A DNA stretch of 64,000 bases from Nakamurella sp. A5-74 (GTDB lineage: Bacteria > Actinomycetota > Actinomycetes > Mycobacteriales > Nakamurellaceae). The translations under genes and the position numbers were made by a program. The notes under the pieces were generated by a model. The model was not told where the DNA came from. It saw only the letters and a program-made list of their open reading frames with translations, and made no database searches. The stretch lies in the NCBI RefSeq assembly GCF_040438885.1, contig NZ_CP159218.1, forward strand, positions 3,286,001 to 3,350,000, given 5' to 3'. Positions 1-64,000 of this stretch are shown piece after piece; within the stretch, counting starts at the first letter, position 1, and each line of letters begins with the position of its first letter.

Positions 1-240
1 CGAAGACGATACGCAGGGGGAACCTCACGGTCGGGGAACGGGCGCTGGCGGACGCGTCGAGTCTAGGCGGTCACCGGCAGCGTCCCACCGGAGCTGGATC
101 CTGCACCCGATCGACGGCTCGGTGCCCGATCTGCGCTCCGGAAGGCCGGATCCGGCGACGACCCGTCGAGAACGTGCGGGGCGGGCGCCCTCCTCGCCGA
201 CGAGGTCGGGATGTGCGTGCGGGTTCCCTATCCTTGATCG

Positions 241-1785
241 GTGACTTCCTCGCACCGACCGGGCACCGACGACGAGCGCGATGACGACCGCGACGACGAC
301 GCGGTGACCGCCTCGGTGACCGGAGCTCCCTCGGTCGCGCCCACCCCGGACGAGATCGCCGCCGCCATCCGGGTGCTGGAATCGGCTCACCTGCTCGACG
401 AGGCGGAACCGGACTACGTCGCCCTGCGGCATGCCACCGGCCGGATGTTCAAGCTGCTCAAGAAGGTCCGTCGCACGAGCCGTCGAGATGCGATCAGCGC
501 AGCCGACCGCGCGGTGATGGCGCTGACCGCCACCGCTGCCCCCGACCGGATCGACGACGAGACCAGGGGCAACGGACTCACGTCGTCGGCGTCCGGTGAG
601 ATCGCCGGGCATCTGACCCGGGCGCGGCCGTGCTACATCTGCAAACAGCCCTACACCCAGGTCGACCACTTCTACCACCAGCTCTGTCCGGACTGCGCGG
701 CGTTCAACCACGCCAAGCGGGACGCCCGCACCGATCTCACCGGACGTCGAGCGCTGCTCACCGGTGGTCGGGCGAAGATCGGCATGTACATCGCCCTGCG
801 ACTGCTGCGCGATGGTGCGCACACCACCATCACCACTCGCTTCCCCCAGGACGCAGCCCGCCGGTTCGCGGCCATGCCGGACAGCGCAGAGTGGTTGCAC
901 CGCTTGGACATCGTCGGGATCGACCTGCGGGATCCGGCACAGGTGATCGCGCTGGCGCAGTCGCTGGACGAGGCGCCGCACCTCGACATCATCATCAACA
1001 ACGCAGCCCAGACGGTGAAACGCAGCCCGGGCGCCTACCAACCACTGGTCGCCGCTGAGGACGAGCCGCTGCCGGCTGCGCTGGAGGCGGCGATCGCCAC
1101 TGGGACCGGTCCGTCGATCCGGAGTTTCGCACGTGCCCACGACGCCCACCCGATCGCGCTGGCCGGATCGGTGCAGCGCCACCCGGTGCTGGGCGGGATC
1201 GACGTCACCGCCCTGGCCATGACCACCGGCGGGGCGTCACCCGAGCGGCTGGCCGCCGGGACCGCGATCGACGCCGGCGGTCTCGTCCCCGACCAGACGC
1301 ACATCAACTCCTGGACGCAGGTGGTGGAGCAGGTCGATCCGCTGGAGATGCTGGAGGTGCAGCTGTGCAACGTCACCGCACCGTTCCTGCTGCTCTCGCG
1401 GTTGCGCGGAGCGCTGCGCCGGTCGCCGGCCCGGCGGACCTACGTCGTCAACGTCTCGGCGATGGAGGGGCAGTTCTCCCGCGCCTACAAGGGGCCGGGG
1501 CATCCGCACACCAACATGGCCAAGGCAGCACTCAACATGATGACGCGGACCAGCGCCGGCGAGATGCTGGAGACCGACGGCATCCTGATGACGGCCGTCG
1601 ACACCGGCTGGATCACCGACGAGCGCCCGCACCACACGAAGGTGCGGCTGGCAGACGAGGGCTTCCACGCCCCGCTCGACCTGGTCGACGGCGCGGCCCG
1701 CGTCTACGACCCGATCGTGATGGGCGAGGCCGGGACGGATCTGTACGGTTGCTTCCTCAAGGACTACCGCCCCAGCCCCTGGTGA
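241..1785 (+). CDS. SDR-family oxidoreductase with N-terminal Cys4 cluster
   Basis: 514 residues from a GTG start. The first 120 residues are acidic then helical and match no family I recognise. They lead to a four-cysteine cluster (C131, C134, C149, C152), probably a zinc knuckle. A Rossmann dinucleotide site (TGGRAKIG, about residues 173-180) and the NNA motif of short-chain dehydrogenases follow. The C-terminal half carries a long insertion before a Y-K type catalytic region (about residues 415-425). It is likely an NAD(P)-dependent oxidoreductase of unknown substrate. At over 500 residues it is twice the usual SDR length. The metal cluster and the insertion mark a distinct actinobacterial subfamily, but the substrate is not predictable. 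It stands alone ahead of a GNAT gene 56 bases downstream. Confidence 0.8.
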   Translation: MTSSHRPGTDDERDDDRDDDAVTASVTGAPSVAPTPDEIAAAIRVLESAHLLDEAEPDYVALRHATGRMFKLLKKVRRTSRRDAISAADRAVMALTATAAPDRIDDETRGNGLTSSASGEIAGHLTRARPCYICKQPYTQVDHFYHQLCPDCAAFNHAKRDARTDLTGRRALLTGGRAKIGMYIALRLLRDGAHTTITTRFPQDAARRFAAMPDSAEWLHRLDIVGIDLRDPAQVIALAQSLDEAPHLDIIINNAAQTVKRSPGAYQPLVAAEDEPLPAALEAAIATGTGPSIRSFARAHDAHPIALAGSVQRHPVLGGIDVTALAMTTGGASPERLAAGTAIDAGGLVPDQTHINSWTQVVEQVDPLEMLEVQLCNVTAPFLLLSRLRGALRRSPARRTYVVNVSAMEGQFSRAYKGPGHPHTNMAKAALNMMTRTSAGEMLETDGILMTAVDTGWITDERPHHTKVRLADEGFHAPLDLVDGAARVYDPIVMGEAGTDLYGCFLKDYRPSPW

Positions 1786-1841
1786 CGTCGTGGGCTGACC
1801 CGGGCGCGCACGGGCCCGGCGCTGTGGGCAGGATGGATCGC

Positions 1842-2447
1842 ATGACCGCTCGACTTCCCGACGACGCCGCGCTGATCGGTTCGATCGTCCGCCTCGATCC
1901 GACCGTCCCCACGGACGCAGAGGGGCTGTTCGCCGCTCTCGATCACGAGTCCGTCTGGATCTCCGGCTACGGCGGCGGGCTCGCCGGACGCGCGCAGGAT
2001 CCCTCCTACTGGGCCGACGGCATCCCGGACCCGACCGATCGTCGGCAGTACACGGTGCGACTCTCGGCGGACTCCGGGCTCGGTGCTGCGGGGACGATCG
2101 TCGGGACCACCAGCTTGGGCGACTTCTCTCTCCTCGACGAGCGCACCCACCTGGGATGGACGGCCTACGACCCTGCCCTGTGGGGCACACCGGTGAACCC
2201 TGCGACCAAGCTGGTGGTGCTCTCCCACGTATTCGACGAACTCCGCTTCGGTCGGGTGAAGATCCAGTGCGACAACAGGAACGAGCGATCTGCCGCGGCG
2301 ATCGCCAAGCTCGGTGCGACCCGGGAGGGTGTGCTGCGCAGGCACGTCCGGCGGGCCGATGGCAGCTTTCGCGACACCATCGTGTTCTCGGTGATCCTCG
2401 ATGACTGGCCGGCGGTCGCCGCGGGCTTGCGGGCGCGGATCGACTGA
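1842..2447 (+). CDS. GNAT-family N-acetyltransferase (RimJ/RimL-like)
   Basis: 201 residues. The start is the ATG at 1842, with AGGA eight bases upstream; an in-frame ATG at 1833 is the alternative. The reading frame is open far upstream, but that part is antisense-type noise inside the SDR gene. The C-terminal part has the RimJ/RimL pattern: a TKLVVLSHVFDELRF helix, VKIQCDNRNERSAAAIAKLGA (strand plus helix contacting acetyl-CoA), then a G-V-L-R-R turn. Members acetylate protein N-termini, antibiotics or small amines; the acceptor here is unknown. It is followed after 51 bases by a peptidase gene on the same strand. Confidence 0.8.
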   Translation: MTARLPDDAALIGSIVRLDPTVPTDAEGLFAALDHESVWISGYGGGLAGRAQDPSYWADGIPDPTDRRQYTVRLSADSGLGAAGTIVGTTSLGDFSLLDERTHLGWTAYDPALWGTPVNPATKLVVLSHVFDELRFGRVKIQCDNRNERSAAAIAKLGATREGVLRRHVRRADGSFRDTIVFSVILDDWPAVAAGLRARID

Positions 2448-2498
2448 GACTGCGGGCCCGGCGAACGGGTCGAGGTGCGAACTGGCAGGGTGACCGGC

Positions 2499-3956
2499 AT
2501 GACGACAACGCCGCAACCGCCCGGGGAACCGGTCTCGACTCCTTCGTTGCTCGACCAGCGTGCGGGTGCGTCGCTCGACCAGTCGGGTTCCGCCACCGTC
2601 GAGGCTGTCAGGCAGTGGGTGGCCGATCATCGCGACGAAGTGCTGGCCGAGCTGGCCGCGTGGGTCGCGGTGCGCAGCGTGAGCAGCAGCGGTGAAGGAT
2701 TCCCGGAAGCGACCGACGCGGCACGGGAGATGCTGGCCCGCAACGGCTTCGACGCTCGGATCGTGCCGACCGACGGACACCCGGCGGTCATCGGCGAGCT
2801 CTCCGGTGTGGATCCGGATGCACCGCACGTGCTCGTCTACGGGCACTACGACGTGCAGGCCACCGGACCGCGCGAGCTGTGGTCGAGCGACCCGTGGGAG
2901 ACCGAGATCCGCGACGGCCGGATCTTCGGACGCGGAACGGCGGACAACAAGGGCCAGCACCTCGCGCAGATCCTCGCGATCCGGGCACTTCGCGAGGTCG
3001 GTGCGCCGAGCCCGTGCCGGCTGACGCTCGTGCTCGACGGCGAGGAGGAGATCGGCAGCCCGCACCTGCCCGCCGTGCTGGACACGATCACCGACCGACC
3101 CGACCTGTCGCTGTGGAGCGACGGCCCGGTGCACGCCTCGGGCCGGTGGACCGTCAGCCTGGGCGTGCGCGGCATCGTCATCTTCACCCTCACCGCCCGC
3201 GGGGCCACCTCCGGCCCGCTGCACTCCGGTCACTGGGGTGGGGTCGCGCCGAACCCGGCCTGGCGCCTCGTGCAGTTGCTCGCCACCATGCGCTCGCCCG
3301 ACGGGGTGTCGTTGGTCGAGGGTCTGGAGGACGGCGTGCTGCCGTTGACCGCCGCCGAGCAGGACGCGTTGGCAGCCCTGCCGCTCGACCTGCCCACAGC
3401 GCTCGCCTCGGCCGGGATCACGGATCTGGAACCGCCGGCGGCACTCACGTACTACCAGCGCCTGACCCGGCCGACCTTCAGCATCAATTCGTTGACCTGC
3501 CACGACACCCAGGACCACCGCACGATCATCCCGGACACCGCGACCGCCCGGTGCGACATCCGGATGGTCGGCGGGCAGCGGTCCGCACACGTCATCGAAG
3601 CGCTCCGTGCGCACGTGCAGCGGTACGCCCCGGACATCGAGCTCGAGGCCGCCGAGTCGATGGAACCGGCCAGGACGTTGCCCGAATCCCGCTGGACGCA
3701 GGCCGTTCTCGCCGGCGCCCTGGCCGGGTTCGGGGAAGAGCCGGTGCTCACCCCGGCGCTCGGTGGGAGCCTGCCGATCGCCGCGCTGGCCGACGCCTTC
3801 GACATCCCCTCCTACGGCCTGCCGCTGGCCAATGTCGACGAACGAAACCATGCGCCGGACGAGAACCTGATGGTGGAGATGTTCCTGGCCGGGATCACCG
3901 CGGCTGCCGCGGTGAACCTCGCGCTGGCCACTGAGGGTCGCGCGGGGAACAGCTGA
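2499..3956 (+). CDS. M20-family metallopeptidase (dipeptidase-like)
   Basis: 485 residues from ATG 2499; a GTG eight codons upstream lacks a better ribosome site. It has the M20 signature: a first metal-binding His and Asp in VYGHYDVQ, the bridging Asp in GRGTADNKGQ, and the catalytic Glu pair in DGEEEIGS. A lid/dimerisation domain follows, then a late metal-binding His near the C-terminus (ERNHAPDE). These are zinc exopeptidases or amidohydrolases acting on dipeptides or N-acyl amino acids. The length and motif order fit the dipeptidase branch (PepV/carnosinase-like). The substrate cannot be read from the sequence. It converges on priA, with stops 25 bases apart. Confidence 0.88.
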   Translation: MTTTPQPPGEPVSTPSLLDQRAGASLDQSGSATVEAVRQWVADHRDEVLAELAAWVAVRSVSSSGEGFPEATDAAREMLARNGFDARIVPTDGHPAVIGELSGVDPDAPHVLVYGHYDVQATGPRELWSSDPWETEIRDGRIFGRGTADNKGQHLAQILAIRALREVGAPSPCRLTLVLDGEEEIGSPHLPAVLDTITDRPDLSLWSDGPVHASGRWTVSLGVRGIVIFTLTARGATSGPLHSGHWGGVAPNPAWRLVQLLATMRSPDGVSLVEGLEDGVLPLTAAEQDALAALPLDLPTALASAGITDLEPPAALTYYQRLTRPTFSINSLTCHDTQDHRTIIPDTATARCDIRMVGGQRSAHVIEALRAHVQRYAPDIELEAAESMEPARTLPESRWTQAVLAGALAGFGEEPVLTPALGGSLPIAALADAFDIPSYGLPLANVDERNHAPDENLMVEMFLAGITAAAAVNLALATEGRAGNS

Positions 3957-3980
3957 CCCGTCGGGCCCGTACGCCGCTGT

Positions 3981-6041
3981 TCAGAGGATCGCGGACGGGT
4001 CGACCTGGACCCGCGGAGGTGTGGCGTCCTTGCGGGCCGATCGGGCGGCCGTCATCACCCGGACGGCAGCGGCCAGGGCCTTGCGGCCGGACTGGGACGT
4101 ACGCAGCAGCGCCCGCACCTCGTCCTCGGCGCCCGGCCGCGCGGGACCGGTGTACTCGACCGGCACCGGACCCAGCACTTCGGTGCGGGGAGGCAGCTGC
4201 ACCTCCTCGACGGCCGCCGTGACCGTCTGCTCCGATCCGGTCAGCGAGATCATCGCGGTGATCGGCGGGAAACCGAGTTCCCGGCGGCCCGCGAGCTCGA
4301 CCTCGGCATGCCGCACCGGATCCCAGCGGATGAGCGCCTGCGCCGCGGCGATCGACCCGTCGATCCCCAGCACCACCCGCCCGCCGGCCGCCGCGGATCG
4401 CACCAGCATGGTGGCGGTGAGCCACCGGGCGAGGGCCTGCTCGGCCGCCCGCAGGTCCGGCCGGGAGAGCATCAGCCCGCCGTCCAACAGCAGGGCGGCG
4501 CCGTAGCCGCCGTCGGCGATCGGTTCGGCCCCCGGTGTCGCGACCACGATCGCGGCCGCAGCGGGGACGGTCTCCCTGATGGTGTCGCCTGCCGAGGTGA
4601 TCAGCGGGACGTTCGGGAAAGCCCGTCCCAGCTCCTCGGCCGTGCGCCGCGCCCCCTGCCCGCTCGCCCGCAGCTCGTGCCCACCGCAGGCACCGCAGAT
4701 GAAGTGGGCCTCCGGTACTCCGCACCACCGGCAGGCCGGGATCCGATGTCCGGCAATGATTCCGAGCGGACCGTGGCACCGTCGACACCGCGCGGGACGG
4801 CGACACTCGGTGCACGTCAGGGACGGCAGATAGCCGCTGCGCGGGACCTGAACCAGCACCGGGGTGCCCGCTGCCACCGCTTCCCGGGCAGCCGCGAACG
4901 CAGCCGGTGACAGTCGGGCGCCGGCCGCCGCCGAGCTCGCGCCGACCGCATAGGTGTCGCCCTGGGCCTCGATCCGGGGAGCGCGGGTGCGGACGGTGGC
5001 CCGATCGGCGACGATCTCCTGGGCCCAGCCCGACTCCACCAGCAGCTGCGCCTCCGCCGTCCGGGAAACCCCGGCCAGCAGCAGCGCGCAGCCGGCGGCC
5101 ACCGACCGCAGCATCAGCACCTCCCGGGCATGCGGATAGGGGGCACGGGGCTCGGCGAACAGGTCGTCACCGTCGTCGACGATCGCGAACAACGCAGGAT
5201 CGACGACCGGCGCGAAGGCCGCGCCACGGGTTCCCGCGACCACCCGGACTGCTCCCCGCCGGACGGCGAGGAAGCGCCGGTACCGCTCAGCCGGACCCAG
5301 ATCCGCCGACAGCACGGTGAACTCCTCGGGCGCCAGCACTTCGGCGAACGCGGCCTCCAGTCGCAGCAGGTCACGCGCGTCCGGCACCAGGACCAATGCT
5401 CCGCGTCCGGCCCGGTGGGCGACCGACGCCGCCTCGGCCAGCCGCTGTGGCCACCGCTCCCCCGGCGCCTGCTGCCACACCGCGCGTGCTGCTGCGCCCT
5501 TGGCCACTGCGGACAGGAACGCGGCGCCTTGCGGGTACTGCAGCCAACCGGGTGTCACCGGTGCTGGGAGCTCCGACGTGGGTGGCGCACCGGGGGTCGG
5601 CCGGGCGGACGCCTCGGCCCTGGCATGGCGCGGCGGCACGGCGAGCCGGAGCACGTCGGCGAGGCTGCCGACGTACCGGTCGGCGACGGTGCGGGCGAGG
5701 ACGGCGATCTCCGGGGCGAGCACCGGATCGGCCGAGACCACCTTCTCCAGGAACCCGAGCTTGCCGTCGTGATCGGTGACGGCGAGCCGGTCGAGCACGA
5801 AGCCGTCGGTGAGCTTGCCGGCGAAGCGGACCTTGACCCTGACCCCCGGCTCCGCAGCCTCGGCCAGTTGCTCGGGGACGAGGTAGTCGAACGGGCGGTC
5901 CAGGTGGGTCAACGAGATGTCCACAGCGATCCTGGCGATCGGCAGGGAATCGGCTGCGCGCCGGACGATCGGAGCCGGTTTCGGGCGGGGATGCCGGACC
6001 TGGCCCCGCGGCGCGGGGGGCACTGGCTCGGCGGACGTCAT
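3981..6041 (-). CDS. priA: PriA-type replication restart protein (helicase motifs degenerate)
   Basis: 686 residues. The N-terminal 3'-DNA-binding domain is recognisable by its HLDRPFDYLVP motif. The zinc-binding region keeps paired cysteines ([13 protein letters not shown], then CRWCG and CGACG, about residues 400-450). The Walker A GKT and the DExH box are lost: where DEEH is expected the protein reads VDDGDD. This is known for actinobacterial PriA, which is therefore thought not to be an active helicase. It should still recognise stalled forks and help load the replisome. Its place downstream of metK and coaBC is the conserved actinobacterial order. A repeat-rich 490-bp gap separates it from metK. 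Confidence 0.92.
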   Translation of the reverse strand: MTSAEPVPPAPRGQVRHPRPKPAPIVRRAADSLPIARIAVDISLTHLDRPFDYLVPEQLAEAAEPGVRVKVRFAGKLTDGFVLDRLAVTDHDGKLGFLEKVVSADPVLAPEIAVLARTVADRYVGSLADVLRLAVPPRHARAEASARPTPGAPPTSELPAPVTPGWLQYPQGAAFLSAVAKGAAARAVWQQAPGERWPQRLAEAASVAHRAGRGALVLVPDARDLLRLEAAFAEVLAPEEFTVLSADLGPAERYRRFLAVRRGAVRVVAGTRGAAFAPVVDPALFAIVDDGDDLFAEPRAPYPHAREVLMLRSVAAGCALLLAGVSRTAEAQLLVESGWAQEIVADRATVRTRAPRIEAQGDTYAVGASSAAAGARLSPAAFAAAREAVAAGTPVLVQVPRSGYLPSLTCTECRRPARCRRCHGPLGIIAGHRIPACRWCGVPEAHFICGACGGHELRASGQGARRTAEELGRAFPNVPLITSAGDTIRETVPAAAAIVVATPGAEPIADGGYGAALLLDGGLMLSRPDLRAAEQALARWLTATMLVRSAAAGGRVVLGIDGSIAAAQALIRWDPVRHAEVELAGRRELGFPPITAMISLTGSEQTVTAAVEEVQLPPRTEVLGPVPVEYTGPARPGAEDEVRALLRTSQSGRKALAAAVRVMTAARSARKDATPPRVQVDPSAIL

Positions 6042-6136
6042 CTGTCGTGGATACCAGACGGCTCCGTCAGCGCGAGCGGGGTGTCCACCTCACGTTGTCG
6101 AGCGAACGCAGGGCCGAGACCGGACGATGACCTGAC

Positions 6137-6358
6137 GGGATCTCGACACGCTCGTTCCTCGCTTGCTCGATCAACGGACTTCGTGGGTGAGCGGGCGGAG
6201 TGACACGACACCGCTCGTCACCTTGCGGGATCTCGACGCGCTCGTTCCTCGCTTGCTCGATCAACGGACCTCGTGGGTGAGCGGGCGGAGTGAGACGACA
6301 CCGGTCGTTAACTTGCGGGATCTCGACGCGCTCGTTCCTCGCTGCTCGATCACCTTGC
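6137..6358. repeat. 90-bp tandem repeat, 2.4 copies
   Basis: Copies start at 6137, 6227 and 6317, an exact period of 90. The first two are full and nearly identical; the third stops after about 35 bases and then resumes the unit's last bases. Each unit opens GGGATCTCGACRCGCTCGTT and ends CTTGC. Many actinobacteria have intergenic repeats with a similar GATCTCGAC...GCTCGATCAAC core. That comparison is from memory, so the family name is left open. Confidence 0.85.
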
Positions 6359-6399
6359 AGTTCGCAGTGTTCTCGTCGTCGACGACATTGACCGCGAGG

Positions 6400-6500
6400 G
6401 GTGGTGTGCCGGGTCAGGGAGTGGCTCGGGCATGGGCGGGAATCCGCCGGGTGAGCCTGCGAACCCGCGGAACCCGCCGGGCGGGACCCGGCACACCACC
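6400..6500. repeat. 101-bp element bounded by 16-bp perfect inverted repeats
   Basis: The left arm at 6400-6415 (GGTGGTGTGCCGGGTC) is exactly complementary to the right arm at 6485-6500, with 69 G+C-rich bases between. It lies just downstream of metK and could fold as a long cruciform. It may act as an intrinsic terminator for metK, or be a small non-autonomous mobile element or REP-type repeat. No coding potential was seen. Confidence 0.7.
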
Positions 6501-6529
6501 ACTCGCGCCAGCGTCAGGTGGTCGTGCGA

Positions 6530-7732
<1,203 letters not shown>

Positions 7733-7859
7733 TGGTGCGCTCCTTGGACGAACTCGTGGTCGGGGGGCGCTGTGCGCGCCCGTGGCAGGGTATCCGCTCG
7801 ACGCGGGCCGTTCACAATCAGCCCGCCCGCTCCGCAGGCGACGGGGGTCGTCGCCACCG

Positions 7860-9167
7860 TCAGTGGGAGGCGCCCAGTAGCATGGCCAACCGGTCGCAGA
7901 CCGCCGCCGCGACCAACGTCTTCGGGCCGAACGGGATCTCCAGGTCCGGCAGCTGCGGGTCGGCTGCCAACACCACTGCTGCGTTGTCGTCGGACTCGAA
8001 CGCCTGACCGGCGTCCACCCGGTTGACCACCAGCGCGTCACATCCCTTGCGGCGCAGCTTGTCCCGGCCGTACTGGATCGCATCGGCCCGCTCATCGCCG
8101 GTTTCCGCGGCGAAGCCGACGATCACCGGGGTGCGGCTCGTTCCGCGATCGTCCACCAGCCCCGCCAGGACGTCCGGGTTCTCGGTCAGCTCGATCGTCG
8201 GCACTGCGACCGCCCCGGGGTCGGTCCCGTGGTCGGGGGCGTCAGCGGCCCCGTCGGCGCTTGCCACGGCAAGGCGCCGTTTCTTGATCTTGTGGGCGCC
8301 CACGACAGTCGGTCGGAAGTCCGCGACCGCGGCGTTCATCACCACGGCATCCGCCCCCCGCGTCGCGGCGACCACCGCCGCCTGCAGTTCGGCAGCGGTG
8401 CCGACGTGCTCGGTGCGCACCCCCGGCGGATCGACGAGCTGGGCGTTGGCGCTGACCAGGGTGACCTCAGCGCCACGGGCCGCGGCCACCAGCGCGATCG
8501 CATACCCCTGTCGACCCGAGGAACGGTTGCCGAGGAACCGCACCGGATCCAGCGGTTCGCGGGTTCCCCCGGCACTCACGACGATCCGGCGGCCGACGAG
8601 ATCCTGTGGCAGCGCACCCGGGCGGTGCAGCAGCAGCTGGACCAGCTGCGCCAGCTGCTCGGGTTCGGGAAGCCGACCGGGACCGGAATCCGCACCGGTG
8701 AGACGCCCGACGGCAGGCGGCACCACGACCGTCCCCCGATCGCGCAGCGTCGCGACATTCGCGACCGTGGCCGGGTGGGTCCACATCTCGGTGTGCATCG
8801 CCGGCGCCAGCAGCACCGGCGCCCTGGTGACCAGCAGGGTTGCCGTCAGCAGATCATCTGCCCGGCCCGCGGCCGCCCTGGCGATCAGGTCGGCGGTGGC
8901 CGGGGCGATCACCACCAGATCCGCCTGCTGACCGAGCGCGACGTGCCGTACCTGCGGGATGTCCTGGAACACCTCGGTGGTGACCGGATTGCCGGACAGG
9001 GCTTCGAAAGTGGCCGCCCCGACGAAGGACAGCGCCGACGCCGTCGGAACGACGGTGACGTCGTGGTCGTCGGCGCGGATCCGGCGGATCAGCTCACAGG
9101 CCTTGTACGCGGCGATCCCGCCGGACACCCCGACGACGACCCGTTTCTGCTGAGGATGCTCTGCCAT
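7860..9167 (-). CDS. coaBC: Bifunctional phosphopantothenoylcysteine decarboxylase / phosphopantothenate-cysteine ligase
   Basis: 435 residues. The N-terminal CoaC half is a flavoprotein: [14 protein letters not shown] at the start, the catalytic His in QVRHVALG, and the substrate clamp APAMHTEMW. The C-terminal CoaB half begins at [23 protein letters not shown], with the NAAVADF and KIKK motifs of the CTP-dependent ligase. Together they carry out two consecutive steps of coenzyme A synthesis. The CoaB half has a small acidic insertion (around residues 310-325) often seen in high-GC relatives. It follows rpoZ in the conserved block. Confidence 0.96.
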
Positions 9168-9242
9168 CCGCCCGAGGGTAGTGGCGCAGTCCTCATCGGA
9201 TTGCCCGGTGGTCGCCAGGGGTACGCCGCGGGCGGAGACACG

Positions 9243-9273
9243 AGAACCGCCGGTCGAGGTGACCGGCGGTTCT
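9243..9273 (-). terminator. Hairpin downstream of rpoZ
   Basis: A perfect 13-bp stem (AGAACCGCCGGTC and its complement) closes a 5-base loop GAGGT. It lies between the end of rpoZ and the start of coaBC. There is no T-run, as is common for actinobacterial hairpin terminators. It would separate or attenuate transcription of coaBC relative to rpoZ. Confidence 0.7.
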
Positions 9274-9285
9274 GGCGGTGTTCGT

Positions 9286-9336
9286 GATGCCGTGTTCGTG
9301 CTGCGGTGTTCGGTGATGCGGTGTTCGGTGATGCGG
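9286..9336. repeat. 15-bp tandem repeat, about 3.3 copies
   Basis: Units of the form GATGCGGTGTTCGGT start at 9286 (degenerate, 14 bases), 9300, 9315 and 9330 (partial). They sit between the rpoZ terminator hairpin and the rpoZ stop codon. No function is visible. Confidence 0.65.
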
Positions 9337-9369
9337 GCCGGATCGATGCTCGGCCCCGCACCGGACGGA

Positions 9370-9648
9370 TCAGGCTCCGTCGCTGTCGCCCTCGATGTGC
9401 ACGAGCTTGCCCTCGTTGATCTCGCGCAGCGCGATAGACAGCGGCTTCTCCTTGGGCAGCGGCTCGACGAGCGGGCCGACGTACTCGAGGAGGCCCTCGC
9501 CGAGCTGGGCGTAGTAGTCGTTGATCTGGCGCGCCCGCTTGGCGGCGTAGATCGACAGTGCGTACTTGCTGCTGGTCTTCTCGAGCAACTCGTCGATCGG
9601 CGGGTACGTGATGCCCTGGGCAGCGATCTGGGACGGTGTTGCGGTCAT
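9370..9648 (-). CDS. rpoZ: RNA polymerase omega subunit
   Basis: 92 residues with the family pattern: [19 protein letters not shown] near the N-terminus, then [20 protein letters not shown] and a C-terminal [14 protein letters not shown]. Omega latches the beta-prime subunit and assists RNA polymerase assembly. The length is typical for actinobacteria. It lies 98 bases downstream of gmk and upstream of coaBC in a conserved block. Confidence 0.96.
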
Positions 9649-9745
9649 GCGCTTCAGCTCCTGACGAACGACGATCCGCGGCGGCGACGGGCCCGGTGAC
9701 CGGGCCGCGCGCAGGCCCTGACGGGCTCAGCTGCGGGAAGTGGAA

Positions 9746-10390
9746 TCAGCAGATTTGCTCATCCGCCATCAAGTCTACCAAGCCGGCGACCGCGGCCCCG
9801 ACATCGTGATTCACCACGGTGTGGTCGAACTCGGCTTCGGCGGCCAACTCACGCCGGGCAGCGTCCAACCGGGCCGTCTGCTGCTCTGGCGTCTCGGTTC
9901 CGCGCCCGATCAGGCGTTGGGCGAGCACCTCGAAGGACGGCGGCTTGAGGAACACCAGCACCGCGGGATCCTCGCTCGCCTCGGTGGCCACCCTGACCTG
10001 CCGGGCCCCCTGCAGCTCGATCTCCAGCAGCACGTCGACACCGCTCGCGAGGTGCTCCTCGACCGGGCCGCGTGGGGTGCCGTACCGGTTCCCGGCGAAC
10101 TCGGCCCACTCCAGCATCTGACCGGTGTCGATCCAGCCCTGGAACTGCTCAGGAGTGACGAAGAAGTAGTTGCGGCCGTGCTGCTCGCCCGCCCGCGCGG
10201 TGCGGGTGGTCGCGGAGACGGAGATCCACAACTGCGGCACGGCAGCAGTCAGCCGGGCCAGCACCGTGCTCTTGCCCACCCCTGAGGGGCCCGAGAGGAC
10301 GAACAAGCGTCCACGTCGAGTCCCGCTGGTGGCGTCCCCCGGAGTCTGACCCGAGGGTGCGGCACGGTGCCGCCCGGCTGTCTGCGTCAT
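9746..10390 (-). CDS. gmk: Guanylate kinase
   Basis: 214 residues from the ATG at 10390; the frame is open to 10456, but the extra residues look non-native. It phosphorylates GMP to GDP. The P-loop is [12 protein letters not shown] near residue 32. The GMP-binding segment is [21 protein letters not shown], followed by the lid and the [11 protein letters not shown] motif. The N-terminal tail of about 28 residues is short and Thr/Gly-rich. It lies 72 bases from mihF; the pairing mihF-gmk is general in actinobacteria. Confidence 0.96.
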
Positions 10391-10462
10391 GCGGTACGGC
10401 TCATTCCTGATGTCCGGTCCGGCTGCCGCGCGCCCCGGAGAGCACGCGGGCAGCACGGCTGA

Positions 10463-10777
10463 TCAGAATCCGAACTCGTCCAGCAGCGCCTTGCGCTGAC
10501 GATCGCCCAGGCCACGCACACGGCGGCTGGCGGCGATGTCGAACTTGTCCATCAGCTCGGCGGCGCGGACCTTGCCGACACCGGGGAGGGCCTCGAGCAG
10601 GGCAGACACCTTGAGCTTGGCCACCGCGTCATTGTCCTCGGCGTCGACGAGCACCTGCTTCAGCGTGGTGCCTCCCCGCTTCAGACGCTCCTTCAGCTCC
10701 GCGCGCGCCTTGCGTGCGGCGGCGGCTTTCGCGAGCGCAGCCTGACGCTGCTCGGGGGTCAACTGGGGCAGAGCCAC
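10463..10777 (-). CDS. mihF: Integration host factor, actinobacterial type
   Basis: 104 residues from GTG, with a clear AGGA five to six bases upstream. It is a small basic nucleoid protein that bends DNA through a helix-two turns-helix domain. A basic N-terminal helix (AKAAAARKARAELKERLKRG) precedes the core with LEALPGVGKVRAAELM, a DNA-backbone contact like the helix-hairpin-helix fold, and RRVRGLGDRQRKALLDEF. It is unrelated in sequence to the enterobacterial IHF alpha/beta proteins. It is generally an essential gene and acts in chromosome organisation and site-specific recombination. Confidence 0.96.
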   Translation of the reverse strand: MALPQLTPEQRQAALAKAAAARKARAELKERLKRGGTTLKQVLVDAEDNDAVAKLKVSALLEALPGVGKVRAAELMDKFDIAASRRVRGLGDRQRKALLDEFGF

Positions 10778-11079
10778 TTCGTCCTCTTTCGGTGTGTCTG
10801 GTGGGGTGGAGCTGCGGGCCCCGACAGGTCCTGACAGGGCGATCAGCCCACGGAATCGTCCCGGCCGACCGACTTGAAGATCCGCTGCGACCCCGAGGGC
10901 TCCTGCGAACCTACCCAGGCCGGATCACGGCAGCAAACGGGCCCCCGGCCTGATTGATCGGCAGCCGCGATCACTGCGGCACCGCGCGGTCGATGCTGGA
11001 GGGAGGCCTGACCCGATGCGCCGCTCGAACGGGTTCGCGGCGCCGACCTACGGCGCTGCTGCCCACGCGGTGTGTGCGC
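10778..11079. other. Intergenic, no gene seen
   Basis: About 300 bases between the mihF start and the accC stop, both on the minus strand. Only weak overlapping frames are present. It must contain the mihF promoter, but no convincing -35/-10 pair could be picked. Confidence 0.5.
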
Positions 11080-12414
11080 TCAGGCACGCATCCGGGTGAT
11101 CAGTGCGGTGTCGTAGACACCGGAGATGAACTCCGGATTCTCCAGCAATTCGGCATGGAAGGCGAGGTTCGATTTCGGCCCGGTGACGGTGAATCCCGCC
11201 ACAGCCGCCCTGGCCCTGGCCAGGGCTTCGTCACGGTCCCGTCCGTACACGATCAGCTTGGCCATCAACGAGTCGTACGAAGGGGTGACGGTGGTCCCCG
11301 CGACGTAACCGGAATCGACCCGCACTCCTTCGCCGCTCGGCTCCACCCACGCGGTGATCGCCCCGGGGCCCGGCAGGAAACGCTTGCTGTCCTCGGCGTT
11401 GATGCGCAGCTCGACGGCGTGGCCCACCGGGTCCGCCTCGACGACGCCGGGGTCCTCACCGGCGGCGATCAGCAGCTGCGCACGAACGAGGTCGATGCCC
11501 AGCACGGCTTCGGTGATCGGGTGCTCCACCTGCAACCGGGTGTTCATCTCCAGGAAGAAGAACTCCCGGGTGTCGGGCGCGTAGAGGAACTCGACCGTCC
11601 CCGCGCCGCGGTAGTCGACCGCCTCGCCGGCGGCCCGTGCTGCCTGCAGCAGAGCGTTCCGGACGTCCGATCCCAGGACCGGGCACGGGGTCTCCTCGGC
11701 GACCTTCTGGTTCCGCCGCTGCACGGAACAGTCCCGCTCCCCCAACGCCAGTACCCGTCCGTCCGGCAACCCGAGGATCTGCACCTCGACATGCCTCACG
11801 CTCGGGAAGTAGCGCTCCACGAACACGGATTCGTCGCCGAACAGTCGACCGGCGAAAGCGGTGACGCGCTCGTACTCGGCGGCCATCTTCGCGGGATCGT
11901 CGACCACCGCCATGCCCATCCCGCCGCCGCCGGCGGAGGCCTTGATGATCACCGGGTAGCCGATCTCCTCGGCTGCTGCCGACGCAGCTTCGGCACTCGT
12001 CACCGGATCCTCGGTGCCCGCTGCAACCGGAACCCCGCTGCGTTGCATGAGGTTCCGGGCGGCGATCTTGTCGCCCATCGCGGTGATCGCGGCCGGCGAC
12101 GGTCCGACCCAGGCGACACCGGCATCGATGACGGCCTGCGCGAAGGCGGTGTTCTCGGAGAGGAAGCCGTAGCCGGGATGTACCGCACCGGCGCCGCTGC
12201 TGCGCACCGCGGCCAGCACCGCATCGACGTTGCGGTACGACTCGGCCGGACTGGCCGGCCCCAGCAGCACGGCCTCGTCCGCCTCGGTGACGAACGGCAG
12301 GGAAGCGTCGACGTCCGAATGCACGGCGATGGTGCGCAGTCCCATCTCGCGCGCGGTGCGGATCACCCGTCGGGCGATCTCTCCGCGGTTGGCCACCAGT
12401 ACCGAATCGAACAT
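11080..12414 (-). CDS. accC: Biotin carboxylase (stand-alone AccC-type)
   Basis: 444 residues with GGAG seven bases before ATG. The N-terminal domain starts SVLVANRGEIARRVIRTA. The ATP-grasp domain has the glycine-rich loop SAGGGGMGMAV (about residues 160-170). The catalytic region includes the EMNTRLQVEH motif and the C-terminal biotin carboxylase domain ends normally. It carboxylates biotin on a carrier protein for acyl-CoA carboxylases. Most actinobacterial acyl-CoA carboxylase alpha chains carry a fused biotin carrier domain. This one ends before it, and no carrier or transcarboxylase gene is nearby, so the partner must be elsewhere. Confidence 0.92.
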   Translation of the reverse strand: MFDSVLVANRGEIARRVIRTAREMGLRTIAVHSDVDASLPFVTEADEAVLLGPASPAESYRNVDAVLAAVRSSGAGAVHPGYGFLSENTAFAQAVIDAGVAWVGPSPAAITAMGDKIAARNLMQRSGVPVAAGTEDPVTSAEAASAAAEEIGYPVIIKASAGGGGMGMAVVDDPAKMAAEYERVTAFAGRLFGDESVFVERYFPSVRHVEVQILGLPDGRVLALGERDCSVQRRNQKVAEETPCPVLGSDVRNALLQAARAAGEAVDYRGAGTVEFLYAPDTREFFFLEMNTRLQVEHPITEAVLGIDLVRAQLLIAAGEDPGVVEADPVGHAVELRINAEDSKRFLPGPGAITAWVEPSGEGVRVDSGYVAGTTVTPSYDSLMAKLIVYGRDRDEALARARAAVAGFTVTGPKSNLAFHAELLENPEFISGVYDTALITRMRA

Positions 12415-12533
12415 GGAGCTCCTCTGCTCGGGCGGCGGGTGCGCCGCTGGCGCGCCGGGATGTGGCGCGTATCGAGAACGACGCTAGCGGCCCGGACGCC
12501 GGTGGGCAGCATGCGATGGCGACCGTCAGGGCT

Positions 12534-12685
12534 GCGAACCCGGCGTCCTGGCGACCGTCACGACCGCGAACCCGGCGTCCTGGCGACCGTCACGACCGCG
12601 AACCCAGCGTCCTGGCGACCGTCACGACCGCGAACCCGGCGTCCTGGCGACCGTCACGACCGCGAACCCGGCGTCCTGGCGACCG
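12534..12685. repeat. 32-bp tandem repeat, 4.75 copies
   Basis: Units start at 12534, 12566, 12598, 12630 and 12662, an exact 32-base period. The core is GCGAACCCGGCGTCCTGGCG followed by ACCGTCACGACC. Only single-base differences occur (for example CCCAGC in the third unit). The array fills the gap between the accC start and the permease stop. There are no spacers, so it is not a CRISPR array. Confidence 0.9.
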
Positions 12686-12690
12686 CTGGG

Positions 12691-14241
12691 TCAGCGAGCC
12701 TGGGAGATGTTGCCGGGGGTGCCCTTGCCGATCATGGCGTGCCGACGACCGTAGAAGACGTACACCACAACGCCGACGAGCATCCAGATGCCGAACCGGA
12801 TCCAGGTGAAGGTCACCAGGTTGAGCATCAGCCAGACGCAGAAGATGACCGAGGCGATCGGTAGCACCGGCACCCACGGGACCCGGTAGCCACGCTCCAG
12901 ATCGGGCCGGTTCTTCCGCAGCACCAGGACGCCGATCGACACCAGGACGAACGCGAACAGGGTGCCGACATTGACCATCTCCTCGAGGTCCTTGGTCGGT
13001 ACAAAACCGGCGATCAACGCCACCGCGGCGCCGACCCCGACGGTGATCTTCACCGGAGTTCCGGTGCGCGCGTTGACCTTCGACATCCCACGTGGCAGCA
13101 GACCGTCACGAGCCATCGCGAAGATCACCCGTGACTGGCCCAGCAGCAGCACCATCACCACGGTGGTCAACCCGGCCAGCGCACCGAAGGCGATCACCTT
13201 GGCCGCCCAGCCAACCCCGAGCGCACTGAAAGCCGTTGCCAAGGAGGCCTTCTCGCCACCCAGCTGGTCGTAGCGGACCATCCCGGTGACGACGATCGAG
13301 ACCAGCACGTACAGCACGGTGACGATGGCCAGCGAGCCGAAGATGCCGCGCGGCAAGTCCTTCTGCGGGTTCTTGGTCTCCTCGGCGGCGGTCGCGACGA
13401 CGTCGAACCCGATGAAGGCGAAGAACACCAGCGAGGCGGCCGCGAGGATGCCGAAGGTGCCGAAGTGGCTCGGCGCCACCCCGATCAGCACCTGCAGCAG
13501 CGGCTGGTCGAGCTTGCCGCCGACGCCACCGGCGGCGGGCTGCGACGGCGGGACGAAGGGCACGAGGTTGGACGCCTTGAAGTAGAAGAACCCGACGACG
13601 ATCACCAGCAGGACGACGGCGATCTTGATGGAGGTGATGATCATGTTCACCCGGGAGCTGAGCTTGGTCCCCAGGGCCAGCAGCACCGTCAGTACGGCGA
13701 TGATGAGCACCGCCGCCCAGTCGAAGGCGCCGAACTCGCCGGCGGTGCCGATCGAGGTGCTCATCGCCGAGCCGAACTCGGTGAACAGGTTGCCCAGGTA
13801 GGTCGACCAACCCTTGGCGACGACCGCCGCCCCCAACGCCAACTCCAGCACCAGATCCCAGCCGATGATCCAGGCGACGAACTCACCCAGGGTTGCGTAG
13901 GAGAACGTGTAGGCCGATCCGGCCACCGGGACGGTGGAGGCGAACTCCGCGTAACACATCGCGGCCAGACCGCAGGCGATCGCGGCGATCACGAAGCTCA
14001 CGGTGACGGCGGGACCTGCGGTGGTCGACGCTGTGCGGGCCGCGGTGGTGAAGATGCCGGCGCCGACGACGACCGCCACCCCGAAGACCATCAGATCCCA
14101 GGCGGTGAGGGTCTTCTTGAGCTTGTGGCCCTCGGCCTCCGTGTCCTGCAGGGACTGCTCGATGGACTTCGTGCGGAACCAGGACGAGGACGCTCCGTCC
14201 GAGCCGTCCCGCCCCGGCTTCCGCGCTGCGGTCTGGGACAT
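12691..14241 (-). CDS. APC-family amino acid permease
   Basis: 516 residues starting at ATG 14241 (MSQTAARK); the longer open frame upstream is not supported. After a hydrophilic N-terminus (about 55 residues) there are about 12 membrane helices, with the family's first-helix motif GVAVVVGAGIFTTAA and the FxxFIGFDVVATAAEETKNPQKDLPRGI segment. The pattern is closest to the cationic amino acid transporter-like branch (YfnA/CAT type). Substrate and direction are not readable. The stop codon abuts the 32-bp tandem repeat array. Confidence 0.9.
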   Translation of the reverse strand: MSQTAARKPGRDGSDGASSSWFRTKSIEQSLQDTEAEGHKLKKTLTAWDLMVFGVAVVVGAGIFTTAARTASTTAGPAVTVSFVIAAIACGLAAMCYAEFASTVPVAGSAYTFSYATLGEFVAWIIGWDLVLELALGAAVVAKGWSTYLGNLFTEFGSAMSTSIGTAGEFGAFDWAAVLIIAVLTVLLALGTKLSSRVNMIITSIKIAVVLLVIVVGFFYFKASNLVPFVPPSQPAAGGVGGKLDQPLLQVLIGVAPSHFGTFGILAAASLVFFAFIGFDVVATAAEETKNPQKDLPRGIFGSLAIVTVLYVLVSIVVTGMVRYDQLGGEKASLATAFSALGVGWAAKVIAFGALAGLTTVVMVLLLGQSRVIFAMARDGLLPRGMSKVNARTGTPVKITVGVGAAVALIAGFVPTKDLEEMVNVGTLFAFVLVSIGVLVLRKNRPDLERGYRVPWVPVLPIASVIFCVWLMLNLVTFTWIRFGIWMLVGVVVYVFYGRRHAMIGKGTPGNISQAR

Positions 14242-14465
14242 ACGCCACTCCCTCCGACGGGGCCGGCATCGGCCACCTGTGCGTGTGATCGGGATGACGG
14301 TAGTCCTCGGGGCGCCGCGGCCGCCCGTCGAGGGCGGGCGTGTCCGGTCCGTGCTGACCCGTTCTCCTCCCTGCGACGCGAAATCCACCCCGGGGAGGCT
14401 CCAGGAGATCTCAGCAGCCATTTCGCGCGGGTCCGGAGGCGGCGACCCAGGTTCGGTGCCCCGGG

Positions 14466-15692
14466 TCAGGCAGTCAGTCCGTCCGAGGCGACGAAGATCC
14501 GGCCGTCGCCGGTCACGGTCACCGGGCCGTCGGTGGCCGGTACCCAGACACTGTGGCCGGGCCGGACCGGGAGCTCGGTCCCGTCGGCGGTGTGCGCCTC
14601 GACCTCGCCGCGCACGCCCAGCAGCACCAACGGCCCGTGGTGCTGAAGCGTCACCCCCTCACCGCTCGGACCCACGGCACCCGGGTCCACGACAGCAAGG
14701 CTGAACTCGTCGATGGGCGTCGGATAGCGCCCGACACCCGGTTGCTGCTGTTCCGGCCGCAGCACCGGCACCGGGCCGACCGAGAAGTCCAGGACCCGCA
14801 TCAACTCGGGGACATCGACGTGCTTGGGCGTCAACCCACCGCGCAGGACGTTGTCCGAGTTGGCCATGATCTCGACCCCGGTACCGGAGAGGTAGGCATG
14901 CAGGTTGCCGGCGCCCAGGTACAGCGCCTCACCCGGCTGCAGGGTGATCCGGTTGAGCAGCAACGAGGCGAGCACGCCGGGGTCACCCGGATAGCGCTCG
15001 CCCAGTTCCAGGGCCGTGCGGTACTCGGTGTCGAACTGGCTGCCGCCACGCACCTGTGCGATGCAGGCCGCGAGCACCGAGTCCAGCAGCGGCACCAACA
15101 CCTTGGCCGGCATCGAGATGATCGAGGAGAACAGTGCGCGAGTGCCGTGCTCATCCGGTTGTCCGGCGAGCAGGGGCACGTATCGGTCCAGCTCAGGGGA
15201 GCCGAGCTGGCTGAGCAGCTGCACCGTCACGGCGGGTTCGCGGAACCCGCACAGGGCGTGGAACTCGGTCAGTGCGCAGATCAGCTCCGGCTTGTGCAGC
15301 GGGTCCTTGTAGTTGCGGTGCGCGGATCCCATCGGCACCCGCTCGGCCTGCTCCGCCTCGAACCCCCGGCGGGCCTGCTCCAGCGTCGGATGGGCCTGCA
15401 GGGAGAGTGGCTCGGCCGCGGCCAGGACCTTGAGCAGGAACGGCAGCCGGGACTCGAACCGGGAGGCGACCGCTGCGCCGAGGTGCGCCACCGGGTCTGC
15501 GGCCACGGCGTCCAGCAGCGACACGCCCGCTCCTGCGGCGACCGGCTCCAGGACCGAGGAGTCCCCAGGATGGGCGCCGATCCACAGCTCTGCCTCCGGG
15601 TGGGCGGAGGGCACCTCGCGCTCCTGGAGTTCGGCGATCGCCGTCCGGGAGCCCCAGGCGTAGGGGCGGATCCTGTTGGTCATCAACTGCAC
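14466..15692 (-). CDS. manA: Mannose-6-phosphate isomerase, class I
   Basis: 408 residues from GTG 15692, with GAGGTG nine bases upstream; ATG 15683 is a close alternative. It interconverts mannose 6-phosphate and fructose 6-phosphate. Zinc ligands are visible in LSLQAHPTLEQA (Gln and His), KPELICALTEFHALCGF (Glu) and the C-terminal LHAYLSGTGVE (His), before NSDNVLRGGLTPKHVD. It leads toward GDP-mannose for glycans and lipomannans. It is followed upstream on the same strand by the SIS-like protein, the Trm112-like protein and the phosphomannomutase, as in the mycobacterial Rv3255c-Rv3257c order. Confidence 0.95.
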   Translation of the reverse strand: MQLMTNRIRPYAWGSRTAIAELQEREVPSAHPEAELWIGAHPGDSSVLEPVAAGAGVSLLDAVAADPVAHLGAAVASRFESRLPFLLKVLAAAEPLSLQAHPTLEQARRGFEAEQAERVPMGSAHRNYKDPLHKPELICALTEFHALCGFREPAVTVQLLSQLGSPELDRYVPLLAGQPDEHGTRALFSSIISMPAKVLVPLLDSVLAACIAQVRGGSQFDTEYRTALELGERYPGDPGVLASLLLNRITLQPGEALYLGAGNLHAYLSGTGVEIMANSDNVLRGGLTPKHVDVPELMRVLDFSVGPVPVLRPEQQQPGVGRYPTPIDEFSLAVVDPGAVGPSGEGVTLQHHGPLVLLGVRGEVEAHTADGTELPVRPGHSVWVPATDGPVTVTGDGRIFVASDGLTA

Positions 15693-15818
15693 TGCTCGAG
15701 TCACCTCGTCGTATTCGCGCGTGAACAGAGGCGGCGGGGCCCCATCGGCCTCCACGGTAACCGTGCCCACCTCGCTGCGGTGCCGCCGCAACGGCCGGGG
15801 TGGGTGGTGCAGCGCGCC

Positions 15819-17066
15819 TCAGAGATCGAAGGCGATCCGTACGTCCAGGTCGTCGTCGGACTCGAAGCCCGTGCCCAGGTCGCGTCCGCGGCCATGATCG
15901 GCGCGCAGCTCATCGGACCGGACGGCGCCCAGGGCAGTTCCGCTGCGCCCCAGGCCGTCCGGGTGGTCGATCGGGATCGGCTGCTGCGGCCTGGTCAGAC
16001 CGAGGTAGATCGCCGCGAACGTCCAGCGCACCACGACCGCAAGGGGCGGTCGACGCAGGTCCGGTCCCGGACCGGATCGCCCGACCGGATCGTCGTCGCG
16101 CTCACCCGTGGGCCGGCCACCCGGTGACCGATCGCCCGGTCGTGCGGTCGGTGTCTCGGGTGCGACGACCAGTGCGCCCGGCAGGGAATCGGCGACCGGA
16201 TGCCGCCCGTCGTCGGGCAGCGGCGTCCCCAGCAGCACCGTCAGCACGGCGTCACCGGCCGGATCGTCGTCGGCGAAGATGTCTCGCGGTGCGGCTGCCG
16301 CCCGCAGCACAGCCGGCGACAGCTCGGCTGCGCGGTGCCGCAGGATCGCTGCCGGTTCGGCCGACAGCTCGAACAGCAGCCGGGCCGCGACGCCGGTCAG
16401 CGCGTCGCCGACGGGGTCGCCGCCGACCAGCAGCGGATGCCCGTGCGCCAGGTGCTCGGCCAGGGAGACCGCCGGATTGACGAAGCTCTCGACCGAGGGA
16501 TGGCAGGACAGCGCGACCGCGTCGAGCTCATCGGCCCACTCGGCGGGTCCATCGCCGCCCGCGGGGATCACGCCGCACCAGCGCGCCACCGCGCAGGCCA
16601 GCGCGAGCCGGGTGACCGCCGCCAACGCTTCGGGAACGGCGAGCTGTGGGGGCACCAGCGACACCCCCGGTCCCGGGGCCCCGACGCTCTCGTCGGCCCG
16701 CAGGATCACCGTCGCACCCCGTCGGCCGGCGATCTGCGCAGCACGGGTGGCGACGGGGTCGGCGCGGCGATCGGCGAGCACCACCACCACGTCCAGTGCC
16801 CCCACCCAGGAAGGAATGTCCGGGACCCCGACGACCGGGCACGGGGACCCCGGTCCCGCGAGTGCGGACACCATGGCCACCTCGTCGGCCACCTGGGACC
16901 CGACGATCACGAACGCCCGCGGTCGATCGGGAGCCGGCAGGCTCTCCAGCTGGCCGGCCAGCGACCGCACCTGCGCGCCGATCGTCGCCGCGGCGGGCAA
17001 CAGCCCGGCCCGGTCACGCTCACGAAGTAGGTCGACGTCGTGCAGGACGTCGATCCCGCTGGTCAC
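15819..17066 (-). CDS. SIS-domain-like protein of the manA-manB cluster
   Basis: 415 residues from GTG 17066; its GTGA overlaps the stop of the Trm112-like gene by four bases. The protein resembles the conserved actinobacterial family between manA and the phosphomannomutase gene (mycobacterial Rv3256c, often called TobH-like). That family has a weak sugar-isomerase (SIS) fold: AFVIVGSQVADEVAMVSALAG and LDVVVVLADR strands. A long, low-complexity Arg/Pro/Gly stretch (about residues 320-360) is an insertion. The role is unknown; genetic linkage suggests regulation or assembly in mannose-phosphate metabolism. Confidence 0.8.
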   Translation of the reverse strand: MTSGIDVLHDVDLLRERDRAGLLPAAATIGAQVRSLAGQLESLPAPDRPRAFVIVGSQVADEVAMVSALAGPGSPCPVVGVPDIPSWVGALDVVVVLADRRADPVATRAAQIAGRRGATVILRADESVGAPGPGVSLVPPQLAVPEALAAVTRLALACAVARWCGVIPAGGDGPAEWADELDAVALSCHPSVESFVNPAVSLAEHLAHGHPLLVGGDPVGDALTGVAARLLFELSAEPAAILRHRAAELSPAVLRAAAAPRDIFADDDPAGDAVLTVLLGTPLPDDGRHPVADSLPGALVVAPETPTARPGDRSPGGRPTGERDDDPVGRSGPGPDLRRPPLAVVVRWTFAAIYLGLTRPQQPIPIDHPDGLGRSGTALGAVRSDELRADHGRGRDLGTGFESDDDLDVRIAFDL

Positions 17067-17413
17067 CTCTGCGCCTGCTGTCCGTCGTCCGGAGTCATCG
17101 CCGAGGCTTCGACGGCGCTGCTCTCGGCTGCGCCGACGGGTGTGATGGCGGCGTCGTCGGTGGCCCTGCCGTCGGTGGCCCTGCCGTCGGTGGCCCTGCC
17201 GTCGGAGGAACTGCCGTCGGTGGGACTGCTGTCGATGGCAGCATCGAGCAGCAGCACGGGGATGCCGTCCTGCACCGGGAACCGGCGACCGCACTCGGTG
17301 CAGGTCAACACCTCGGCGTCGGGGTCCTCATCGGTCCCCACCCGCAGCGGCGCGTGGTGCGTGTCGGGACAGGCGAGGACCTCGAGCAGGATCGGATCGA
17401 GTGCGAGCGGCAT
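17063..17413 (-). CDS. Trm112-family zinc-ribbon protein with pentapeptide tail repeats
   Basis: 116 residues from ATG 17413. The N-terminal 60 residues form a Trm112/UPF0434 domain: LLEVLACPDTHHAPL, then LTCTECGRRFPVQDGIPVLL, with one Cys in the first element and a CxxC in the second. Eukaryotic Trm112 activates methyltransferases; bacterial homologues are uncharacterised. The C-terminal half is acidic and Ser/Thr/Ala-rich, including three DGRAT repeats. It overlaps the next gene by GTGA, implying translational coupling within the mannose cluster. Confidence 0.88.
   Translation of the reverse strand: MPLALDPILLEVLACPDTHHAPLRVGTDEDPDAEVLTCTECGRRFPVQDGIPVLLLDAAIDSSPTDGSSSDGRATDGRATDGRATDDAAITPVGAAESSAVEASAMTPDDGQQAQR
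17156..17230. repeat. 15-bp tandem repeat inside the Trm112-like gene
   Basis: Three identical units GTCGGTGGCCCTGCC (17156, 17171, 17186) are followed by two diverged ones. On the minus strand they encode DGRAT repeats and related DGSSS/DGSSP units. The period is a multiple of three, so copy-number change would keep the frame. Confidence 0.8.
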
Positions 17414-17515
17414 GCCGTCCAGTATCCCCCGCCGGCAGGTCGCCGTCACCGGATCGGGGCAGCCGGGCGGCTACCCGAGAACGACACGAACGACGACCAT
17501 CCACCGCTGTACCGC

Positions 17516-18925
17516 TCAGCCGCGGATGATCTCCAGCAGCTCGTCCCGCAACGCCGCCAGCTCGGCGGCGGTCGGGGCCTCCGCGTTCAGCCGCAGCAGC
17601 GGTTCGGTGTTGGACGGGCGCACGTTCGCCCACCGGCCGTCCGGCAGGGTGACCGTCAGGCCGTCGAGCTCATCGAAGGTCGCACCGCGCTCGTCGCCCC
17701 AGGCGTGGATCTTCCCCAGCACCGACGGCACGTCGGTGACGGTCGAGTTGATCTCGCCGGACGCGGCATAACGCTCGTACTCGGCGCCGAGCTCGGACAA
17801 CGGCCGGTCCTGCCCGCCGAGGGCGGCCAGCACGTGCATCGCTGCGAGCATGCCGGTGTCGGCCCTCCAGAAATCGGCGAAGTAGTAGTGCGCCGAGTGC
17901 TCGCCGCCGAAGACGGCGCCGGTGCGGGCCATCTCGGCCTTGATGAAGGAGTGGCCGACCCGGGTGCGGACGGCCGTGCCGCCGCGCTCGGCGATGATCT
18001 CCGGCACGGCGCGCGAGGTGATGAGGTTGTGCAGCACCGTCGCACCGGGGTGCTTGGCCAGCTCACGGGCGGCGACGAGAGCGGTCACCGCGCTCGGCGA
18101 TACCGGTTCCCCCTGTTCGTCGATGACGAAGCAGCGATCGGCGTCGCCGTCGAAGGCGAGCCCGATGTCCGCGCCGACCCGCTTCACCTCGGACTGCAGA
18201 TCGACCAGGTTCTTCGGGTCCAGTGGGTTGGCTTCGTGGTTGGGGAAGCTGCCGTCGAGCTCGAAGAACAGCTCGTCGATGGCGAGCGGCAACTCGCCGA
18301 GCACGGCAGGCACCGTGTAGCCGGCCATCCCGTTACCGGCATCGACCACGACGTGCAGCGGACGGATCTGCGACAGGTCCACCAGGGAGTTGAGCAGCTC
18401 GGCGTATTCACTCAACACGTCCCGGGTGGTGGTGGTACCGGGCACCGCGGCCGGCTCCGGTCCGTCGCCGGCGAGCACGGCCTTGGCGGTGTCGCGGATC
18501 CAGGCGAGCCCGGTCTCCAGGCTGATCGGTACCGCACCGGCGAGGCAGGTCTTGATGCCGTTGTAGGTGGCCGGGTTGTGCGAGGCGGTGAACATCGCGC
18601 CGGGCAGGTCGAGCGAACCGGACGCGAAGTAGAGCATGTCGGTGGATCCGAGACCAGCCATCACCACGTCGACGCCGGTGCTGGTGACGCCCTCGGCGAA
18701 CGCACCGGACAACTCGGGCGACGAGTCGCGCATGTCGTGGGCGATGACGACCTCACGGGACGCAGTCGCGCCGTCCGGCAGCGTGCCGTCCTGGTCGGAG
18801 ACGAAGCGACCGAAAGCCACCCCGAGGGCACGGCACAACTCGCTCGTCAGCTCGTCGGAGACCAACCCGCGGATGTCGTAGGCCTTGACGATGCGGTCGA
18901 GTACGTGGGCGTCGGGAACGGTCAC
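17516..18925 (-). CDS. manB: Phosphomannomutase / phosphoglucomutase
   Basis: 469 residues from GTG 18925 (AGAGGA upstream); the frame is open to 19378 but that part overlaps the DUF3499 gene. It interconverts mannose 6- and 1-phosphate (and often the glucose forms). Landmarks: the phosphoserine loop FTASHNPATYNG, the magnesium loop AFDGDADRCF, the sugar-binding GGEHSAHYYF, and the phosphate-binding RPSNTEPLLRL. All catalytic residues are present. It works one step after manA toward GDP-mannose. Confidence 0.95.
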   Translation of the reverse strand: MTVPDAHVLDRIVKAYDIRGLVSDELTSELCRALGVAFGRFVSDQDGTLPDGATASREVVIAHDMRDSSPELSGAFAEGVTSTGVDVVMAGLGSTDMLYFASGSLDLPGAMFTASHNPATYNGIKTCLAGAVPISLETGLAWIRDTAKAVLAGDGPEPAAVPGTTTTRDVLSEYAELLNSLVDLSQIRPLHVVVDAGNGMAGYTVPAVLGELPLAIDELFFELDGSFPNHEANPLDPKNLVDLQSEVKRVGADIGLAFDGDADRCFVIDEQGEPVSPSAVTALVAARELAKHPGATVLHNLITSRAVPEIIAERGGTAVRTRVGHSFIKAEMARTGAVFGGEHSAHYYFADFWRADTGMLAAMHVLAALGGQDRPLSELGAEYERYAASGEINSTVTDVPSVLGKIHAWGDERGATFDELDGLTVTLPDGRWANVRPSNTEPLLRLNAEAPTAAELAALRDELLEIIRG

Positions 18926-19047
18926 GATGTGTCCTCTCGTGGACCGGCCGCCGCGACCTGCGCAGTCGGGGTCCATCACAGTTACGGGTTCGAAAGCTAC
19001 GGAGTTCGATCGAAAACGCGAGCGAAGAAACCCTAACGCGTCGCGTG

Positions 19048-19395
19048 TCAGTCCTCGGGAAAGCGCAGAACGCGGAGGTGCCCGCGACGACCGGTGACCA
19101 CCGGCGAAGGCTCCTGCGTCCGCTCGGCACGGCCGGCCTCGCGCACCGCATCCGCAAGCGCCTCGAGATCGTCGACGCGCGGGCCGGTGAGCAGATCGGT
19201 GTCCGGACGCACGATCTCCCAGCCCTGCGGAGCGGTCAGCCCGAGGGCGTGGTCGCCGCACAGGTCGTACGAATGGGGTTCTGCGGCGGTGGCCAGTGGG
19301 CCGACGACTGCCGTCGAGTCGGCATAGGCGTAGGTCAGGGTCGCCAATGCGGGATTCTGGCACCCGGAACGGGAGCAACGTCGGACTCTGGCCAC
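19048..19395 (-). CDS. DUF3499 family protein
   Basis: 115 residues from GTG. It starts ARVRRCSRSGCQNPALATLTY, a short zinc-ribbon-like half, with a second pair in LCGDHALGL. This matches the DUF3499 family, present as mycobacterial Rv3258c at the same place next to the phosphomannomutase gene. Function is unknown. The C-terminal tail is charged and probably flexible. Confidence 0.85.
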   Translation of the reverse strand: MARVRRCSRSGCQNPALATLTYAYADSTAVVGPLATAAEPHSYDLCGDHALGLTAPQGWEIVRPDTDLLTGPRVDDLEALADAVREAGRAERTQEPSPVVTGRRGHLRVLRFPED

Positions 19396-19525
19396 AGCGA
19401 AACGCTAGCCGACGCCCAGCCCCGTCCGAGCGACGGCACGCCGGGACCGGCGGCGTCCGACCGGTCGACCCCGGTACCGTCCACCCGGCCTTCGTCGGAT
19501 GTGATGACCTGGATCGGCGACCGGT

Positions 19526-20092
19526 TCAGTGGTCCTCTGGTTCGCCCAGCACAGCGGCCACCTGTTCCCGCAGCAGGTCGAGGATCAAATCCTCCAGGTC
19601 TTCCGGATCGGTGGAACGATGCTCGATCGGGCGGCGGTAGACGATCACCCTGGCCCTGGTCGGTCGGCCCCGCCGGTCGACACCCGGGCCCACGAAACGG
19701 GTCAGGGGGACCTCGCCGTCCAGAACCGCATCAACGGCGTTCGTACCGGAGGCGTCGGCGGCAACCGGGGGTACCTCGTCGACGGCGAACTCGAGCGATT
19801 CCAATCGGGAGCCGAACACCTGCTCGAGGTCGTCGACCGCATGCAGGACTGCGTCGTCGAACCGCTCGGACCTGGTGCGCGCCAACGGAACCCGACCGGA
19901 CAGCAGCGGCCGACGCAGGCCCCGCCCTCGCCGGTCGTGCCGGTCGCGTCGCACCCGCGCTTCGTCGACGGTCGGGACGACGGGGTCGGCACCGCCGGCG
20001 GTTCCCGCGTTCACCGCCGCGCGACGTCGCTCGTCACCGCCGGCGGACCTGGATGCGACGGGACGATCGGGGATCGGGGGTACGGATGCCAT
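19526..20092 (-). CDS. Zincin-like protein with lost HExxH motif
   Basis: 188 residues. After a long Arg-rich disordered N-terminus comes the zincin_1/DUF1025 fold: FDDAVLHAVDDLEQVFGSRLE, VDEVPP, PLTRFVGPGVDRRGRPTRARVIVYRRPIE, then LEDLILDLLREQVAAVLG. Ordinary members have HExxH in the last helix; here it reads REQVA, so no zinc protease activity is expected. The gene holds the place of mycobacterial Rv3259 next to whiB. It may act as a binding protein. Confidence 0.75.
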   Translation of the reverse strand: MASVPPIPDRPVASRSAGGDERRRAAVNAGTAGGADPVVPTVDEARVRRDRHDRRGRGLRRPLLSGRVPLARTRSERFDDAVLHAVDDLEQVFGSRLESLEFAVDEVPPVAADASGTNAVDAVLDGEVPLTRFVGPGVDRRGRPTRARVIVYRRPIEHRSTDPEDLEDLILDLLREQVAAVLGEPEDH

Positions 20093-20151
20093 GATGGCCG
20101 CAGTCTAAGCGGCACCTCCGGCCGGTGACGCCGGGTCTGCCGATGCGCGGA

Positions 20152-20658
20152 TCAGACCACGCGGCGCTTGAGGCGACGACGCTCGCGCTCGGACATCCCG
20201 CCCCAGATGCCGAACCGCTCGTCATGGGCCAGCGCGTAGGTCAGGCACTCGGCGCGGACCTCGCAGCCGGTGCAGATCTTCTTGGCCTCCCGGGTCGAGC
20301 CACCTTTTTCGGGGAAGAACGCCTCCGGGTCGGTCTGCGCGCAGAGCGCGCGGTCGTGCCATTCGGCCTCGTGCTCGTCGGCACCGGAGGTGACGACGGC
20401 CAACGGCAGCAGGCTGGTGGGATCACCGAACCCGGTGAACTCCTCACCTGGGTCGGTGGCTGCCAGCACCTCGTCGAGCTCCGAGCCGTGCTGTGCACGC
20501 CGACCCGCGAGATCGTCCGTGATCACCTCGTGTGTGGTCATCCGCATCCGCTCCTGATCGACCGCCCCCGGGGCGATCTCCTCGACCGTGCCGCCACCGT
20601 CGACACCGTCGAGGTCGTCTGACCTCGGGTGCCGGAGTTCCCCCGTGCGAAATGACAT
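20152..20658 (-). CDS. whiB: WhiB-family iron-sulfur transcription factor (WhiB2-like)
   Basis: 168 residues from ATG 20658. Four cysteines (C106, C129, C132, C138; the last three spaced CTGCEVRAEC) bind a 4Fe-4S cluster. The beta-turn GIWGG (150-154) and the basic tail SERERRRLKRRVV contact sigma factor and DNA. Synteny with manB/Rv3258c/Rv3259/fbiA points to WhiB2/WhmD, which controls septation. The N-terminal about 95 residues are longer than usual and low-complexity. The chosen ATG lies eight bases after a -10 box, so the message is probably leaderless. Confidence 0.92.
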   Translation of the reverse strand: MSFRTGELRHPRSDDLDGVDGGGTVEEIAPGAVDQERMRMTTHEVITDDLAGRRAQHGSELDEVLAATDPGEEFTGFGDPTSLLPLAVVTSGADEHEAEWHDRALCAQTDPEAFFPEKGGSTREAKKICTGCEVRAECLTYALAHDERFGIWGGMSERERRRLKRRVV

Positions 20659-20665
20659 GCCTGTG

Positions 20666-20694
20666 ATTACACCCGTGTGTTCTGCGCGCGTCAA
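20666..20694 (-). promoter_or_regulatory. whiB promoter (-35 TTGACG, 17-bp spacer, -10 TGTAAT)
   Basis: Read on the minus strand, TTGACG (20694-20689) and TGTAAT (20671-20666) are exactly 17 bases apart. The A of ATG at 20658 falls eight bases after the -10 box, where transcription should begin. This fixes the start choice and predicts a leaderless mRNA. Confidence 0.7.
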
Positions 20695-20944
20695 GCGCGC
20701 ACGGGTGATAAGGAACCGAAGGAGTATCTGGGGACCCCATCCGGGAACGGTGCGTGACCAGCGACGACCGGCGCAGCTCTTCCGGGGTGCCGCGCGTCAC
20801 AGGGAGTGGTCCCGAGCCGCAGCTCGACACCCGGAGTGTCCGCTGCCACCGGTTCGGACGACCCTGCGCCCCCCGCCCGGCCCCCGGACGCGCCCACGAC
20901 TGCCCACCGACCGGTGCCACCACGGCCTCCCGCACACTGGAGCC

Positions 20945-21697
20945 ATGGGATCCGTCAGCCGTCGAGCCAGCGACCTGTGGGTATTCCCGGTGATCGTCCT
21001 GGTCACCGCAGCGGCCGCCGCGTTCTGCGCCGGCGCCTCCACCGGTGCCGCTGCGGGGCCGTGGATCTTCGTCACGGTCTTCGGCGGCTGGGTGATCACG
21101 CTCTGCCTGCACGAGTTCGCCCATGCCGTCGTCTCGCTCGCCGGCGGCGACACCTCGGTCCGCGAGCGCGGCTATCTGTGGCTCAATCCAGTGCGGTACT
21201 CGGACGCGACGACCTCCCTGGTGATCCCCCTCGTGCTGCTGGCCGTCGGCGGGATCCCGCTGCCCGGCGGCGCTGTGGTCGTGGAGCCCTACCGGCTGCG
21301 CCGCCGCTGGTGGGCCTCGCTCGTCTCAGCGGCCGGACCGGTGACCAACCTGCTGCTGGGCATCGCCCTGGTGCTGGTCGCGGTTCGACTCGATTCGTTC
21401 CTGGGCACCGCACTGGCGTTCCTGGGCCTGCTGCAGTTCGTCGCCGGCGTCCTCAACCTGCTGCCGGTGCCGGGGTTCGACGGATTCGGCATCCTGACGC
21501 CGTACCTGTCCGGGGCATTCCTGCAGAAGATCAGGCCACTGCAGCCGTGGCTGCCGCTGGCGGTCTTCGCGATCCTGTTCAGCGTGCCGGGCGCCGGCTC
21601 GGCGTTGTTCGACATCGGCCGGTGGCTGACGGACGCCTTCGGTGGATCCTCGTTCCAGGCGAACATCGGCGGGTCACTGTTCCGGTTCTGGCAGTGA
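20945..21697 (+). CDS. M50-type site-2 protease family membrane protein
   Basis: 250 residues, about six membrane helices. The zinc site HEFAH (near residue 59) lies in a helix after LCL. The third ligand motif NLLPVPGFDG (about residue 178) is complete, so an active intramembrane or membrane-embedded metalloprotease is likely. No PDZ domain is present, placing it with the short M50 (Rv-type) rather than the RseP branch. It is transcribed divergently from whiB. The substrate is unknown. Confidence 0.9.
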   Translation: MGSVSRRASDLWVFPVIVLVTAAAAAFCAGASTGAAAGPWIFVTVFGGWVITLCLHEFAHAVVSLAGGDTSVRERGYLWLNPVRYSDATTSLVIPLVLLAVGGIPLPGGAVVVEPYRLRRRWWASLVSAAGPVTNLLLGIALVLVAVRLDSFLGTALAFLGLLQFVAGVLNLLPVPGFDGFGILTPYLSGAFLQKIRPLQPWLPLAVFAILFSVPGAGSALFDIGRWLTDAFGGSSFQANIGGSLFRFWQ

Positions 21698-21776
21698 GCG
21701 ACCCTTCTGCGACCCGGACCGCTGCCGACCAGGGTGCGGTCGGCGCACCGCTGACGTGGTGGCAGGATCGGTGGAC

Positions 21777-22826
21777 GTGAGAATCGCAGTCCTGGCCGGC
21801 GGTGTCGGCGGTGCCCGTTTCCTGGCCGGCGTGAAGGCACATCTGGGCTGGCAACCCGACGGTTCGGCGCCCGCCGACTCCCCCGACGAGATCATCGCGA
21901 TCGTCAACACCGCCGACGACATCCGGTTGCACGGCCTGCAGATCTGCCCCGACCTGGATTCGTGTCTCTACACGCTCAGCGGGCAGGCGGACACCGAACG
22001 CGGCTGGGGCCGGGCCGGCGAGACCTGGACCGTCTCCCGGGAATTGGCCGACTACGGCGCAGAGGCACCATGGTTCTCGTTGGGGGACAAGGACATCGCG
22101 ACGCACCTGGTGCGCACCAGGATGCTCGACGCCGGCTATCCGTTGTCTGCCGTGATGGCCGCGATCGGTGAGCGCTGGCAGCCGGGCGTCCGGTTGCTGC
22201 CGATGAGCGACGACCGGGTCGAGACGCACGTGGTGGTCGATCGGCCCGCTGCGGATCGCGCCCAGGACGGCGCCCAGGGTGGTGCCCAGGGTGGAGCCCA
22301 GGCTGGGGCCGACGGCGACACCGAGCGGGTTGCCCTGCACTTCCAGGAGTGGTGGGTGCGCTATCGCGCGGGTTTGACGCCGCATGCCATCACCCCGGTC
22401 GGCGCCGATGTGGCGACCCCGGCACCCGGGGTGCTCGAGGCGATCCGGGATGCCGACCTGGTGCTGATCGCCCCGTCCAACCCGGTCGTCTCGATCGGCA
22501 CCATCCTGGCCGTGCCCGGGATCCGGGAAGCGATCAGATCCACGGCGGCACCGGTCGTGGGCGTCTCCCCGCTGATCGACGACAAACCGATCCGCGGGCA
22601 TGCCGACATCTGCCTGGCGGCGATCGGCGTCGAGGCCACCGCGCAGGCCGTCGGTCGGCACTACGGCGCCCGCTCGGTCGACGGCCTGCTCGACGGTTAC
22701 CTGGTCGCGGAGGGCGAGTCCGCCGACGTCCCCGGGGTGCTGGTGGCCGACATCCCGTTGCTGATGACGGATCCGGGCGCGACCGCCGCCATGGTCGCCG
22801 CCTGCCGTCGGCTGGTGGGGATCTGA
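21777..22826 (+). CDS. cofD: 2-phospho-L-lactate transferase (F420 synthesis)
   Basis: 349 residues from GTG 21777 (AGGA nine bases upstream). It joins the phospho-C3 unit (phosphoenolpyruvate-derived in actinobacteria) to the deazaflavin Fo, giving dehydro-F420-0. The N-terminal [14 protein letters not shown], the aspartates in [18 protein letters not shown], and the [11 protein letters not shown] segment are characteristic. A Gln/Gly/Ala-rich insertion ([15 protein letters not shown], near residue 165) comes from a 12-bp DNA repeat. Its last base overlaps the start of cofE (TGATG). Confidence 0.95.
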
Positions 22827-24034
22827 TGAGCACCGCTCCCGATCCTGGCGCGATCGCGCCTGGGTCGGTCGCTCCAGCGGGTGCCGGGCTGCATGTGCTC
22901 CCCGTGCCGGGGCTGCCCGACTTCCGACCCGGCGACGATCTGGCCGGTGCCATCCACGCCGCCGCTCCCTGGTTGGTCGACGGCGACGTGCTGGTGGTGA
23001 CGTCGAAGGCAGTGTCGAAGGTCGAGGGTCGCCTGGTTCGTTCGCCCACCGATCCCGCCGAGCGGGACGAGTTCCGCCGTCGTCTGATCGACGAACACAC
23101 CGTCCGGTTGGTGGCGCAGATCGGTCGTACCCGCATCGTGGAGAACGCGCTCGGCATCGTCGCGGCGGCCGCCGGGATCGACGCGTCGAACGTGCACCTC
23201 GACGAGATCGCGCTGCTGCCGGTGGACCCCGATGCTTCGGCCGCGGCACTCGTGCGGGCCTTCGGCGCCTTCGGGGTGCGGGTCGGGGTGGTGATCACCG
23301 ACACCCAGGGCCGGGCGTGGCGAATGGGCGTCACCGACGTGGCGATCGGCGCGGCCGGTGTGCCCACCACCGACGACCACCGCGGTGGCGTCGACGAGCA
23401 CGGAAACGAGCTGGTGGTGACGGTCGTGGCGTTGGGCGACGAGATCGCCGCTGCCGCCGACCTGGTGAAGGGCAAGCTGTCCGGGGTGCCGGTCGCGGTC
23501 GTCCGCGGCCTGGATGCGCCGGGCGGTCGGGGCCGCGTTGTCCGTCATCGCGGGGGTGGACGTGCGCTGATCCGTCCCGCCGAGGAGGACCTGTTCCGGC
23601 TGGGCACGGACCTGGCGATCCGGACCGGCATGGAGCAGGGTGCGCGGGAGGCGATGCTGTCCCACGAACGCGCCGCGGGTGCCCCGATGGACGCCTTCGC
23701 GCAGTTCCACCTCGCGCAGCAGGCGGTGCTGCGGGTGCGGGACGACATCGGTCTCGGGATCAGCGCAGGGTTCACCCTCGTCACCCGCGCGGAGGAGGCG
23801 ACCGGGCGGATCGTCGTGCTGGTGCGTCAGACCCCGCCGGTCGGCACCGGCGACCCGCCCGCGACCGGCGAGGCGCCCGGGACCGGCGAGGCGGCGCTGC
23901 CGGCGGTGGCCAGGGCCGGCATCGTGCTGCAGGCCATCCGCGGGTTCCTCGCCGTCGACGGGATCCACGCCCGCTGGATCACCGGGAGCGGGCTCGAGAC
24001 CCGCGATGCCCTGCTCGGGCTGGAGCTCGGCTGA
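22826..24034 (+). CDS. cofE: F420-0:gamma-glutamyl ligase with shortened C-terminal domain
   Basis: 402 residues. The N-terminal 250 residues are a CofE domain: [17 protein letters not shown], the [21 protein letters not shown] loop, and [15 protein letters not shown]. It adds glutamates to F420-0. In actinobacterial FbiB a roughly 200-residue FMN-binding nitroreductase domain follows and reduces dehydro-F420-0. Here the C-terminal part is only about 150 residues and lacks the usual RRSVR entry motif. It keeps a nitroreductase-like end ([23 protein letters not shown]). A Thr/Pro/Gly linker interrupts it. It is coupled to cofD and the NUDIX gene by TGATG overlaps. Confidence 0.9.
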
Positions 24035-24591
24035 TGTCGCACGCCGAACTGCACGCGGACGCCATACGGGTGCTCACGGCCTGGCGGCCGTCCGATGAGT
24101 CGCAACAGGCATTGGCCCACGGCTACCTGGCCTTCCTGGCAGCGCGGGCAGACGCGATCCGACGGTCGTGCGTGCCCGGTCATCTGACCGCGAGCGCCGT
24201 CGTGCTGTCGGCGGACCTGCGCTCGACCCTGCTCACCCTGCATCCGCGGGTCGGGCGATGGCTCCAGCTCGGCGGGCACTGCGAGGACGGCGACGCGACC
24301 CTGGCCGATGCCGCCCTGCGGGAGGCAGTCGAGGAGTCCGGGATCGCTGATCTGGCGCCGGTGGCCGGTCCGATCCAGCTCGACGTGCACCCCATCACCT
24401 GTTCGCTCGGCGTCCCCACCCGGCACCTGGACGTCCGGTTCTGCATCGTCGCCGCCGCCGGCGCCCGGGCGGTGATCTCCGACGAGTCGGACGATCTGCG
24501 GTGGTGGCCGGTCGATGCGCTGCCGGAGCGGACCGATCCGTTGTTGGCCGCCTCGGTCCGCCTCGCAGTCGCCGCCGCCGCCGCCGTCTGA
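24034..24591 (+). CDS. NUDIX hydrolase
   Basis: 185 residues starting in the TGATG overlap with cofE. The NUDIX box is complete: GGHCEDGDATLADAALREAV followed by EESGI (about residues 78-102), with the metal-binding REAVEE core. Such enzymes hydrolyse nucleoside diphosphate derivatives. Its place at the end of the F420 operon is also seen in relatives; a link to GTP-activated intermediates in F420 synthesis is possible but unproven. The C-terminus is a run of Ala and Val. Confidence 0.88.
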   Translation: MSHAELHADAIRVLTAWRPSDESQQALAHGYLAFLAARADAIRRSCVPGHLTASAVVLSADLRSTLLTLHPRVGRWLQLGGHCEDGDATLADAALREAVEESGIADLAPVAGPIQLDVHPITCSLGVPTRHLDVRFCIVAAAGARAVISDESDDLRWWPVDALPERTDPLLAASVRLAVAAAAAV

Positions 24592-24875
24592 CGGCGCGGG
24601 GACGGCGTCGGCGGCCCTTGGCGGGCGGATGGCCGGCGCGGGGGCGGACGCTGGGAGCGGGTGGCGGAGCACCCTCGCTCACGGACGGACGCACCGCTCA
24701 CGTTCAACCATGAGCAACGAGCCTCGCTGCTCGCCACCCTGCTCGGCGGCCTGTGGGGCATGCGATTCCACCGCAAGATCGACAAATTCGCTGCTGGCAG
24801 CGACGCGATCTGACCTGCGTGGCGCGAACCGGGGGAAACCAGCTCGTGGTGTGGGTGCTGCTCAGTGCCCCGATG
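24592..24875. other. Intergenic, no confident gene
   Basis: A short plus-strand frame around 24657-24810 contains RASLLATLLGGLWGMRFHRK and looks like a gene scrap, but no family was recognised. It separates the F420 operon from a decayed glycosyltransferase. Confidence 0.4.
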
Positions 24876-26388
24876 TCAATCGAGATGCCGGAAGAGTGGC
24901 CATATGGCCGGGAGTCCACCGATCGGGTTGCGGCACAGTGCGATTGGCTGGTTCTGTTCCTGGTTGTCGACGTCCATGCCGTTGTCGAGGACTCCGACGA
25001 CGGTGCACGACTCGAACAGCGTGACCGCCTGATCGAGCTGTCCGCCGACCACCACAGCGACAGTCGCGGTCGGCGGGGGCCGGGACTGGTCGGCCAGCGC
25101 GACGTGGCCGGACAGGATCGGCGGCAGTCCGGCGGCCGGCCCGAATCGGTCCAGGGCACCGGCCTCGCCGTAGTTGCTGGTGATGATCACCGCGCCGGCT
25201 CGGTCCTCCGGTGACAAATTGTCGACCGCGCCGCGAATCTGGGCGACGTAGGTCGGCAGCCGATCTGATCGCCGACGGTCTGATTGATGGCCGGGATCGG
25301 CGTCGCGCCGACCACCGACACGGGCAGCAGGGGAAGTGAGATCACCGAGCAGACCGCGACATCCAGGGCGATCCCGGTCGTCACCAGCGCGCGGCGGACG
25401 CGAATTCCCGACCGATCCAGTCCGCGGTGGGGACGGCGCCGATGGCGTACACGACGGCCAGAATCCCGAGCGGGTAGTGGACCTGCGCCCCACCGATCAC
25501 AGTGAAGACCACCACCATCGGAAACGCGACCACCAGCCCACGCAGCTCCCGCCATTGCGGCCAACGAGCCAGGGCGACCAGGCCCGCGACCCAGATGGGG
25601 ATCAGTGGGGGGCCGAGCAACAGCGCCAGGAAGGGCACCGTCTTCACCCGTACGTCATCCCCGTTGTTGCCCGAAAGGGCGGCGCCCATGGCGAGCTGTG
25701 GCCAGTCGTGGGAGACCTGGTAGATCAGGTTCGGCAGGGCGATCAGCACCGCCAGCGCCGCGGCGCCCCACATCCACGGCGACCGCAGCACCCGCCGCGG
25801 GCCAAGAGCAGCGATACCGATCAGCAGTGCGGCGACCAGGTAGATGATCAGCAGCTTGTTGTATGTGGAGAGTCCGATCAGGGCGCCGGTGGCGAGCCAC
25901 CAGCGTGGGTCGTCCCGCCGCAGCGCGCGGATCACGAACAGCGCCGTCAGTGGCCACACCACCAGATCGACGGACGCGGTCAGCATTACGTGACCCATGG
26001 TCAGCGGCAGCGCACCGAACGTGTATCCCCACGCCGAGATGGTCTGCGCTGCAGCATTTCCGCCGACCTCGCGAGTGATCGCTGCGATCACCAGCACCGA
26101 TCCGGCGAGGCACAGGGTGGCCGGGGTCCGGATCGCCCAGACTTCATCGGCGACCAGGCTGCTCATCGTTCGCACCAGCCAGGGCGTGAATGGCGGCTGG
26201 TCCACGTAGTTCCAGGCCGGCGTGAGCATCCGGAAGTAGAGCTCGTCGCGGTGGTAGCCGTACCGCGGGGCCAGCACGGTCAGCAGCAACCCGATCATCA
26301 CCACCGCGGACCAGACCGGCAGGTGAGCAAAGGGTGGGCGCGACGGGATCGATCGAGGGCCGGACTCGGCGGTCGCCGTTCTGCGCAC
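24876..26388 (-). pseudogene. GT39-like membrane glycosyltransferase, two frameshifts
   Basis: The N-terminal two thirds (25381-26388) encode a polytopic protein. It has the family motif RYGYHRDELYFRM (catalytic acidic loop), PPFTPWLVR, and many hydrophobic helices, like dolichyl-phosphate-mannose-type glycosyltransferases. It stops early at GREFASAARW. Homologous-looking sequence continues in a second frame (ALVTTGIALDVAVCSVISL) and a third (LPTYVAQIRGAVDNLSPEDR) to 24876. Each shift equals loss of one base, near 25390 and 25260. Either the gene is dead or the assembly has two indels in G/C-rich stretches. Confidence 0.8.
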
Positions 26389-26718
26389 GATCGCTGACGC
26401 TACCGCCGCCGGACCACGACGTCACCTCCGGATGCCGACGGGACGGCGCCGCACTTCCGGTGCCGACCGGACACCCGAGTGACCTACGCGCGTACGCGGC
26501 GGTGAGGTCCACCGCGTAACTGGCAGCGAAAATGGTGAACTCGACCGTCACGCCGGGCCGAATCGACCAGGGTCTCCTTGCCCGACAGATCTAGCTTCGA
26601 TCGAGGATCCGATCCGGGGTTGAGCGAGGACGGGCGGTCGGCACGGTAGCGTTCGGGAGGCCACCGGCGGGCATCCGCGAAGTCGGCAGGCCGAGGCCGC
26701 GTCAGGCACTGCCGACGT
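26389..26718. other. Intergenic, no gene seen
   Basis: 330 bases between the glycosyltransferase start and the S14 stop. Only short, biased frames occur. No repeat or RNA gene was recognised. Confidence 0.5.
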
Positions 26719-27021
26719 TCACCAGCTGGATTTCCGGACTCCGGGGAGTTCGCCTGCGTGGGCCATCGCTCGCATCCGGATCCGCGACACCCCGAACTTT
26801 CGCAGATAGCCGCGCGGACGTCCGTCGGCGACGTCGCGGTGGCGTACCCGGACCGGTGAGGCATCCCGCGGCAGTTGCTGTAAGGCGGTCCGGGCCGCGT
26901 CACGCTCGGTGGGATCCGTAGCAGTGCGTGCGGTCTCCTTGAGCGCGAGGCGCCGCTCGGCGTACCGGGCGACCACCTCCTGGCGCTGCCGATTACGGGC
27001 GATCTTCGAGGCCTTGGCCAT
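26719..27021 (-). CDS. rpsN: 30S ribosomal protein S14, zinc-independent paralogue
   Basis: 100 residues. [20 protein letters not shown] and the C-terminal [29 protein letters not shown] identify the long, cysteine-free S14 form. It lacks the CxxC pairs of zinc-binding S14. Such copies replace the zinc form when zinc is scarce and free zinc from ribosomes. Its ATG overlaps the L28 stop (TGATG), so the two are co-translated. It lies on the minus-strand arm of the bidirectional zinc-response promoter. Confidence 0.93.
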
Positions 27022-27257
27022 CAGACCTTCTCGCCGCGGGCGCGCATCCTGGCCACGGCGGCGTCCGGGCCGATCCGGTCCAGAAGCTTCAGACCTTTGG
27101 CGCTCAACCGGAGTCGGACCGTGCGGCCCAGGGACGGGACGTACACCCGACGACGTTGGATGTTCGGGTCGAACCGGCGGGGTATGCGGACGTGGCTGTG
27201 CGAGATCGCGCGGCCGAAGCCGGGAACGCGACCGGTGAGCTGACAGTGGCGGGACAT
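27021..27257 (-). CDS. rpmB: 50S ribosomal protein L28, zinc-independent paralogue
   Basis: 78 residues: [20 protein letters not shown], then [31 protein letters not shown]. The zinc form of L28 starts with a CxxC; here only one Cys remains (C5), so no zinc site. It is the first gene of the minus-strand operon rpmB-rpsN, reading away from the palindrome at 27284-27300. Confidence 0.93.
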
Positions 27258-27283
27258 GATCCTCCTCGAGAAGTGGTGTCATA

Positions 27284-27300
27284 ATGACAACCGTTCCCAT
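27284..27300. promoter_or_regulatory. Zur-box-like palindrome between divergent ribosomal operons
   Basis: ATGACAACCGTTCCCAT fits the symmetric pattern ATG-N2-AAC-N-GTT-N2-CAT, close to known actinobacterial Zur/FurB sites (ATGnnAAnnnTTnnCAT). It lies 26 bases from the L28 start and 26 bases from the L33 start. One dimer site could repress both operons in zinc-replete cells. The assignment is from pattern memory, not a search. Confidence 0.75.
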
Positions 27301-27326
27301 CAATCTCGTGACATGCAGGAGGCACC

Positions 27327-27491
27327 ATGGCCAGGAACGACGTTCGCCCGATCGTCAAGCTGAAGTCGACCGCAGGGACCGGCTACACGTACGTCACCCG
27401 CAAGAATCGTCGCAACGACCCGGACCGGATGGTGCTGCGCAAGTTCGATCCGGTTGCGCGACAATACGTCGACTTCCGGGAAGAACGCTGA
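27327..27491 (+). CDS. rpmG: 50S ribosomal protein L33, zinc-independent paralogue
   Basis: 54 residues after [46 protein letters not shown] and [14 protein letters not shown] match L33. No cysteines are present, so this is the zinc-free form. It is the first gene of the plus-strand operon facing the Zur-like site. Its stop overlaps the S18 start by one base (TGATG). Confidence 0.94.
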
Positions 27492-27712
27492 TGCCGCGGG
27501 TCCAGCGGAAGATCGCCGAGCATCGATCCGCCCGCAGCAAGCCCAATCCGCTCTACGGCGTCGCCGCCGCCGACATCGACTACAAGGACTCGATGATGCT
27601 GCGCCGCTTCATCTCCGACCGCGACAAGATCCGTAGCCGCCGGGTCACGGGCCTCACCCCACGGCAGCAGCGAACGATCCGGTATCCGCCGCTGCGGTAT
27701 GGGATGTCGTGA
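27491..27712 (+). CDS. rpsR: 30S ribosomal protein S18 paralogue with atypical C-terminus
   Basis: 73 residues. The core [20 protein letters not shown] followed by [16 protein letters not shown] is S18; it has no cysteines. After RTI the family normally has a basic helix ending in LLP. Here it reads [10 protein letters not shown] and stops. A different frame gives IRRCGMG, so a small indel may have replaced the last helix. Its stop overlaps the next gene (GTGA). It is likely regulated by zinc with L33. Confidence 0.85.
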
Positions 27713-28014
27713 CGATCCCGTCCGTGCACTGCCTGGAGTTCCTGAACGTCGATGAATGGCGACAGCTCTGTCCCGCGGGCGACGAGGTGGACGGAGTGGT
27801 GTGCCTGCATCTGCTGAGCGAGGACGTCGACCGAACGGTCGACCGGATGATCACCGCCGGCTGGACCACCGCCACTCCGCTGGCGGGTGCTGCGCACCTG
27901 GACCCGCATCCGGCCGACCACATCCGCTTCACCATCACCGACGCCTCGGTCGAGGACTGGGTCGAGCAGCGCCGCCGCGTCCTGGGCGAGCAACTCATCG
28001 TCCGCAGGCACTGA
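27709..28014 (+). CDS. Hypothetical protein in the zinc-ribosomal operon
   Basis: 101 residues from GTG, overlapping the S18 stop by four bases (GTGA), so it is probably translated with it. The sequence ([47 protein letters not shown]) matches no family I recognise. It is acidic and contains C8, C21, C32 and several His. If real it is a fourth product of the putative Zur-controlled plus-strand operon. It converges on the arsR gene, 56 bases away. Confidence 0.6.
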
Positions 28015-28070
28015 GGTGGGTGTCGAGGCTGTGGTCGCGACGGCGCCGCACACCGATTGCGGGGATGCGC

Positions 28071-28379
28071 TCAGTGGAGCTCGTGGGCGTGGGCGACAGC
28101 ATCCAGGACGATGTGCGCCAAGTGGTTGTCGACCAACTCGTAGGCGATGCTGCGGTCCTGCCGCTCGGAGCGGACCACGCCCGCTGCCCGCAGGATCTTC
28201 AGGTGTTGACTGACCAGGGGTTGCGAGACGTCGAGCCTGGACACCAGTTCGTTGACGAACAGCGGACCGTCGAGCAGTTCGATGACGATGGACATCCGGA
28301 CACCCGATGCCAGAGCGCGCAGCAACTCGACGGCGTCGTCGATGTCTGTGCTGCTCGGGCGATCGGGTGCCGCGGTCAT
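28071..28379 (-). CDS. Zinc-type ArsR/SmtB repressor
   Basis: 102 residues. A winged helix-turn-helix (LVSRLDVSQPLVSQHLKILR) is followed by a C-terminal helix carrying D84, H86, H97 and E100. The spacing Asp-x-His-x10-His-x2-Glu equals the alpha-5 zinc site of SmtB/CzrA. The alpha-3 cysteine box of arsenic and cadmium sensors is absent. It should bind DNA without metal and release it with excess zinc (or cobalt). It is second in an operon, 12 bases after the metallothionein-like gene, and likely represses its own promoter. Confidence 0.92.
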   Translation of the reverse strand: MTAAPDRPSSTDIDDAVELLRALASGVRMSIVIELLDGPLFVNELVSRLDVSQPLVSQHLKILRAAGVVRSERQDRSIAYELVDNHLAHIVLDAVAHAHELH

Positions 28380-28391
28380 GCTGGGATTAGA

Positions 28392-28727
28392 TCAGGCGGC
28401 GTGCGTGCAGGTACTGCAGGCACAGTCGGCGCAGGTGCAGTTGGCGCAACTGTCCGTGCAGTTGGCGCACTCGCAGGTGGCGTGGTTGCACGTGCTGCAG
28501 GTGCAATCCGAGCAGTTGCACATTGCGCAGGAGTCGGTGCAATTGCCGCACTGGCAGGTGTCGCACTCGTCGTAGTGCGTGCCTTCCGTGGACTCGTGGG
28601 CGCGGTGTACGTGGCCATCGTGGACGTAGTCGACGTGGTCTGTATGGATGACCGCGTCATGGCCGCAACCAGGTCCGTGGGTGTGGCGGTGCGACTCGGC
28701 GGTGCGGTGGGGTGTGGCGGTGGTCAT
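28392..28727 (-). CDS. Two-domain His-rich/Cys-rich metallothionein-like protein
   Basis: 111 residues from ATG 28727 (AGAGGA upstream). Residues 1-53 contain 12 His (HRHTHGPGCGH, HTDHVDYVHDGHVHRAH) and resemble a small actinobacterial metal-binding protein. Residues 55-107 hold 19 Cys, mostly CxC and CxxC. Two 27-residue units (58-84 and 85-111) share 19 identical positions, including C-N-C-T-D-S-C and C-S-T-C-x-H-A. This is a strong metal-chelating design, probably for zinc or copper. It matches no metallothionein layout I know. It heads an operon with the zinc-type ArsR. Confidence 0.85.
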   Translation of the reverse strand: MTTATPHRTAESHRHTHGPGCGHDAVIHTDHVDYVHDGHVHRAHESTEGTHYDECDTCQCGNCTDSCAMCNCSDCTCSTCNHATCECANCTDSCANCTCADCACSTCTHAA

Positions 28728-28759
28728 CAAGGTTCCTCTCGAAGGCTGGATATGCTGTC

Positions 28760-28788
28760 ATCATGATATGCGAATATCTGCATGTCAA
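28760..28788 (-). promoter_or_regulatory. Promoter of the metallothionein-arsR operon
   Basis: On the minus strand, -35 TTGACA (28788-28783) is followed after 17 bases by -10 CATGAT (28765-28760; 4 of 6 matches). Transcription would start about 25 bases before the AGAGGA ribosome site. The spacer contains the putative repressor palindrome. Confidence 0.5.
28765..28786. promoter_or_regulatory. Putative SmtB/ArsR operator
   Basis: A 22-bp palindrome of form GA-y-ATGC-rr-ATAT-yy-GCAT-r-TC (16 of 22 positions symmetric) covers the spacer between -35 and -10. This is where an ArsR-type repressor would block RNA polymerase. A further GATATGC copy lies just downstream. Confidence 0.65.
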
Positions 28789-29054
28789 GTTGCTGTCGTT
28801 GGTTCCATGTCGGCGCCGTTGACTGGCGGCGATCCGCACTTGGGCGAAGAACCGGCCACCAGGTGTCGGAACGCGCCCGCATCTCCCAGACCGTCCTCGA
28901 CGCATTCGACAGCGCCCACTGCCACATCTCGGAGCCGCTGCTTGTCCATGCGACCTCCGATCTGCTTCCAGCTCGGACGGGTAGCGATGCGGCTGCTGTG
29001 GATGCCGCCGGAGGAGGGTATCTTCTGACACACTCGATCAACCGTGGAGGTCGC

Positions 29055-29447
29055 ATGTACGCACGTCTGTACGCCAAAGTCGCTGGGGTGATCATCGTGC
29101 TCATCGGCGTCGGCGGCCTCCTGCTAGGAGAGAAGTCGCTCTTCGGGATCCTCAACATCGACATCGCAGAAGACGCGATTCACTTGATCACCGGCGGAAT
29201 GATGGCTGGTGTAGGTTTCCGCGGCTCGGACCGAGCCGTGCGTTCGGTGGTCGGCGGTCTGGGAGTGGTGTACCTACTCGTCGGCGTCCTGGGCTTTTTT
29301 GTCCCGGACCTGTTCGGGCTCCTACCGCACGAGTACCACACTGTGCTGGACAACCTGATCCACCTGTCGCTGGGTGTTCTCGGTGTCGCGGTGGGATTCT
29401 TCCTCGGGCAGCGGCCGGTCGCGCAGTCCTCGAAATTGGCCACGTAG
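29055..29447 (+). CDS. DUF4383-like small membrane protein
   Basis: 130 residues from ATG 29055 with GGAGG upstream. Four hydrophobic helices: VAGVIIVLIGVGGLLLG, HLITGGMMAGVGF, VVGGLGVVYLLVGVLGFFV and LIHLSLGVLGVAVGFFLG. The sequence fits the DUF4383 family of unknown function. Its upstream gap faces the zinc operon promoter, so co-regulation is possible but not shown. Confidence 0.8.
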   Translation: MYARLYAKVAGVIIVLIGVGGLLLGEKSLFGILNIDIAEDAIHLITGGMMAGVGFRGSDRAVRSVVGGLGVVYLLVGVLGFFVPDLFGLLPHEYHTVLDNLIHLSLGVLGVAVGFFLGQRPVAQSSKLAT

Positions 29448-29545
29448 GTGAGTGAGGCCTCGACGGTAACGACCGTGCTGGGACGGGGTGCCGTCGCGGG
29501 CCCCGGTCATCATGACCGCCTTCCAGAAGTTCGTCGAGATGCCGA

Positions 29546-29731
29546 TCACCGGACGCTCGGGACAGCTATGCGCCGGACGGCGTCCCGGGTGCGGCGGGTG
29601 GCATCGAGTTGCCGCGTCACCGTCTCAGCGGCCGCCTCGTCTGCGGTCGTCGTCGTGTCGAGGTGCAGGATCTGGCCGTGAGGTAGCCGTACTTCGACCG
29701 GACCGGAGGGTCGAGCGCCGGACCGCTCCAC
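29546..29731 (-). CDS. Hypothetical small protein
   Basis: 61 residues: VEVRLPHGQILHLDTTTT then a helical DEAAAETVTRQLDATRRTRDA. No family recognised. The composition is plausible for a short soluble protein, but the start and reality are uncertain. Confidence 0.3.
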   Translation of the reverse strand: MERSGARPSGPVEVRLPHGQILHLDTTTTADEAAAETVTRQLDATRRTRDAVRRIAVPSVR

Positions 29732-29794
29732 TCCTTCGTTGTGCTTGCTGTGGTCGGGTCCCCAATCGGGCGAACCAGACCAGATTGGCCACGC

Positions 29795-30160
29795 ATGGTG
29801 CGAGGCCGAACCACACCAGTCCCTCTCGAAATCGGGCAGCCGCTACGTGGGTGGAACCTGATCACCCCCGACGGTCGCGGCCGTTGGGCCGTCGTCGGTT
29901 CGACGTGCCTGTACCGGCTCGCTGAAGCGTGGGGTGTCCTGGACACCATCCGCAGCCTCATCACCCGCCACCGGGGCGAACGTGCCAGCTACCGCCGCGC
30001 ACTGCGGATCCCCGATGTGCCCTACGCCGACAACGCCTTAGCCGACTGGACTGCCTGTCGACCACCAGACCCTCCCCCGTTGTCAGCGCCGCCGGATCCG
30101 TTCGAGGCGGCTCTCGCGCCGCTGCAACGAGAACTCGGAGCGACACTGACCCCCGGGTGA
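29795..30160 (+). CDS. Hypothetical protein
   Basis: 121 residues from ATG 29795; an upstream start at 29741 is possible. Contains LRGWNLITPDGRGRWAVVGS and a proline-rich C-terminus. No family recognised and no obvious ribosome site, so it may be a non-coding open frame or an acquired gene. Confidence 0.35.
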   Translation: MVRGRTTPVPLEIGQPLRGWNLITPDGRGRWAVVGSTCLYRLAEAWGVLDTIRSLITRHRGERASYRRALRIPDVPYADNALADWTACRPPDPPPLSAPPDPFEAALAPLQRELGATLTPG

Positions 30161-30447
30161 GGTACTGACGCCTTCGCCGCACAGCGGACCCGGCGGACTG
30201 AGGTCTCGAGTGCGGTTGTCAGTGGGCCGCGTCGAAAGCCGCCAGAATCGCTTCGGGGATTCGGCCTCGTTCAGAGACTGAGTGGCCGTTCTTCTTCCCC
30301 CAGTGACGGCGGAACCATCCAGCATGGTCAACCGGTCTCCTTGTCCTGATGGGCACTCGCCACGGCTAGCGTGGTCCGGCGCCTACGCGATGCGCTGCGC
30401 AGTGAGGGCAGCGCGTGCGACATCAGCGGCCAGATACTCCTGGCGAC

Positions 30448-31038
30448 TCATGAGGAATCCGCAAAAGCGGCATGACGGCTGCCCACGTGCCGTGCCGCCG
30501 CCAGATGACCTCCGAAGTAGCCGCCGATGCCCGCCACGGCATTGCCGGCGAGACCCAGACCGATCCCGAGTGGGCGACGGGATCCACGAGCCCAGTACGA
30601 ACCTGCGAACAGGACGGCAGCCACTGTGTTGACCGCCGCATGGACCACCCCGACGCGGCTGTCCCTGGGTCCAGTACTTGTCCATTCCACCAGCCCGGTG
30701 ATGACAGCGGGGGTGATAGCCAGCAGACCCGCCAGCGTCAGCCGCCGGGCAGCGGAGGCAGCATCCGGACCGCCGACGACATCCAACACGGTCGCCGAAC
30801 CCCACAGGCCGAGCGGCGCGATGACGACCACCGGGTGGATCGTATGACCCATCCATTCACCACGCAGCAGCCTCCGACGGCCGGGTGGGCCCGCCACCGC
30901 GTCTGCCACCGGTCGCAACCACCGCACCGCGCTGTCGAGCCCGGATGTCGCCTCCAGTCGCTGAACGACGCGGACCGGCAGCGGTCGCTGCACCAGCCCG
31001 CCAGAAAGGTCACCGGGAGACAGCTGATCGTTGATCAT
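30448..31038 (-). CDS. DUF2231-like membrane protein
   Basis: 196 residues from ATG 31038 (GGGAG upstream). The pattern is typical of DUF2231 proteins: LEATSGLDSAVRWLRPVADA, LLRGEWMGHTIHPVVVIAPLGLW, an Ala-rich helix with GLVEWTSTGPRDSRVGVVHA, and GLAGNAVAGIGGYFGGHLA. It has about four helices and conserved His (GHTIHP, VGVVHAA) suggestive of haem or metal binding. It ends soon after GGHLA, where many homologues continue with a Rieske domain; this is a short form or truncated. Confidence 0.75.
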   Translation of the reverse strand: MINDQLSPGDLSGGLVQRPLPVRVVQRLEATSGLDSAVRWLRPVADAVAGPPGRRRLLRGEWMGHTIHPVVVIAPLGLWGSATVLDVVGGPDAASAARRLTLAGLLAITPAVITGLVEWTSTGPRDSRVGVVHAAVNTVAAVLFAGSYWARGSRRPLGIGLGLAGNAVAGIGGYFGGHLAAARHVGSRHAAFADSS

Positions 31039-31448
31039 GCACTCCCTGTGCCCGGCAAGTATCTGCATCACACCCGGCCCGAACCCTCGAGGCCCCTGAT
31101 TCCAGGGTGAGGTGAGGTCGTTGTCCCGACATCGGCGGGTAGCCGCCCGGTTCGGACGCTGCCGTCGGCGATCAGGTGCGTTCCTAGGTCCTGCAGCAGG
31201 ACCGCCAGGCCGGAACCGGCGGTGCTGGGGGAAGATCCGGGCATCTCCGGTGTCGATCACGTGCTCGGTGAATCCGTCGAAATGGCCGCCGCCCGGCCGG
31301 TCAGGATCGCTTCCGAGGCGATCCTGGTGGCGAGCCTGATGAAAGCGAGGCCGGCGCCCCGGCCGATCCAGCGCCCGCCGGTGCGGCTTGAACGAGAACC
31401 GGGCCGGGTACCGCCGTCCAGACAGTTACCCGCCAGCCAGGAGGACCC
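31039..31448. other. Intergenic, no gene seen
   Basis: 410 bases between two divergent genes. Only low-quality frames on both strands. No repeats or RNA features recognised. Confidence 0.45.
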
Positions 31449-31898
31449 ATGACCACCGGACCACTGCAGGAGCGTCATGGGTCGGCCCGACGCCCGGACC
31501 GCCCGTCCGAACACCCGCGCCCGGACGGCGTCAGCGATGCCACGGTGTCAGCGCTCGGAAAGCTTTCGGCGGCGCTGGAGGTGGTGGAGGACGCCCGCGG
31601 CGCGCTCTACCACTTCCACAGGTTGTCCGGGATGGCCGACCTGAACCTGCAGGAGGCGATCGCGGAACTCCGGGACGCCGGACACACCGATCTGGCCGAC
31701 GACATCGACCACACGTTGGTCGGCCGCGACATCGGCGACGGGCGTTGGACCTTCCAGATCGCGGAGGCCTGCGACGCGCAGTACTGGTCGGTTTTCCACG
31801 ACGTCGACCGGCACGCCCGCGAGAGTCTCGGGCTCCAGAAGCATGTGTTCGAGGCCGAGATGAAGACGACCGAACAGCAGGATGGAGCCCAAACCTGA
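31449..31898 (+). CDS. Conserved actinobacterial hypothetical protein
   Basis: 149 residues. The segment SALGKLSAALEVVEDARGAL followed by YHFHRLSGMADL, and HTDLADDIDHTLVGRDIGDGRWTFQIAE, resembles a widespread actinobacterial family of unknown function. It is mostly helical and soluble. The disordered N-terminus of about 30 residues is Arg/Pro-rich. It precedes an IS701-type remnant. Confidence 0.65.
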   Translation: MTTGPLQERHGSARRPDRPSEHPRPDGVSDATVSALGKLSAALEVVEDARGALYHFHRLSGMADLNLQEAIAELRDAGHTDLADDIDHTLVGRDIGDGRWTFQIAEACDAQYWSVFHDVDRHARESLGLQKHVFEAEMKTTEQQDGAQT

Positions 31899-31974
31899 GT
31901 GGCAGACACCTGCCCGGGCCCGGCGGCCGACAAGATCAGTCTGTGACCGACGCCGACACGATTCGTCGTAGCCG

Positions 31975-32579
31975 CTCGACCGGCGCGTCGGCTACGTGCT
32001 GGCCGTCTCGTGTGACCATCGGATACCCGGCTCGCACGGACCGGTCCGGGCCGGTCTGCTGGCCCACACGCTGCCAGCCAGGTCGTGGCAGAAGTTGTCC
32101 GCAGGTACCGGTCCCAATGGGCCGCGGTTCTACTCGTGGCACTGATCCGGATCCGGCAGGACGAGCCGAGCCGTCACTGGCCATTGCTGCGTCGTAACAC
32201 TTCCACCGGCGAGATGGCCTACTACCGCTGCTACAGTCCGCGGCCCCTCCCGCTGGCTGCCCTGGTCCACGTCGCCGGGCAGCGGTGGAAGATCGAAGAG
32301 TCTTTCCAGACCGCGAAAGGCCAGGCCGGACTGGACGAACACCAGGTCCGCCGTTGGCGTTCCTGGCACCGCTGGTCCACCCTGGCGATGCTGGCGATGG
32401 CTTTCCTGGCCGTCACTACCGCCGCCGAGAAACACCGACACCCCACACCAGCCGGCCTCATCCCGCTGACCATCAACGAGCTCCGCAGGCTCTTCGACGC
32501 ACTTGTCGCCGGCGCCGCCGCTACCCGCGAACACGTGCGCCATGTGACGCAGCGGTGTCGGAGACAAAGCCGGCCTTAG
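31975..32579 (+). pseudogene. IS701-family transposase remnant, frameshifted
   Basis: The first part reads RRVGYVLAVSCDHRIPGSHG, then LLAHTLPARSWQKLSAGTG and NGPRFYSWH before a stop. The rest continues in another frame (LIRIRQDEPSRHWPLL; GQRWKIEESFQTAKGQAGLDE; HQVRRWRSWHRWSTLAMLA) to 32579. This is the C-terminal half of an IS701-type transposase, including its catalytic-Glu region (IEESFQ). The N-terminus is missing and one frameshift lies near 32148, so it is inactive. Confidence 0.85.
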
Positions 32580-32588
32580 GGTGTGGCC

Positions 32589-32984
32589 ATGAAGGGTCCG
32601 AAGCAGAACGGATTCGAACGCGCCGTCACCGTTGCGGGTTTGGTCGCAGTGCTGGCCGCGTTCGTCGGCATCATCACCAACCACTTCGCCTGGTGGACAG
32701 GACCCGTCACGATGTTCGGGCTGACACTGACCTGGGTGTCGATTTTGCATTACAGCCGCCGGCTGGGACAGCCTCACGGGGTTGCCTACTCCTGCATCGT
32801 GGGTGGTCTGATCCTCACCTTGCTGCAGGTGCTGTTGCTGGCCCTGGATCGGTTGGTGGTGTGGTTGGCGGTCCTGGCTGCGGGGCTCATGATCGCCACC
32901 CTTTTCGTGGGGGTGGCCATGTGGGGGAAGCGGTTTCGATTCGGTCCTGGGCAAGCGGCGCCGCCGGCGGTCGTTCATGAATGA
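32589..32984 (+). CDS. Small membrane protein
   Basis: 131 residues with four hydrophobic helices (VAGLVAVLAAFVGIIT, GPVTMFGLTLTWVSIL, CIVGGLILTLLQVLLLAL, LAVLAAGLMIATLFVGVAM). The N-terminus is basic. No family recognised. It overlaps the next gene's start, so the two likely form an operon of membrane proteins. Confidence 0.6.
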   Translation: MKGPKQNGFERAVTVAGLVAVLAAFVGIITNHFAWWTGPVTMFGLTLTWVSILHYSRRLGQPHGVAYSCIVGGLILTLLQVLLLALDRLVVWLAVLAAGLMIATLFVGVAMWGKRFRFGPGQAAPPAVVHE

Positions 32985-33497
32985 GAGCATCCCGGAGGTG
33001 GTCACCGGTCGCCGGGTGGTGCTCACTCACCGGGGACGGCGGTGGCTGGCAGCGTATGTGGTGTGGGTAGTTGTGTACGGGGGTTTCTCATCGCTGAGCG
33101 CCGGTGGACGTCGGTAGTGCTGATGGCGGCACTTCTGGTGTTCGCCGCGGTGCGCCGCTCGCGCCCACCGACCACTGTCAACGGCGTGGGTATCAGTCGG
33201 CCGTGGCGCCGCGCGTCGTTCCTGCCATGGGCACTCATCGATCATGTGCTGCAGCCCGGTCACGAACTGTCCGTCCGAGTCGTCACCACCACGGGCCGCA
33301 CGATCCGCCTCAACGACATCGAGGCCGCCATGACCGCCCGGGTCGCCGAGATCGGCGGCCGGCCGGTGAAAGCTGAGGTAGTCCCGGTGCCGAGACCGAT
33401 CGAGCGTGAACGGACCCAACGTGAGGTCGAAGCGGACGTCGCGCGCCGAGCGGCCCGGTTGGCTGAAGAGCGCCGCGGCATGTCCGGCTCCGCCTGA
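32977..33497 (+). pseudogene. Bacterial PH-domain-like membrane protein, possible frameshift
   Basis: From ATG 32977 the first helix reads RRWLAAYVVWVVVYGGF and stops shortly after. The next frame carries a second helix (SVVLMAALLVFAAV), then a beta-rich region (NGVGISRPWRRASFLPWALI, LSVRVVTTTGRTIRLNDIEA) like bacterial PH domains. The two join at the GGGGG run 33079-33083. A one-base indel, real or from sequencing, would restore a normal two-helix protein. Alternatively translation starts at GTG 33042 or ATG 33123. Confidence 0.55.
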
Positions 33498-33530
33498 CGC
33501 CAACGGCGAAGGCCAATCGTTGCGGGGCAG

Positions 33531-33689
33531 TCACAGATCTTGCCGGCGGGTGCGTTCTCGGCGGCGCTGACGGGTGTGGGAGGTGAATCCGGGCAGCAGG
33601 AATCCCGCGGCGGTGGCGAAGTAGACGATGGCCGGCGGGCTCAGGGAGTTCTTGAACAGCTGTACCCCGCCCCGCAGGGTGTACAGCAC
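33531..33689 (-). CDS. Small hypothetical membrane-associated protein
   Basis: 52 residues from GTG 33689; a TTG start at 33731 is also open. VLYTLRGGVQLFKNSLSPPA and IVYFATAAGFLLPGF give one hydrophobic helix, followed by a very basic tail. No family recognised. Confidence 0.4.
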   Translation of the reverse strand: MLYTLRGGVQLFKNSLSPPAIVYFATAAGFLLPGFTSHTRQRRRERTRRQDL

Positions 33690-33821
33690 AGCCGGCAAGG
33701 ACCCTGACCGGCTTCTGGTTGGCCGTGTCAACCTCAGTTGGCTCCGGTGTGACGGTCTGAATCGGCCCCACTCTGCGGGGTTCTCGTGCGCGGTCGCTTG
33801 GCATCGGGCAGGCTTGTCGAT

Positions 33822-34002
33822 ATGGCGAGCTCGTTGCGGTTGGTGGAGGACACCCGTGGGGACGCGGACGACGGCGGCGCGGTTCGCCGATCGAGGCGCG
33901 ACTACTTGGACTTCGTCGTTGACGGAAAGTCGCTCGGCGACAAGCTCGCGTCTGTCCTCGGAGGTGCGAACGCGCCCGCCGGCTATGTGCCGGTTCTAGC
34001 CC
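33822..34002 (+). pseudogene. 5' fragment of a hypothetical gene cut by insertion elements
   Basis: From ATG 33822: MASSLRLVEDTRGDADDGGA, then RRDYLDFVVDGKSLGDKLAS and GYVPVLA, where the IS4 target duplication begins. Continuing across the insertion only meets IS1380-type sequence. The start resembles short conserved actinobacterial proteins of unknown function. The 3' part is absent from the window. Confidence 0.6.
33993..34002. repeat. IS4 target-site duplication, left copy
   Basis: GTTCTAGCCC directly precedes the left inverted repeat and recurs at 35470-35479. Confidence 0.85.
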
Positions 34003-35469
34003 CAATACCGTTCAGTTAAGGTTGCGGTTGTTGTAGGGTGGCGGTATGCCGCGTGCTGGGTGGGTGAAGCCGGAGTCGGATCGTCGGTTGTCGGATCTGG
34101 TGTCGGTTGGGGTGTTGACTCGGGTGTTCCCGCCGGATTTGGTTGATGAGGTGGTGGCTGCGGCGGGGCGGACAGAGCAGCGTCACAGATCGTTGCCGGC
34201 GCGGGTGATGGCTTACTTCTCGATCGGGATGGCGTTGTACTCCGAGGGTTCCTATGAGGATGTGCTGGCGCAGCTCACTGATGGCCTGTCCTGGGTGTCG
34301 GGCTGGCAGCAGAGGTTCAAACCGCCGAGCAAGTCCGCGATCTTCCAGGCGCGGGCCCGGTTGGGGTCGGAGCCGTTGGCGGCGCTGTTCGAGCGGGTCG
34401 CTGTGCCGCTGGGTACTGAGGCGATGCCGGGGGTGTGGCTGGCAGGGCGGCGGCTGGTGGCCATCGACGGCACCTGCCTGGACGTGGCCGATACGCCGGT
34501 GAATGCCGACTACTTCGGTAGGGCGGGGGTGAACAAGGGTGAGCAGGCGGCCTTTCCGATGGCCAGGGTCCTCGCGCTGGCCGAGTGCGGCACCCACGCG
34601 ATATTCGCGGCGAACGTCGGGGTGTACGCCGAGTCCGAGGCCGCGCTGACCGTGCCGCTGCTGAACCGGCTGGAGAAGGGGATGCTACTCACCGCAGATC
34701 GCGGGTTCTTCTCCTATGCGTTGTGGCGCACCGCGTCCGCTACGGGAGCTGACTTGTTGTGGCGGGTGCGAACGGACAAGGCTGGGCCGAAACCCGTACA
34801 CCTGCAGGACCTCCCGGACGGTTCCTGGCTGGCCCACCTGCAACAGACACACTCCGCCGCGGCACGCCGCGCAGAGCCCATGAAGGTCCGTGTCATCGAC
34901 TACACCATCGACGACGGACGAGACAATCCCACCGGGTACCGGCTGTTCACCACGATGCTCGATCCGGACGAGGTCACCGCAGTTGACCTCGCCGCGGCCT
35001 ACACCCAGCGGTGGGAGATCGAAGTCGCGTTCGACGAACTCAAGACCCACCAACGCGGACCCCGCACCGTGCTGCGCTCGAAGTCGCCCGATCTGGTCCT
35101 CCAGGAGATCTGGGGCCACCTGTGCTGCCACTACGCGATCCGATCCCTGATGACCGACGCCGCCGCGCACGCCGGTCACGACCCGGACCGGGTCAGTTTC
35201 GTTGCCGCGCTCCGGATCACCCGCCAGTCCATCGCCCACCAGGGCGACTTTTCCCCCTCGCGACCCTGACGCCTGCCACCGCAGCTGGCTGACCTTCCTA
35301 CACCGGCTCACCGGCCGCCTCAACCCCGGCCGGCGCAAGCGAGCGAACCCACGAGTCATCAAGCGCAAGTACGTGAAGTGGCACGTCAAACGCGGCCACC
35401 ACACCCGGTGGCCACAGCCCACACACTCGCCGATCTACACCACCAGCCCACACTAACTGAACGGTATTG
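34003..35469 (+). mobile_element. IS4-family insertion sequence, complete ends
   Basis: 1467 bp. The ends are perfect 16-bp inverted repeats, CAATACCGTTCAGTTA at the left and its complement at the right. A 10-bp direct duplication flanks it, typical of IS4-type transposition. The clean duplication and identical ends indicate recent insertion. It lies in a gene fragment directly beside an IS1380-type remnant. Confidence 0.9.
34046..35456 (+). CDS. IS4-family transposase with C-terminal frame change
   Basis: The main frame (34046-35269) gives 407 residues. The DDE residues are visible in VAIDGTCLDVAD (Asp), MLLTADRGFFSYAL (Asp) and the YTQRWEIEVAFDELK helix (Glu in the Y-R-E motif). It ends at CCC TGA. 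The next frame, entered by a +1 step at that site, continues DACHRSWLTFLHRLTGRLNP then NPRVIKRKYVKWHVKRGHH to 35456. That extension matches the usual IS4 C-terminus. Either programmed frameshifting makes the full protein or one base was lost. Confidence 0.85.
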
Positions 35470-35479
35470 GTTCTAGCCC
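35470..35479. repeat. IS4 target-site duplication, right copy
   Basis: GTTCTAGCCC, identical to 33993-34002. Confidence 0.85.
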
Positions 35480-35483
35480 CGGT

Positions 35484-35976
35484 CTTTCATGAGCGTGCTG
35501 CGGTTCGGATGAAGTCGTTGTAGCGCTTGGGTTTTCGTTTCTGGATAGGGCTATGTTCCGGCTGGCGGTGCCGGTGGGCGGGTCTCCGGTGGTGCTGTCG
35601 CGGCTGGTGGGGTGGGTTGTCAGGTGGTGATGGGGATGGCGGCGATGTTGGCGAACACGGCGACGATCGCGGCGGCCCAGGGCCAGGTGTCGGGGATGCG
35701 TAGGTGCCGGCGCCGTCCGGTGGCGGCGAGTCGGGCCGGTACGTGCAGGAATCGGTAGCGCAGCGCTTTCGGCTCACACCCGGCCAGGGGTGCGGCGGTG
35801 CCGGTGCAGCCCAGCAGTCGGGTCCAGGCGATGAGGTCCGCGGCGATCTGGACGGTGGTCAGCCAGGCTTGGTTGATGGCGAACTCGCGGGAGGGGAACC
35901 GGCGCAGCCCGGTGTCCTTGGCATGCCGGATGCGGTCCTCGACGCGGGCGTGGGCGCGATGCCTGGCCTCGAGTCT
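35484..35976 (-). pseudogene. IS1380-family transposase remnant
   Basis: The translated minus strand (35620-35976) gives RLEARHRAHARVEDRIRHAK, DTGLRRFPSREFAINQAWL, TVQIAADLIAWTRLLG and ALRYRFLHVPARL, the C-terminal domain of IS1380-type transposases. The N-terminal two thirds are absent. Sequence 35480-35500 (CCGGTCTTTCATGAGCG-like) is probably one terminal repeat. The other end has been lost by recombination with the neighbouring gene remnant. Confidence 0.8.
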
Positions 35977-36239
35977 GGAGGTACGCGCAGACCTACGTCT
36001 CAACGGTGTGTGTCTCGGTACGTAGATTGTGGCTGATCTGGTTGACGAGTTCACCGATCACGAGATCTACGTTGGGCCGACGGCCGTGTCCGAGGGATTC
36101 TGGAAGCGGTTCGGGTGGCCACGTTGCCAGTGCGATGCATGCGACGGACGCGATATACTTGTCCGCCAGCCCTGACCGTCCCAGCCCACAGACCCGGCTA
36201 CGGCCGGCTGACACTGGAGTCTGCGGCCATCTCATCACC

Positions 36240-36705
36240 GGTCCTATCAGCACCCCTCGCGCCGTCAGGCGCGCCTGGGTCGAGGCGACGCTGATGTCGG
36301 CGAGCAGGGCCGTCGCCAGGCCCGAACCCATGGCCTCGTTGATGGCCGAGACGATGGGCTTGTCGCAGTGATGATGCTGTGTGCATTGACCAGCCCCTCC
36401 CGGATGAGATTGACGGTCAGGTCGTAGTTGCCGGTGTTGTCGAGCATCTCGTCGATGCCGTCGGTCCCTTCGACCGTCCAGAAGTTGTCGCCCTTGCCGG
36501 TGATGACCGCGACCCGCAGCTCGGGGTCGTCACCAAAATCGCGCCAGATCGAGCTGATCTCGGTGTGCCGCCGGACCAGAGTGGCGGGCGGGTATCCCTC
36601 GGGTTCGGCGACGGTGATGAGCAGGACCCCGTTGGCCCGGCGCTCCAGGGTGAGCGTCTAGTACTTGCTCCAGTCGATGCTGGGATGTAGGTCTTCGATG
36701 GGCAT
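36240..36705 (-). pseudogene. Enoyl-CoA hydratase/isomerase remnant
   Basis: From ATG 36705: MPIEDLHPSIDWSKY then an in-frame TAG (36658-36660). The frame continues LTLERRANGVLLITVAEPEG, VAVITGKGDNFWTVEGTDGI and NLIREGLVNAHSII. After a one-base frameshift near 36375 it reads CDKPIVSAINEAMGSGLATA, LLADISVASTQARLT. This is the N-terminal half of a crotonase-fold enzyme. The C-terminal half is replaced by unrelated sequence next to the IS1380 remnant. One stop, one shift and a truncation make it nonfunctional. Confidence 0.85.
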
Positions 36706-36800
36706 TGCGGTGCCTTCTTTCTTGTCGTTGGCTACTACTGGTCAGGGCTCCGGTGGCGGCAGGGTCGTGGGCCCGTCACCAACGCGGGTGGTGGCGCGGA

Positions 36801-37709
36801 TCAGGTGTGCGGGTCGAAGTAGTCGCCGTGTTCGAAGTCCTCCAGCAGCGTCCAATGGTTGGGCGTCCAGCCGAGCAGCTGTTGGGTGTGCGCACTGGAG
36901 GCGGGCGCGTCGGTGCCGAATATATTGGCCATGAACGGGTTGGCGAAGTGGCCTCGGGCGTCCTGAGCGGTGACCGACGCAACGGGAACGCCCAGCTTTT
37001 CGCCGATCTTCTCGGCGATGCTGCGGAACGCGATGTCAGGTTCACCGATGGCGTGGACAGTGTGACCGGCGGGGGCCTTTTCCAGTGCCAGGCGGTAGAG
37101 GTTGGCTGCGTCCTGGCGGTGCACGGCCGGCCAGCGGTTCCTCCCGTCCCCGACGTAGGCCGAGACGCCGCTGGCCCGGGCGGCGGCGATCAGCATGGGC
37201 ATGAACCCGTGATCGCGCGGGCCGTGCACGGTGGGGGCCAACCGCAGCACCACGGCCCGCACACCCTGCTCGGCGAAGCCCAGACAGGCCTGCTCCCCCG
37301 GAATGCGCAAGGCGCCGATCGCCTGGGCGTCGGTTTCGTCGTGTTCGGTGCTAATCCCACCGGCCCGCATCACCAGCGTGCCCGATGTGGTCACCAGTGG
37401 CTTGCCGCTGCCAACCAGTGCCTGGCCCAACGCCTGGATCGCCGCGACTTCGCGTTGGGTGATGTCCTGCGGGTCGCTGAAATCGCCCGCGATGGCCATG
37501 TGCACGACGCCCTCGGCCTGCGACGCGCCGGCCTGCAGAGCGTCCAGATCATCCACCGACCCGCGAAGCGGCGTTGCTCCCAGCGCCGCCAACCGGGCCG
37601 CTGAGGCATCCGAGCGCGCCAGGCCGGTGACAGTATGGTCCGACCCGATCAACTCGGAAATGATCGCGGGACCGGTCTGACCGGTGCCGCCGGTGACGAA
37701 CACATGCAT
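36801..37709 (-). CDS. NAD(P)-dependent epimerase/dehydratase-like SDR
   Basis: 302 residues from ATG 37709. The extended-SDR N-terminus MHVFVTGGTGQTGPAIISEL binds NAD(P). ARSDASAARLAALGATPLRG, VVHMAIAGDF and a Tyr-less centre (TTSGTLVMRAGG) suggest the atypical branch rather than an epimerase with YxxxK. The substrate is unknown. It is divergent from a TetR gene and faces twin palindromic operators, which points to control by that repressor. Confidence 0.85.
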   Translation of the reverse strand: MHVFVTGGTGQTGPAIISELIGSDHTVTGLARSDASAARLAALGATPLRGSVDDLDALQAGASQAEGVVHMAIAGDFSDPQDITQREVAAIQALGQALVGSGKPLVTTSGTLVMRAGGISTEHDETDAQAIGALRIPGEQACLGFAEQGVRAVVLRLAPTVHGPRDHGFMPMLIAAARASGVSAYVGDGRNRWPAVHRQDAANLYRLALEKAPAGHTVHAIGEPDIAFRSIAEKIGEKLGVPVASVTAQDARGHFANPFMANIFGTDAPASSAHTQQLLGWTPNHWTLLEDFEHGDYFDPHT

Positions 37710-37742
37710 GTTTTTACTCCCGAGGACTGAGCGCGACGTTAG

Positions 37743-37781
37743 TGTCACAGTGTGACTCAACCATAACGTCACACTGTGACA
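37743..37781. promoter_or_regulatory. Twin TetR operators
   Basis: GTCACAGTGTGAC (37744-37756) and GTCACACTGTGAC (37768-37780) are each 13-bp palindromes. With one extra base each they form a perfect 14-bp inverted repeat separated by 11 bases. They lie between the divergent SDR and TetR genes with 24-bp centre spacing, so dimers could sit side by side. Confidence 0.85.
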
Positions 37782-37851
37782 GTATGCAAGCCACCCGCGG
37801 AGCCGTACGTCCTGGTGTTACGCACTGACACCAAGAAGTATCTTTGTGCCC

Positions 37852-38439
37852 ATGCCCCGCAGCGGCGCCGAAGCGCGCGACCGACTCGAGCGCGCCGCTC
37901 TCGAGCTCTACCGCCAGCGTGGCTACGACCAGACCACCATCGCCGATATCGCTACCGAAGCCGGTGTCACGCAGCGCACCTTCTTCCGGCACTTCACCGA
38001 CAAGCGTGAGGTGCTCTTCAGCGTCGAAGGCCGTCAACAGGAGGCGCTTGCTCGGGCCCTGGCCGAGGTGCCGAGCACGGTGCCGCCGTTAGCGACCATG
38101 CTCCAGGCGTTCCGTTCGATGGCTCCTGTCCTTGAGGACAACCGCCCGCTCGCCGTGGCGCGTCACAGCGTCATCACGGTGACCCCGGCGCTGCGCGAGC
38201 GAGAGTTGCTGAAGGAAGCGGCGTTGAGCGACGTTGTCGCCGCCGCGCTACGAGAGCGTGGCCTGCCTGACTGGCGCGCGACCCTGCTGGCCCAAGTCGG
38301 TACCGCTGCCTTGGGCCATGCAATTCACACGTGGGTCGCCGACCCGTCCAGTGACATCGACACCCTGATCGGGCGGGCCTTCGCCGACCTCCGCGCATTC
38401 ACCGACGACGACACCGCATCCGGGGCCGGCACTCGGTGA
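37852..38439 (+). CDS. TetR-family repressor
   Basis: 195 residues from ATG 37852 (GTG 37846 possible). The N-terminal HTH is clear: LELYRQRGYDQTTIADIATE, AGVTQRTFFRHFTDKREVLF. The C-terminal ligand domain is typical in length. It likely represses itself and the divergent SDR through the two GTCACAnTGTGAC sites. The ligand is unknown, probably the substrate of the SDR. Confidence 0.92.
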   Translation: MPRSGAEARDRLERAALELYRQRGYDQTTIADIATEAGVTQRTFFRHFTDKREVLFSVEGRQQEALARALAEVPSTVPPLATMLQAFRSMAPVLEDNRPLAVARHSVITVTPALRERELLKEAALSDVVAAALRERGLPDWRATLLAQVGTAALGHAIHTWVADPSSDIDTLIGRAFADLRAFTDDDTASGAGTR

Positions 38440-38460
38440 TGTTTTCGCCGCCGCTCCCAC

Positions 38461-38589
38461 CTTGCTCACGATCAGGAACTGGTCACCGTCATCGTCCTTA
38501 TCGGGCACCACATGACCGTCGCCCGCGTTCTTGGCATGCTCCAGGTCCCGCTGGACTCGGCGCCTGACAGCTGGGACACAGAGCACTGA
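38461..38589 (+). pseudogene. Carboxymuconolactone decarboxylase-like C-terminal scrap
   Basis: About 40 codons in frame to TGA 38587-38589: HDQELVTVIVLIGHHMTVAR, VLGMLQVPLD, SWDTEH. This resembles the end of CMD/AhpD-like proteins (the GHYxMTARxLxxLxV pattern). No start or N-terminal part exists upstream. It is a relic after the TetR gene. Confidence 0.6.
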
Positions 38590-38618
38590 CAACGGCAGGC
38601 TCTACCCCGGATGTGTCG

Positions 38619-39455
38619 TCACGGTTCGGCGAGGGTGCCGATGACGTGGAGGAGTTCCAGTTGTTCCACGGCGGCGGTTCCTGGTGGTGGGGTGAACCAG
38701 AGCAGGCGTTGGGTGCCGTCCTCGCTGAGCAGGCTCAGGCAGTTCAGCTCTATTTCACCGATGGTCGGGTGTAGGAGCCGTTTGCGGTCGGAGCGGCGGA
38801 TGGCGACATCCTGCCGGGCCCACAGCTCCGAGAATTCTCCGCTTTCGCCTGTGAGGCGGCGGGTCAGGTCGGAGACGAACCGGTCGCTGCCCCGGCGGGC
38901 GGCGACGGCTCGGAGGTCGGCGACGAACACCGATGATTGGTGGTGGTGCTCGTCGGGGTGATACAGCTGCCGCGACTGGGGATCGGTGAACCACTGGTAG
39001 ATGAAACTGGCGGCCAGGCCGGTCGCAGGCTTGGGCCAGCCCAGTAGTGCGGCCGCCATCCGGTTCTGTACCAGGGTGACGCTCAGGTCGCTGATGATCT
39101 GCGCGGGTGTGGCCGGGAGCCGGTCCAACAGGTCGAGCATTCCGGGGTGGACGTGCGCGTTCGGGCCGCCTTCGGGCGGTAGTGGGCGACCGGCCAGGTA
39201 GTACAGGTGGTTCCGTTCGTCCAGGCTCAGGTGTAGGGCCCGGGCCAGCGCGGCGAGCATCTGCTCGGACGGCTGCGCTCCGCGGCCCTGCTCGAGTTGG
39301 GCGTAGTAGTCGACAGACGCGCCGGCCAGGGTCGCCACCTCATCGCGTCGCAGGCCCGCGACCCGGCGCCGCGGGCCGTTGTGCAGACCCAGGTCCCGCG
39401 GATTGAGCCGGTCCCGCCGGGATTTGAGGAAGCCACCCATCTCGGTCAAGTCCAT
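38619..39455 (-). CDS. XRE-family regulator with MmyB-like ligand domain
   Basis: 278 residues. The HTH is LRRDEVATLAGASVDYYAQL followed by EQGRGAQPSEQMLAALARAL. The C-terminal part (VQNRMAAALLGW, FIYQWFTDPQSRQLYHPDE, RTHVA-like middle, GEIELNCLSLL) is the MmyB ligand-binding fold. Such regulators commonly sit beside short-chain dehydrogenase genes and repress them. It is divergent from the SDR-SDR-SnoaL-MDR operon (39674-42770). A second family member begins at 63740. Confidence 0.92.
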   Translation of the reverse strand: MDLTEMGGFLKSRRDRLNPRDLGLHNGPRRRVAGLRRDEVATLAGASVDYYAQLEQGRGAQPSEQMLAALARALHLSLDERNHLYYLAGRPLPPEGGPNAHVHPGMLDLLDRLPATPAQIISDLSVTLVQNRMAAALLGWPKPATGLAASFIYQWFTDPQSRQLYHPDEHHHQSSVFVADLRAVAARRGSDRFVSDLTRRLTGESGEFSELWARQDVAIRRSDRKRLLHPTIGEIELNCLSLLSEDGTQRLLWFTPPPGTAAVEQLELLHVIGTLAEP

Positions 39456-39673
39456 GTCGCCATTGTGGGCCCGCGACGGGCGAGTCAGCCAGGTGCTGCC
39501 AGCACCACCGGCGACCCGCCGGGCCCCGGTGTGGGTTTACCGCTGCAGGTCGGGGCTCAGCCTGGTGTTGGCGTCACCAGTACAGATGTCGCCTCGCTAG
39601 TGGCCAGGTGCCCTGGCAGGGTCGGTGAAAAGGCGGCAGGCGCCGCCGAAATCGGAAAAGGTGGGAACCGTTG

Positions 39674-40408
39674 ATGACCGGGTCGAAGGTTGCGATTGTC
39701 ACGGGCGGGTCTCGTGGCATCGGGCGGGCCGTCGCCGTCCGGCTGGCCAGCGACGGAGTCGCGGTGGCGGTCACCTACGCCACATCTTTCCAGGCGGCGC
39801 AAGAGCTGGTGGCGACCGTTCAGGGCGGCGGGGGCCGGGCGGTGGCGATCCGCGCCGATGTGGCCGGCGCTGCGCAGGTGCTGGCCCTGTTCGCACAGAC
39901 GGAGTCGCAGTTCGGTGGGGTGGACGTCGTCGTGGCCGCCGCCGGGATCATGCGGCCGGCGTTGCTGGCGCAGGCCACGGACGCGGACTTCACCGCACAC
40001 GTCCAGGTGAATATCCGGGGCACCTTCAACGTTCTGCGGGAGGCGGCCCGCCGGGTCCGCGACGGCGGACGCATCATCACCTTCTCCAGCACCACGTCGG
40101 CGTTGAACGCACCCGGCTATGGCACCTACAACGCCACCAAGGGCGCGGTGGAAGGGTTCACCCGGATCCTGGCCAGGGAGATCGGGCCCTGCGGAATCAC
40201 GGTGAACGCGATCGCCCCCGGACCGGTGGAGACGGAGTTGTTCATGGCCGGCAAGAACGTCGCCGATGTGCAGCGGCTGGCCGATCTGGCCCCGCAGCAC
40301 CGCATCGGGCAGCCCGTGGACATGGCCGACGCCGTGGCCCTGCTCGTCTCGGCCGATGCCGGGTGGATCAACGGTCAGATCGTCCGGGTCAACGGAGGAA
40401 TCGCATGA
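39674..40408 (+). CDS. Short-chain dehydrogenase/reductase (FabG-like)
   Basis: 244 residues from ATG 39674. Cofactor loop VTGGSRGIGRAVAVRLAS; AAAGI in place of NNAG; catalytic Ser in ITFSSTTSALNAP and YGTYNATKGAV (Tyr and Lys). The C-terminus ends WINGQIVRVNGGIA, as in FabG-type enzymes. It is the first gene of a coupled operon; its TGA overlaps the next ATG. The substrate is unknown. Confidence 0.9.
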   Translation: MTGSKVAIVTGGSRGIGRAVAVRLASDGVAVAVTYATSFQAAQELVATVQGGGGRAVAIRADVAGAAQVLALFAQTESQFGGVDVVVAAAGIMRPALLAQATDADFTAHVQVNIRGTFNVLREAARRVRDGGRIITFSSTTSALNAPGYGTYNATKGAVEGFTRILAREIGPCGITVNAIAPGPVETELFMAGKNVADVQRLADLAPQHRIGQPVDMADAVALLVSADAGWINGQIVRVNGGIA

Positions 40409-41331
40409 GCAACCCACAGGCCAGCGATGCTGTGCAGGTCGTCGTGGTCACCGGCGCTGGGTCCGGACTTGGCCGGGCCGTCGCCGAGAAGCTGGCCCTG
40501 GCCGGTCATATCGTCTACGCCGGGATGCGGGGCATCGCCACCCGTTCGGCAGACCGCGCGGCCGCCGCCGACGCGTTCGCCGCCGCACACGATCTTGTGT
40601 TGCGCCCGTTGGAGTTGGATGTGCTGTCTGACACCGGGTGCCGGGCTGCCATCGATCAGGTGCTGGCTGAGCAGGGCCGGTTGGATGTGGTGGTCAACAA
40701 CGCCGGGATGCTGATGGCCGGTGTCGCGGAGGCGTTCACCCCGGATCAGTTCCAGACGATCCTGGACACCAATGTGGTGTCCTGGTTGCGGATGAACCGT
40801 GCGGTGCTGCCGGTGATGCGCCGCCAACACGCCGGGACGCTGGTCTACATCAGCAGCACCACCGCGCACATCGTGGAACCGTTCATGGCCACCTACATCG
40901 CCAGCAAAGCCGCCGGTGAAGCGTTCGCCGAATCGATCGGTTTCGAAGTCACCGGGTTCGGTATCGACACCGTCATCATCGTGCCCGGCGCGTTCACCCG
41001 AGGCACCCAGCACTTCGCCCACAGCGCCGCACCGGGCGAACGCGCGGTGGTGGCCCAGTACGGCGACCTCACCGCGGTGGTCGCCCAGATTCCCGGCCGG
41101 CTGGAGGCCATCGACATCGCCCACCAGGGCCACGTAGCCGACGTCGGCTCGGTCGGCGACGCCCTGGTCGAGGTGTTGGGCAAGCCCCGCGGCTCCCGGC
41201 CGCGCCGGGTGATCGTCGATGCCCAACACAAAGGAGTGGAAGACATCGACGCGGTCACCGCCGACCGGCAGCGGGCGTTCTTCACCGCCCTGGGCATCGA
41301 GCATCTCATCGACCTCCCCGCCCTCCCCTGA
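40405..41331 (+). CDS. Short-chain dehydrogenase, long C-terminus
   Basis: 308 residues starting in an ATGA overlap after AGGA. GAGSGLGRAVAEKLALAG binds the cofactor; VVVNNAGML; catalytic Ser/Tyr/Lys in ISSTTAHIVEPFMATYIASK. The last 60 residues form an extra tail beyond the SDR core (VGDALVEVLGKPRGSRPRRV, ending LIDLPALP), seen in some steroid/retinoid-type SDRs. It is a partner of the preceding SDR. Confidence 0.9.
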   Translation: MSNPQASDAVQVVVVTGAGSGLGRAVAEKLALAGHIVYAGMRGIATRSADRAAAADAFAAAHDLVLRPLELDVLSDTGCRAAIDQVLAEQGRLDVVVNNAGMLMAGVAEAFTPDQFQTILDTNVVSWLRMNRAVLPVMRRQHAGTLVYISSTTAHIVEPFMATYIASKAAGEAFAESIGFEVTGFGIDTVIIVPGAFTRGTQHFAHSAAPGERAVVAQYGDLTAVVAQIPGRLEAIDIAHQGHVADVGSVGDALVEVLGKPRGSRPRRVIVDAQHKGVEDIDAVTADRQRAFFTALGIEHLIDLPALP

Positions 41332-41406
41332 CCAACACCACCAACCATCACCCCCCAGCACCATCACCCCCAAGCACCATTCCTGTCATCACCGAGGAGA
41401 TCGCGC

Positions 41407-41847
41407 ATGCCCGATTCACTGCAGCACATCGTCAAGACGTTCTACCGGGCGTTCTCCGGCGACACCGATTTGTTGGACGGTGTCGTCACCCCCGACTGGG
41501 AAGACATCCCGCTGGGCCCGGGGCAGGAACCCGGCCCCGATGGCATCAAACCGATGATCAAGGCAATCGGGGCGTCCTTCACCGACTTCCACATCCTCGT
41601 GCACGACGTGATCGACGGGCGCGGACCGGATGGGAACGGCAAGATCGGGGTCCGCGCCGAAATGTGCGGCACCCACACCGGCGACATGTTCGGCATCCCC
41701 GCGACCGGCCGAGCGGTTCACATCCCGATCCACGAATTTCATGACATCCAAGGCGGGCGGCTTGCTCGAACCTGGCACTTGGAGGACTGGTTCGGATTTT
41801 TCAACCAGGTCGGTCAGGCCCCGCAGATCAGCAAGGACACCCAGTGA
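41407..41847 (+). CDS. SnoaL-like polyketide cyclase fold protein
   Basis: 146 residues. The NTF2-like pattern: IVKTFYRAFSGDTDLLDGVV, FTDFHILVHDVI, VRAEMCGTHTGDMFGIPATG, and HEFHDIQGGRLARTWHLEDWFGF. Relatives include ester cyclases and many uncharacterised hydrolases. Position between two dehydrogenases and the MDR suggests one step of a small catabolic or tailoring pathway. It overlaps the next GTG by four bases. Confidence 0.88.
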   Translation: MPDSLQHIVKTFYRAFSGDTDLLDGVVTPDWEDIPLGPGQEPGPDGIKPMIKAIGASFTDFHILVHDVIDGRGPDGNGKIGVRAEMCGTHTGDMFGIPATGRAVHIPIHEFHDIQGGRLARTWHLEDWFGFFNQVGQAPQISKDTQ

Positions 41848-42770
41848 AAGCCATCCAGATCACCCGCTACAGCGACACCCCCACCCTCACCGACGTCGCG
41901 GAGCCCTCCCCCGGTCCCGGCGAAGTGCTGATCCACGTCGCAGGGGCCGCCACCAATCCCCTGGATCTGAAGATCACCGCCGGCTACATGCACGAGTTCT
42001 TTCCCGTGAAATTCCCGTACACCCTGGGCACCGACGTGTCCGGAACCATCACCGCCCTGGGTGACCGGGTCCAAGGGTGGGCGGTCGGGGACCGGGTGGT
42101 GGCCCGGCTGGATCCCTCCGCCGGCGGCGGCTACGCCGAGTTCGCGGTGGTCCCGGCCGACCAGCTGGTGACCGCGCCCACCTCGATACCGCTGTTCCTG
42201 GCATCCGGTGCGGCCACCGCCGCCGCGACCGCCTGGCAGGCGCTGACCGAGGTTGCGCAGGTTCAGGCCGGGCAGAAGGTGCTGATCCACGCCGGCGCCG
42301 GCGGTGTGGGCAGTTTCGCCGTCCAGATGGCCCACCAACTCCACGCCCAGGTCATCACCACCGCCTCCGGCGCCGGCGTGCAGATCGCCCACGACCTCGG
42401 CGCAGATGAAGTGCTGGACCACACCGCCGGGCCGTTCGGCGCCGAACTCGCAGGTGTCGACGTCGTCATCGACACCGTCGGTGGCGCGGTGGAGGAGCAT
42501 TCCCTGGACGTCCTGCGCCCGGGCGGACTACTGGTTGCCGTCCCGATGCCACCTGACACCGAACGTGCAGCCTCACGGGGGCTCCGCGCCGAATTTGTCT
42601 TCCACGCCTCCGATCCCCAGCGGCTCGCCGCCGTCACAGCGATGCTCGATGACAGCATCCGGGTTCTGCTCGACCGCACACTGGACCTCCAGCAGGGCCG
42701 CGAGGCCCTGGAATACCTTGCCGCCGGCCACGCCAAAGGTAAAATCATCCTGACCCCCTACGCTCCGTGA
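41844..42770 (+). CDS. NADP-dependent quinone oxidoreductase-like MDR
   Basis: 308 residues from GTG 41844 (GTGA overlap). MKAIQITRYSDTPTLTDVAE, AGAATNPLDLKITAGYM, and the cofactor loop IHAGAGGVGSFAVQMAHQL place it in the zinc-free medium-chain quinone oxidoreductase branch. It probably reduces an enone or quinone with NADPH. It ends the XRE-linked operon; a hairpin follows at 42836. Confidence 0.9.
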   Translation: MKAIQITRYSDTPTLTDVAEPSPGPGEVLIHVAGAATNPLDLKITAGYMHEFFPVKFPYTLGTDVSGTITALGDRVQGWAVGDRVVARLDPSAGGGYAEFAVVPADQLVTAPTSIPLFLASGAATAAATAWQALTEVAQVQAGQKVLIHAGAGGVGSFAVQMAHQLHAQVITTASGAGVQIAHDLGADEVLDHTAGPFGAELAGVDVVIDTVGGAVEEHSLDVLRPGGLLVAVPMPPDTERAASRGLRAEFVFHASDPQRLAAVTAMLDDSIRVLLDRTLDLQQGREALEYLAAGHAKGKIILTPYAP

Positions 42771-42835
42771 CCCGTCGCCGTGGTCGGCGGTCGGCAGCGC
42801 GGTGGATCCTCAGCTCAGCGATACTGCGGGGATGA

Positions 42836-42858
42836 ATGCCCTGCGCCGAGCAGGGCAT
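42836..42858 (+). terminator. Hairpin after the dehydrogenase operon
   Basis: ATGCCCTGC and its complement form a perfect 9-bp stem with loop GCCGA. A second stem (CCCGGAT) follows 11 bases later. No T-run. It likely ends transcription of the 39674-42770 operon. Confidence 0.6.
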
Positions 42859-42904
42859 CTTCCGCCCGGATCCGAAAGCATCCGGGCACGCCCGAGAGGG
42901 GCGC

Positions 42905-43463
42905 ATGTCAACCGCGGAAGGTGTGTTCAGGAATGCGACGGTGGCTGACGCCCCGGTACTGGTGGACCTGATCCGGTCGGCCTACCGGGGCCAGGCCAGT
43001 GAGCAGGGCTGGACCAGTGAGGCCGAGTTTGTCGGCGGCGACCGCATCGATGAGTCCGGCGTGTGTGAGGTGATCCTCGCGCCCGGTTCGATGATGTTGT
43101 TCCTGACCGACGGGATGCGCGTGGTGGCGTGCTGCCGACTCCAGGATCGGGCCGCGGCGTCGTCTATTTCGGGACCTTCGCAGTGGACCCGGGCGTGCAG
43201 GCACGCGGCGTGGGCCGCCGGGTCCTGGCCGAGGGGGAGTGATCGCGAAGACCAGATACGGGGCGACCAGGTTGAAAATATCTGTACTGGATCGACAAGC
43301 TCAGCTGATTTCCTACTATGAACGACAAGGCTTCACCGCACCGGAGAAATTCGGGCCCTTTCCCAGCGACCCAGTTTTTGCGCGGCCCCTGGTCCAGGAT
43401 CTGTATTTCGTCCATTTGGAGAAAGATGTGACGACGGTGACCGACGCCGATGCTCACGGCTGA
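42905..43463 (+). pseudogene. GNAT acetyltransferase, two frameshifts
   Basis: From ATG 42905: STAEGVFRNATVADAPVLVD, LIRSAYRGQASEQGW. A conserved segment VVYFGTFAVDPGVQARGVGR (the acetyl-CoA loop) then appears in a second frame from about 43150 and meets a stop after VLAEGE. The end (AKTRYGATRLKISVLDRQAQ, LISYYERQGF) is in a third frame to 43463. All GNAT motifs are present in order, so the gene was intact recently. Confidence 0.85.
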
Positions 43464-43654
43464 CAGGTCGGCGCTGCCGCTGTGCACGACTTGATCGCCT
43501 CGTTGAGTCCAGACGTTGCAGCGGTGGCCGCGCCGGTTGATGACAACATCGACTTCCGCGGGCCGGGCATGCGGTAGCGGCGGGTTTTCTCCGGTCGCTA
43601 CGACGGCCGATGACCACCCGCGGAAACGTCACAACAGCCCTGGATGTCGGCGGG

Positions 43655-44185
43655 TCATGGCGCGGCGGACAGGGTCAGCGTTTGCGAAGGTTCGTTGGAG
43701 TTGCACGGTGAGATTGCGAAACGGGGCCCGACGTATCCAGGTGGTGTGGGGTAGACCTGCACACATCGTGGGGAAGGCGTTCCGACGGTGGTCGTGACCA
43801 CGAAGTTGTACCGGTTACCGCTGCTGCCCTGCTGGGTCAACGTCCATTCGGTATTGCTGGCATCGGGTGGTACGGATCCGGTGCATGATTCCTGCCGGAT
43901 CCCGAACCGATACTGGTCCAGGCACAACCCGGAGGACTGGCTGATGATCTGATAGGTCCTGGCGGGCGCACCCGAAATCGGTTGCGACGCGAAGGACTGC
44001 GATGTACCGGCAGTGCACCGGTGACCGGCCATGTCTCCGCCGGGATCGGCGGGGGCTGCATCCAGGCAGGTGCTCTGAGCGGCAGAGCCGATGGTGCTGA
44101 CCGGTGCGGCCGCGGCTGCCTGCTCGGCGGAGCCGGCCACCATCGCGACGACCACACCGGCAATCGCCAAAGCTTTTCTCAACAT
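43655..44185 (-). CDS. Secreted ricin-B-lectin-like protein
   Basis: 176 residues from ATG 44185. A signal peptide (MLRKALAIAGVVVAMVAGSA, Ala-rich cleavage region) precedes a domain with three Cys pairs and beta-trefoil traits: STCLDAAPADPGGDMAGHRC, GLCLDQYRFGIRQESC, RCVQVYPTPPGYVGPRFAIS. The C-L-D and Q-x-x-C patterns resemble RICIN repeats, which bind sugars. It is small for a trefoil and may be a lone carbohydrate-binding secreted protein. Confidence 0.75.
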   Translation of the reverse strand: MLRKALAIAGVVVAMVAGSAEQAAAAAPVSTIGSAAQSTCLDAAPADPGGDMAGHRCTAGTSQSFASQPISGAPARTYQIISQSSGLCLDQYRFGIRQESCTGSVPPDASNTEWTLTQQGSSGNRYNFVVTTTVGTPSPRCVQVYPTPPGYVGPRFAISPCNSNEPSQTLTLSAAP

Positions 44186-44469
44186 GCGGTCTCCTTGTCG
44201 TGGACTCTGCATCATGCTGGTACTGCTTTCTCACAGTGGTCTCTGAGACATCACACGGACGGGATCTTCCACGATTCCAGTGGCGCCCCACCCACCGGCA
44301 CCCATGGATGTGAATCCCCAGCCCGAAGTCGCGGGGTCGGCGACTCCGCAAGCCGCTGCACCCGGATTCAGGCCGGCGCAACAGCAGCCGGCGGGGCGAA
44401 GAAAACGACAGGGGCGGCAGCTCACCTGCGACCGGGTGGCCGGCGGCGGGTCGGGTGCCTGGGCGCCGC

Positions 44470-44920
44470 TCAGAAAAGATCGGCGAGTTGTTCCACTTCG
44501 GCTACCGCGTCGTGATCGTGGTATTCCTGGGCGAGAACGGCCACCCGCGTGCGGGTCGCCTGGTCGAGCAGCAGACCCAGGACGGCGTCTTTGATCCGCG
44601 CCGGTTCCGGTGTTGCGGTGCCCAGCTCGACCCCGACGCCGCGAGCGGCGACCCGGGCTGCGACCGAGGGCTTGTCGTCGGTGGCACCGGCAACCACCAC
44701 GGGGATTCCGCAGGCCAGGGCCTGTTGGGTGGCCCCGAAGCCGCCGTTGGTCACGAACACGTCGGCACGGCGGAACAGGGCCCCGAACGGGATGAACCTG
44801 CTCCACCCGAGCATTGGCCGGTATCGGACCTGGCAGGTCCGCCGCGTCGCGACCCAGAGCGGCCACGACCAGGACGTCCTGGGCGGCCAACGCCTCGAGG
44901 GCAATCGTGTCCGCAGTGCA
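44470..44920 (-). pseudogene. UGT-type glycosyltransferase 3' fragment
   Basis: The C-terminal part FVTNGGFGATQQALACGIPV, VVAGATDDKPSVAARVAARG and LGTATPEPARIKDAVLGLLL is the nucleotide-sugar domain of GT1/macrolide-type glycosyltransferases. The preceding strand (AAQDVLVVAALGRDAADLPG, ANARVEQ) is in another frame, one base off at about 44805. The N-terminal acceptor domain is missing. It sits just behind the LysR gene. Confidence 0.8.
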
Positions 44921-45027
44921 ATTTCATTGGTCTGCCGGTGGAGCGCCGCGGTCAGGGTGCTGTTGCTCGACAAACCCTTGGAGGGCACCGGGGCAGCTGC
45001 GTCTCGCGTCGGGGCGTCCACCGGGCG

Positions 45028-45888
45028 TTATCGATATATTTCGGCGGCGATACGGGTGAATGAGCTGATGAGCGGGTTGGTGTTGGTCTGGTTCCAGGCG
45101 AGGATGAGACGGCTGGGCGGCATGTCGATCAGCGGCACCGACCTGAGCCCGGCGGGTAGATCGTGGACCAGGGGGGCAAGCCCGATGGTGCCGTTCCAGA
45201 GCACAGCTTGCAGGCACTCATGGATGGTGCGGACCACCGGACCGTGGCGCCGTGGCGTGTCTGTCGCGGTGCCGTTCCAGTAGGCGCGCCAGAGCGGATC
45301 GGTTCCTTCGGGCAGCTGGAACCACTCCCGGTCAACCAGCTGACGCATTTGCAGGGCGTCGTGCTGGGCGAGTGGGTCGTCGGTACGCAGGACCACCCCG
45401 ACAGGATCCGCACGCAACACGTGGGTGCCGATTCCGGTGGTGTCAAATGGCGCCCGGGTCAGGGCAACATCGACCAGGCCGGCCCGCAAGCCGGTGCTCG
45501 GGTCGGTGAAGTCCGCCTCCCGGATGGCGATGCGGACGTGTGGATGGCGCTTTCGGAAGGCGGCGGCGAGGCGGTGCCCGGCCTGCTCGCCACTGTCGGC
45601 CAGGACACCGACGGTGACGGTGGCGGCGCCGGCCACGCCCAAAACTCTGGTGCGTAGCTGGTCGGCCTGCTCCAAAAGAGTGCGGGCCTCGTCGTAGAGC
45701 ACGGCCCCGGCGGCGGTGAGGGTGACCCCGGCTGCGGAACGGAGCAGCAGCACGGTACCGAGGTCGTCTTCCAGACGTTTGATGGCTCGACTCAGCGGCG
45801 GCTGCGTCATGTGCAGTCGGACCGCAGCCCGCCCGAAGTGGCGTTCCTGAGCGACGGCCACGAAATAACTTAGTGCTCGCAGGTCCAT
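45028..45888 (-). CDS. LysR-family regulator
   Basis: 286 residues from ATG 45888. N-terminal HTH: MDLRALSYFVAVAQERHFGR, AAVRLHMTQPPLSRAIKRLE. The effector domain (VTVGVLADSGEQAGHRLAAA, ADPVGVVLRTDDPLA) is complete. It is divergent from the MBL-fold hydrolase and faces an ATACC-N5-GGTAT site, so it probably controls 46021-47336 and itself. Confidence 0.93.
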   Translation of the reverse strand: MDLRALSYFVAVAQERHFGRAAVRLHMTQPPLSRAIKRLEDDLGTVLLLRSAAGVTLTAAGAVLYDEARTLLEQADQLRTRVLGVAGAATVTVGVLADSGEQAGHRLAAAFRKRHPHVRIAIREADFTDPSTGLRAGLVDVALTRAPFDTTGIGTHVLRADPVGVVLRTDDPLAQHDALQMRQLVDREWFQLPEGTDPLWRAYWNGTATDTPRRHGPVVRTIHECLQAVLWNGTIGLAPLVHDLPAGLRSVPLIDMPPSRLILAWNQTNTNPLISSFTRIAAEIYR

Positions 45889-45897
45889 GAACCGCGA

Positions 45898-45921
45898 CGA
45901 TACCCGCACGGTATCGGGTAT
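45898..45921. promoter_or_regulatory. LysR-type operator
   Basis: CGATACC-CGCAC-GGTATCG (45898-45916) is a perfect 7-bp inverted repeat with the T-N11-A spacing of LysR boxes. It overlaps a second one (ATACCCG...CGGGTAT, 45900-45921). It starts 10 bases before the LysR start codon, in the divergent gap. Confidence 0.7.
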
Positions 45922-46020
45922 GCGGAAGTGGTGTTGGAACTCGGGCCCAACGCGCGATGGACTGGCACTATCGATCGCCTGCGAAACCAGGCGGCCAATC
46001 TTCGCAAAGGAACAGGTGTG

Positions 46021-46914
46021 ATGGCTGAATACGAACTCCCCGACCCGGTGGTGCAGATATCCGATGTCCAGGAACTGGCTCCCGACCTGGTGGTGATCCC
46101 CAACCGGCGGGTCGGGCTGGTACCCAACATCGGGATCATCGGCGGCGCGCAGGCCGTGCTGGTGGTGGACACCGGAATGGGACCGCGCAACGCCCAGAAG
46201 GTTCTGGATTTCGCGGCCGACTACGCAGCGGGTCGCAAGTTGTACCTGACGACCACCCATTTTCATCCCGAGCACGCGTTCGGCGCGCAGGTGTTCGCCG
46301 GCCACGCCACGTTCCTGATCAACCAGGCGCAGGCCCACGATCTGTCCACGAAAGGCCCCGGGTACCTGGAGATGTTCCGGGGGTTGGGCGAACCGGTCGC
46401 CCAGCAGTTGGAAGGCGTCGAGTTGGCCACCCCAGACCTGGTCTACGACGATTCGTACGAGCTGGACCTGGGCGGCCGGGTGGTGCAGCTGCAAGCCACC
46501 GGCCGGGCGCACAGTAGCGGCGACCAGGTCGTGAAGGTTCCCGATGCCGGGGTGTTGTTCACCGGCGATCTGGCCGAGACCGGGCAGTTCGCGATCTTCC
46601 CCTGGTTCCCACCGCACGACACCGATGTATCGGGCATCCGCTGGATCCAGGTGCTGCAGAACCTGGCCGCGCAACGCCCGCAGGTGGTTGTTCCCGGCCA
46701 CGGCGACGTCGGCGGCCCGCGACTGCTCACCGACGTCTCGGATTACCTTGAACTACTGCGCGATGAGACGTGGATCCGCCGGGACTCGGCCATGAGCCAG
46801 GAAACCATCGTCGAAGAGGTCCGAGCCCTGATGATCACCCGGCACCCCGACTGGGCCGCACCGGAATGGATCGCCGCCGGCGTGGGTTGCTTGTGCTCCG
46901 AACACGCGGCATGA
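46021..46914 (+). CDS. MBL-fold metallohydrolase
   Basis: 297 residues from ATG 46021. Zinc motif THFHPEHAFG (HxHxEH, with Glu where Asp is common), later GRAHSSGDQ (His), LFTGDLAE (bridging Asp) and VPGHGDVGG (His). The fold fits glyoxalase II/quorum-quenching-like hydrolases. The unusual Glu may alter the second zinc site. It is coupled to the CMD-like gene by ATGA and controlled by the LysR protein. Confidence 0.9.
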   Translation: MAEYELPDPVVQISDVQELAPDLVVIPNRRVGLVPNIGIIGGAQAVLVVDTGMGPRNAQKVLDFAADYAAGRKLYLTTTHFHPEHAFGAQVFAGHATFLINQAQAHDLSTKGPGYLEMFRGLGEPVAQQLEGVELATPDLVYDDSYELDLGGRVVQLQATGRAHSSGDQVVKVPDAGVLFTGDLAETGQFAIFPWFPPHDTDVSGIRWIQVLQNLAAQRPQVVVPGHGDVGGPRLLTDVSDYLELLRDETWIRRDSAMSQETIVEEVRALMITRHPDWAAPEWIAAGVGCLCSEHAA

Positions 46915-47336
46915 CCGGTCCAACGCCCGCCGGCGGAAGCGAACCGGCCGGTACCGAGGACTTCCAAGGTCGAAGGGACCGCGGTATCGCCGCCTACGCC
47001 GAGATTTTCGCGGTACCAGCACCGCAGGTGCTGGCAGCCTTTACCGGCCGGGTCGGTCCGGTGTTCACCGAAGAGGCGCTGCAGGGCGCCGGCGGAGCCG
47101 CATGGGCACACCCGGCGTTCACCGGTCGGGACCGAAGCATCGCCATCATCACCGCACTGACCGCGCAGGGCATATCCGGTGATCGGCTGGACACCCACCT
47201 GCAGCTGGGTCGAAAACATGGCCTCGACGAGGACTCGTTCACCGCCTTGATGACGCTGCTGGCCGGCTACGTCGGATACCCACGAGCCTCCCAGGCCATG
47301 GAAACCGTGCACGCGTTGTTCGCCGCAACACGATGA
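46911..47336 (+). CDS. Carboxymuconolactone decarboxylase-like protein
   Basis: 141 residues starting in an ATGA overlap. YAEIFAVPAPQVLAAFTGRV, HPAFTGRDRSIAIITALTAQ and LQLGRKHGLDEDSFTALMTL match the CMD family. AhpD-type CxxC is absent, so it is not a peroxidase partner; a gamma-carboxymuconolactone decarboxylase-like or structural role is likelier. It ends the LysR-linked operon. Confidence 0.85.
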   Translation: MTGPTPAGGSEPAGTEDFQGRRDRGIAAYAEIFAVPAPQVLAAFTGRVGPVFTEEALQGAGGAAWAHPAFTGRDRSIAIITALTAQGISGDRLDTHLQLGRKHGLDEDSFTALMTLLAGYVGYPRASQAMETVHALFAATR

Positions 47337-47714
47337 AGTGTCAGGTGGTCTGGGCGTCGTAGCTTGCGCGATCATCGAGCGACACACCTCCGTCATCTGC
47401 GCCTGGCCCAGCTTTTGAGTCCCCGCCTCACGTGCTGAAAGGACAAGCGTCACGCTGCGGGTGACCAGACCTACGCAGGAGAGATCTCCGAGTAGCGCAT
47501 CGCCTGCGGCGCGTCGAGCGCGGCAGTTGGGCCGATGCCTACGCCGGGCGCGCACAGGATCAGGACGACCCACTTGTCCGAGATCCGTTCGAGCAGTTGG
47601 CGACTGGGCATTCCCCAGGAAAGCGTTGTACCCCAGCTGGGCTGCAGTCCGCCTCAGGGCTGCCATCCTTGTCACAGGTCGCACGTGGTTCCTGTTGGTG
47701 GGTCACGTATTTCG

Positions 47715-48070
47715 CAGGCCGCGGAGGCGCAGAGCATCACCCCGATCGTCTGCGTTCAGAACATGTACAACCTTGCTCACCGCCACGACGACGATCCGAT
47801 CGGCCCGCTCGCCGCCGAAGGTATCGCGGATGTGCCGTTCTTCCCCCTCGGCGGTTGCACCCCGTTGCAGTCCTCCGGGCTCTTGGCGGTGACCGGACGC
47901 CTGGGGACGACTCCGATGTCGGTCGCGCCGGCCTGGCTGCTGCAGCGTTCCCCGAACATCCTGCTCATCCCCGGCACGTCGAACAGGGCGCATCTACGGG
48001 AGAATGTCGCAGGCGCGGACTGTCCCTATCTCCCGAAGACGTGGCAGAGCTGGAGGACATCAGCAGCTGA
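47715..48070 (+). pseudogene. Aldo/keto reductase 3' fragment, frameshifted
   Basis: QAAEAQSITPIVCVQNMYNL, HDDDPIGPLAAEGIADVPFF, TTPMSVAPAWLLQRSPNILL and IPGTSNRAHLRENVAGA are the C-terminal third of an aldo/keto reductase. Near 48005 a frameshift moves the tail (LSLSPEDVAELEDIS) to another frame. The catalytic Tyr/Lys/His region is missing upstream. Confidence 0.85.
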
Positions 48071-48292
48071 ATAATCCGGGACCGCAAGGGTTCTCCGACT
48101 TGAGATCTCCCATGATGGGAGTCCTGAAGCTGCCCATCGCGACGGCCTCGGCCATGCCTGACGCTACCTTCACATGTCCTGGCCCGGCCACGTTCTGTCG
48201 CCTCGATGAGCTCGGTCGCAGGTCGCGGGACTGCGCCTCGGGCCAGACCGGGCGGTACGGGGGTGCGGTCGTGAAGCCGGATCAGCGGTGCC

Positions 48293-48484
48293 CTCGCTGC
48301 GGGAGCGCGTCTGCCGGAGGCCACCGCTTACCGCTATTTCCTGATGTCGTTCCGCTTGGGCGAGGCGGTCACCGACCCTGTGGGCCCTGCACGCACAACC
48401 AAGCAGCCGGTCGCCGAGTGTCGTGACGTGGGCGCGCGGGTGGCCTTCGTCTCTGATTTTTTGCTCCGCGAGGTCCTGGGCTAG
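48293..48484 (+). pseudogene. TetR-family remnant
   Basis: LAAGARLPEATAYRYFLMSF is the end of a TetR HTH; VGARVAFVSDFLLREVLG fits the next helices of some TetR proteins, then TAG. Only about 60 degenerate codons remain. The rest of 48075-48861 shows no other gene that I could support. Confidence 0.55.
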
Positions 48485-48861
48485 CCCTTTGGTTGACACC
48501 GGTTGGGTGCCGAAGCACCCGCCGCGGTGCGAGCGTTCGCCCAGCTGCGGCCAGACGTTGCCATTGCCGTGAGTGCCCAGGAGCTGTTCGCCCTCACCGA
48601 CTGGTGTGGAGCTGCCGCCCGATGGCGCCATCGCCAGTGCCGGAGCCACCGCCGCCATTCTGACCGAAGCGGTGGTAGCCGTGGGCGGGAAATGTTGCTG
48701 GTTCGCAACTGATCCCCGTGCGCTGATACGGCGACCTGCCCGCCACACGCGGCCAACGCACGAGGTTCCTGAGGCGCGGGCCGACCAACGATTCCGGCGC
48801 CCGCGCCGGGACGCCTTCGGTTGATGACCGGCGAGAAAACAGTTCAGGCGTGCCGGTCCGG
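48485..48861. other. Non-coding remnant region
   Basis: A plus-strand stretch near 48560-48690 may be decayed coding sequence (ELFALTDWCG, ATAAILTEAVVAVGG in mixed frames), but no family was recognised. Otherwise nothing is visible. Confidence 0.4.
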
Positions 48862-49809
48862 CTAGCGGGCGTCCTCGGCAGGGTCAGGCCAGCGCGGGAG
48901 ACCGACGAGGTCGGAGCTGGCGGCCCAGAGTTGTTCCTGCAGCGCGGTGTTGTAGGAGACCTCGGGTGAGCGGGCCAGAGTTTGCTTGATGAAATAGCGG
49001 CCGGTCGTCGTTTCCAGTTCCGGGGCGGTGGCCAGGTGGATGGCGGCTTGGGCACCCTGTTCGGGGGTGAGCAGAAACCGTTTGACGATGCCGAGAAAGG
49101 GTTTGAGCGCCGGGGCGGAGATGGCGTCGACGATGTTGGTGGCGGTGATGCCGGGGTGGGCGGTGTTGACGGTGACGCCGGTGCCGAGAAGGCGTCTGGC
49201 CAGGACGTAGCTACACATGATCATTTCGAGTTTAGCGGTGGCGTAGACCGTCATCGGCTGAAAGTTGCGTTCACTGTTCAGGTCGGCCAGATCCAGGGTC
49301 GCCGGCCGTGGCCTGCGGCGGATCTTCACCTGTCGGGTATCGGCCATGGATTGGGAGCCGATGTTGACGATGCGGGCAGGTGCGCCAGCTTCGAGCGGGT
49401 CAAGGAGCAGGCGGGTGAGCAGGAACCACGACAGGTGGTTGACGGCCAGGTGCATTTCGACGCCGTCGACGCTCAGGGCGCGGTCGCGGAAGTGCGCGCC
49501 GGCGTTGTTCACCAGTACGTGCAGTTGGTCGTGGTGTTCCCGGAACTGCTCGGCGAGATGGCGGATGGAGGCCTGGTCGGACAGGTCTGCTGTGAGCACC
49601 TGCACGCGGGGGTTGCCGGTCGCCGCGACGATGACGGCGCGGGCGTCCTCACCGCCGGCCTGGGTCCGGGCGACGAGCACCACGGTCGCGCCGCGGCGGG
49701 CGAAATCTGTGCTGATGGCCCGGCCCATCCCGCCGGTCGCGCCAGTGACCATGCACACCTTGTCCGTCCATGAGGGCCAGCGGTCGGTGCCCGGGTGGTC
49801 GGCGCTCAC
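48862..49809 (-). CDS. Retinol dehydrogenase-like SDR
   Basis: 315 residues from GTG 49809 overlapping the upstream gene by GTGA. GATGGMGRAISTDFARRGAT; LHVLVNNAGAHFRDRAL; Ser in IVNIGSQSMA; Tyr/Lys in VYATAKLEMIM. The long form with a YxxxK late in the chain fits retinol/protochlorophyllide-type SDRs. It is co-transcribed with the NmrA-like gene under the MarR-linked operators. Confidence 0.9.
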   Translation of the reverse strand: MSADHPGTDRWPSWTDKVCMVTGATGGMGRAISTDFARRGATVVLVARTQAGGEDARAVIVAATGNPRVQVLTADLSDQASIRHLAEQFREHHDQLHVLVNNAGAHFRDRALSVDGVEMHLAVNHLSWFLLTRLLLDPLEAGAPARIVNIGSQSMADTRQVKIRRRPRPATLDLADLNSERNFQPMTVYATAKLEMIMCSYVLARRLLGTGVTVNTAHPGITATNIVDAISAPALKPFLGIVKRFLLTPEQGAQAAIHLATAPELETTTGRYFIKQTLARSPEVSYNTALQEQLWAASSDLVGLPRWPDPAEDAR

Positions 49810-50420
49810 CGGGTGATCCTGGGCGCAAGTTTGGTGAAGGCCGGCGCTGCGCTCTCGCGGAGCAGGAAACCAGCCAGATCCGCCCGGGAGATCCTGGATC
49901 TGAGACCGATCGGCAGGTCGGTGCCCGTCCGGTAGGCGCCGGTGGACGGGCCGTTCGTCAGCGCCGGGGGACGCACGATGGTCCAGTCCACCTCCGACTC
50001 GCGGACCAGGGCCTCCATCGATTCCTTGTCACGCATGCTGTCACCCTTCATGGCCCACAGAAGCCTGGAATACAGTGACCGGTCGTGGGTGTCGGCGGCG
50101 CCGTAGGCGCTGACGACCAAGAGCCGGCCGAGGTGCTGGGTGCGCATCGCTGTGAGGATCACACCGATGGCGTCGGTGCACACGGTGGTGGGCCCCTTCC
50201 GGTCGGTGCCCAGGGCGCTGATCACCACGTCCTGACCGCGTACGGCGTTTTCCACCACATCCATCTCATCCAGCGCGCCCACCACCACCTGCAGGCGCTG
50301 CTGCGCGGCCAGCGCACCCGAGCGCCGGATCACCGCGGTCACCTCATGGCCGGCGGCCACAGCCTGCCGCACCACCTGGCTTCCGGTTCCACCAGTGGCA
50401 CCGAACACGACGATCCGCAT
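49806..50420 (-). CDS. NmrA/SDR-atypical NAD(P)-binding protein
   Basis: 204 residues from ATG 50420. MRIVVFGATGGTGSQVVRQA, then VVVGALDEMDVVENAVRGQD, VVISALGTDRKGPTT and WTIVRPPALTNGPSTGAYR. This is the single-domain atypical SDR (NmrA/BVR-B-like) type, often a redox sensor or flavin/NADPH reductase. First gene of a minus-strand pair; the MarR palindromes lie 27-95 bases upstream. Confidence 0.9.
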   Translation of the reverse strand: MRIVVFGATGGTGSQVVRQAVAAGHEVTAVIRRSGALAAQQRLQVVVGALDEMDVVENAVRGQDVVISALGTDRKGPTTVCTDAIGVILTAMRTQHLGRLLVVSAYGAADTHDRSLYSRLLWAMKGDSMRDKESMEALVRESEVDWTIVRPPALTNGPSTGAYRTGTDLPIGLRSRISRADLAGFLLRESAAPAFTKLAPRITR

Positions 50421-50446
50421 GACAACCTCCCACCCCGGACGCACAG

Positions 50447-50515
50447 TTGGAGTCTCCAAGGGACGGCCTCAGTTTGCTGCTATCCATTGGAGTTGTCAAG
50501 GGTTGGATTCTCCAA
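50447..50515. promoter_or_regulatory. Three MarR-type operator copies
   Basis: TTGGAGTCTCCAA (50447-50459), TTGGAGTTGTCAA (50487-50499, imperfect) and TTGGATTCTCCAA (50503-50515) share a 13-bp palindromic pattern. They lie between the divergent NmrA-like and MarR genes. The last is 15 bases before the MarR GTG. Confidence 0.8.
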
Positions 50516-50529
50516 GTACGCTTGGTGTT

Positions 50530-50967
50530 GTGGTCGACGATCTCGCTGCCGGAGAACCGCTGGTCTATGCCCTGGTGGACCTCGTCCTGGGTCTTTCAGA
50601 CCGGACCCTGGGGTTGATCGCCGACGTCCTGCGCGAGCTCGATCTGACGCAGCCGCTGGCCGACGCGCTGTGGCAGCTGGACCCGCAGGCGCCCGCGCCG
50701 TCGATGCGCGAACTGGCCCACAAGCTGCGCTGCGATCCTTCGACCGTCACCTTCCTGGCCGATCGGCTCGAAGCGAAGAACCTCGCCGCCCGAGAGGTCG
50801 ATCCCGGCAACCGAAGAGTCAAGACCCTGCACCTGACACCCCGCGGCCGGCAAGCCAGAAACACCCTCGTCGCCGCTATCACCACCCGTTCACCCATCGC
50901 CCGCCTCACCCTGCAGGACCAGTACCGCCTCCATCAACTGCTGACAGTGGCCCTCGCCTCGCCGTGA
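50530..50967 (+). CDS. MarR-family regulator
   Basis: 145 residues from GTG 50530. Winged HTH: SMRELAHKLRCDPSTVTFLA, DRLEAKNLAAREVDPGNRRV, KTLHLTPRGRQARN. It likely represses itself and the SDR pair through the TTGGAn-CTCCAA sites. Ligand unknown. Confidence 0.9.
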   Translation: MVDDLAAGEPLVYALVDLVLGLSDRTLGLIADVLRELDLTQPLADALWQLDPQAPAPSMRELAHKLRCDPSTVTFLADRLEAKNLAAREVDPGNRRVKTLHLTPRGRQARNTLVAAITTRSPIARLTLQDQYRLHQLLTVALASP

Positions 50968-51420
50968 CGACAAGCTGATCGCAGTTGGTCTGGATCAGGG
51001 CCGTTGACCCGAAGCGCAGGAACGACGAAGCTGCCGCGTTGACCCGGAGAGCCCGTGGGCCAGAGCGGCGATCTGCGCTGTGGTCAGCTGATCAAGGGCG
51101 CATTCTTGATCAGGGAAGCGGCCATCGCGGGGCATCGACCGTTGCGTCGACGGGCCCTTGTTCGCGACGACCTGGGCAGCAGTACGCAGGCGCGAGTTCG
51201 GTCAGGTCTCGGCCCGGGCCGGCCGCGGAGGTTGGCGCAGTTCCCGGCCGGAAAGCTGCATACCGGAAGATCTGCTGGTCTGCTTACTGCAGGCCTAGTG
51301 CTTGAAAGAACGGGCCGGGTGGGGCTGTGGACCAGGGACGTGGTCCACGAAGATCGCGGCGGCTCAGTGGCGACGTCCTCATGGTGGGTAGATCACCCAT
51401 AATCGATGGCTCTCGCAGGG
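50968..51420. other. Intergenic, no gene seen
   Basis: 450 bases between the MarR stop and the alcohol dehydrogenase stop. Only weak frames; nothing recognisable. Confidence 0.4.
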
Positions 51421-52446
51421 TCAGGAGCCGATGAGTTGCTGACGTACCAGGACCGGTTTCATCGCCCGGTCCAACAACACCTCCGGCGCCTTTTCGGAAT
51501 CATGGACCGAGATCACCAGCTCAGGGCGCAACCGGCCCGACCGCAGCAGGTCCAACACAGCTGGCACGTGCGGGGTGACACTGACCGCGCCGACCGAGAC
51601 CGTCACGTCTCGCTGGTACATCTCCCACAGCGGCAGCGGGGTATCAGCAAAAAACATCCCAGCGTTGGACAGGTGCCCGCCGGGCGCCAGACACAGCACA
51701 GCCTCACGCAAGAGCCCACCGTCGCTGGTGGCGCCGATGACGACCGGGTATTGCAAATGTTGGGTACCGGCGTCCACTTCAGCCCCCACATCGGCGCCCA
51801 GGGCTCGGGCCACCTCCCGGCGCCGACCGCTCCTATCGACGTAGTCGACCGACCGGGCCCCCGCGGCCAGCGCCTGGTCGACCGCGAAAAGCCCCAGGCT
51901 GGGCAGGCTGCTGACCACCAACACACGAGCGCCGGGGTGCCGGCTGAGCCCCCGAGTGACGCAGACGAAGGCGTCGGTGAGGTTGTCGCTGACCGCGGCG
52001 GCCGCCGCCGGCTCGACCCCGGGGGGCAGCCGGGTGAGCATGGCGTCGGCGTACGGGACCCGCGCCTGCTCGGAGAACAAGCCCCCCCAGTCACCGGCGA
52101 TCGACGCGCCGTAGCCCTGCAGCCCCGGGACCGTCGTGCAGGCCGTCGGCAACGCATTTCGGCACGGCGGACATACACCGCAGCTGATGTGCCACGGCAC
52201 GACGACAAGATCCCCGACCGCTACCCGGTGTACAGCAGCACCGACCTCGAGCACCTCGGCCACGCATTCGTGCCCGATCGGGAACCCGTTGCCCAGCGGT
52301 ACCAGGCCATGCACGATCGCCCGATCCAAATCGCACGTCGTCGAGGCGACAGGACGCACGATCGCTTCCAGCGGATGGGTTACCACGAGGTCCTCGACCT
52401 CCCGCCAGATGAGTTGGCCGACGTCTTCGAACCACAGTGCACGCAC
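51421..52446 (-). CDS. Zinc-dependent alcohol dehydrogenase, cut from its ribosome site
   Basis: 341 residues from GTG 52446. Structural zinc: CGVCPPCRNALPTAC (four Cys). Catalytic side: TCDLDRAI with Cys, GHECVAEVLEVG. Cofactor region RVLVVSSLPSLGLFAVDQAL has lost the usual GxGxxG. The start codon directly abuts a TA at the IS630 end. Before insertion the gene would have had AAAGGA eight bases upstream, now on the far side of the element. Expression is probably lost or altered. Confidence 0.88.
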   Translation of the reverse strand: MRALWFEDVGQLIWREVEDLVVTHPLEAIVRPVASTTCDLDRAIVHGLVPLGNGFPIGHECVAEVLEVGAAVHRVAVGDLVVVPWHISCGVCPPCRNALPTACTTVPGLQGYGASIAGDWGGLFSEQARVPYADAMLTRLPPGVEPAAAAAVSDNLTDAFVCVTRGLSRHPGARVLVVSSLPSLGLFAVDQALAAGARSVDYVDRSGRRREVARALGADVGAEVDAGTQHLQYPVVIGATSDGGLLREAVLCLAPGGHLSNAGMFFADTPLPLWEMYQRDVTVSVGAVSVTPHVPAVLDLLRSGRLRPELVISVHDSEKAPEVLLDRAMKPVLVRQQLIGS

Positions 52447-52448
52447 TA
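52447..52448. repeat. IS630 target TA, left copy
   Basis: The TA dinucleotide between the dehydrogenase start codon and the left end of the element; the right copy is 53571-53572. Confidence 0.7.
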
Positions 52449-53570
52449 GTGTCGCGTGTCGTTAGTTCCTAAATGGTTGCTGGGCTGAGAGAATCGGGTA
52501 TGGCAAATTCTCCAGCCCCGCCGTTGGTGCTCTGGGACGGCGATCGGGACAAGTTGGTGTCGTGGACGCGTTCGACGGCGATGCGTGCGGGGTTGGTGTT
52601 GCGGGCCCGGATCGTGTTGCTTGCGGCGGACGGGGTCGCGAATGCGCGGATCGCGATCGAGGTCGGATCAACGACGACGACGGTGTGGAAGTGGCGCAGC
52701 CGTTATGCCGCAACCGGTCTGACTGGTCTGCTGGATGCTCCTCGTGCGGGGCGACCCAAGCAGGTCGATAATCAGCGGATCATCGCAGCGACGTTGACGC
52801 CGCCGCCGAAGAAGTACGGGGTGACCCATTGGTCGTCCCGGCTGTTGGCGGGACACCTGAACATCGGGAACGCGACGGTCGCGCGGGCCTGGCGGACTTT
52901 CGGGGTGCAACCCTGGCGATCTGAGACGTTCAAGTTCTCCACCGATCCGGAGCTTGTCGGCAAGGTCACCGACGTCGTTGGTCTCTACCTGGCGCCGCCG
53001 GAAAACGCTGTCGTGTTGTGTGTGGATGAGAAGTCCCAGATCCAGGCGTTGGACCGGACCGCACCGATGCTTCCGGTCCGGGTGGGCGATGCGGAGAAGC
53101 GCACGCACGACTACAAACGCCATGGCACGACAACCCTGTTCGCGGCGCTGGAAGTCGCGACCGGGCAGATCACCGGGGCGGTGAAGCCGAAGCACCGCCG
53201 GCAGGAGTTCCTGGCGTTCCTGCGCCAGCTCGACCGCGCCTACCCCGAGCAGGAACTGCACCTCGTGATGGACAACTACGCAACTCACAAGACCCCGGAG
53301 GTGAAGACATGGCTGGAAAAGCACCCACGATTCCACCTGCACTTCACCCCGACGTCCGGGTCGTGGCTGAACCTTGTCGAGGTGTGGTTCGGGATCATCG
53401 ACAAGCAGGCCATCCGCCGCGGGATCTTCACCAGCGTGAAGGACCTCAACGCGAAGATCCGGCAGTTCATCACCGGCTGGAACGACCGCAAACACCCCTT
53501 CGTCTGGACCAAGACCACCGAGCAGATCCTCCGAAAGGCCAACCATCAAGCAACTTCAGAAACGCGACAC
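52449..53570 (+). mobile_element. IS630-family insertion sequence
   Basis: 1122 bp between two TA dinucleotides, the IS630/Tc1 target signature. Ends GTGTCGCGTGTC (left) and the complement of GTGTCGCGTTTC (right) match at 11 of 12 positions. One transposase gene fills it. It has inserted exactly at the start codon of the dehydrogenase on the other strand. Confidence 0.88.
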
Positions 53571-53573
53571 TAG
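52500..53573 (+). CDS. IS630-family transposase
   Basis: 357 residues from ATG 52500 (ATG 52473 also in frame). N-terminal [45 protein letters not shown] catalytic residues: [13 protein letters not shown] (Asp), [12 protein letters not shown] (Asp) and [14 protein letters not shown] (Glu). It looks intact. Its TAG stop is completed by the duplicated target TA and the flanking G. Confidence 0.92.
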
Positions 53574-54059
53574 GGCCGTCCTTTCAACAACTTTTCGATT
53601 GTGCAATGGTGGGTACATCGCGAGGCAGTGCCCATCATGCGGGCGGGGCACCGAGAACGTCGCCTCCTACCCTGGCGTCATTGTTGCAGGGAACATTCTA
53701 TCGTTTGATGGGCAATCCCGGCTGACAAGTCCTGGCGCGATGGACTTCGACTCGGCTCACGCGATCGGCGTTCTCGCCGGTGGCTGGGATCGCAACGCTG
53801 CCACCGCCACCATCGGCACGCCGCTGAGCGATATCGCCGCTACCTGAGTCCCACCGCCGGCTCGGCGGATTCGTCTGCGCCCATCGGCGATAGTTCAGCA
53901 GGTTTCGCATACTCATCACCGCGGTCTCGGATCTCCCATCCGAACCTGACCAGCCCACCAACGCCTCTCACGGCCAGAGCAACTGCTCACACCGCCTTTA
54001 CCGGTGAACGCGTCGTGCCAGCAACCGGCAATTCGTACCGGCGCGACAGTGCGGCCGGG
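53574..54059. other. Intergenic with one doubtful short frame
   Basis: Contains the original upstream region of the alcohol dehydrogenase (minus-strand AAAGGA at about 53582-53587). A plus-strand frame 53599-53847 (MCNGGYIARQCPSCGRG...) has a CxxC but no recognised family and is doubtful. Confidence 0.4.
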
Positions 54060-54812
54060 CTATGCCAGGCTCTGGGCGGTCGCGACGATGGCGTCCTCGT
54101 TGGATCGCGGCGTCCAACCTAGTTCAAGGCGTGCCTTTTCAGCTGTGACCGCTCGGTGTTTGCCGAGCTCGTACAACCGGCTGCGGACGGCGCGGTCGAC
54201 CAGCCCGGAGGCGCGTACCAGCGGGCTGGGCTGGGTCCGCCGGGGCACCCGCTCGCGGAGCACACCCGCGATGTCGCTCATCCAGGCGAAATCGCCCGCA
54301 GCGAGGTAACGCTGGCCGGCCGCGCGAGGGTCCGTCATCGCCAACAGGTGCAGGGCGGCGACGTCGCGGACGTCCACCAGCGGCCAGCCGAATCTGGCCA
54401 GCCCGGGCAGTGACCCTTCCAGCAGGCGGGCGATGATGTCGATGGAGGCCGACCGGTCCGGCCCCAGGACCGCGCCCGGGCAGATGGTGACCAGCTCAAG
54501 CGCATGGCCCTGCTGCTCCATCCAGGTCCACGCCGCCCGTTCGGCGATGGTCTTGGAGCGTTCGTAACCCGATTGGTCGGACCGGTTCGTCTCATCCGAC
54601 CAGTCCGCTTCGGTGAACGGCTTTTCGCGCCCGCCTCGGCCGTAGGCCACCGCCGCGGTGGAGGAGGTCATCACCACCCGCCTGACCCCGGCCTCACGTG
54701 CGGTGGCCAGCACCCACAGGGTCCCATTACGCGCGGGTTGCACCAATTCGGCGTCGTTTTTCGGGCTCACCGATGGAAACGGCGAGGCGATGTGCAGCCC
54801 GTAGGTGCAGCC
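54060..54812 (-). pseudogene. 5'-truncated NAD-dependent epimerase (DFR-like)
   Basis: The downstream three quarters are intact: GTLWVLATAREAGVRRVVMT, SSTAAVAYGRGGREKPFTEA, SGYERSKTIAERAAWTWMEQ (YxxxK), ICPGAVLGPDRSASIDII. In-frame homology extends upstream to GCTYGLHIASPFPS near 54812. The N-terminal NAD-binding TGxxGxxG region is absent. Opposite it, a TetR gene has also lost its 5' half, so a deletion removed the shared divergent start region. A GTG at 54770 could still start a shorter product. Confidence 0.8.
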
Positions 54813-54826
54813 GGTCGCCGCCCAGA

Positions 54827-55105
54827 CCGGACTCGCGCCGCGCGCGTCGTGACATTCTGGCCGCCCGGGAGGCAGGTCGTTTCGTCGTCGGCGATCCGGA
54901 GGTCGCCCTGGCCTGTGTCGGCGGAGCGTTGCTCGGCGTTCTCGACCTTGGCGTCACCAGCAGTGCCACACCGGACGCCCTCGACCGGGCCGCCGACCAA
55001 CTGGCGCTCTACCTGCTTTCCATGTTCGACGTTCCGCGGGATGACGCCGAGCGCATCTGCGCCCGCCACCTCTCCACCGTCTCCGGGTGGGCCGGATCCC
55101 GCTGA
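54827..55105 (+). pseudogene. 5'-truncated TetR-family gene
   Basis: RARRDILAAREAGRFVVGDP, VALACVGGALLGVLDLGVTS, DALDRAADQLALYLLSMFDV, ICARHLSTVSGW is the C-terminal ligand domain of a TetR regulator. The HTH half is missing at the junction with the epimerase remnant (54812-54841). It was probably the divergent repressor of that epimerase. Confidence 0.75.
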
Positions 55106-55139
55106 CCGCTCTTCGCCAGCGGTGACGGTGCAGGACCCA

Positions 55140-55149
55140 CCCCCCCCCC
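55140..55149. repeat. Run of ten C
   Basis: A C10 homopolymer just after the TetR remnant. Could vary by slippage or be a sequencing-length uncertainty. The surrounding 55106-55424 shows no gene. Confidence 0.7.
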
Positions 55150-55424
55150 GGTGCCGACGTAGGGGGATGTACCGCGGGAGCCTTCGCCGTCTCTACCGGC
55201 GAAACCAGTCGTGAAGATAGAAGATAGGTGACCCAACACCGCTCACCGCAGGTCAGCCGAAGTCAGCGCCCCGGGTCACCCCACCAGCCAGGACACCCGC
55301 CGTGGCGATCCTGCCTGGACGCCTGCGAGCGGTGGTTTACATGCCGGCCACCGGGGCACATCGTTCCGTCGAACCTTGCAGATGATGCCGTGACGTCCTG
55401 CTAATGACCGCCATGGGCGGCAGG

Positions 55425-56201
55425 TCAGGTGGCCGGAGAGAAGTCGGAGATTGCGTTGGCCAGCTCGGTGGGCGCCTCCAGGGGGATCAGGTGTCCGGTG
55501 CTCGGGATCACCAACAACTGTGCGCCTGGCAGGTAGGGGATCAGGTTTTGTTGCAGGACCTCGAGGGGCTCGACGTGGTCGTTCTCCCCGGCGATGACCA
55601 GGGTGGGGACGTCCACCAGTTGGGTGCGTTCGGAGATGTCCTGGGCGATTCCTCGTAAGGGCCACTCGGTGCGGGCGGCGTCGGCGCTGGACCGGGAGTC
55701 GGTCACGATCTGTGCCTTGAGCTCGTCGGAAAGCGCTCCTGCGGTCAGAATGTTGTCGCGCGCGGCCGCCGTTGACTCTTCGCTGTCATAAGCGTGCGAG
55801 AGCTGTTCCCGGTACCCGGTCGTGATCTGCGCCCCGGCCCTGGCCGGTCCTGATCCCACCAGGATGAGCCCGCGGAGACCGGCGGGGCGGGTGCCGGCCA
55901 CCAGTTGTGCGACCTTGCCGCCCATCGAATGACCAACGAGCACATAGTCACGGGCGCCGGCATCGTCCAGCACGGAGAGGGTGTCGGCGGCGAGTTGACT
56001 CAGTGTGTACGGGCCGGGAAGGCCCCGGGACCGGCCCCACCCGCGGAAGTCCATGGTCAGAACATCGTGGTCGGCGAGGCGGTCGGCGACAAGAGTCCAC
56101 GTACGCGCCGAACCGCCCCAGTAGTGAAGGAACACCAGCGTGGGCCCGCTCCCCCGGCGGTGGTCGTAAGCGGGTAGGACCTGCTGCTCGGCGGCGTGCA
56201 T
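55425..56201 (-). CDS. Alpha/beta hydrolase
   Basis: 258 residues from ATG 56201 with GAGGAG five bases upstream. Oxyanion region FLHYWGGSARTW; nucleophile elbow VLVGHSMGGKVA (Ser); Asp in LVIAGENDHVEP; catalytic His in PSTGHLIPLE. A small active serine hydrolase of esterase, lactonase or haloperoxidase type; substrate unknown. It is divergent from an AraC-family gene. Confidence 0.92.
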   Translation of the reverse strand: MHAAEQQVLPAYDHRRGSGPTLVFLHYWGGSARTWTLVADRLADHDVLTMDFRGWGRSRGLPGPYTLSQLAADTLSVLDDAGARDYVLVGHSMGGKVAQLVAGTRPAGLRGLILVGSGPARAGAQITTGYREQLSHAYDSEESTAAARDNILTAGALSDELKAQIVTDSRSSADAARTEWPLRGIAQDISERTQLVDVPTLVIAGENDHVEPLEVLQQNLIPYLPGAQLLVIPSTGHLIPLEAPTELANAISDFSPAT

Positions 56202-56309
56202 AATCGCTCCTCTGATGATATTCACAGTGTGTGCTCTTGGTGTCTATTGCACCGCAGGCCCGAGGCTGGCGCAGCGGTCGGAATGGACCGCCGGTAGTGG
56301 AAAGTGGAC

Positions 56310-57137
56310 ATGTCAAAGATTCGGCAGCTGACCTGGCAACCTGCCGGTGCGGTGGCGCGCCCGGTCGAGGTGATGACATTCGACCGGCTCCGCAAGCTCA
56401 ACGACGGTAGAACGCAACGGGCCGACTTCCACGTCCTGGCCGTCATCCAAGCCGGGCACGGATCGGTCTCGATCGACTTCTCCAGCTATCTGCTCATTGC
56501 GCGGACCGCGATATGGATCGCGCCTGGCGCCGTGCACCGTTGGGATCAAATGGCCGACGTGGCAGGCCACGTCGTGCTGTTCGTCCCTACCGCCCCGGTC
56601 ACACCCGCCACCCGGAAGCTCGTCGCAGCGCCGGACCTGGTCGCCGGATGGCGCATCCCGGTCGATCAGTGGGAGCTGGTGGCGGCCGCGATGACCCACC
56701 TTCGGCTTGAGGCATCTGCGGCACCGACTGGCCCAACGACCGAACTCCTCGAAATCCTGGTGTCGGCACTCGTGGCTCGGCTCAGGCCGCCGCCAGCCAG
56801 GGCTCGCCCCGAGAACACCATCTTCCGGTTGTTCCGCTGCCACGTCGAGGCCCACTTCCGCGTTCACCACGACGCCGGCTACTACGCCCAGGTCATGGGC
56901 TATGCGCCGCGGACCCTGTCCAGGGCCGTTCAGCAAGCTACCGGCCAGACGGCGAAGACCTACCTCACCGACCGTCTCGTGTTGGAAGCTCAACGGCTGC
57001 TTGCCCACGACCGGCTCACCACCAGCAGATGCGCCTCCGAACTCGGCTTCCTGGACGCCTCCAGCTTTTCGGTGTTCTTCCGCAACGCCACCGGACAACG
57101 CCCCGGCTCATGGCAGACAACCAGTTTCACCCGCTAA
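56310..57137 (+). CDS. AraC-family regulator
   Basis: 275 residues from ATG 56310 (GTG 56304 possible). The N-terminal cupin (VLAVIQAGHGSVSIDFSSYL, WIAPGAVHRWDQ) senses a ligand. The C-terminal double HTH has YYAQVMGYAPRTLSRAVQQA, TGQTAKTYLTDRLVLEAQRL, LGFLDASSFSVFFRNATGQRP. It probably controls the divergent alpha/beta hydrolase. Confidence 0.92.
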   Translation: MSKIRQLTWQPAGAVARPVEVMTFDRLRKLNDGRTQRADFHVLAVIQAGHGSVSIDFSSYLLIARTAIWIAPGAVHRWDQMADVAGHVVLFVPTAPVTPATRKLVAAPDLVAGWRIPVDQWELVAAAMTHLRLEASAAPTGPTTELLEILVSALVARLRPPPARARPENTIFRLFRCHVEAHFRVHHDAGYYAQVMGYAPRTLSRAVQQATGQTAKTYLTDRLVLEAQRLLAHDRLTTSRCASELGFLDASSFSVFFRNATGQRPGSWQTTSFTR

Positions 57138-57363
57138 CCCCCGACCCCTCGGGACCAGATCAGCAGCTATCTTCATCTGCCCTGATGGGGTATCCCCCCG
57201 TCAGAAGTGGTTCGCGGGTTGCGGGGTTGACCCCTGCAGGCGGCGTTTTCTCGGCCTGAGCCGAGCGACGTCCGGCGGCGACCAATGGTGCCGGCCGCGG
57301 AGCATGCCGGATCGACCACTGGCATGCAGCGGTCTATCGGCGCGGTCGGACGGGGGTTCGGTG

Positions 57364-58104
57364 TCAGTTCTGGACGGTGGGCCGGATGGTGATATCGCCG
57401 ATCTCGACGTCGTGGGGCTGCTCGATCGCGAAGGCGACGGCGCGGGCCACGGCATCGGCACCGATACCGATCTCGGCCATCCGGCGCTGGCCCTGCTCCC
57501 GGACGTCCGGATCGTTCACGTGATCAAGGAGCTCGGTACGGACGAAGCCGGGTGAGATCGAGGTGGTGCGCAGGACGCCATCGGTGGACTCCTGACGCAA
57601 CGCCTCCAGCAGCGTGCGGACAGCGTTCTTGGTGCCGGCGTACACCGCCTGCGTCGGCACGATCTTGAGCCCAGAGGTCGAAATGATCGACACCAGATGC
57701 CCGCGGCCCTGACGACGGAAGATCGGCAGCGCCGCGGCGATTCCGTGCAACACACCACGCAGGTTGACATCGATCATCGCGTCCCAACCGTCGACGTCCA
57801 GCTCGTCCACCGGGCCGGTCCTAGCAATTCCAGCGTTGCTGACCAGCACGTCCAGACGCCCGAACTGCTCGACCGCGGCGCCCACCAGCCGGTCGAGATC
57901 CACTCGCCGGGTGACGTCCACCGGTTCGATGGCGACCCGGCCGCCGGCGTCCGCGATCCGGGTTGCCAACCCCTGCAGGCGATCCGTGCGGCGCGCGCCG
58001 AGCACTACCGCCGCGCCGCGGCCGGCGAGTTCCAACGCAATCGCCTCACCGATGCCGCTGCTTGCTCCGGTGATGGCACAGACCTTGCCAGCAACTCCAC
58101 TCAT
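57364..58104 (-). CDS. Short-chain dehydrogenase/reductase (YdfG-like)
   Basis: 246 residues from ATG 58104. AITGASSGIGEAIALELAGR; VLVSNAGIARTGPVD; Ser in IISTSGLKIVP; Tyr/Lys in AVYAGTKNAVR. It ends VEIGDITIRPTVQN, as in the YdfG/clavaldehyde-type classical SDRs. It is divergent from a TetR gene with twin GGACA-N2-TGTCC sites between. Confidence 0.92.
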   Translation of the reverse strand: MSGVAGKVCAITGASSGIGEAIALELAGRGAAVVLGARRTDRLQGLATRIADAGGRVAIEPVDVTRRVDLDRLVGAAVEQFGRLDVLVSNAGIARTGPVDELDVDGWDAMIDVNLRGVLHGIAAALPIFRRQGRGHLVSIISTSGLKIVPTQAVYAGTKNAVRTLLEALRQESTDGVLRTTSISPGFVRTELLDHVNDPDVREQGQRRMAEIGIGADAVARAVAFAIEQPHDVEIGDITIRPTVQN

Positions 58105-58131
58105 GCCACACGCTCCCTCGTCTACACTCGC

Positions 58132-58174
58132 GGACAGTTGTCCGCTACGGCCCGACAGTACTGGACAACTGTCC
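58132..58174. promoter_or_regulatory. Twin TetR operators GGACA-N2-TGTCC
   Basis: GGACAGTTGTCC (58132-58143) and GGACAACTGTCC (58163-58174), 31 bases apart, lie in the gap between the divergent SDR and TetR starts. Both are 12-bp palindromes; the second is 23 bases before the TetR GTG. Confidence 0.8.
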
Positions 58175-58197
58175 ACTTGAGAAGGAAGGACCATCGG

Positions 58198-58755
58198 GTG
58201 ACTCGAGCGCAACGCGCCGACGCCGTCGACAACCGAGATCGCATCGTCGCCGCGGCGCGCAGCGCGCTGGCGCGCTCCAACGGCGCAGCCGACGAGCTCA
58301 AATTGCACCTCGTCGCCAAGGCAGCCGGGGTGGGTCAGGGCACCCTCTACCGGCACTTCCCGACCCGTGAGCACCTGCTTGCCCAGGTCTACCAGCAGGA
58401 GATGCATGAACTGATGGACTCGGCCTCCGCGTTGCTGGCGAAGTTGCCCCCGTTCGAGGCTCTGACGCAGTGGCTGGACCGCATCGTGGACTACGCGCGG
58501 GTCAAGCGCGGCGTGATCGCGGCGATCGAGGCGACTGCTTGGCAGGGTCTGTATGCCGATCACCACGACCGATTCGACCAGGCCCTGGACGACATGCTCG
58601 ATCGCGCAAAAGAATCAGGCGATGTCCGTAGCGACGTCGACGCAACCGATGTGATCCTGCTGCTCGGAGCGCTGACCCGCGTGCCGCCAGCCGAGTGGGA
58701 GGCCCGGTCCAGGAAGGCCGTTGCGGTCATTCTTCAAGGCCTGCGCACCTGGTGA
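58198..58755 (+). CDS. TetR-family regulator
   Basis: 185 residues from GTG 58198 (AAGGAAGGA upstream). HTH: RIVAAARSALARSNGAADEL, KLHLVAKAAGVGQGTLYRHF, PTREHLLAQVY. It likely represses the divergent SDR and itself through the GGACA-N2-TGTCC pair. Confidence 0.92.
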   Translation: MTRAQRADAVDNRDRIVAAARSALARSNGAADELKLHLVAKAAGVGQGTLYRHFPTREHLLAQVYQQEMHELMDSASALLAKLPPFEALTQWLDRIVDYARVKRGVIAAIEATAWQGLYADHHDRFDQALDDMLDRAKESGDVRSDVDATDVILLLGALTRVPPAEWEARSRKAVAVILQGLRTW

Positions 58756-58861
58756 TCACGCGAGAACCGCGCGTTGGAGATTCTCCTGCACTCTGTCCGA
58801 TAACTGAAGAATAATTCGAGAACAAGTTGTAAACCTGCCCGATACGAAGCTTGGGTTAATT

Positions 58862-59163
58862 TTCAAGCTGCTGCCCTACAAACCCGAGCTGCGCGAGGTG
58901 TGTTCGCCGCCAACGAGATGCGCGACAGCGCCGCCCGCTACAACGGCGCGTTGCAGGCGGCGTACTTTATCATCGCCATCCGAGCTGTCGGGCTCGCGGC
59001 CGGCCCCATGATCGGCTTCGACGACGCCGCCGTTGACTCCGAGTTTTTCCCCGACACCACGTGGCGTTCGCATCTCGTGGTCAACATTGGCACCCCCGGT
59101 CCCGGCGCCTGGTTCGATCGCCTACCTCGCCTCAGCTACGACGACGCCGTCCACCACGCGTAG
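58862..59163 (+). pseudogene. Nitroreductase (RutE-like) 3' fragment
   Basis: FKLLPYKPELRE, then two extra bases (GTGTG) shift the frame; VFAANEMRDSAARYNGALQA, AVGLAAGPMIGFDDAAVDSE, SHLVVNIGTPGPGAWFDRLP, RLSYDDAVHHA. This is the C-terminal half of a malonic-semialdehyde-reductase-like nitroreductase. The FMN-binding N-terminus is missing. Confidence 0.8.
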
Positions 59164-59259
59164 GAGCCCGCGACCAGTCGATCAATCAAAGACGACGCCA
59201 GCATCGCAGGAGTCCTGACAAAGATCACAACAACCGGCCGCCGAGATCATGGGAACGCC

Positions 59260-59400
59260 GCTCCGAGCACCATCGGGGGACATTGGCACGCCTGTGGACC
59301 TCCGCCGGGCACGAGGTGACCGCACTGGGGCATCACGGTGGGGACGCCGCCGACGCCGACGTCGTGCTGCTCGCCGTACCTGGGTGCCCGGTGACGGATC
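59260..59400 (+). pseudogene. Fragment of an F420-reductase-like NAD(P)-binding gene
   Basis: LARLWTSAGHEVTALGHHGG then DAADADVVLLAVPG closely parallels residues 15-50 of the intact gene at 60024. Only the N-terminal third remains. Its 3' end is overlapped antisense by the tail of the MarR gene. Confidence 0.75.
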
Positions 59401-59890
59401 GTCTACGGAAGGACCCTGCGGCCTCGATTTCGCCAAGCAGTGTGAGCCGGTCGCGGACTTTGTCGGCGATGGCGGTCAGTGTCGCCAGCTCCCCGGGGGT
59501 GAGCTGATCGATGACCGCTGAGCGGACGTCGGCGACATGTTGCGGGGCAGCCGCTTCGATCAGTTCGCTACCTCGCGAAGTCATGCAGACCACCGCGCCC
59601 CGCCGGTCCTCCAGGCATCGCACGCGCGAGACCAGGCCCCGAGTCTGCATCCGGCCCAGGTGCTGCGACAGCCGACCCTTGTCCCAGCGCAGCAGATGGG
59701 AGAGCTCGAACGGGCGCAACCGACCTTGGGCTGCTTCCGAGAGATGGGCCAAAACCTGGAAGTCGGCGTGCGACAGGTCGCATCGATTGCGCAGCTGCCG
59801 ATCGATGAACTCCCCGAGGCCCTCCTGCATGGCCATCAGGCTGCGCCAGGCCCGCTGTTCCCGATCGTCGAGCCACCTCATTTCGGTCAT
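59333..59890 (-). CDS. MarR-family regulator with extended C-terminus
   Basis: 185 residues from ATG 59890. The winged HTH is intact: FQVLAHLSEAAQGRLRPFEL, SHLLRWDKGRLSQHLGRMQT, GLVSRVRCLEDRRGAVVCMT. Homologues end near LGEIE (about residue 157). Here about 28 more residues (FRRRSVTGHPGTASSTTSAS...) run antisense through a decayed gene fragment, so the native stop was probably lost. It is divergent from the F420-reductase-like gene. Confidence 0.85.
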   Translation of the reverse strand: MTEMRWLDDREQRAWRSLMAMQEGLGEFIDRQLRNRCDLSHADFQVLAHLSEAAQGRLRPFELSHLLRWDKGRLSQHLGRMQTRGLVSRVRCLEDRRGAVVCMTSRGSELIEAAAPQHVADVRSAVIDQLTPGELATLTAIADKVRDRLTLLGEIEAAGSFRRRSVTGHPGTASSTTSASAASPP

Positions 59891-59942
59891 GGATGTCAAT
59901 CTAGCCAGCGTTTGGTTGAGGTGTGACCAAGATGGGCGTAGC

Positions 59943-59961
59943 GTTTAGTTCACACGTAAAC
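59943..59961. promoter_or_regulatory. Possible MarR operator
   Basis: GTTTA-N9-TAAAC inverted repeat between the divergent MarR gene and the reductase-like gene at 60024. Short arms; a candidate site only. Confidence 0.4.
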
Positions 59962-60023
59962 CATCGGGCCCGGCAATACGGCGTCGGCGCCGTATCCGCA
60001 ACCATCGACCGAAGGAGACCGAG

Positions 60024-60569
60024 ATGAAGATTGTGACCATAGGGCGAGGGACGATCGGTGGGGGCCTGGCCAAGCTCTGGCGGACGGCGGGCCACCAGGT
60101 TGATGAGCTCGGCCGGGACAGTGGGGATGTCTCCGCTGCCGACGTCGTGCTGATCGCGGTGCCCGGCGCGAAGATCTCGTCGGCGCTGAGCGCGGTGACC
60201 GGCCTGGAGGGAAAGATCGCGATCGACGCGACGAACATCCTGCCCGAGCGTCATGGCAGCTTCCCGTCCTACGCCCAGGAGGTGAAGTCCTTCACCCGCG
60301 CCCCCGTCGCCAAGAGCTTCAACATGAATTTTGGGGGGCTTTTCGACAAGGTGCGCGAACAAAGGGTGCGACCGAGCAACTGCTACGTCGCCGACGAGGG
60401 CGCCCGTGAGATTACCGAGCAGCTCATCCGGGACGCCGGCTACGACCCGGTGCACGTCGGTGATCTGTCCCGGGCCCGCGACCTGGAGGACGCCGCCGCC
60501 CGGCTGCTCATGGGCGTTCAGCCGGTCGGTGGGGTGTTCTACCGGTTCGCTGTGCCCGGAGAGCTCTGA
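60024..60569 (+). CDS. F420-dependent NADP reductase-like NAD(P)-binding protein
   Basis: 181 residues. MKIVTIGRGTIGGGLAKLWR, ADVVLIAVPGAKISSAL, IAIDATNILPERHGS, VAKSFNMNFGGLF. It has the F420_oxidored/ProC-like Rossmann fold but lacks much of the C-terminal domain of full NADP:F420 reductase. It may use NADPH or F420H2. It starts an operon with the following MDR; the host makes F420. Confidence 0.85.
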   Translation: MKIVTIGRGTIGGGLAKLWRTAGHQVDELGRDSGDVSAADVVLIAVPGAKISSALSAVTGLEGKIAIDATNILPERHGSFPSYAQEVKSFTRAPVAKSFNMNFGGLFDKVREQRVRPSNCYVADEGAREITEQLIRDAGYDPVHVGDLSRARDLEDAAARLLMGVQPVGGVFYRFAVPGEL

Positions 60570-60627
60570 GCAGACACGGGCTGATACCCCAATGTTTTCA
60601 AACAACCGGTAGATGAGGAAGCAATCA

Positions 60628-61584
60628 ATGAAAGCCGCAATCGTTTCAGGTCCGAATCAGACACCGATATACGGTGAGTTCGACGAACCCAAACCGCAAG
60701 ATGGGGCGACGGTCATCCACGTGGCGGCCTCCGCGCTGTCCAACGCCACCCGGGCGCGGGCGGCGGGCACGCACTACTCGATGACCGGCGGGTTCCCCCT
60801 GGTACCCGGCCTGGACGGCGTCGGTCGGACCGGGAGCGGCGCTCGCGTCGCGTTCCTGCTGCCGGAAGCACCCTTCGGTGGCATGGCCGAGAAGACGCTG
60901 GTACGGGACGCGCTGTGCCTACCGGTTCCGGACGGGGTCAGCGACGTGCTCGCCGCGGCGATCCTCAACCCGGGTCAGTCGCCGATCGGTGCGCTCCGCA
61001 CCCGCGCGGGGCTACAACGCGGCGAAACCGTCCTTATCAACGGTGCGACCGGCACCACCGGGCAGGTCGCCGTCCAGATCGCCAAACACCTCGGCGCCGC
61101 CCGGGTGATCGTCACCGGCCGCAGCTCCGAGGCACTGGCTAGGCTCATCGAGCTGGGCGCCGATACCACCATCGACCTCACCGCCGATCCCGAAGACGTC
61201 CAGGACGCGCTGGCAGCGCGTTTCGCCGACGGCGGCATCGACATCGTTTTAGACTACCTTTCCGGCCCACCCACCCAGACCGTGCTGGCCGCTATCGCCA
61301 GTGGTCACAAAGCGGCCAAACCGGTCCGCTACGTCATCGCCGGCACCTCGGCGGGCGCGGCGACCAACGTGCCGACCAGCGTGCTGGGCTCCGCCTCCGT
61401 CGTCCTCATGGGCGCCGGGATCAGCGCAGTGCGGGTCCCGGAGATCCTGCAGGCTTCCGCCGAGGCTCTGCAGATCGCCGACTCCGCGAACCTGCAGATC
61501 GAGGTCATCCAGGTACCGCTGGCCCGGGTCGAGCAGGCCTGGGTCTCCGACTACGGCCGCAGCCGCGTCGTGTTCACCACCTGA
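60628..61584 (+). CDS. Zinc-free MDR/quinone oxidoreductase
   Basis: 318 residues from ATG 60628. MKAAIVSGPNQTPIYGEFDE, VAASALSNATRARAAGTHYS, cofactor loop LINGATGTTGQVAVQIAKHL (GxTGxxG variant), SSEALARLIELGADTTIDL. No zinc Cys cluster. It probably reduces a quinone or enone. It follows the reductase-like gene under the MarR gene. Confidence 0.9.
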   Translation: MKAAIVSGPNQTPIYGEFDEPKPQDGATVIHVAASALSNATRARAAGTHYSMTGGFPLVPGLDGVGRTGSGARVAFLLPEAPFGGMAEKTLVRDALCLPVPDGVSDVLAAAILNPGQSPIGALRTRAGLQRGETVLINGATGTTGQVAVQIAKHLGAARVIVTGRSSEALARLIELGADTTIDLTADPEDVQDALAARFADGGIDIVLDYLSGPPTQTVLAAIASGHKAAKPVRYVIAGTSAGAATNVPTSVLGSASVVLMGAGISAVRVPEILQASAEALQIADSANLQIEVIQVPLARVEQAWVSDYGRSRVVFTT

Positions 61585-62023
61585 GAATGTGAAGTTGCAC
61601 GGTAAGTGGTTCTGGCTCAAGTTGCGGCCGCCCCGGGCATCCCCTGCCCAGTAGCAACGAACAGCCGCACCCACGCTGGGCCCACACCTAGCAGCGCGCC
61701 TCCGACCGTGAATACCGCCGGACGGCGATCGAGTATCCGGTAGATGCGAAGACCCTTCGTGGCTCTTCGCAGTTGACGGTGTAGGGGTGGGCGCGTCGGT
61801 CGCCAGTTGAGGGTCGAGGTCTTCCGATGATGGAGGTTCCTACGCCGCCCATTCGGAAGACCTCGACGTGTCTGACGCCACTTCTGTGGCCCTGACCTCG
61901 ATAGCTTCTGTCTGCTGGACCACGCGGTGCTGCGGCACACCCCACGATAGCTAGCGGCCGAGGATCGATCTTGTCTTCGCGGTTCATCGACGAATGCTTA
62001 GCGGGCCTTACTATTGTCGGAGA
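61585..62023. other. Intergenic with remnant-like features
   Basis: No gene. It contains the long hairpin 61814-61866 and plus-strand scraps after it (SDATSVALTSIASVCW) that could be an IS remnant. No terminal repeats were matched. Confidence 0.4.
61814..61866. repeat. Perfect 14-bp inverted repeat
   Basis: TCGAGGTCTTCCGA (61814-61827) and its complement (61853-61866) flank 25 bases. It is stable as a hairpin. Possibly part of an insertion-sequence end or a transcription stop after the MDR gene. Confidence 0.75.
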
Positions 62024-62869
62024 TCAGGCGAACGCGGTTGTGTGGTTCTGGACCCAGGTGCGGAACGATCGCGGTGCGTTGCCGGTGAGGTTGGAGACGT
62101 CGTCGGTGAGAATGCCGGCGCGGCTCAGCTTGAAAAGTTCGTCGAGGTTTTGCCGGGCAGCAGCCATTTGCGGAGCCGTCCCCCTCTGAATGCTGCGCTG
62201 AGCTTCTTCTTCGGGCGTCGAGGCGACAAATTCCAGTGGCCGGTCGAGAACTTCGGACAGGATTGCGGTCTGCTCACTGGGGGACAGGGCCTCGGGCCCG
62301 GTGACGAAGTAGCCGTGGCCGACATGGCCAGGCTGGGTGAGCGCGACGGCCGCAACGGCCGCGACGTCGTAAGGGTCGACAACGCCGATCTTTCCCGGCT
62401 CGGTGCTGTCGATGACCTGCCCGGACTCGCGGATCGTGGGAGCCCACCACTGCGCGTTGGACATGAGTCCGTTGGCGTACACATAGGTGACGTCGAGATC
62501 GGAGGCGCGGAACACGTCGTCCCGGGCGGTGATGAACGCCCCGATCGTGGGCGCGGGGTGCAGTCGCGTTCCGACCGAGGACAGCACAACGACCCGCTTT
62601 ACGCCCACGGAGCGGACGCCGTCGATGAATGCTTGCGCCTGTGCGGGTATGGGAGCGAGTTGCATGAAGAACACCCCGTCGACACCGTCCGCGGCCGCGG
62701 CCAGACTTGCTGGGTCCTCGAGGCTGCCGACGGCGATCGAGACGCCCGGGGGCAGCACCGCTGCGCGGGATGCGTCGCGGACCAGTGCGCGCACTTTCTG
62801 TCCTTGGTCCAGGAGGTGCTCGACCAGCTCACCTCCGACGTTGCCTGTAGCGCCGATTACGAGATACAT
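62024..62869 (-). CDS. NmrA-family NAD(P)-binding protein
   Basis: 281 residues. MYLVIGATGNVGGELVEHLL; VRALVRDASRAAVLPPGVSI; GVDGVFFMQLAP; VVVLSSVGTRLHPAPTIGAF; VVDPYDVAAVAAVALTQPGH. Typical atypical-SDR (NmrA/QOR2-like) protein of about 280 residues. May act as quinone reductase or redox-dependent regulator. It precedes an SDR on the same strand region under the XRE gene's neighbourhood. Confidence 0.9.
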   Translation of the reverse strand: MYLVIGATGNVGGELVEHLLDQGQKVRALVRDASRAAVLPPGVSIAVGSLEDPASLAAAADGVDGVFFMQLAPIPAQAQAFIDGVRSVGVKRVVVLSSVGTRLHPAPTIGAFITARDDVFRASDLDVTYVYANGLMSNAQWWAPTIRESGQVIDSTEPGKIGVVDPYDVAAVAAVALTQPGHVGHGYFVTGPEALSPSEQTAILSEVLDRPLEFVASTPEEEAQRSIQRGTAPQMAAARQNLDELFKLSRAGILTDDVSNLTGNAPRSFRTWVQNHTTAFA

Positions 62870-62937
62870 GGTTGTTCCTTTCGTTGGGGTTACTGCGCTT
62901 ATTGGGGTTGCTACCTCGGTGAGATTGTTGAAGCGAG

Positions 62938-63654
62938 TTACCAGGGCAGTTCGCCGTCGCGGTCTCGGTAGGTGCCGCTCGGGCCGCCTTCGTCTGCGAA
63001 GGCAAAGGTGATGATGGCGTCGGTGCCGTCTTGGACGGAGTGGCCGCGCTGTCCGCTGAGGTCCGTGGCGGTCATGCCGGGGTCGGCGATGTTGATGCGG
63101 ATGTGGGGGAGCAGCCGCGCGTACCGGACGGTGAGCATGTTGATGGCGGCCTTGGAGGCCGCGTAGAGCGGCGTGCCGGCGGTCGCTTCGATCCGGTCTA
63201 GATCATGGAAAAGGCCGAAGGAACCGATTCCGCTGCTGACGTTAACGATCCGCGGATCCGGGGACGTCTCGAGCAGGGGCAGGAAAGCGTGCATGACGCG
63301 GACGTATCCTGCGACGTTGGTCAGGAGCACTTCTGAGATGTCTGCGGCGGTGTAGTCGTGGACGTCGCGCAGCGGCCCGGTGATGCCGGCGTTGTTGACG
63401 AGCAGGTCGAGGTGTCCTTCCGCCAGCTGCACGAGGTCAGCGACGTGGGCGACGGACTCGTCGCTTCCGACGTCGAGCACAATCGGTGTCGCACCGACTT
63501 CGGCGGCGGCTGCTCGGCCTCGTTCCTGGTCCCGTGCGGCCAAGTAGACCCGATACCCGCCGTCGACGAGGCGACGAACAGTTTCCAAGCCGACGCCCTT
63601 GTTCGCACCGGTCACCAACGCGATCCGCGGTGTCCCTGCAAATTGCTGTGTCAT
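62938..63654 (-). CDS. Short-chain dehydrogenase/reductase
   Basis: 238 residues from ATG 63654. ALVTGANKGVGLETVRRLVD; LDLLVNNAGITGPL; Ser in IVNVSSGIGSFG; Tyr/Lys in PLYAASKAAINML. It fits the carbonyl reductase-like SDR group. It is divergent from the XRE/MmyB gene at 63740, which likely controls it. Confidence 0.92.
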   Translation of the reverse strand: MTQQFAGTPRIALVTGANKGVGLETVRRLVDGGYRVYLAARDQERGRAAAAEVGATPIVLDVGSDESVAHVADLVQLAEGHLDLLVNNAGITGPLRDVHDYTAADISEVLLTNVAGYVRVMHAFLPLLETSPDPRIVNVSSGIGSFGLFHDLDRIEATAGTPLYAASKAAINMLTVRYARLLPHIRINIADPGMTATDLSGQRGHSVQDGTDAIITFAFADEGGPSGTYRDRDGELPW

Positions 63655-63739
63655 GAGACAAGTTTCGCTGGGCGCGAAGGAATCGGCGTGGCCCAATCTG
63701 TCCCACCCTGGCCGCGCTAAAACTGGCGACAATAATGGC

Positions 63740-64000
63740 ATGAGCGAATCTTCGGAACTGGGTGCGATGCTGCGAGCATGGCGGGGGCGCATCCAACCGC
63801 ACGATGTCGGCTCCCCCTTCGGACGCGGGTCGGACAAGACACCAGGACTTCGACGTGAGGAAGTGGCGTGGCTCGCCGGGGTATCGGCGGACTACGTGAA
63901 GCGCCTGGAGCAGGGGCGATCCCACCCGAGCCGTAGCGTCATCCGCGCACTCGCCCGTGCCCTGCGCCTCTCGGACGCGGAATACGAGCTGGCCTGTCGT
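63740..64000 (+). CDS. XRE-family regulator, 3' end outside window
   Basis: 87 codons present. MSESSELGAMLRAWRGRIQP; LRREEVAWLAGVSADYVKRL; EQGRSHPSRSVIRALARALR. The same HTH type as the MmyB-like regulator at 38619. The ligand domain would lie beyond the window edge. Divergent from an SDR, repeating the XRE-SDR pairing seen at 38.6-40.4 kb. Confidence 0.88.
   Translation, partial: MSESSELGAMLRAWRGRIQPHDVGSPFGRGSDKTPGLRREEVAWLAGVSADYVKRLEQGRSHPSRSVIRALARALRLSDAEYELACR

Follow-up and report, generated by a model that had tools for sequence, protein, structure and literature searches.

A probable zinc-buffering metallothionein joining a histidine-rich module to two tandem cysteine-rich units in actinobacteria

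Bacterial metallothioneins and their sensors

By 2020, function had been investigated for just two bacterial metallothioneins, one associated with zinc and the other with copper (PMC7387436). SmtA/BmtA adopts the fold of a GATA-type zinc finger (PMC10612145), and a paper on Frankia points to a putative metallothionein whose CXXC motifs are set among histidines (PMC4531530). Sensors of the SmtB/ArsR family with an alpha-5 metal site are recognized by the signature DxHx10Hx2E (PMC8790569).

The protein considered here is encoded in a stretch of 64,000 nucleotides from Nakamurella sp. A5-74, hereafter the window, and fuses a His-rich unit to two tandem Cys-rich units. Such a fusion is not described in the open-licence literature, as judged from the titles and abstract starts among the matches listed. 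An in-silico survey that predicted metallothioneins and metallohistins in actinobacteria (Schmidt et al. 2010, J Basic Microbiol 50:562), cited by the Frankia paper, reportedly resembles the present work in both idea and phylum. That survey may already list a protein of the window type.

The gene and its product

The metallothionein-like gene occupies 28392..28727 of the minus strand, running from an ATG at 28727 to a stop codon at 28394-28392, and encodes 111 residues with a total of 20 Cys and 14 His. The His-rich unit (residues 1-54, approximately; 28566..28727, minus strand) ends in HYDE and contains Cys21 together with 12 His, which lie within residues 1-53 at positions 7, 13, 15, 17, 23, 28, 31, 36, 39, 41, 44 and 51. 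It is followed by a first Cys-rich unit (approximately residues 55-82; 28482..28565, minus strand) with the pattern C..C.C..C...C..C.C..C.C..CNH and a second (approximately residues 83-109; 28401..28481, minus strand) with the pattern ..C.C..C...C..C.C..C.C..C.H. Residues 55-109 thus contain 19 Cys, located between residues 55 and 107, as well as His82 and His109. The two copies are offset by 27 residues and share 18, 18, 19, 20 and 19 of 27 positions in registers starting at residues 54, 55, 56, 57 and 58, respectively. When the Cys part was shuffled, none of 200,000 permutations reached 18 identities in the register from residue 55; with every Cys held fixed, 7 of 200,000 did so, and the repeat therefore goes beyond Cys spacing alone.

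These counts agree with the preliminary description, which had given 12 His in the first 53 residues, 19 Cys between residues 55 and 107 and two 27-residue units with 19 identical positions; the last figure varies between 18 and 20 with the register, and Cys21, His82 and His109 were absent from that account. Its reading of the protein as metallothionein-like, with a His unit preceding tandem Cys units, is likewise supported by the sequence. The product has the broad features of metallothioneins, being small (111 aa), rich in Cys (20 residues) and built on CxC and CxxC arrays. An AlphaFold2 model of the protein was poor (pLDDT 46.5, pTM 0.28).

The architecture is without a curated family in Pfam and NCBIfam. 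At E<=1, neither database yielded a match for the window protein or for any of the 17 members scanned (L037, L038 and L066 lay outside the alignment). The prokaryotic metallothionein family PF02069 (Metallothio_Pro) in particular matched none of the 17 members and nothing in the window's whole genome at E<=1; in the control for this profile, 4 of 14 control genomes were matched, Synechococcus elongatus included, with 1 of 14 above the cut-off. A search of solved structures returned weak Cys-rich matches only, the best at E 0.16 for the single protein and 0.029 for the profile, which were taken as chance.

Distribution and sequence constraint

Full-length fusion relatives of the window protein number at least 19, all in other actinobacterial genomes and spread over several families. 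The suggestion that this is a new type of fusion holds for the databases of curated families, but the window protein is less singular than it seemed. Most relatives come from a scan of a genome collection (84,980 species, per its description) with exact peptide patterns taken from the window protein, an approach that gives a lower bound; its 19 loci comprise 16 full-length fusions (L017-L032) and three tandem His proteins (L033-L035). The hosts of the 16 fusions are Kutzneria, Crossiella, Actinocrispum, Lentzea, Nocardia, Kibdelosporangium, Rothia, Actinokineospora, Nocardioides, a metagenome-assembled genome of Micrococcales, Actinosynnema, Actinopolymorpha and Austwickia. Profile searches contribute L037, L038 and L066 to the set. 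Among the 397 genomes searched in the order, 3 have the fusion, and among the 396 searched in the phylum, 2 do; each count includes the genome of the window itself. Matches of any kind to the profile, mostly to the His half, are far more frequent (104 of 397 and 44 of 396 genomes, respectively). Within the genus, the fusion occurs in 1 of 17 genomes and the His half only in 2 of 17.

None of the 20 Cys and 14 His varies across the 20 fusion sequences. These residues account for 34 of the 46 invariant positions, and a single Cys/His spacing pattern fits every sequence. Nonsynonymous divergence was below synonymous divergence (dN < dS) in all six fusion pairs tested (e.g. 0.038 versus 0.741 for L024/L030); judged from these coding sequences, the fusion genes are under purifying selection. 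The window reading frame is taken to be a real gene because of the 19 full-length relatives, the invariance of all ligands and the uniform excess of dS over dN. The tree of the 20 fusions resolves little, with 1 of 17 inner branches well supported.

Mobile carriage was considered and rejected, there being no match to plasmids (E<=1e-5) or phages (E<=0.01). A stand-alone Cys domain was likewise set aside: searches with a profile built on the Cys part gave matches in just 2 of 396 genomes, both carrying fusions, although this profile also missed a one-unit form in genome G434 (0 of 66 genomes of that genome's class), and short Cys-only relatives could escape it in the same way. The G434 protein, from outside the window's class, consists of a His unit and just one Cys unit, which contains 9 Cys (L067:1432-1719:+), and an SmtB-like ArsR gene lies upstream of it. 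In the order of G434, 7 of 30 genomes have a profile match, and only that in G434 extends beyond profile position 67. This protein plausibly represents the form that preceded doubling of the Cys unit; it could also have arisen by loss.

The His-rich module

The preliminary description knew the His-rich part as a short actinobacterial protein standing alone. It does occur alone, but also in tandem, as a C-terminal tail on ABC-3 permeases and fused to Cys units; judging from these sequence settings, the His part is a movable module found beyond the short standalone protein. The window's His half conforms to the core H.DHVDY.HDGH.H. The permeases are of the ABC-3 (ZnuB-type) family in both cases tested (L048:1462-2481:- and L070:676-1686:+), and a FUR-domain gene adjoins the first of them. 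Several further matches in long reading frames appear to resemble these two permeases. His units at protein termini mostly end in DEH or DDH, whereas the fusions read DEC and continue into the first Cys unit; DEC is also found in the first His unit of the tandem proteins L033-L035.

Two side observations may be added. At L058 (genome G237), ten equal-scoring profile matches are dispersed over a 4.5-Mb genome, as if on a repeated element. In a viral collection, two contigs (L096 and L095) contain open frames with His units and no Cys units, one of which consists of two units and a linker.

The ArsR partner and its promoter

A gene for a 102-residue regulator of the ArsR/SmtB family begins 12 nt past the stop codon of the metallothionein gene, on the same minus strand (28071..28379; NF033788 match, E 1.3e-21). 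The regulator is devoid of Cys. Its segment DNHLAHIVLDAVAHAHE fits the alpha-5 motif DxHx10Hx2E and bears out the initial view of this partner as a zinc-type ArsR. Because Cu, Co and Ni are listed beside Zn for the alpha-5 group (PMC8790569), zinc cannot be deduced from the motif by itself, and the sensor is no proof of the cargo.

An ArsR gene is found on the same strand within 2.5 kb of the fusion gene at 13 of the 20 loci. At L027, L028, L029, L032 and L066 the ArsR gene precedes the metallothionein gene and overlaps its start, and in the window the ArsR gene comes second; that the pair has been kept in two orders argues for a functional link between its members. The motif DxHx10Hx2E is intact in 12 of these 13 regulators, the frame at L025 appearing interrupted. 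At that locus (L025:4698-5000, Rothia aeria), where the ArsR gene lies upstream of the fusion gene, similarity continues in another frame. No ArsR gene was present at 7 of the 20 loci in the stretches examined, which for L038 covered about 1.5 kb per side; the status of L038 derives from a separate search, the His pattern used for the other loci having missed it.

A second group of loci (L020, L021, L024 and L030) is flanked on one side by a gene for a class II tRNA synthetase and on the other by genes for ABM-domain, DUF6703, ArsR and FUR proteins, with further genes intervening, including an extra open reading frame before the synthetase in L020. Pfam assignments for these neighbours were made on one representative each: the synthetase in L021, and the ABM, DUF6703 and FUR proteins in L020. 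In mycobacteria, glyS neighbours the smtB-zur operon. When the L020 ArsR was compared with the window's genome, five matches appeared, and the window ArsR ranked first with 53% identity.

Upstream of the metallothionein gene, a candidate promoter was found by eye at 28760..28788 (minus strand), comprising TTGACA, a 17-nt spacer and CATGAT. The sequence GATATTCGCATATC, a candidate operator, spans the spacer together with the first base of CATGAT. A CGMATW core lies within 120 nt upstream of 13 of the 14 fusion genes that do not have an ArsR gene directly upstream, compared to an expectation of 0.03 per 120 nt in the window, although the core was chosen after inspecting these same promoters and may be shared partly through common descent. 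The window promoter contains no significant 12-2-12 inverted repeat of the kind present at characterized SmtB sites: 8 of 12 positions paired, and 102 of 500 shuffles were equally good. For the best such repeat in each of the 14 promoters, at least 102 of 500 shuffles did as well in 13 cases, and 29 of 500 did so for L023.

Neighbouring ribosomal paralogues and history of the locus

The window also encodes four ribosomal protein paralogues in two divergent pairs, L28 (rpmB-like) with S14 (rpsN-like) at 26719..27257 on the minus strand and L33 (rpmG-like) with S18 (rpsR-like) at 27327..27712 on the plus strand, L28 and L33 being assigned by Pfam/NCBIfam and S14 and S18 by translation. The L28 paralogue contains one Cys and the other three contain none. 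In actinobacteria, zinc-free ribosomal paralogues are targets of Zur (PMC6103462, PMC2823685). A palindrome between the divergent pairs (window:26719-27712), TGTCATAATGACA, was noticed by eye and could be a candidate Zur box. The 101-residue product encoded between the S18 paralogue and ArsR (window:27709-28014) had no Pfam/NCBIfam match at E<=1.

Seven of the 17 genomes in the genus encode an L28 of the window kind (E<=1e-15), versus 1 of 17 for the window-type ArsR and, as noted, 1 of 17 for the fusion, and the stretches examined around L28 in the six relatives contained no ArsR or metallothionein match. The adjacency seen in the window is therefore probably recent, the ArsR-metallothionein pair having probably joined an older zinc-starvation cluster. 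Separately, close to the metallothionein gene the G+C content declines from roughly 0.70 to roughly 0.66 (window:28001-64000), and a transposase-like fragment was seen by eye at 32085-32579.

Proposed function and alternatives

The protein is probably a zinc-buffering metallothionein of new architecture that is de-repressed by an SmtB-like sensor, with metal binding and induction both inferred. This reading is favoured by the invariance of all ligands, the purifying selection, the operon-like pairing with a gene that encodes the sensor motif, and the zinc-related gene context. An increase in cytosolic zinc would load the alpha-5 site of the SmtB-type ArsR encoded alongside, which would leave the promoter and allow the 111-residue protein to be made. 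The two units of 9 Cys, along with Cys55, His82 and His109, would then enclose zinc tightly in thiolate clusters, the Cys part having a predicted capacity of about 6-8 zinc ions, and the His-rich unit would retain extra zinc less firmly and may be the first part to collect it. The expected outcome is zinc buffering and tolerance. Set against this reading are the seven loci with no ArsR gene in the stretches examined, the non-significant operator repeat and the poor structure model. A more elaborate two-tier relay, in which the His half catches zinc fast and weakly and passes it intramolecularly to the two tight Cys clusters, is conceivable but doubtful. If true, it would make the His unit the exchangeable module of an actinobacterial zinc kit, attached to the importer, repeated in loose tandem buffers and acting as the arm that loads a metallothionein.

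The identity of the metal is the point on which the strongest alternative turns. It is unlikely, but arguable, that the true cargo of this metallothionein is copper, cadmium or lead and that zinc is merely its resting load: soft metals are generally suited by 20 Cys in CxCxxC spacing, the actinobacterial metallothionein MymT serves copper detoxification (PMC7387436, PMC10961391), and the alpha-5 group includes both Cu sensing and an Anabaena sensor governing a cadmium-protective metallothionein (PMC8790569). However, preference for Cd and Pb belongs to the alpha-3N group, the site of which is built from Cys (PMC8790569), a residue that the window ArsR lacks, and mymT is controlled by RicR, a CsoR homologue rather than an ArsR protein (PMC10961391). 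The neighbouring genes and the His module also indicate zinc; the zinc-linked setting first proposed for this locus draws support from the ArsR motif, the ArsR-FUR neighbourhoods, the adjacent Cys-poor ribosomal paralogues and the presence of the His unit on ZnuB-type permeases.

If zinc is the cargo, the protein might be a store rather than a detoxifier, filled in times of plenty and drained in famine, alongside the zinc-free ribosomal paralogues. The adjacent Cys-poor L28/S14/L33/S18 cluster and the nearby ArsR-FUR pair of the second group speak for such a role, yet it is distinctly improbable in view of the unequal distribution of L28, ArsR and fusion within the genus and the probably recent origin of the adjacency. 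A thiol/redox or other non-metal role, with a His part unrelated to metal, is scarcely credible: Cys-rich proteins are generally known to scavenge oxidants as well, but here Cys and His are jointly invariant and the His unit recurs on zinc-type permeases.

Should the interpretation as a zinc-buffering metallothionein be correct, actinobacteria would possess a metallothionein for zinc whose two metal-binding parts differ in their chemistry. It would also connect an unnamed His module with importers, sensors and storage within a single testable system.

Comparison with known systems

SmtA/BmtA (PF02069) resembles the window protein in being small and Cys-rich, in using His ligands and in having an SmtB-type alpha-5 repressor encoded next to it. 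The 9 Cys and one His of each unit recall the Zn3Cys9His cluster of a Pseudomonas metallothionein (PMC7387436). In contrast to SmtA/BmtA, the window protein has no PF02069 match and combines two tandem Cys units with a separate His-rich half; furthermore, smtB is divergent from smtA (PMC8790569, PMC7387436), whereas the window ArsR gene lies on the strand of the metallothionein gene.

Among mycobacterial systems, the zinc-controlled smtB-zur operon of Mycobacterium tuberculosis and other mycobacteria is resembled by the ArsR-FUR layout of L020, L021, L024 and L030 (PMC10961391). MymT of M. tuberculosis is, like the window protein, an actinobacterial metallothionein, but it is copper-linked and RicR-controlled (PMC10961391), whereas the window gene is accompanied by an SmtB-like ArsR and encodes a His-rich half; the two are set apart here by description only.

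The actinobacterial His-unit proteins and ZnuB tails share the His half, mostly with about 45-70% identity over the matched stretch, and some His-unit genes without Cys units also lie near SmtB-like ArsR genes (e.g. L005, L035, L068 and L076). They differ from the fusion in that their His unit is repeated or terminal, usually ending in DEH or DDH, while that of the fusion proceeds through DEC into two Cys units.
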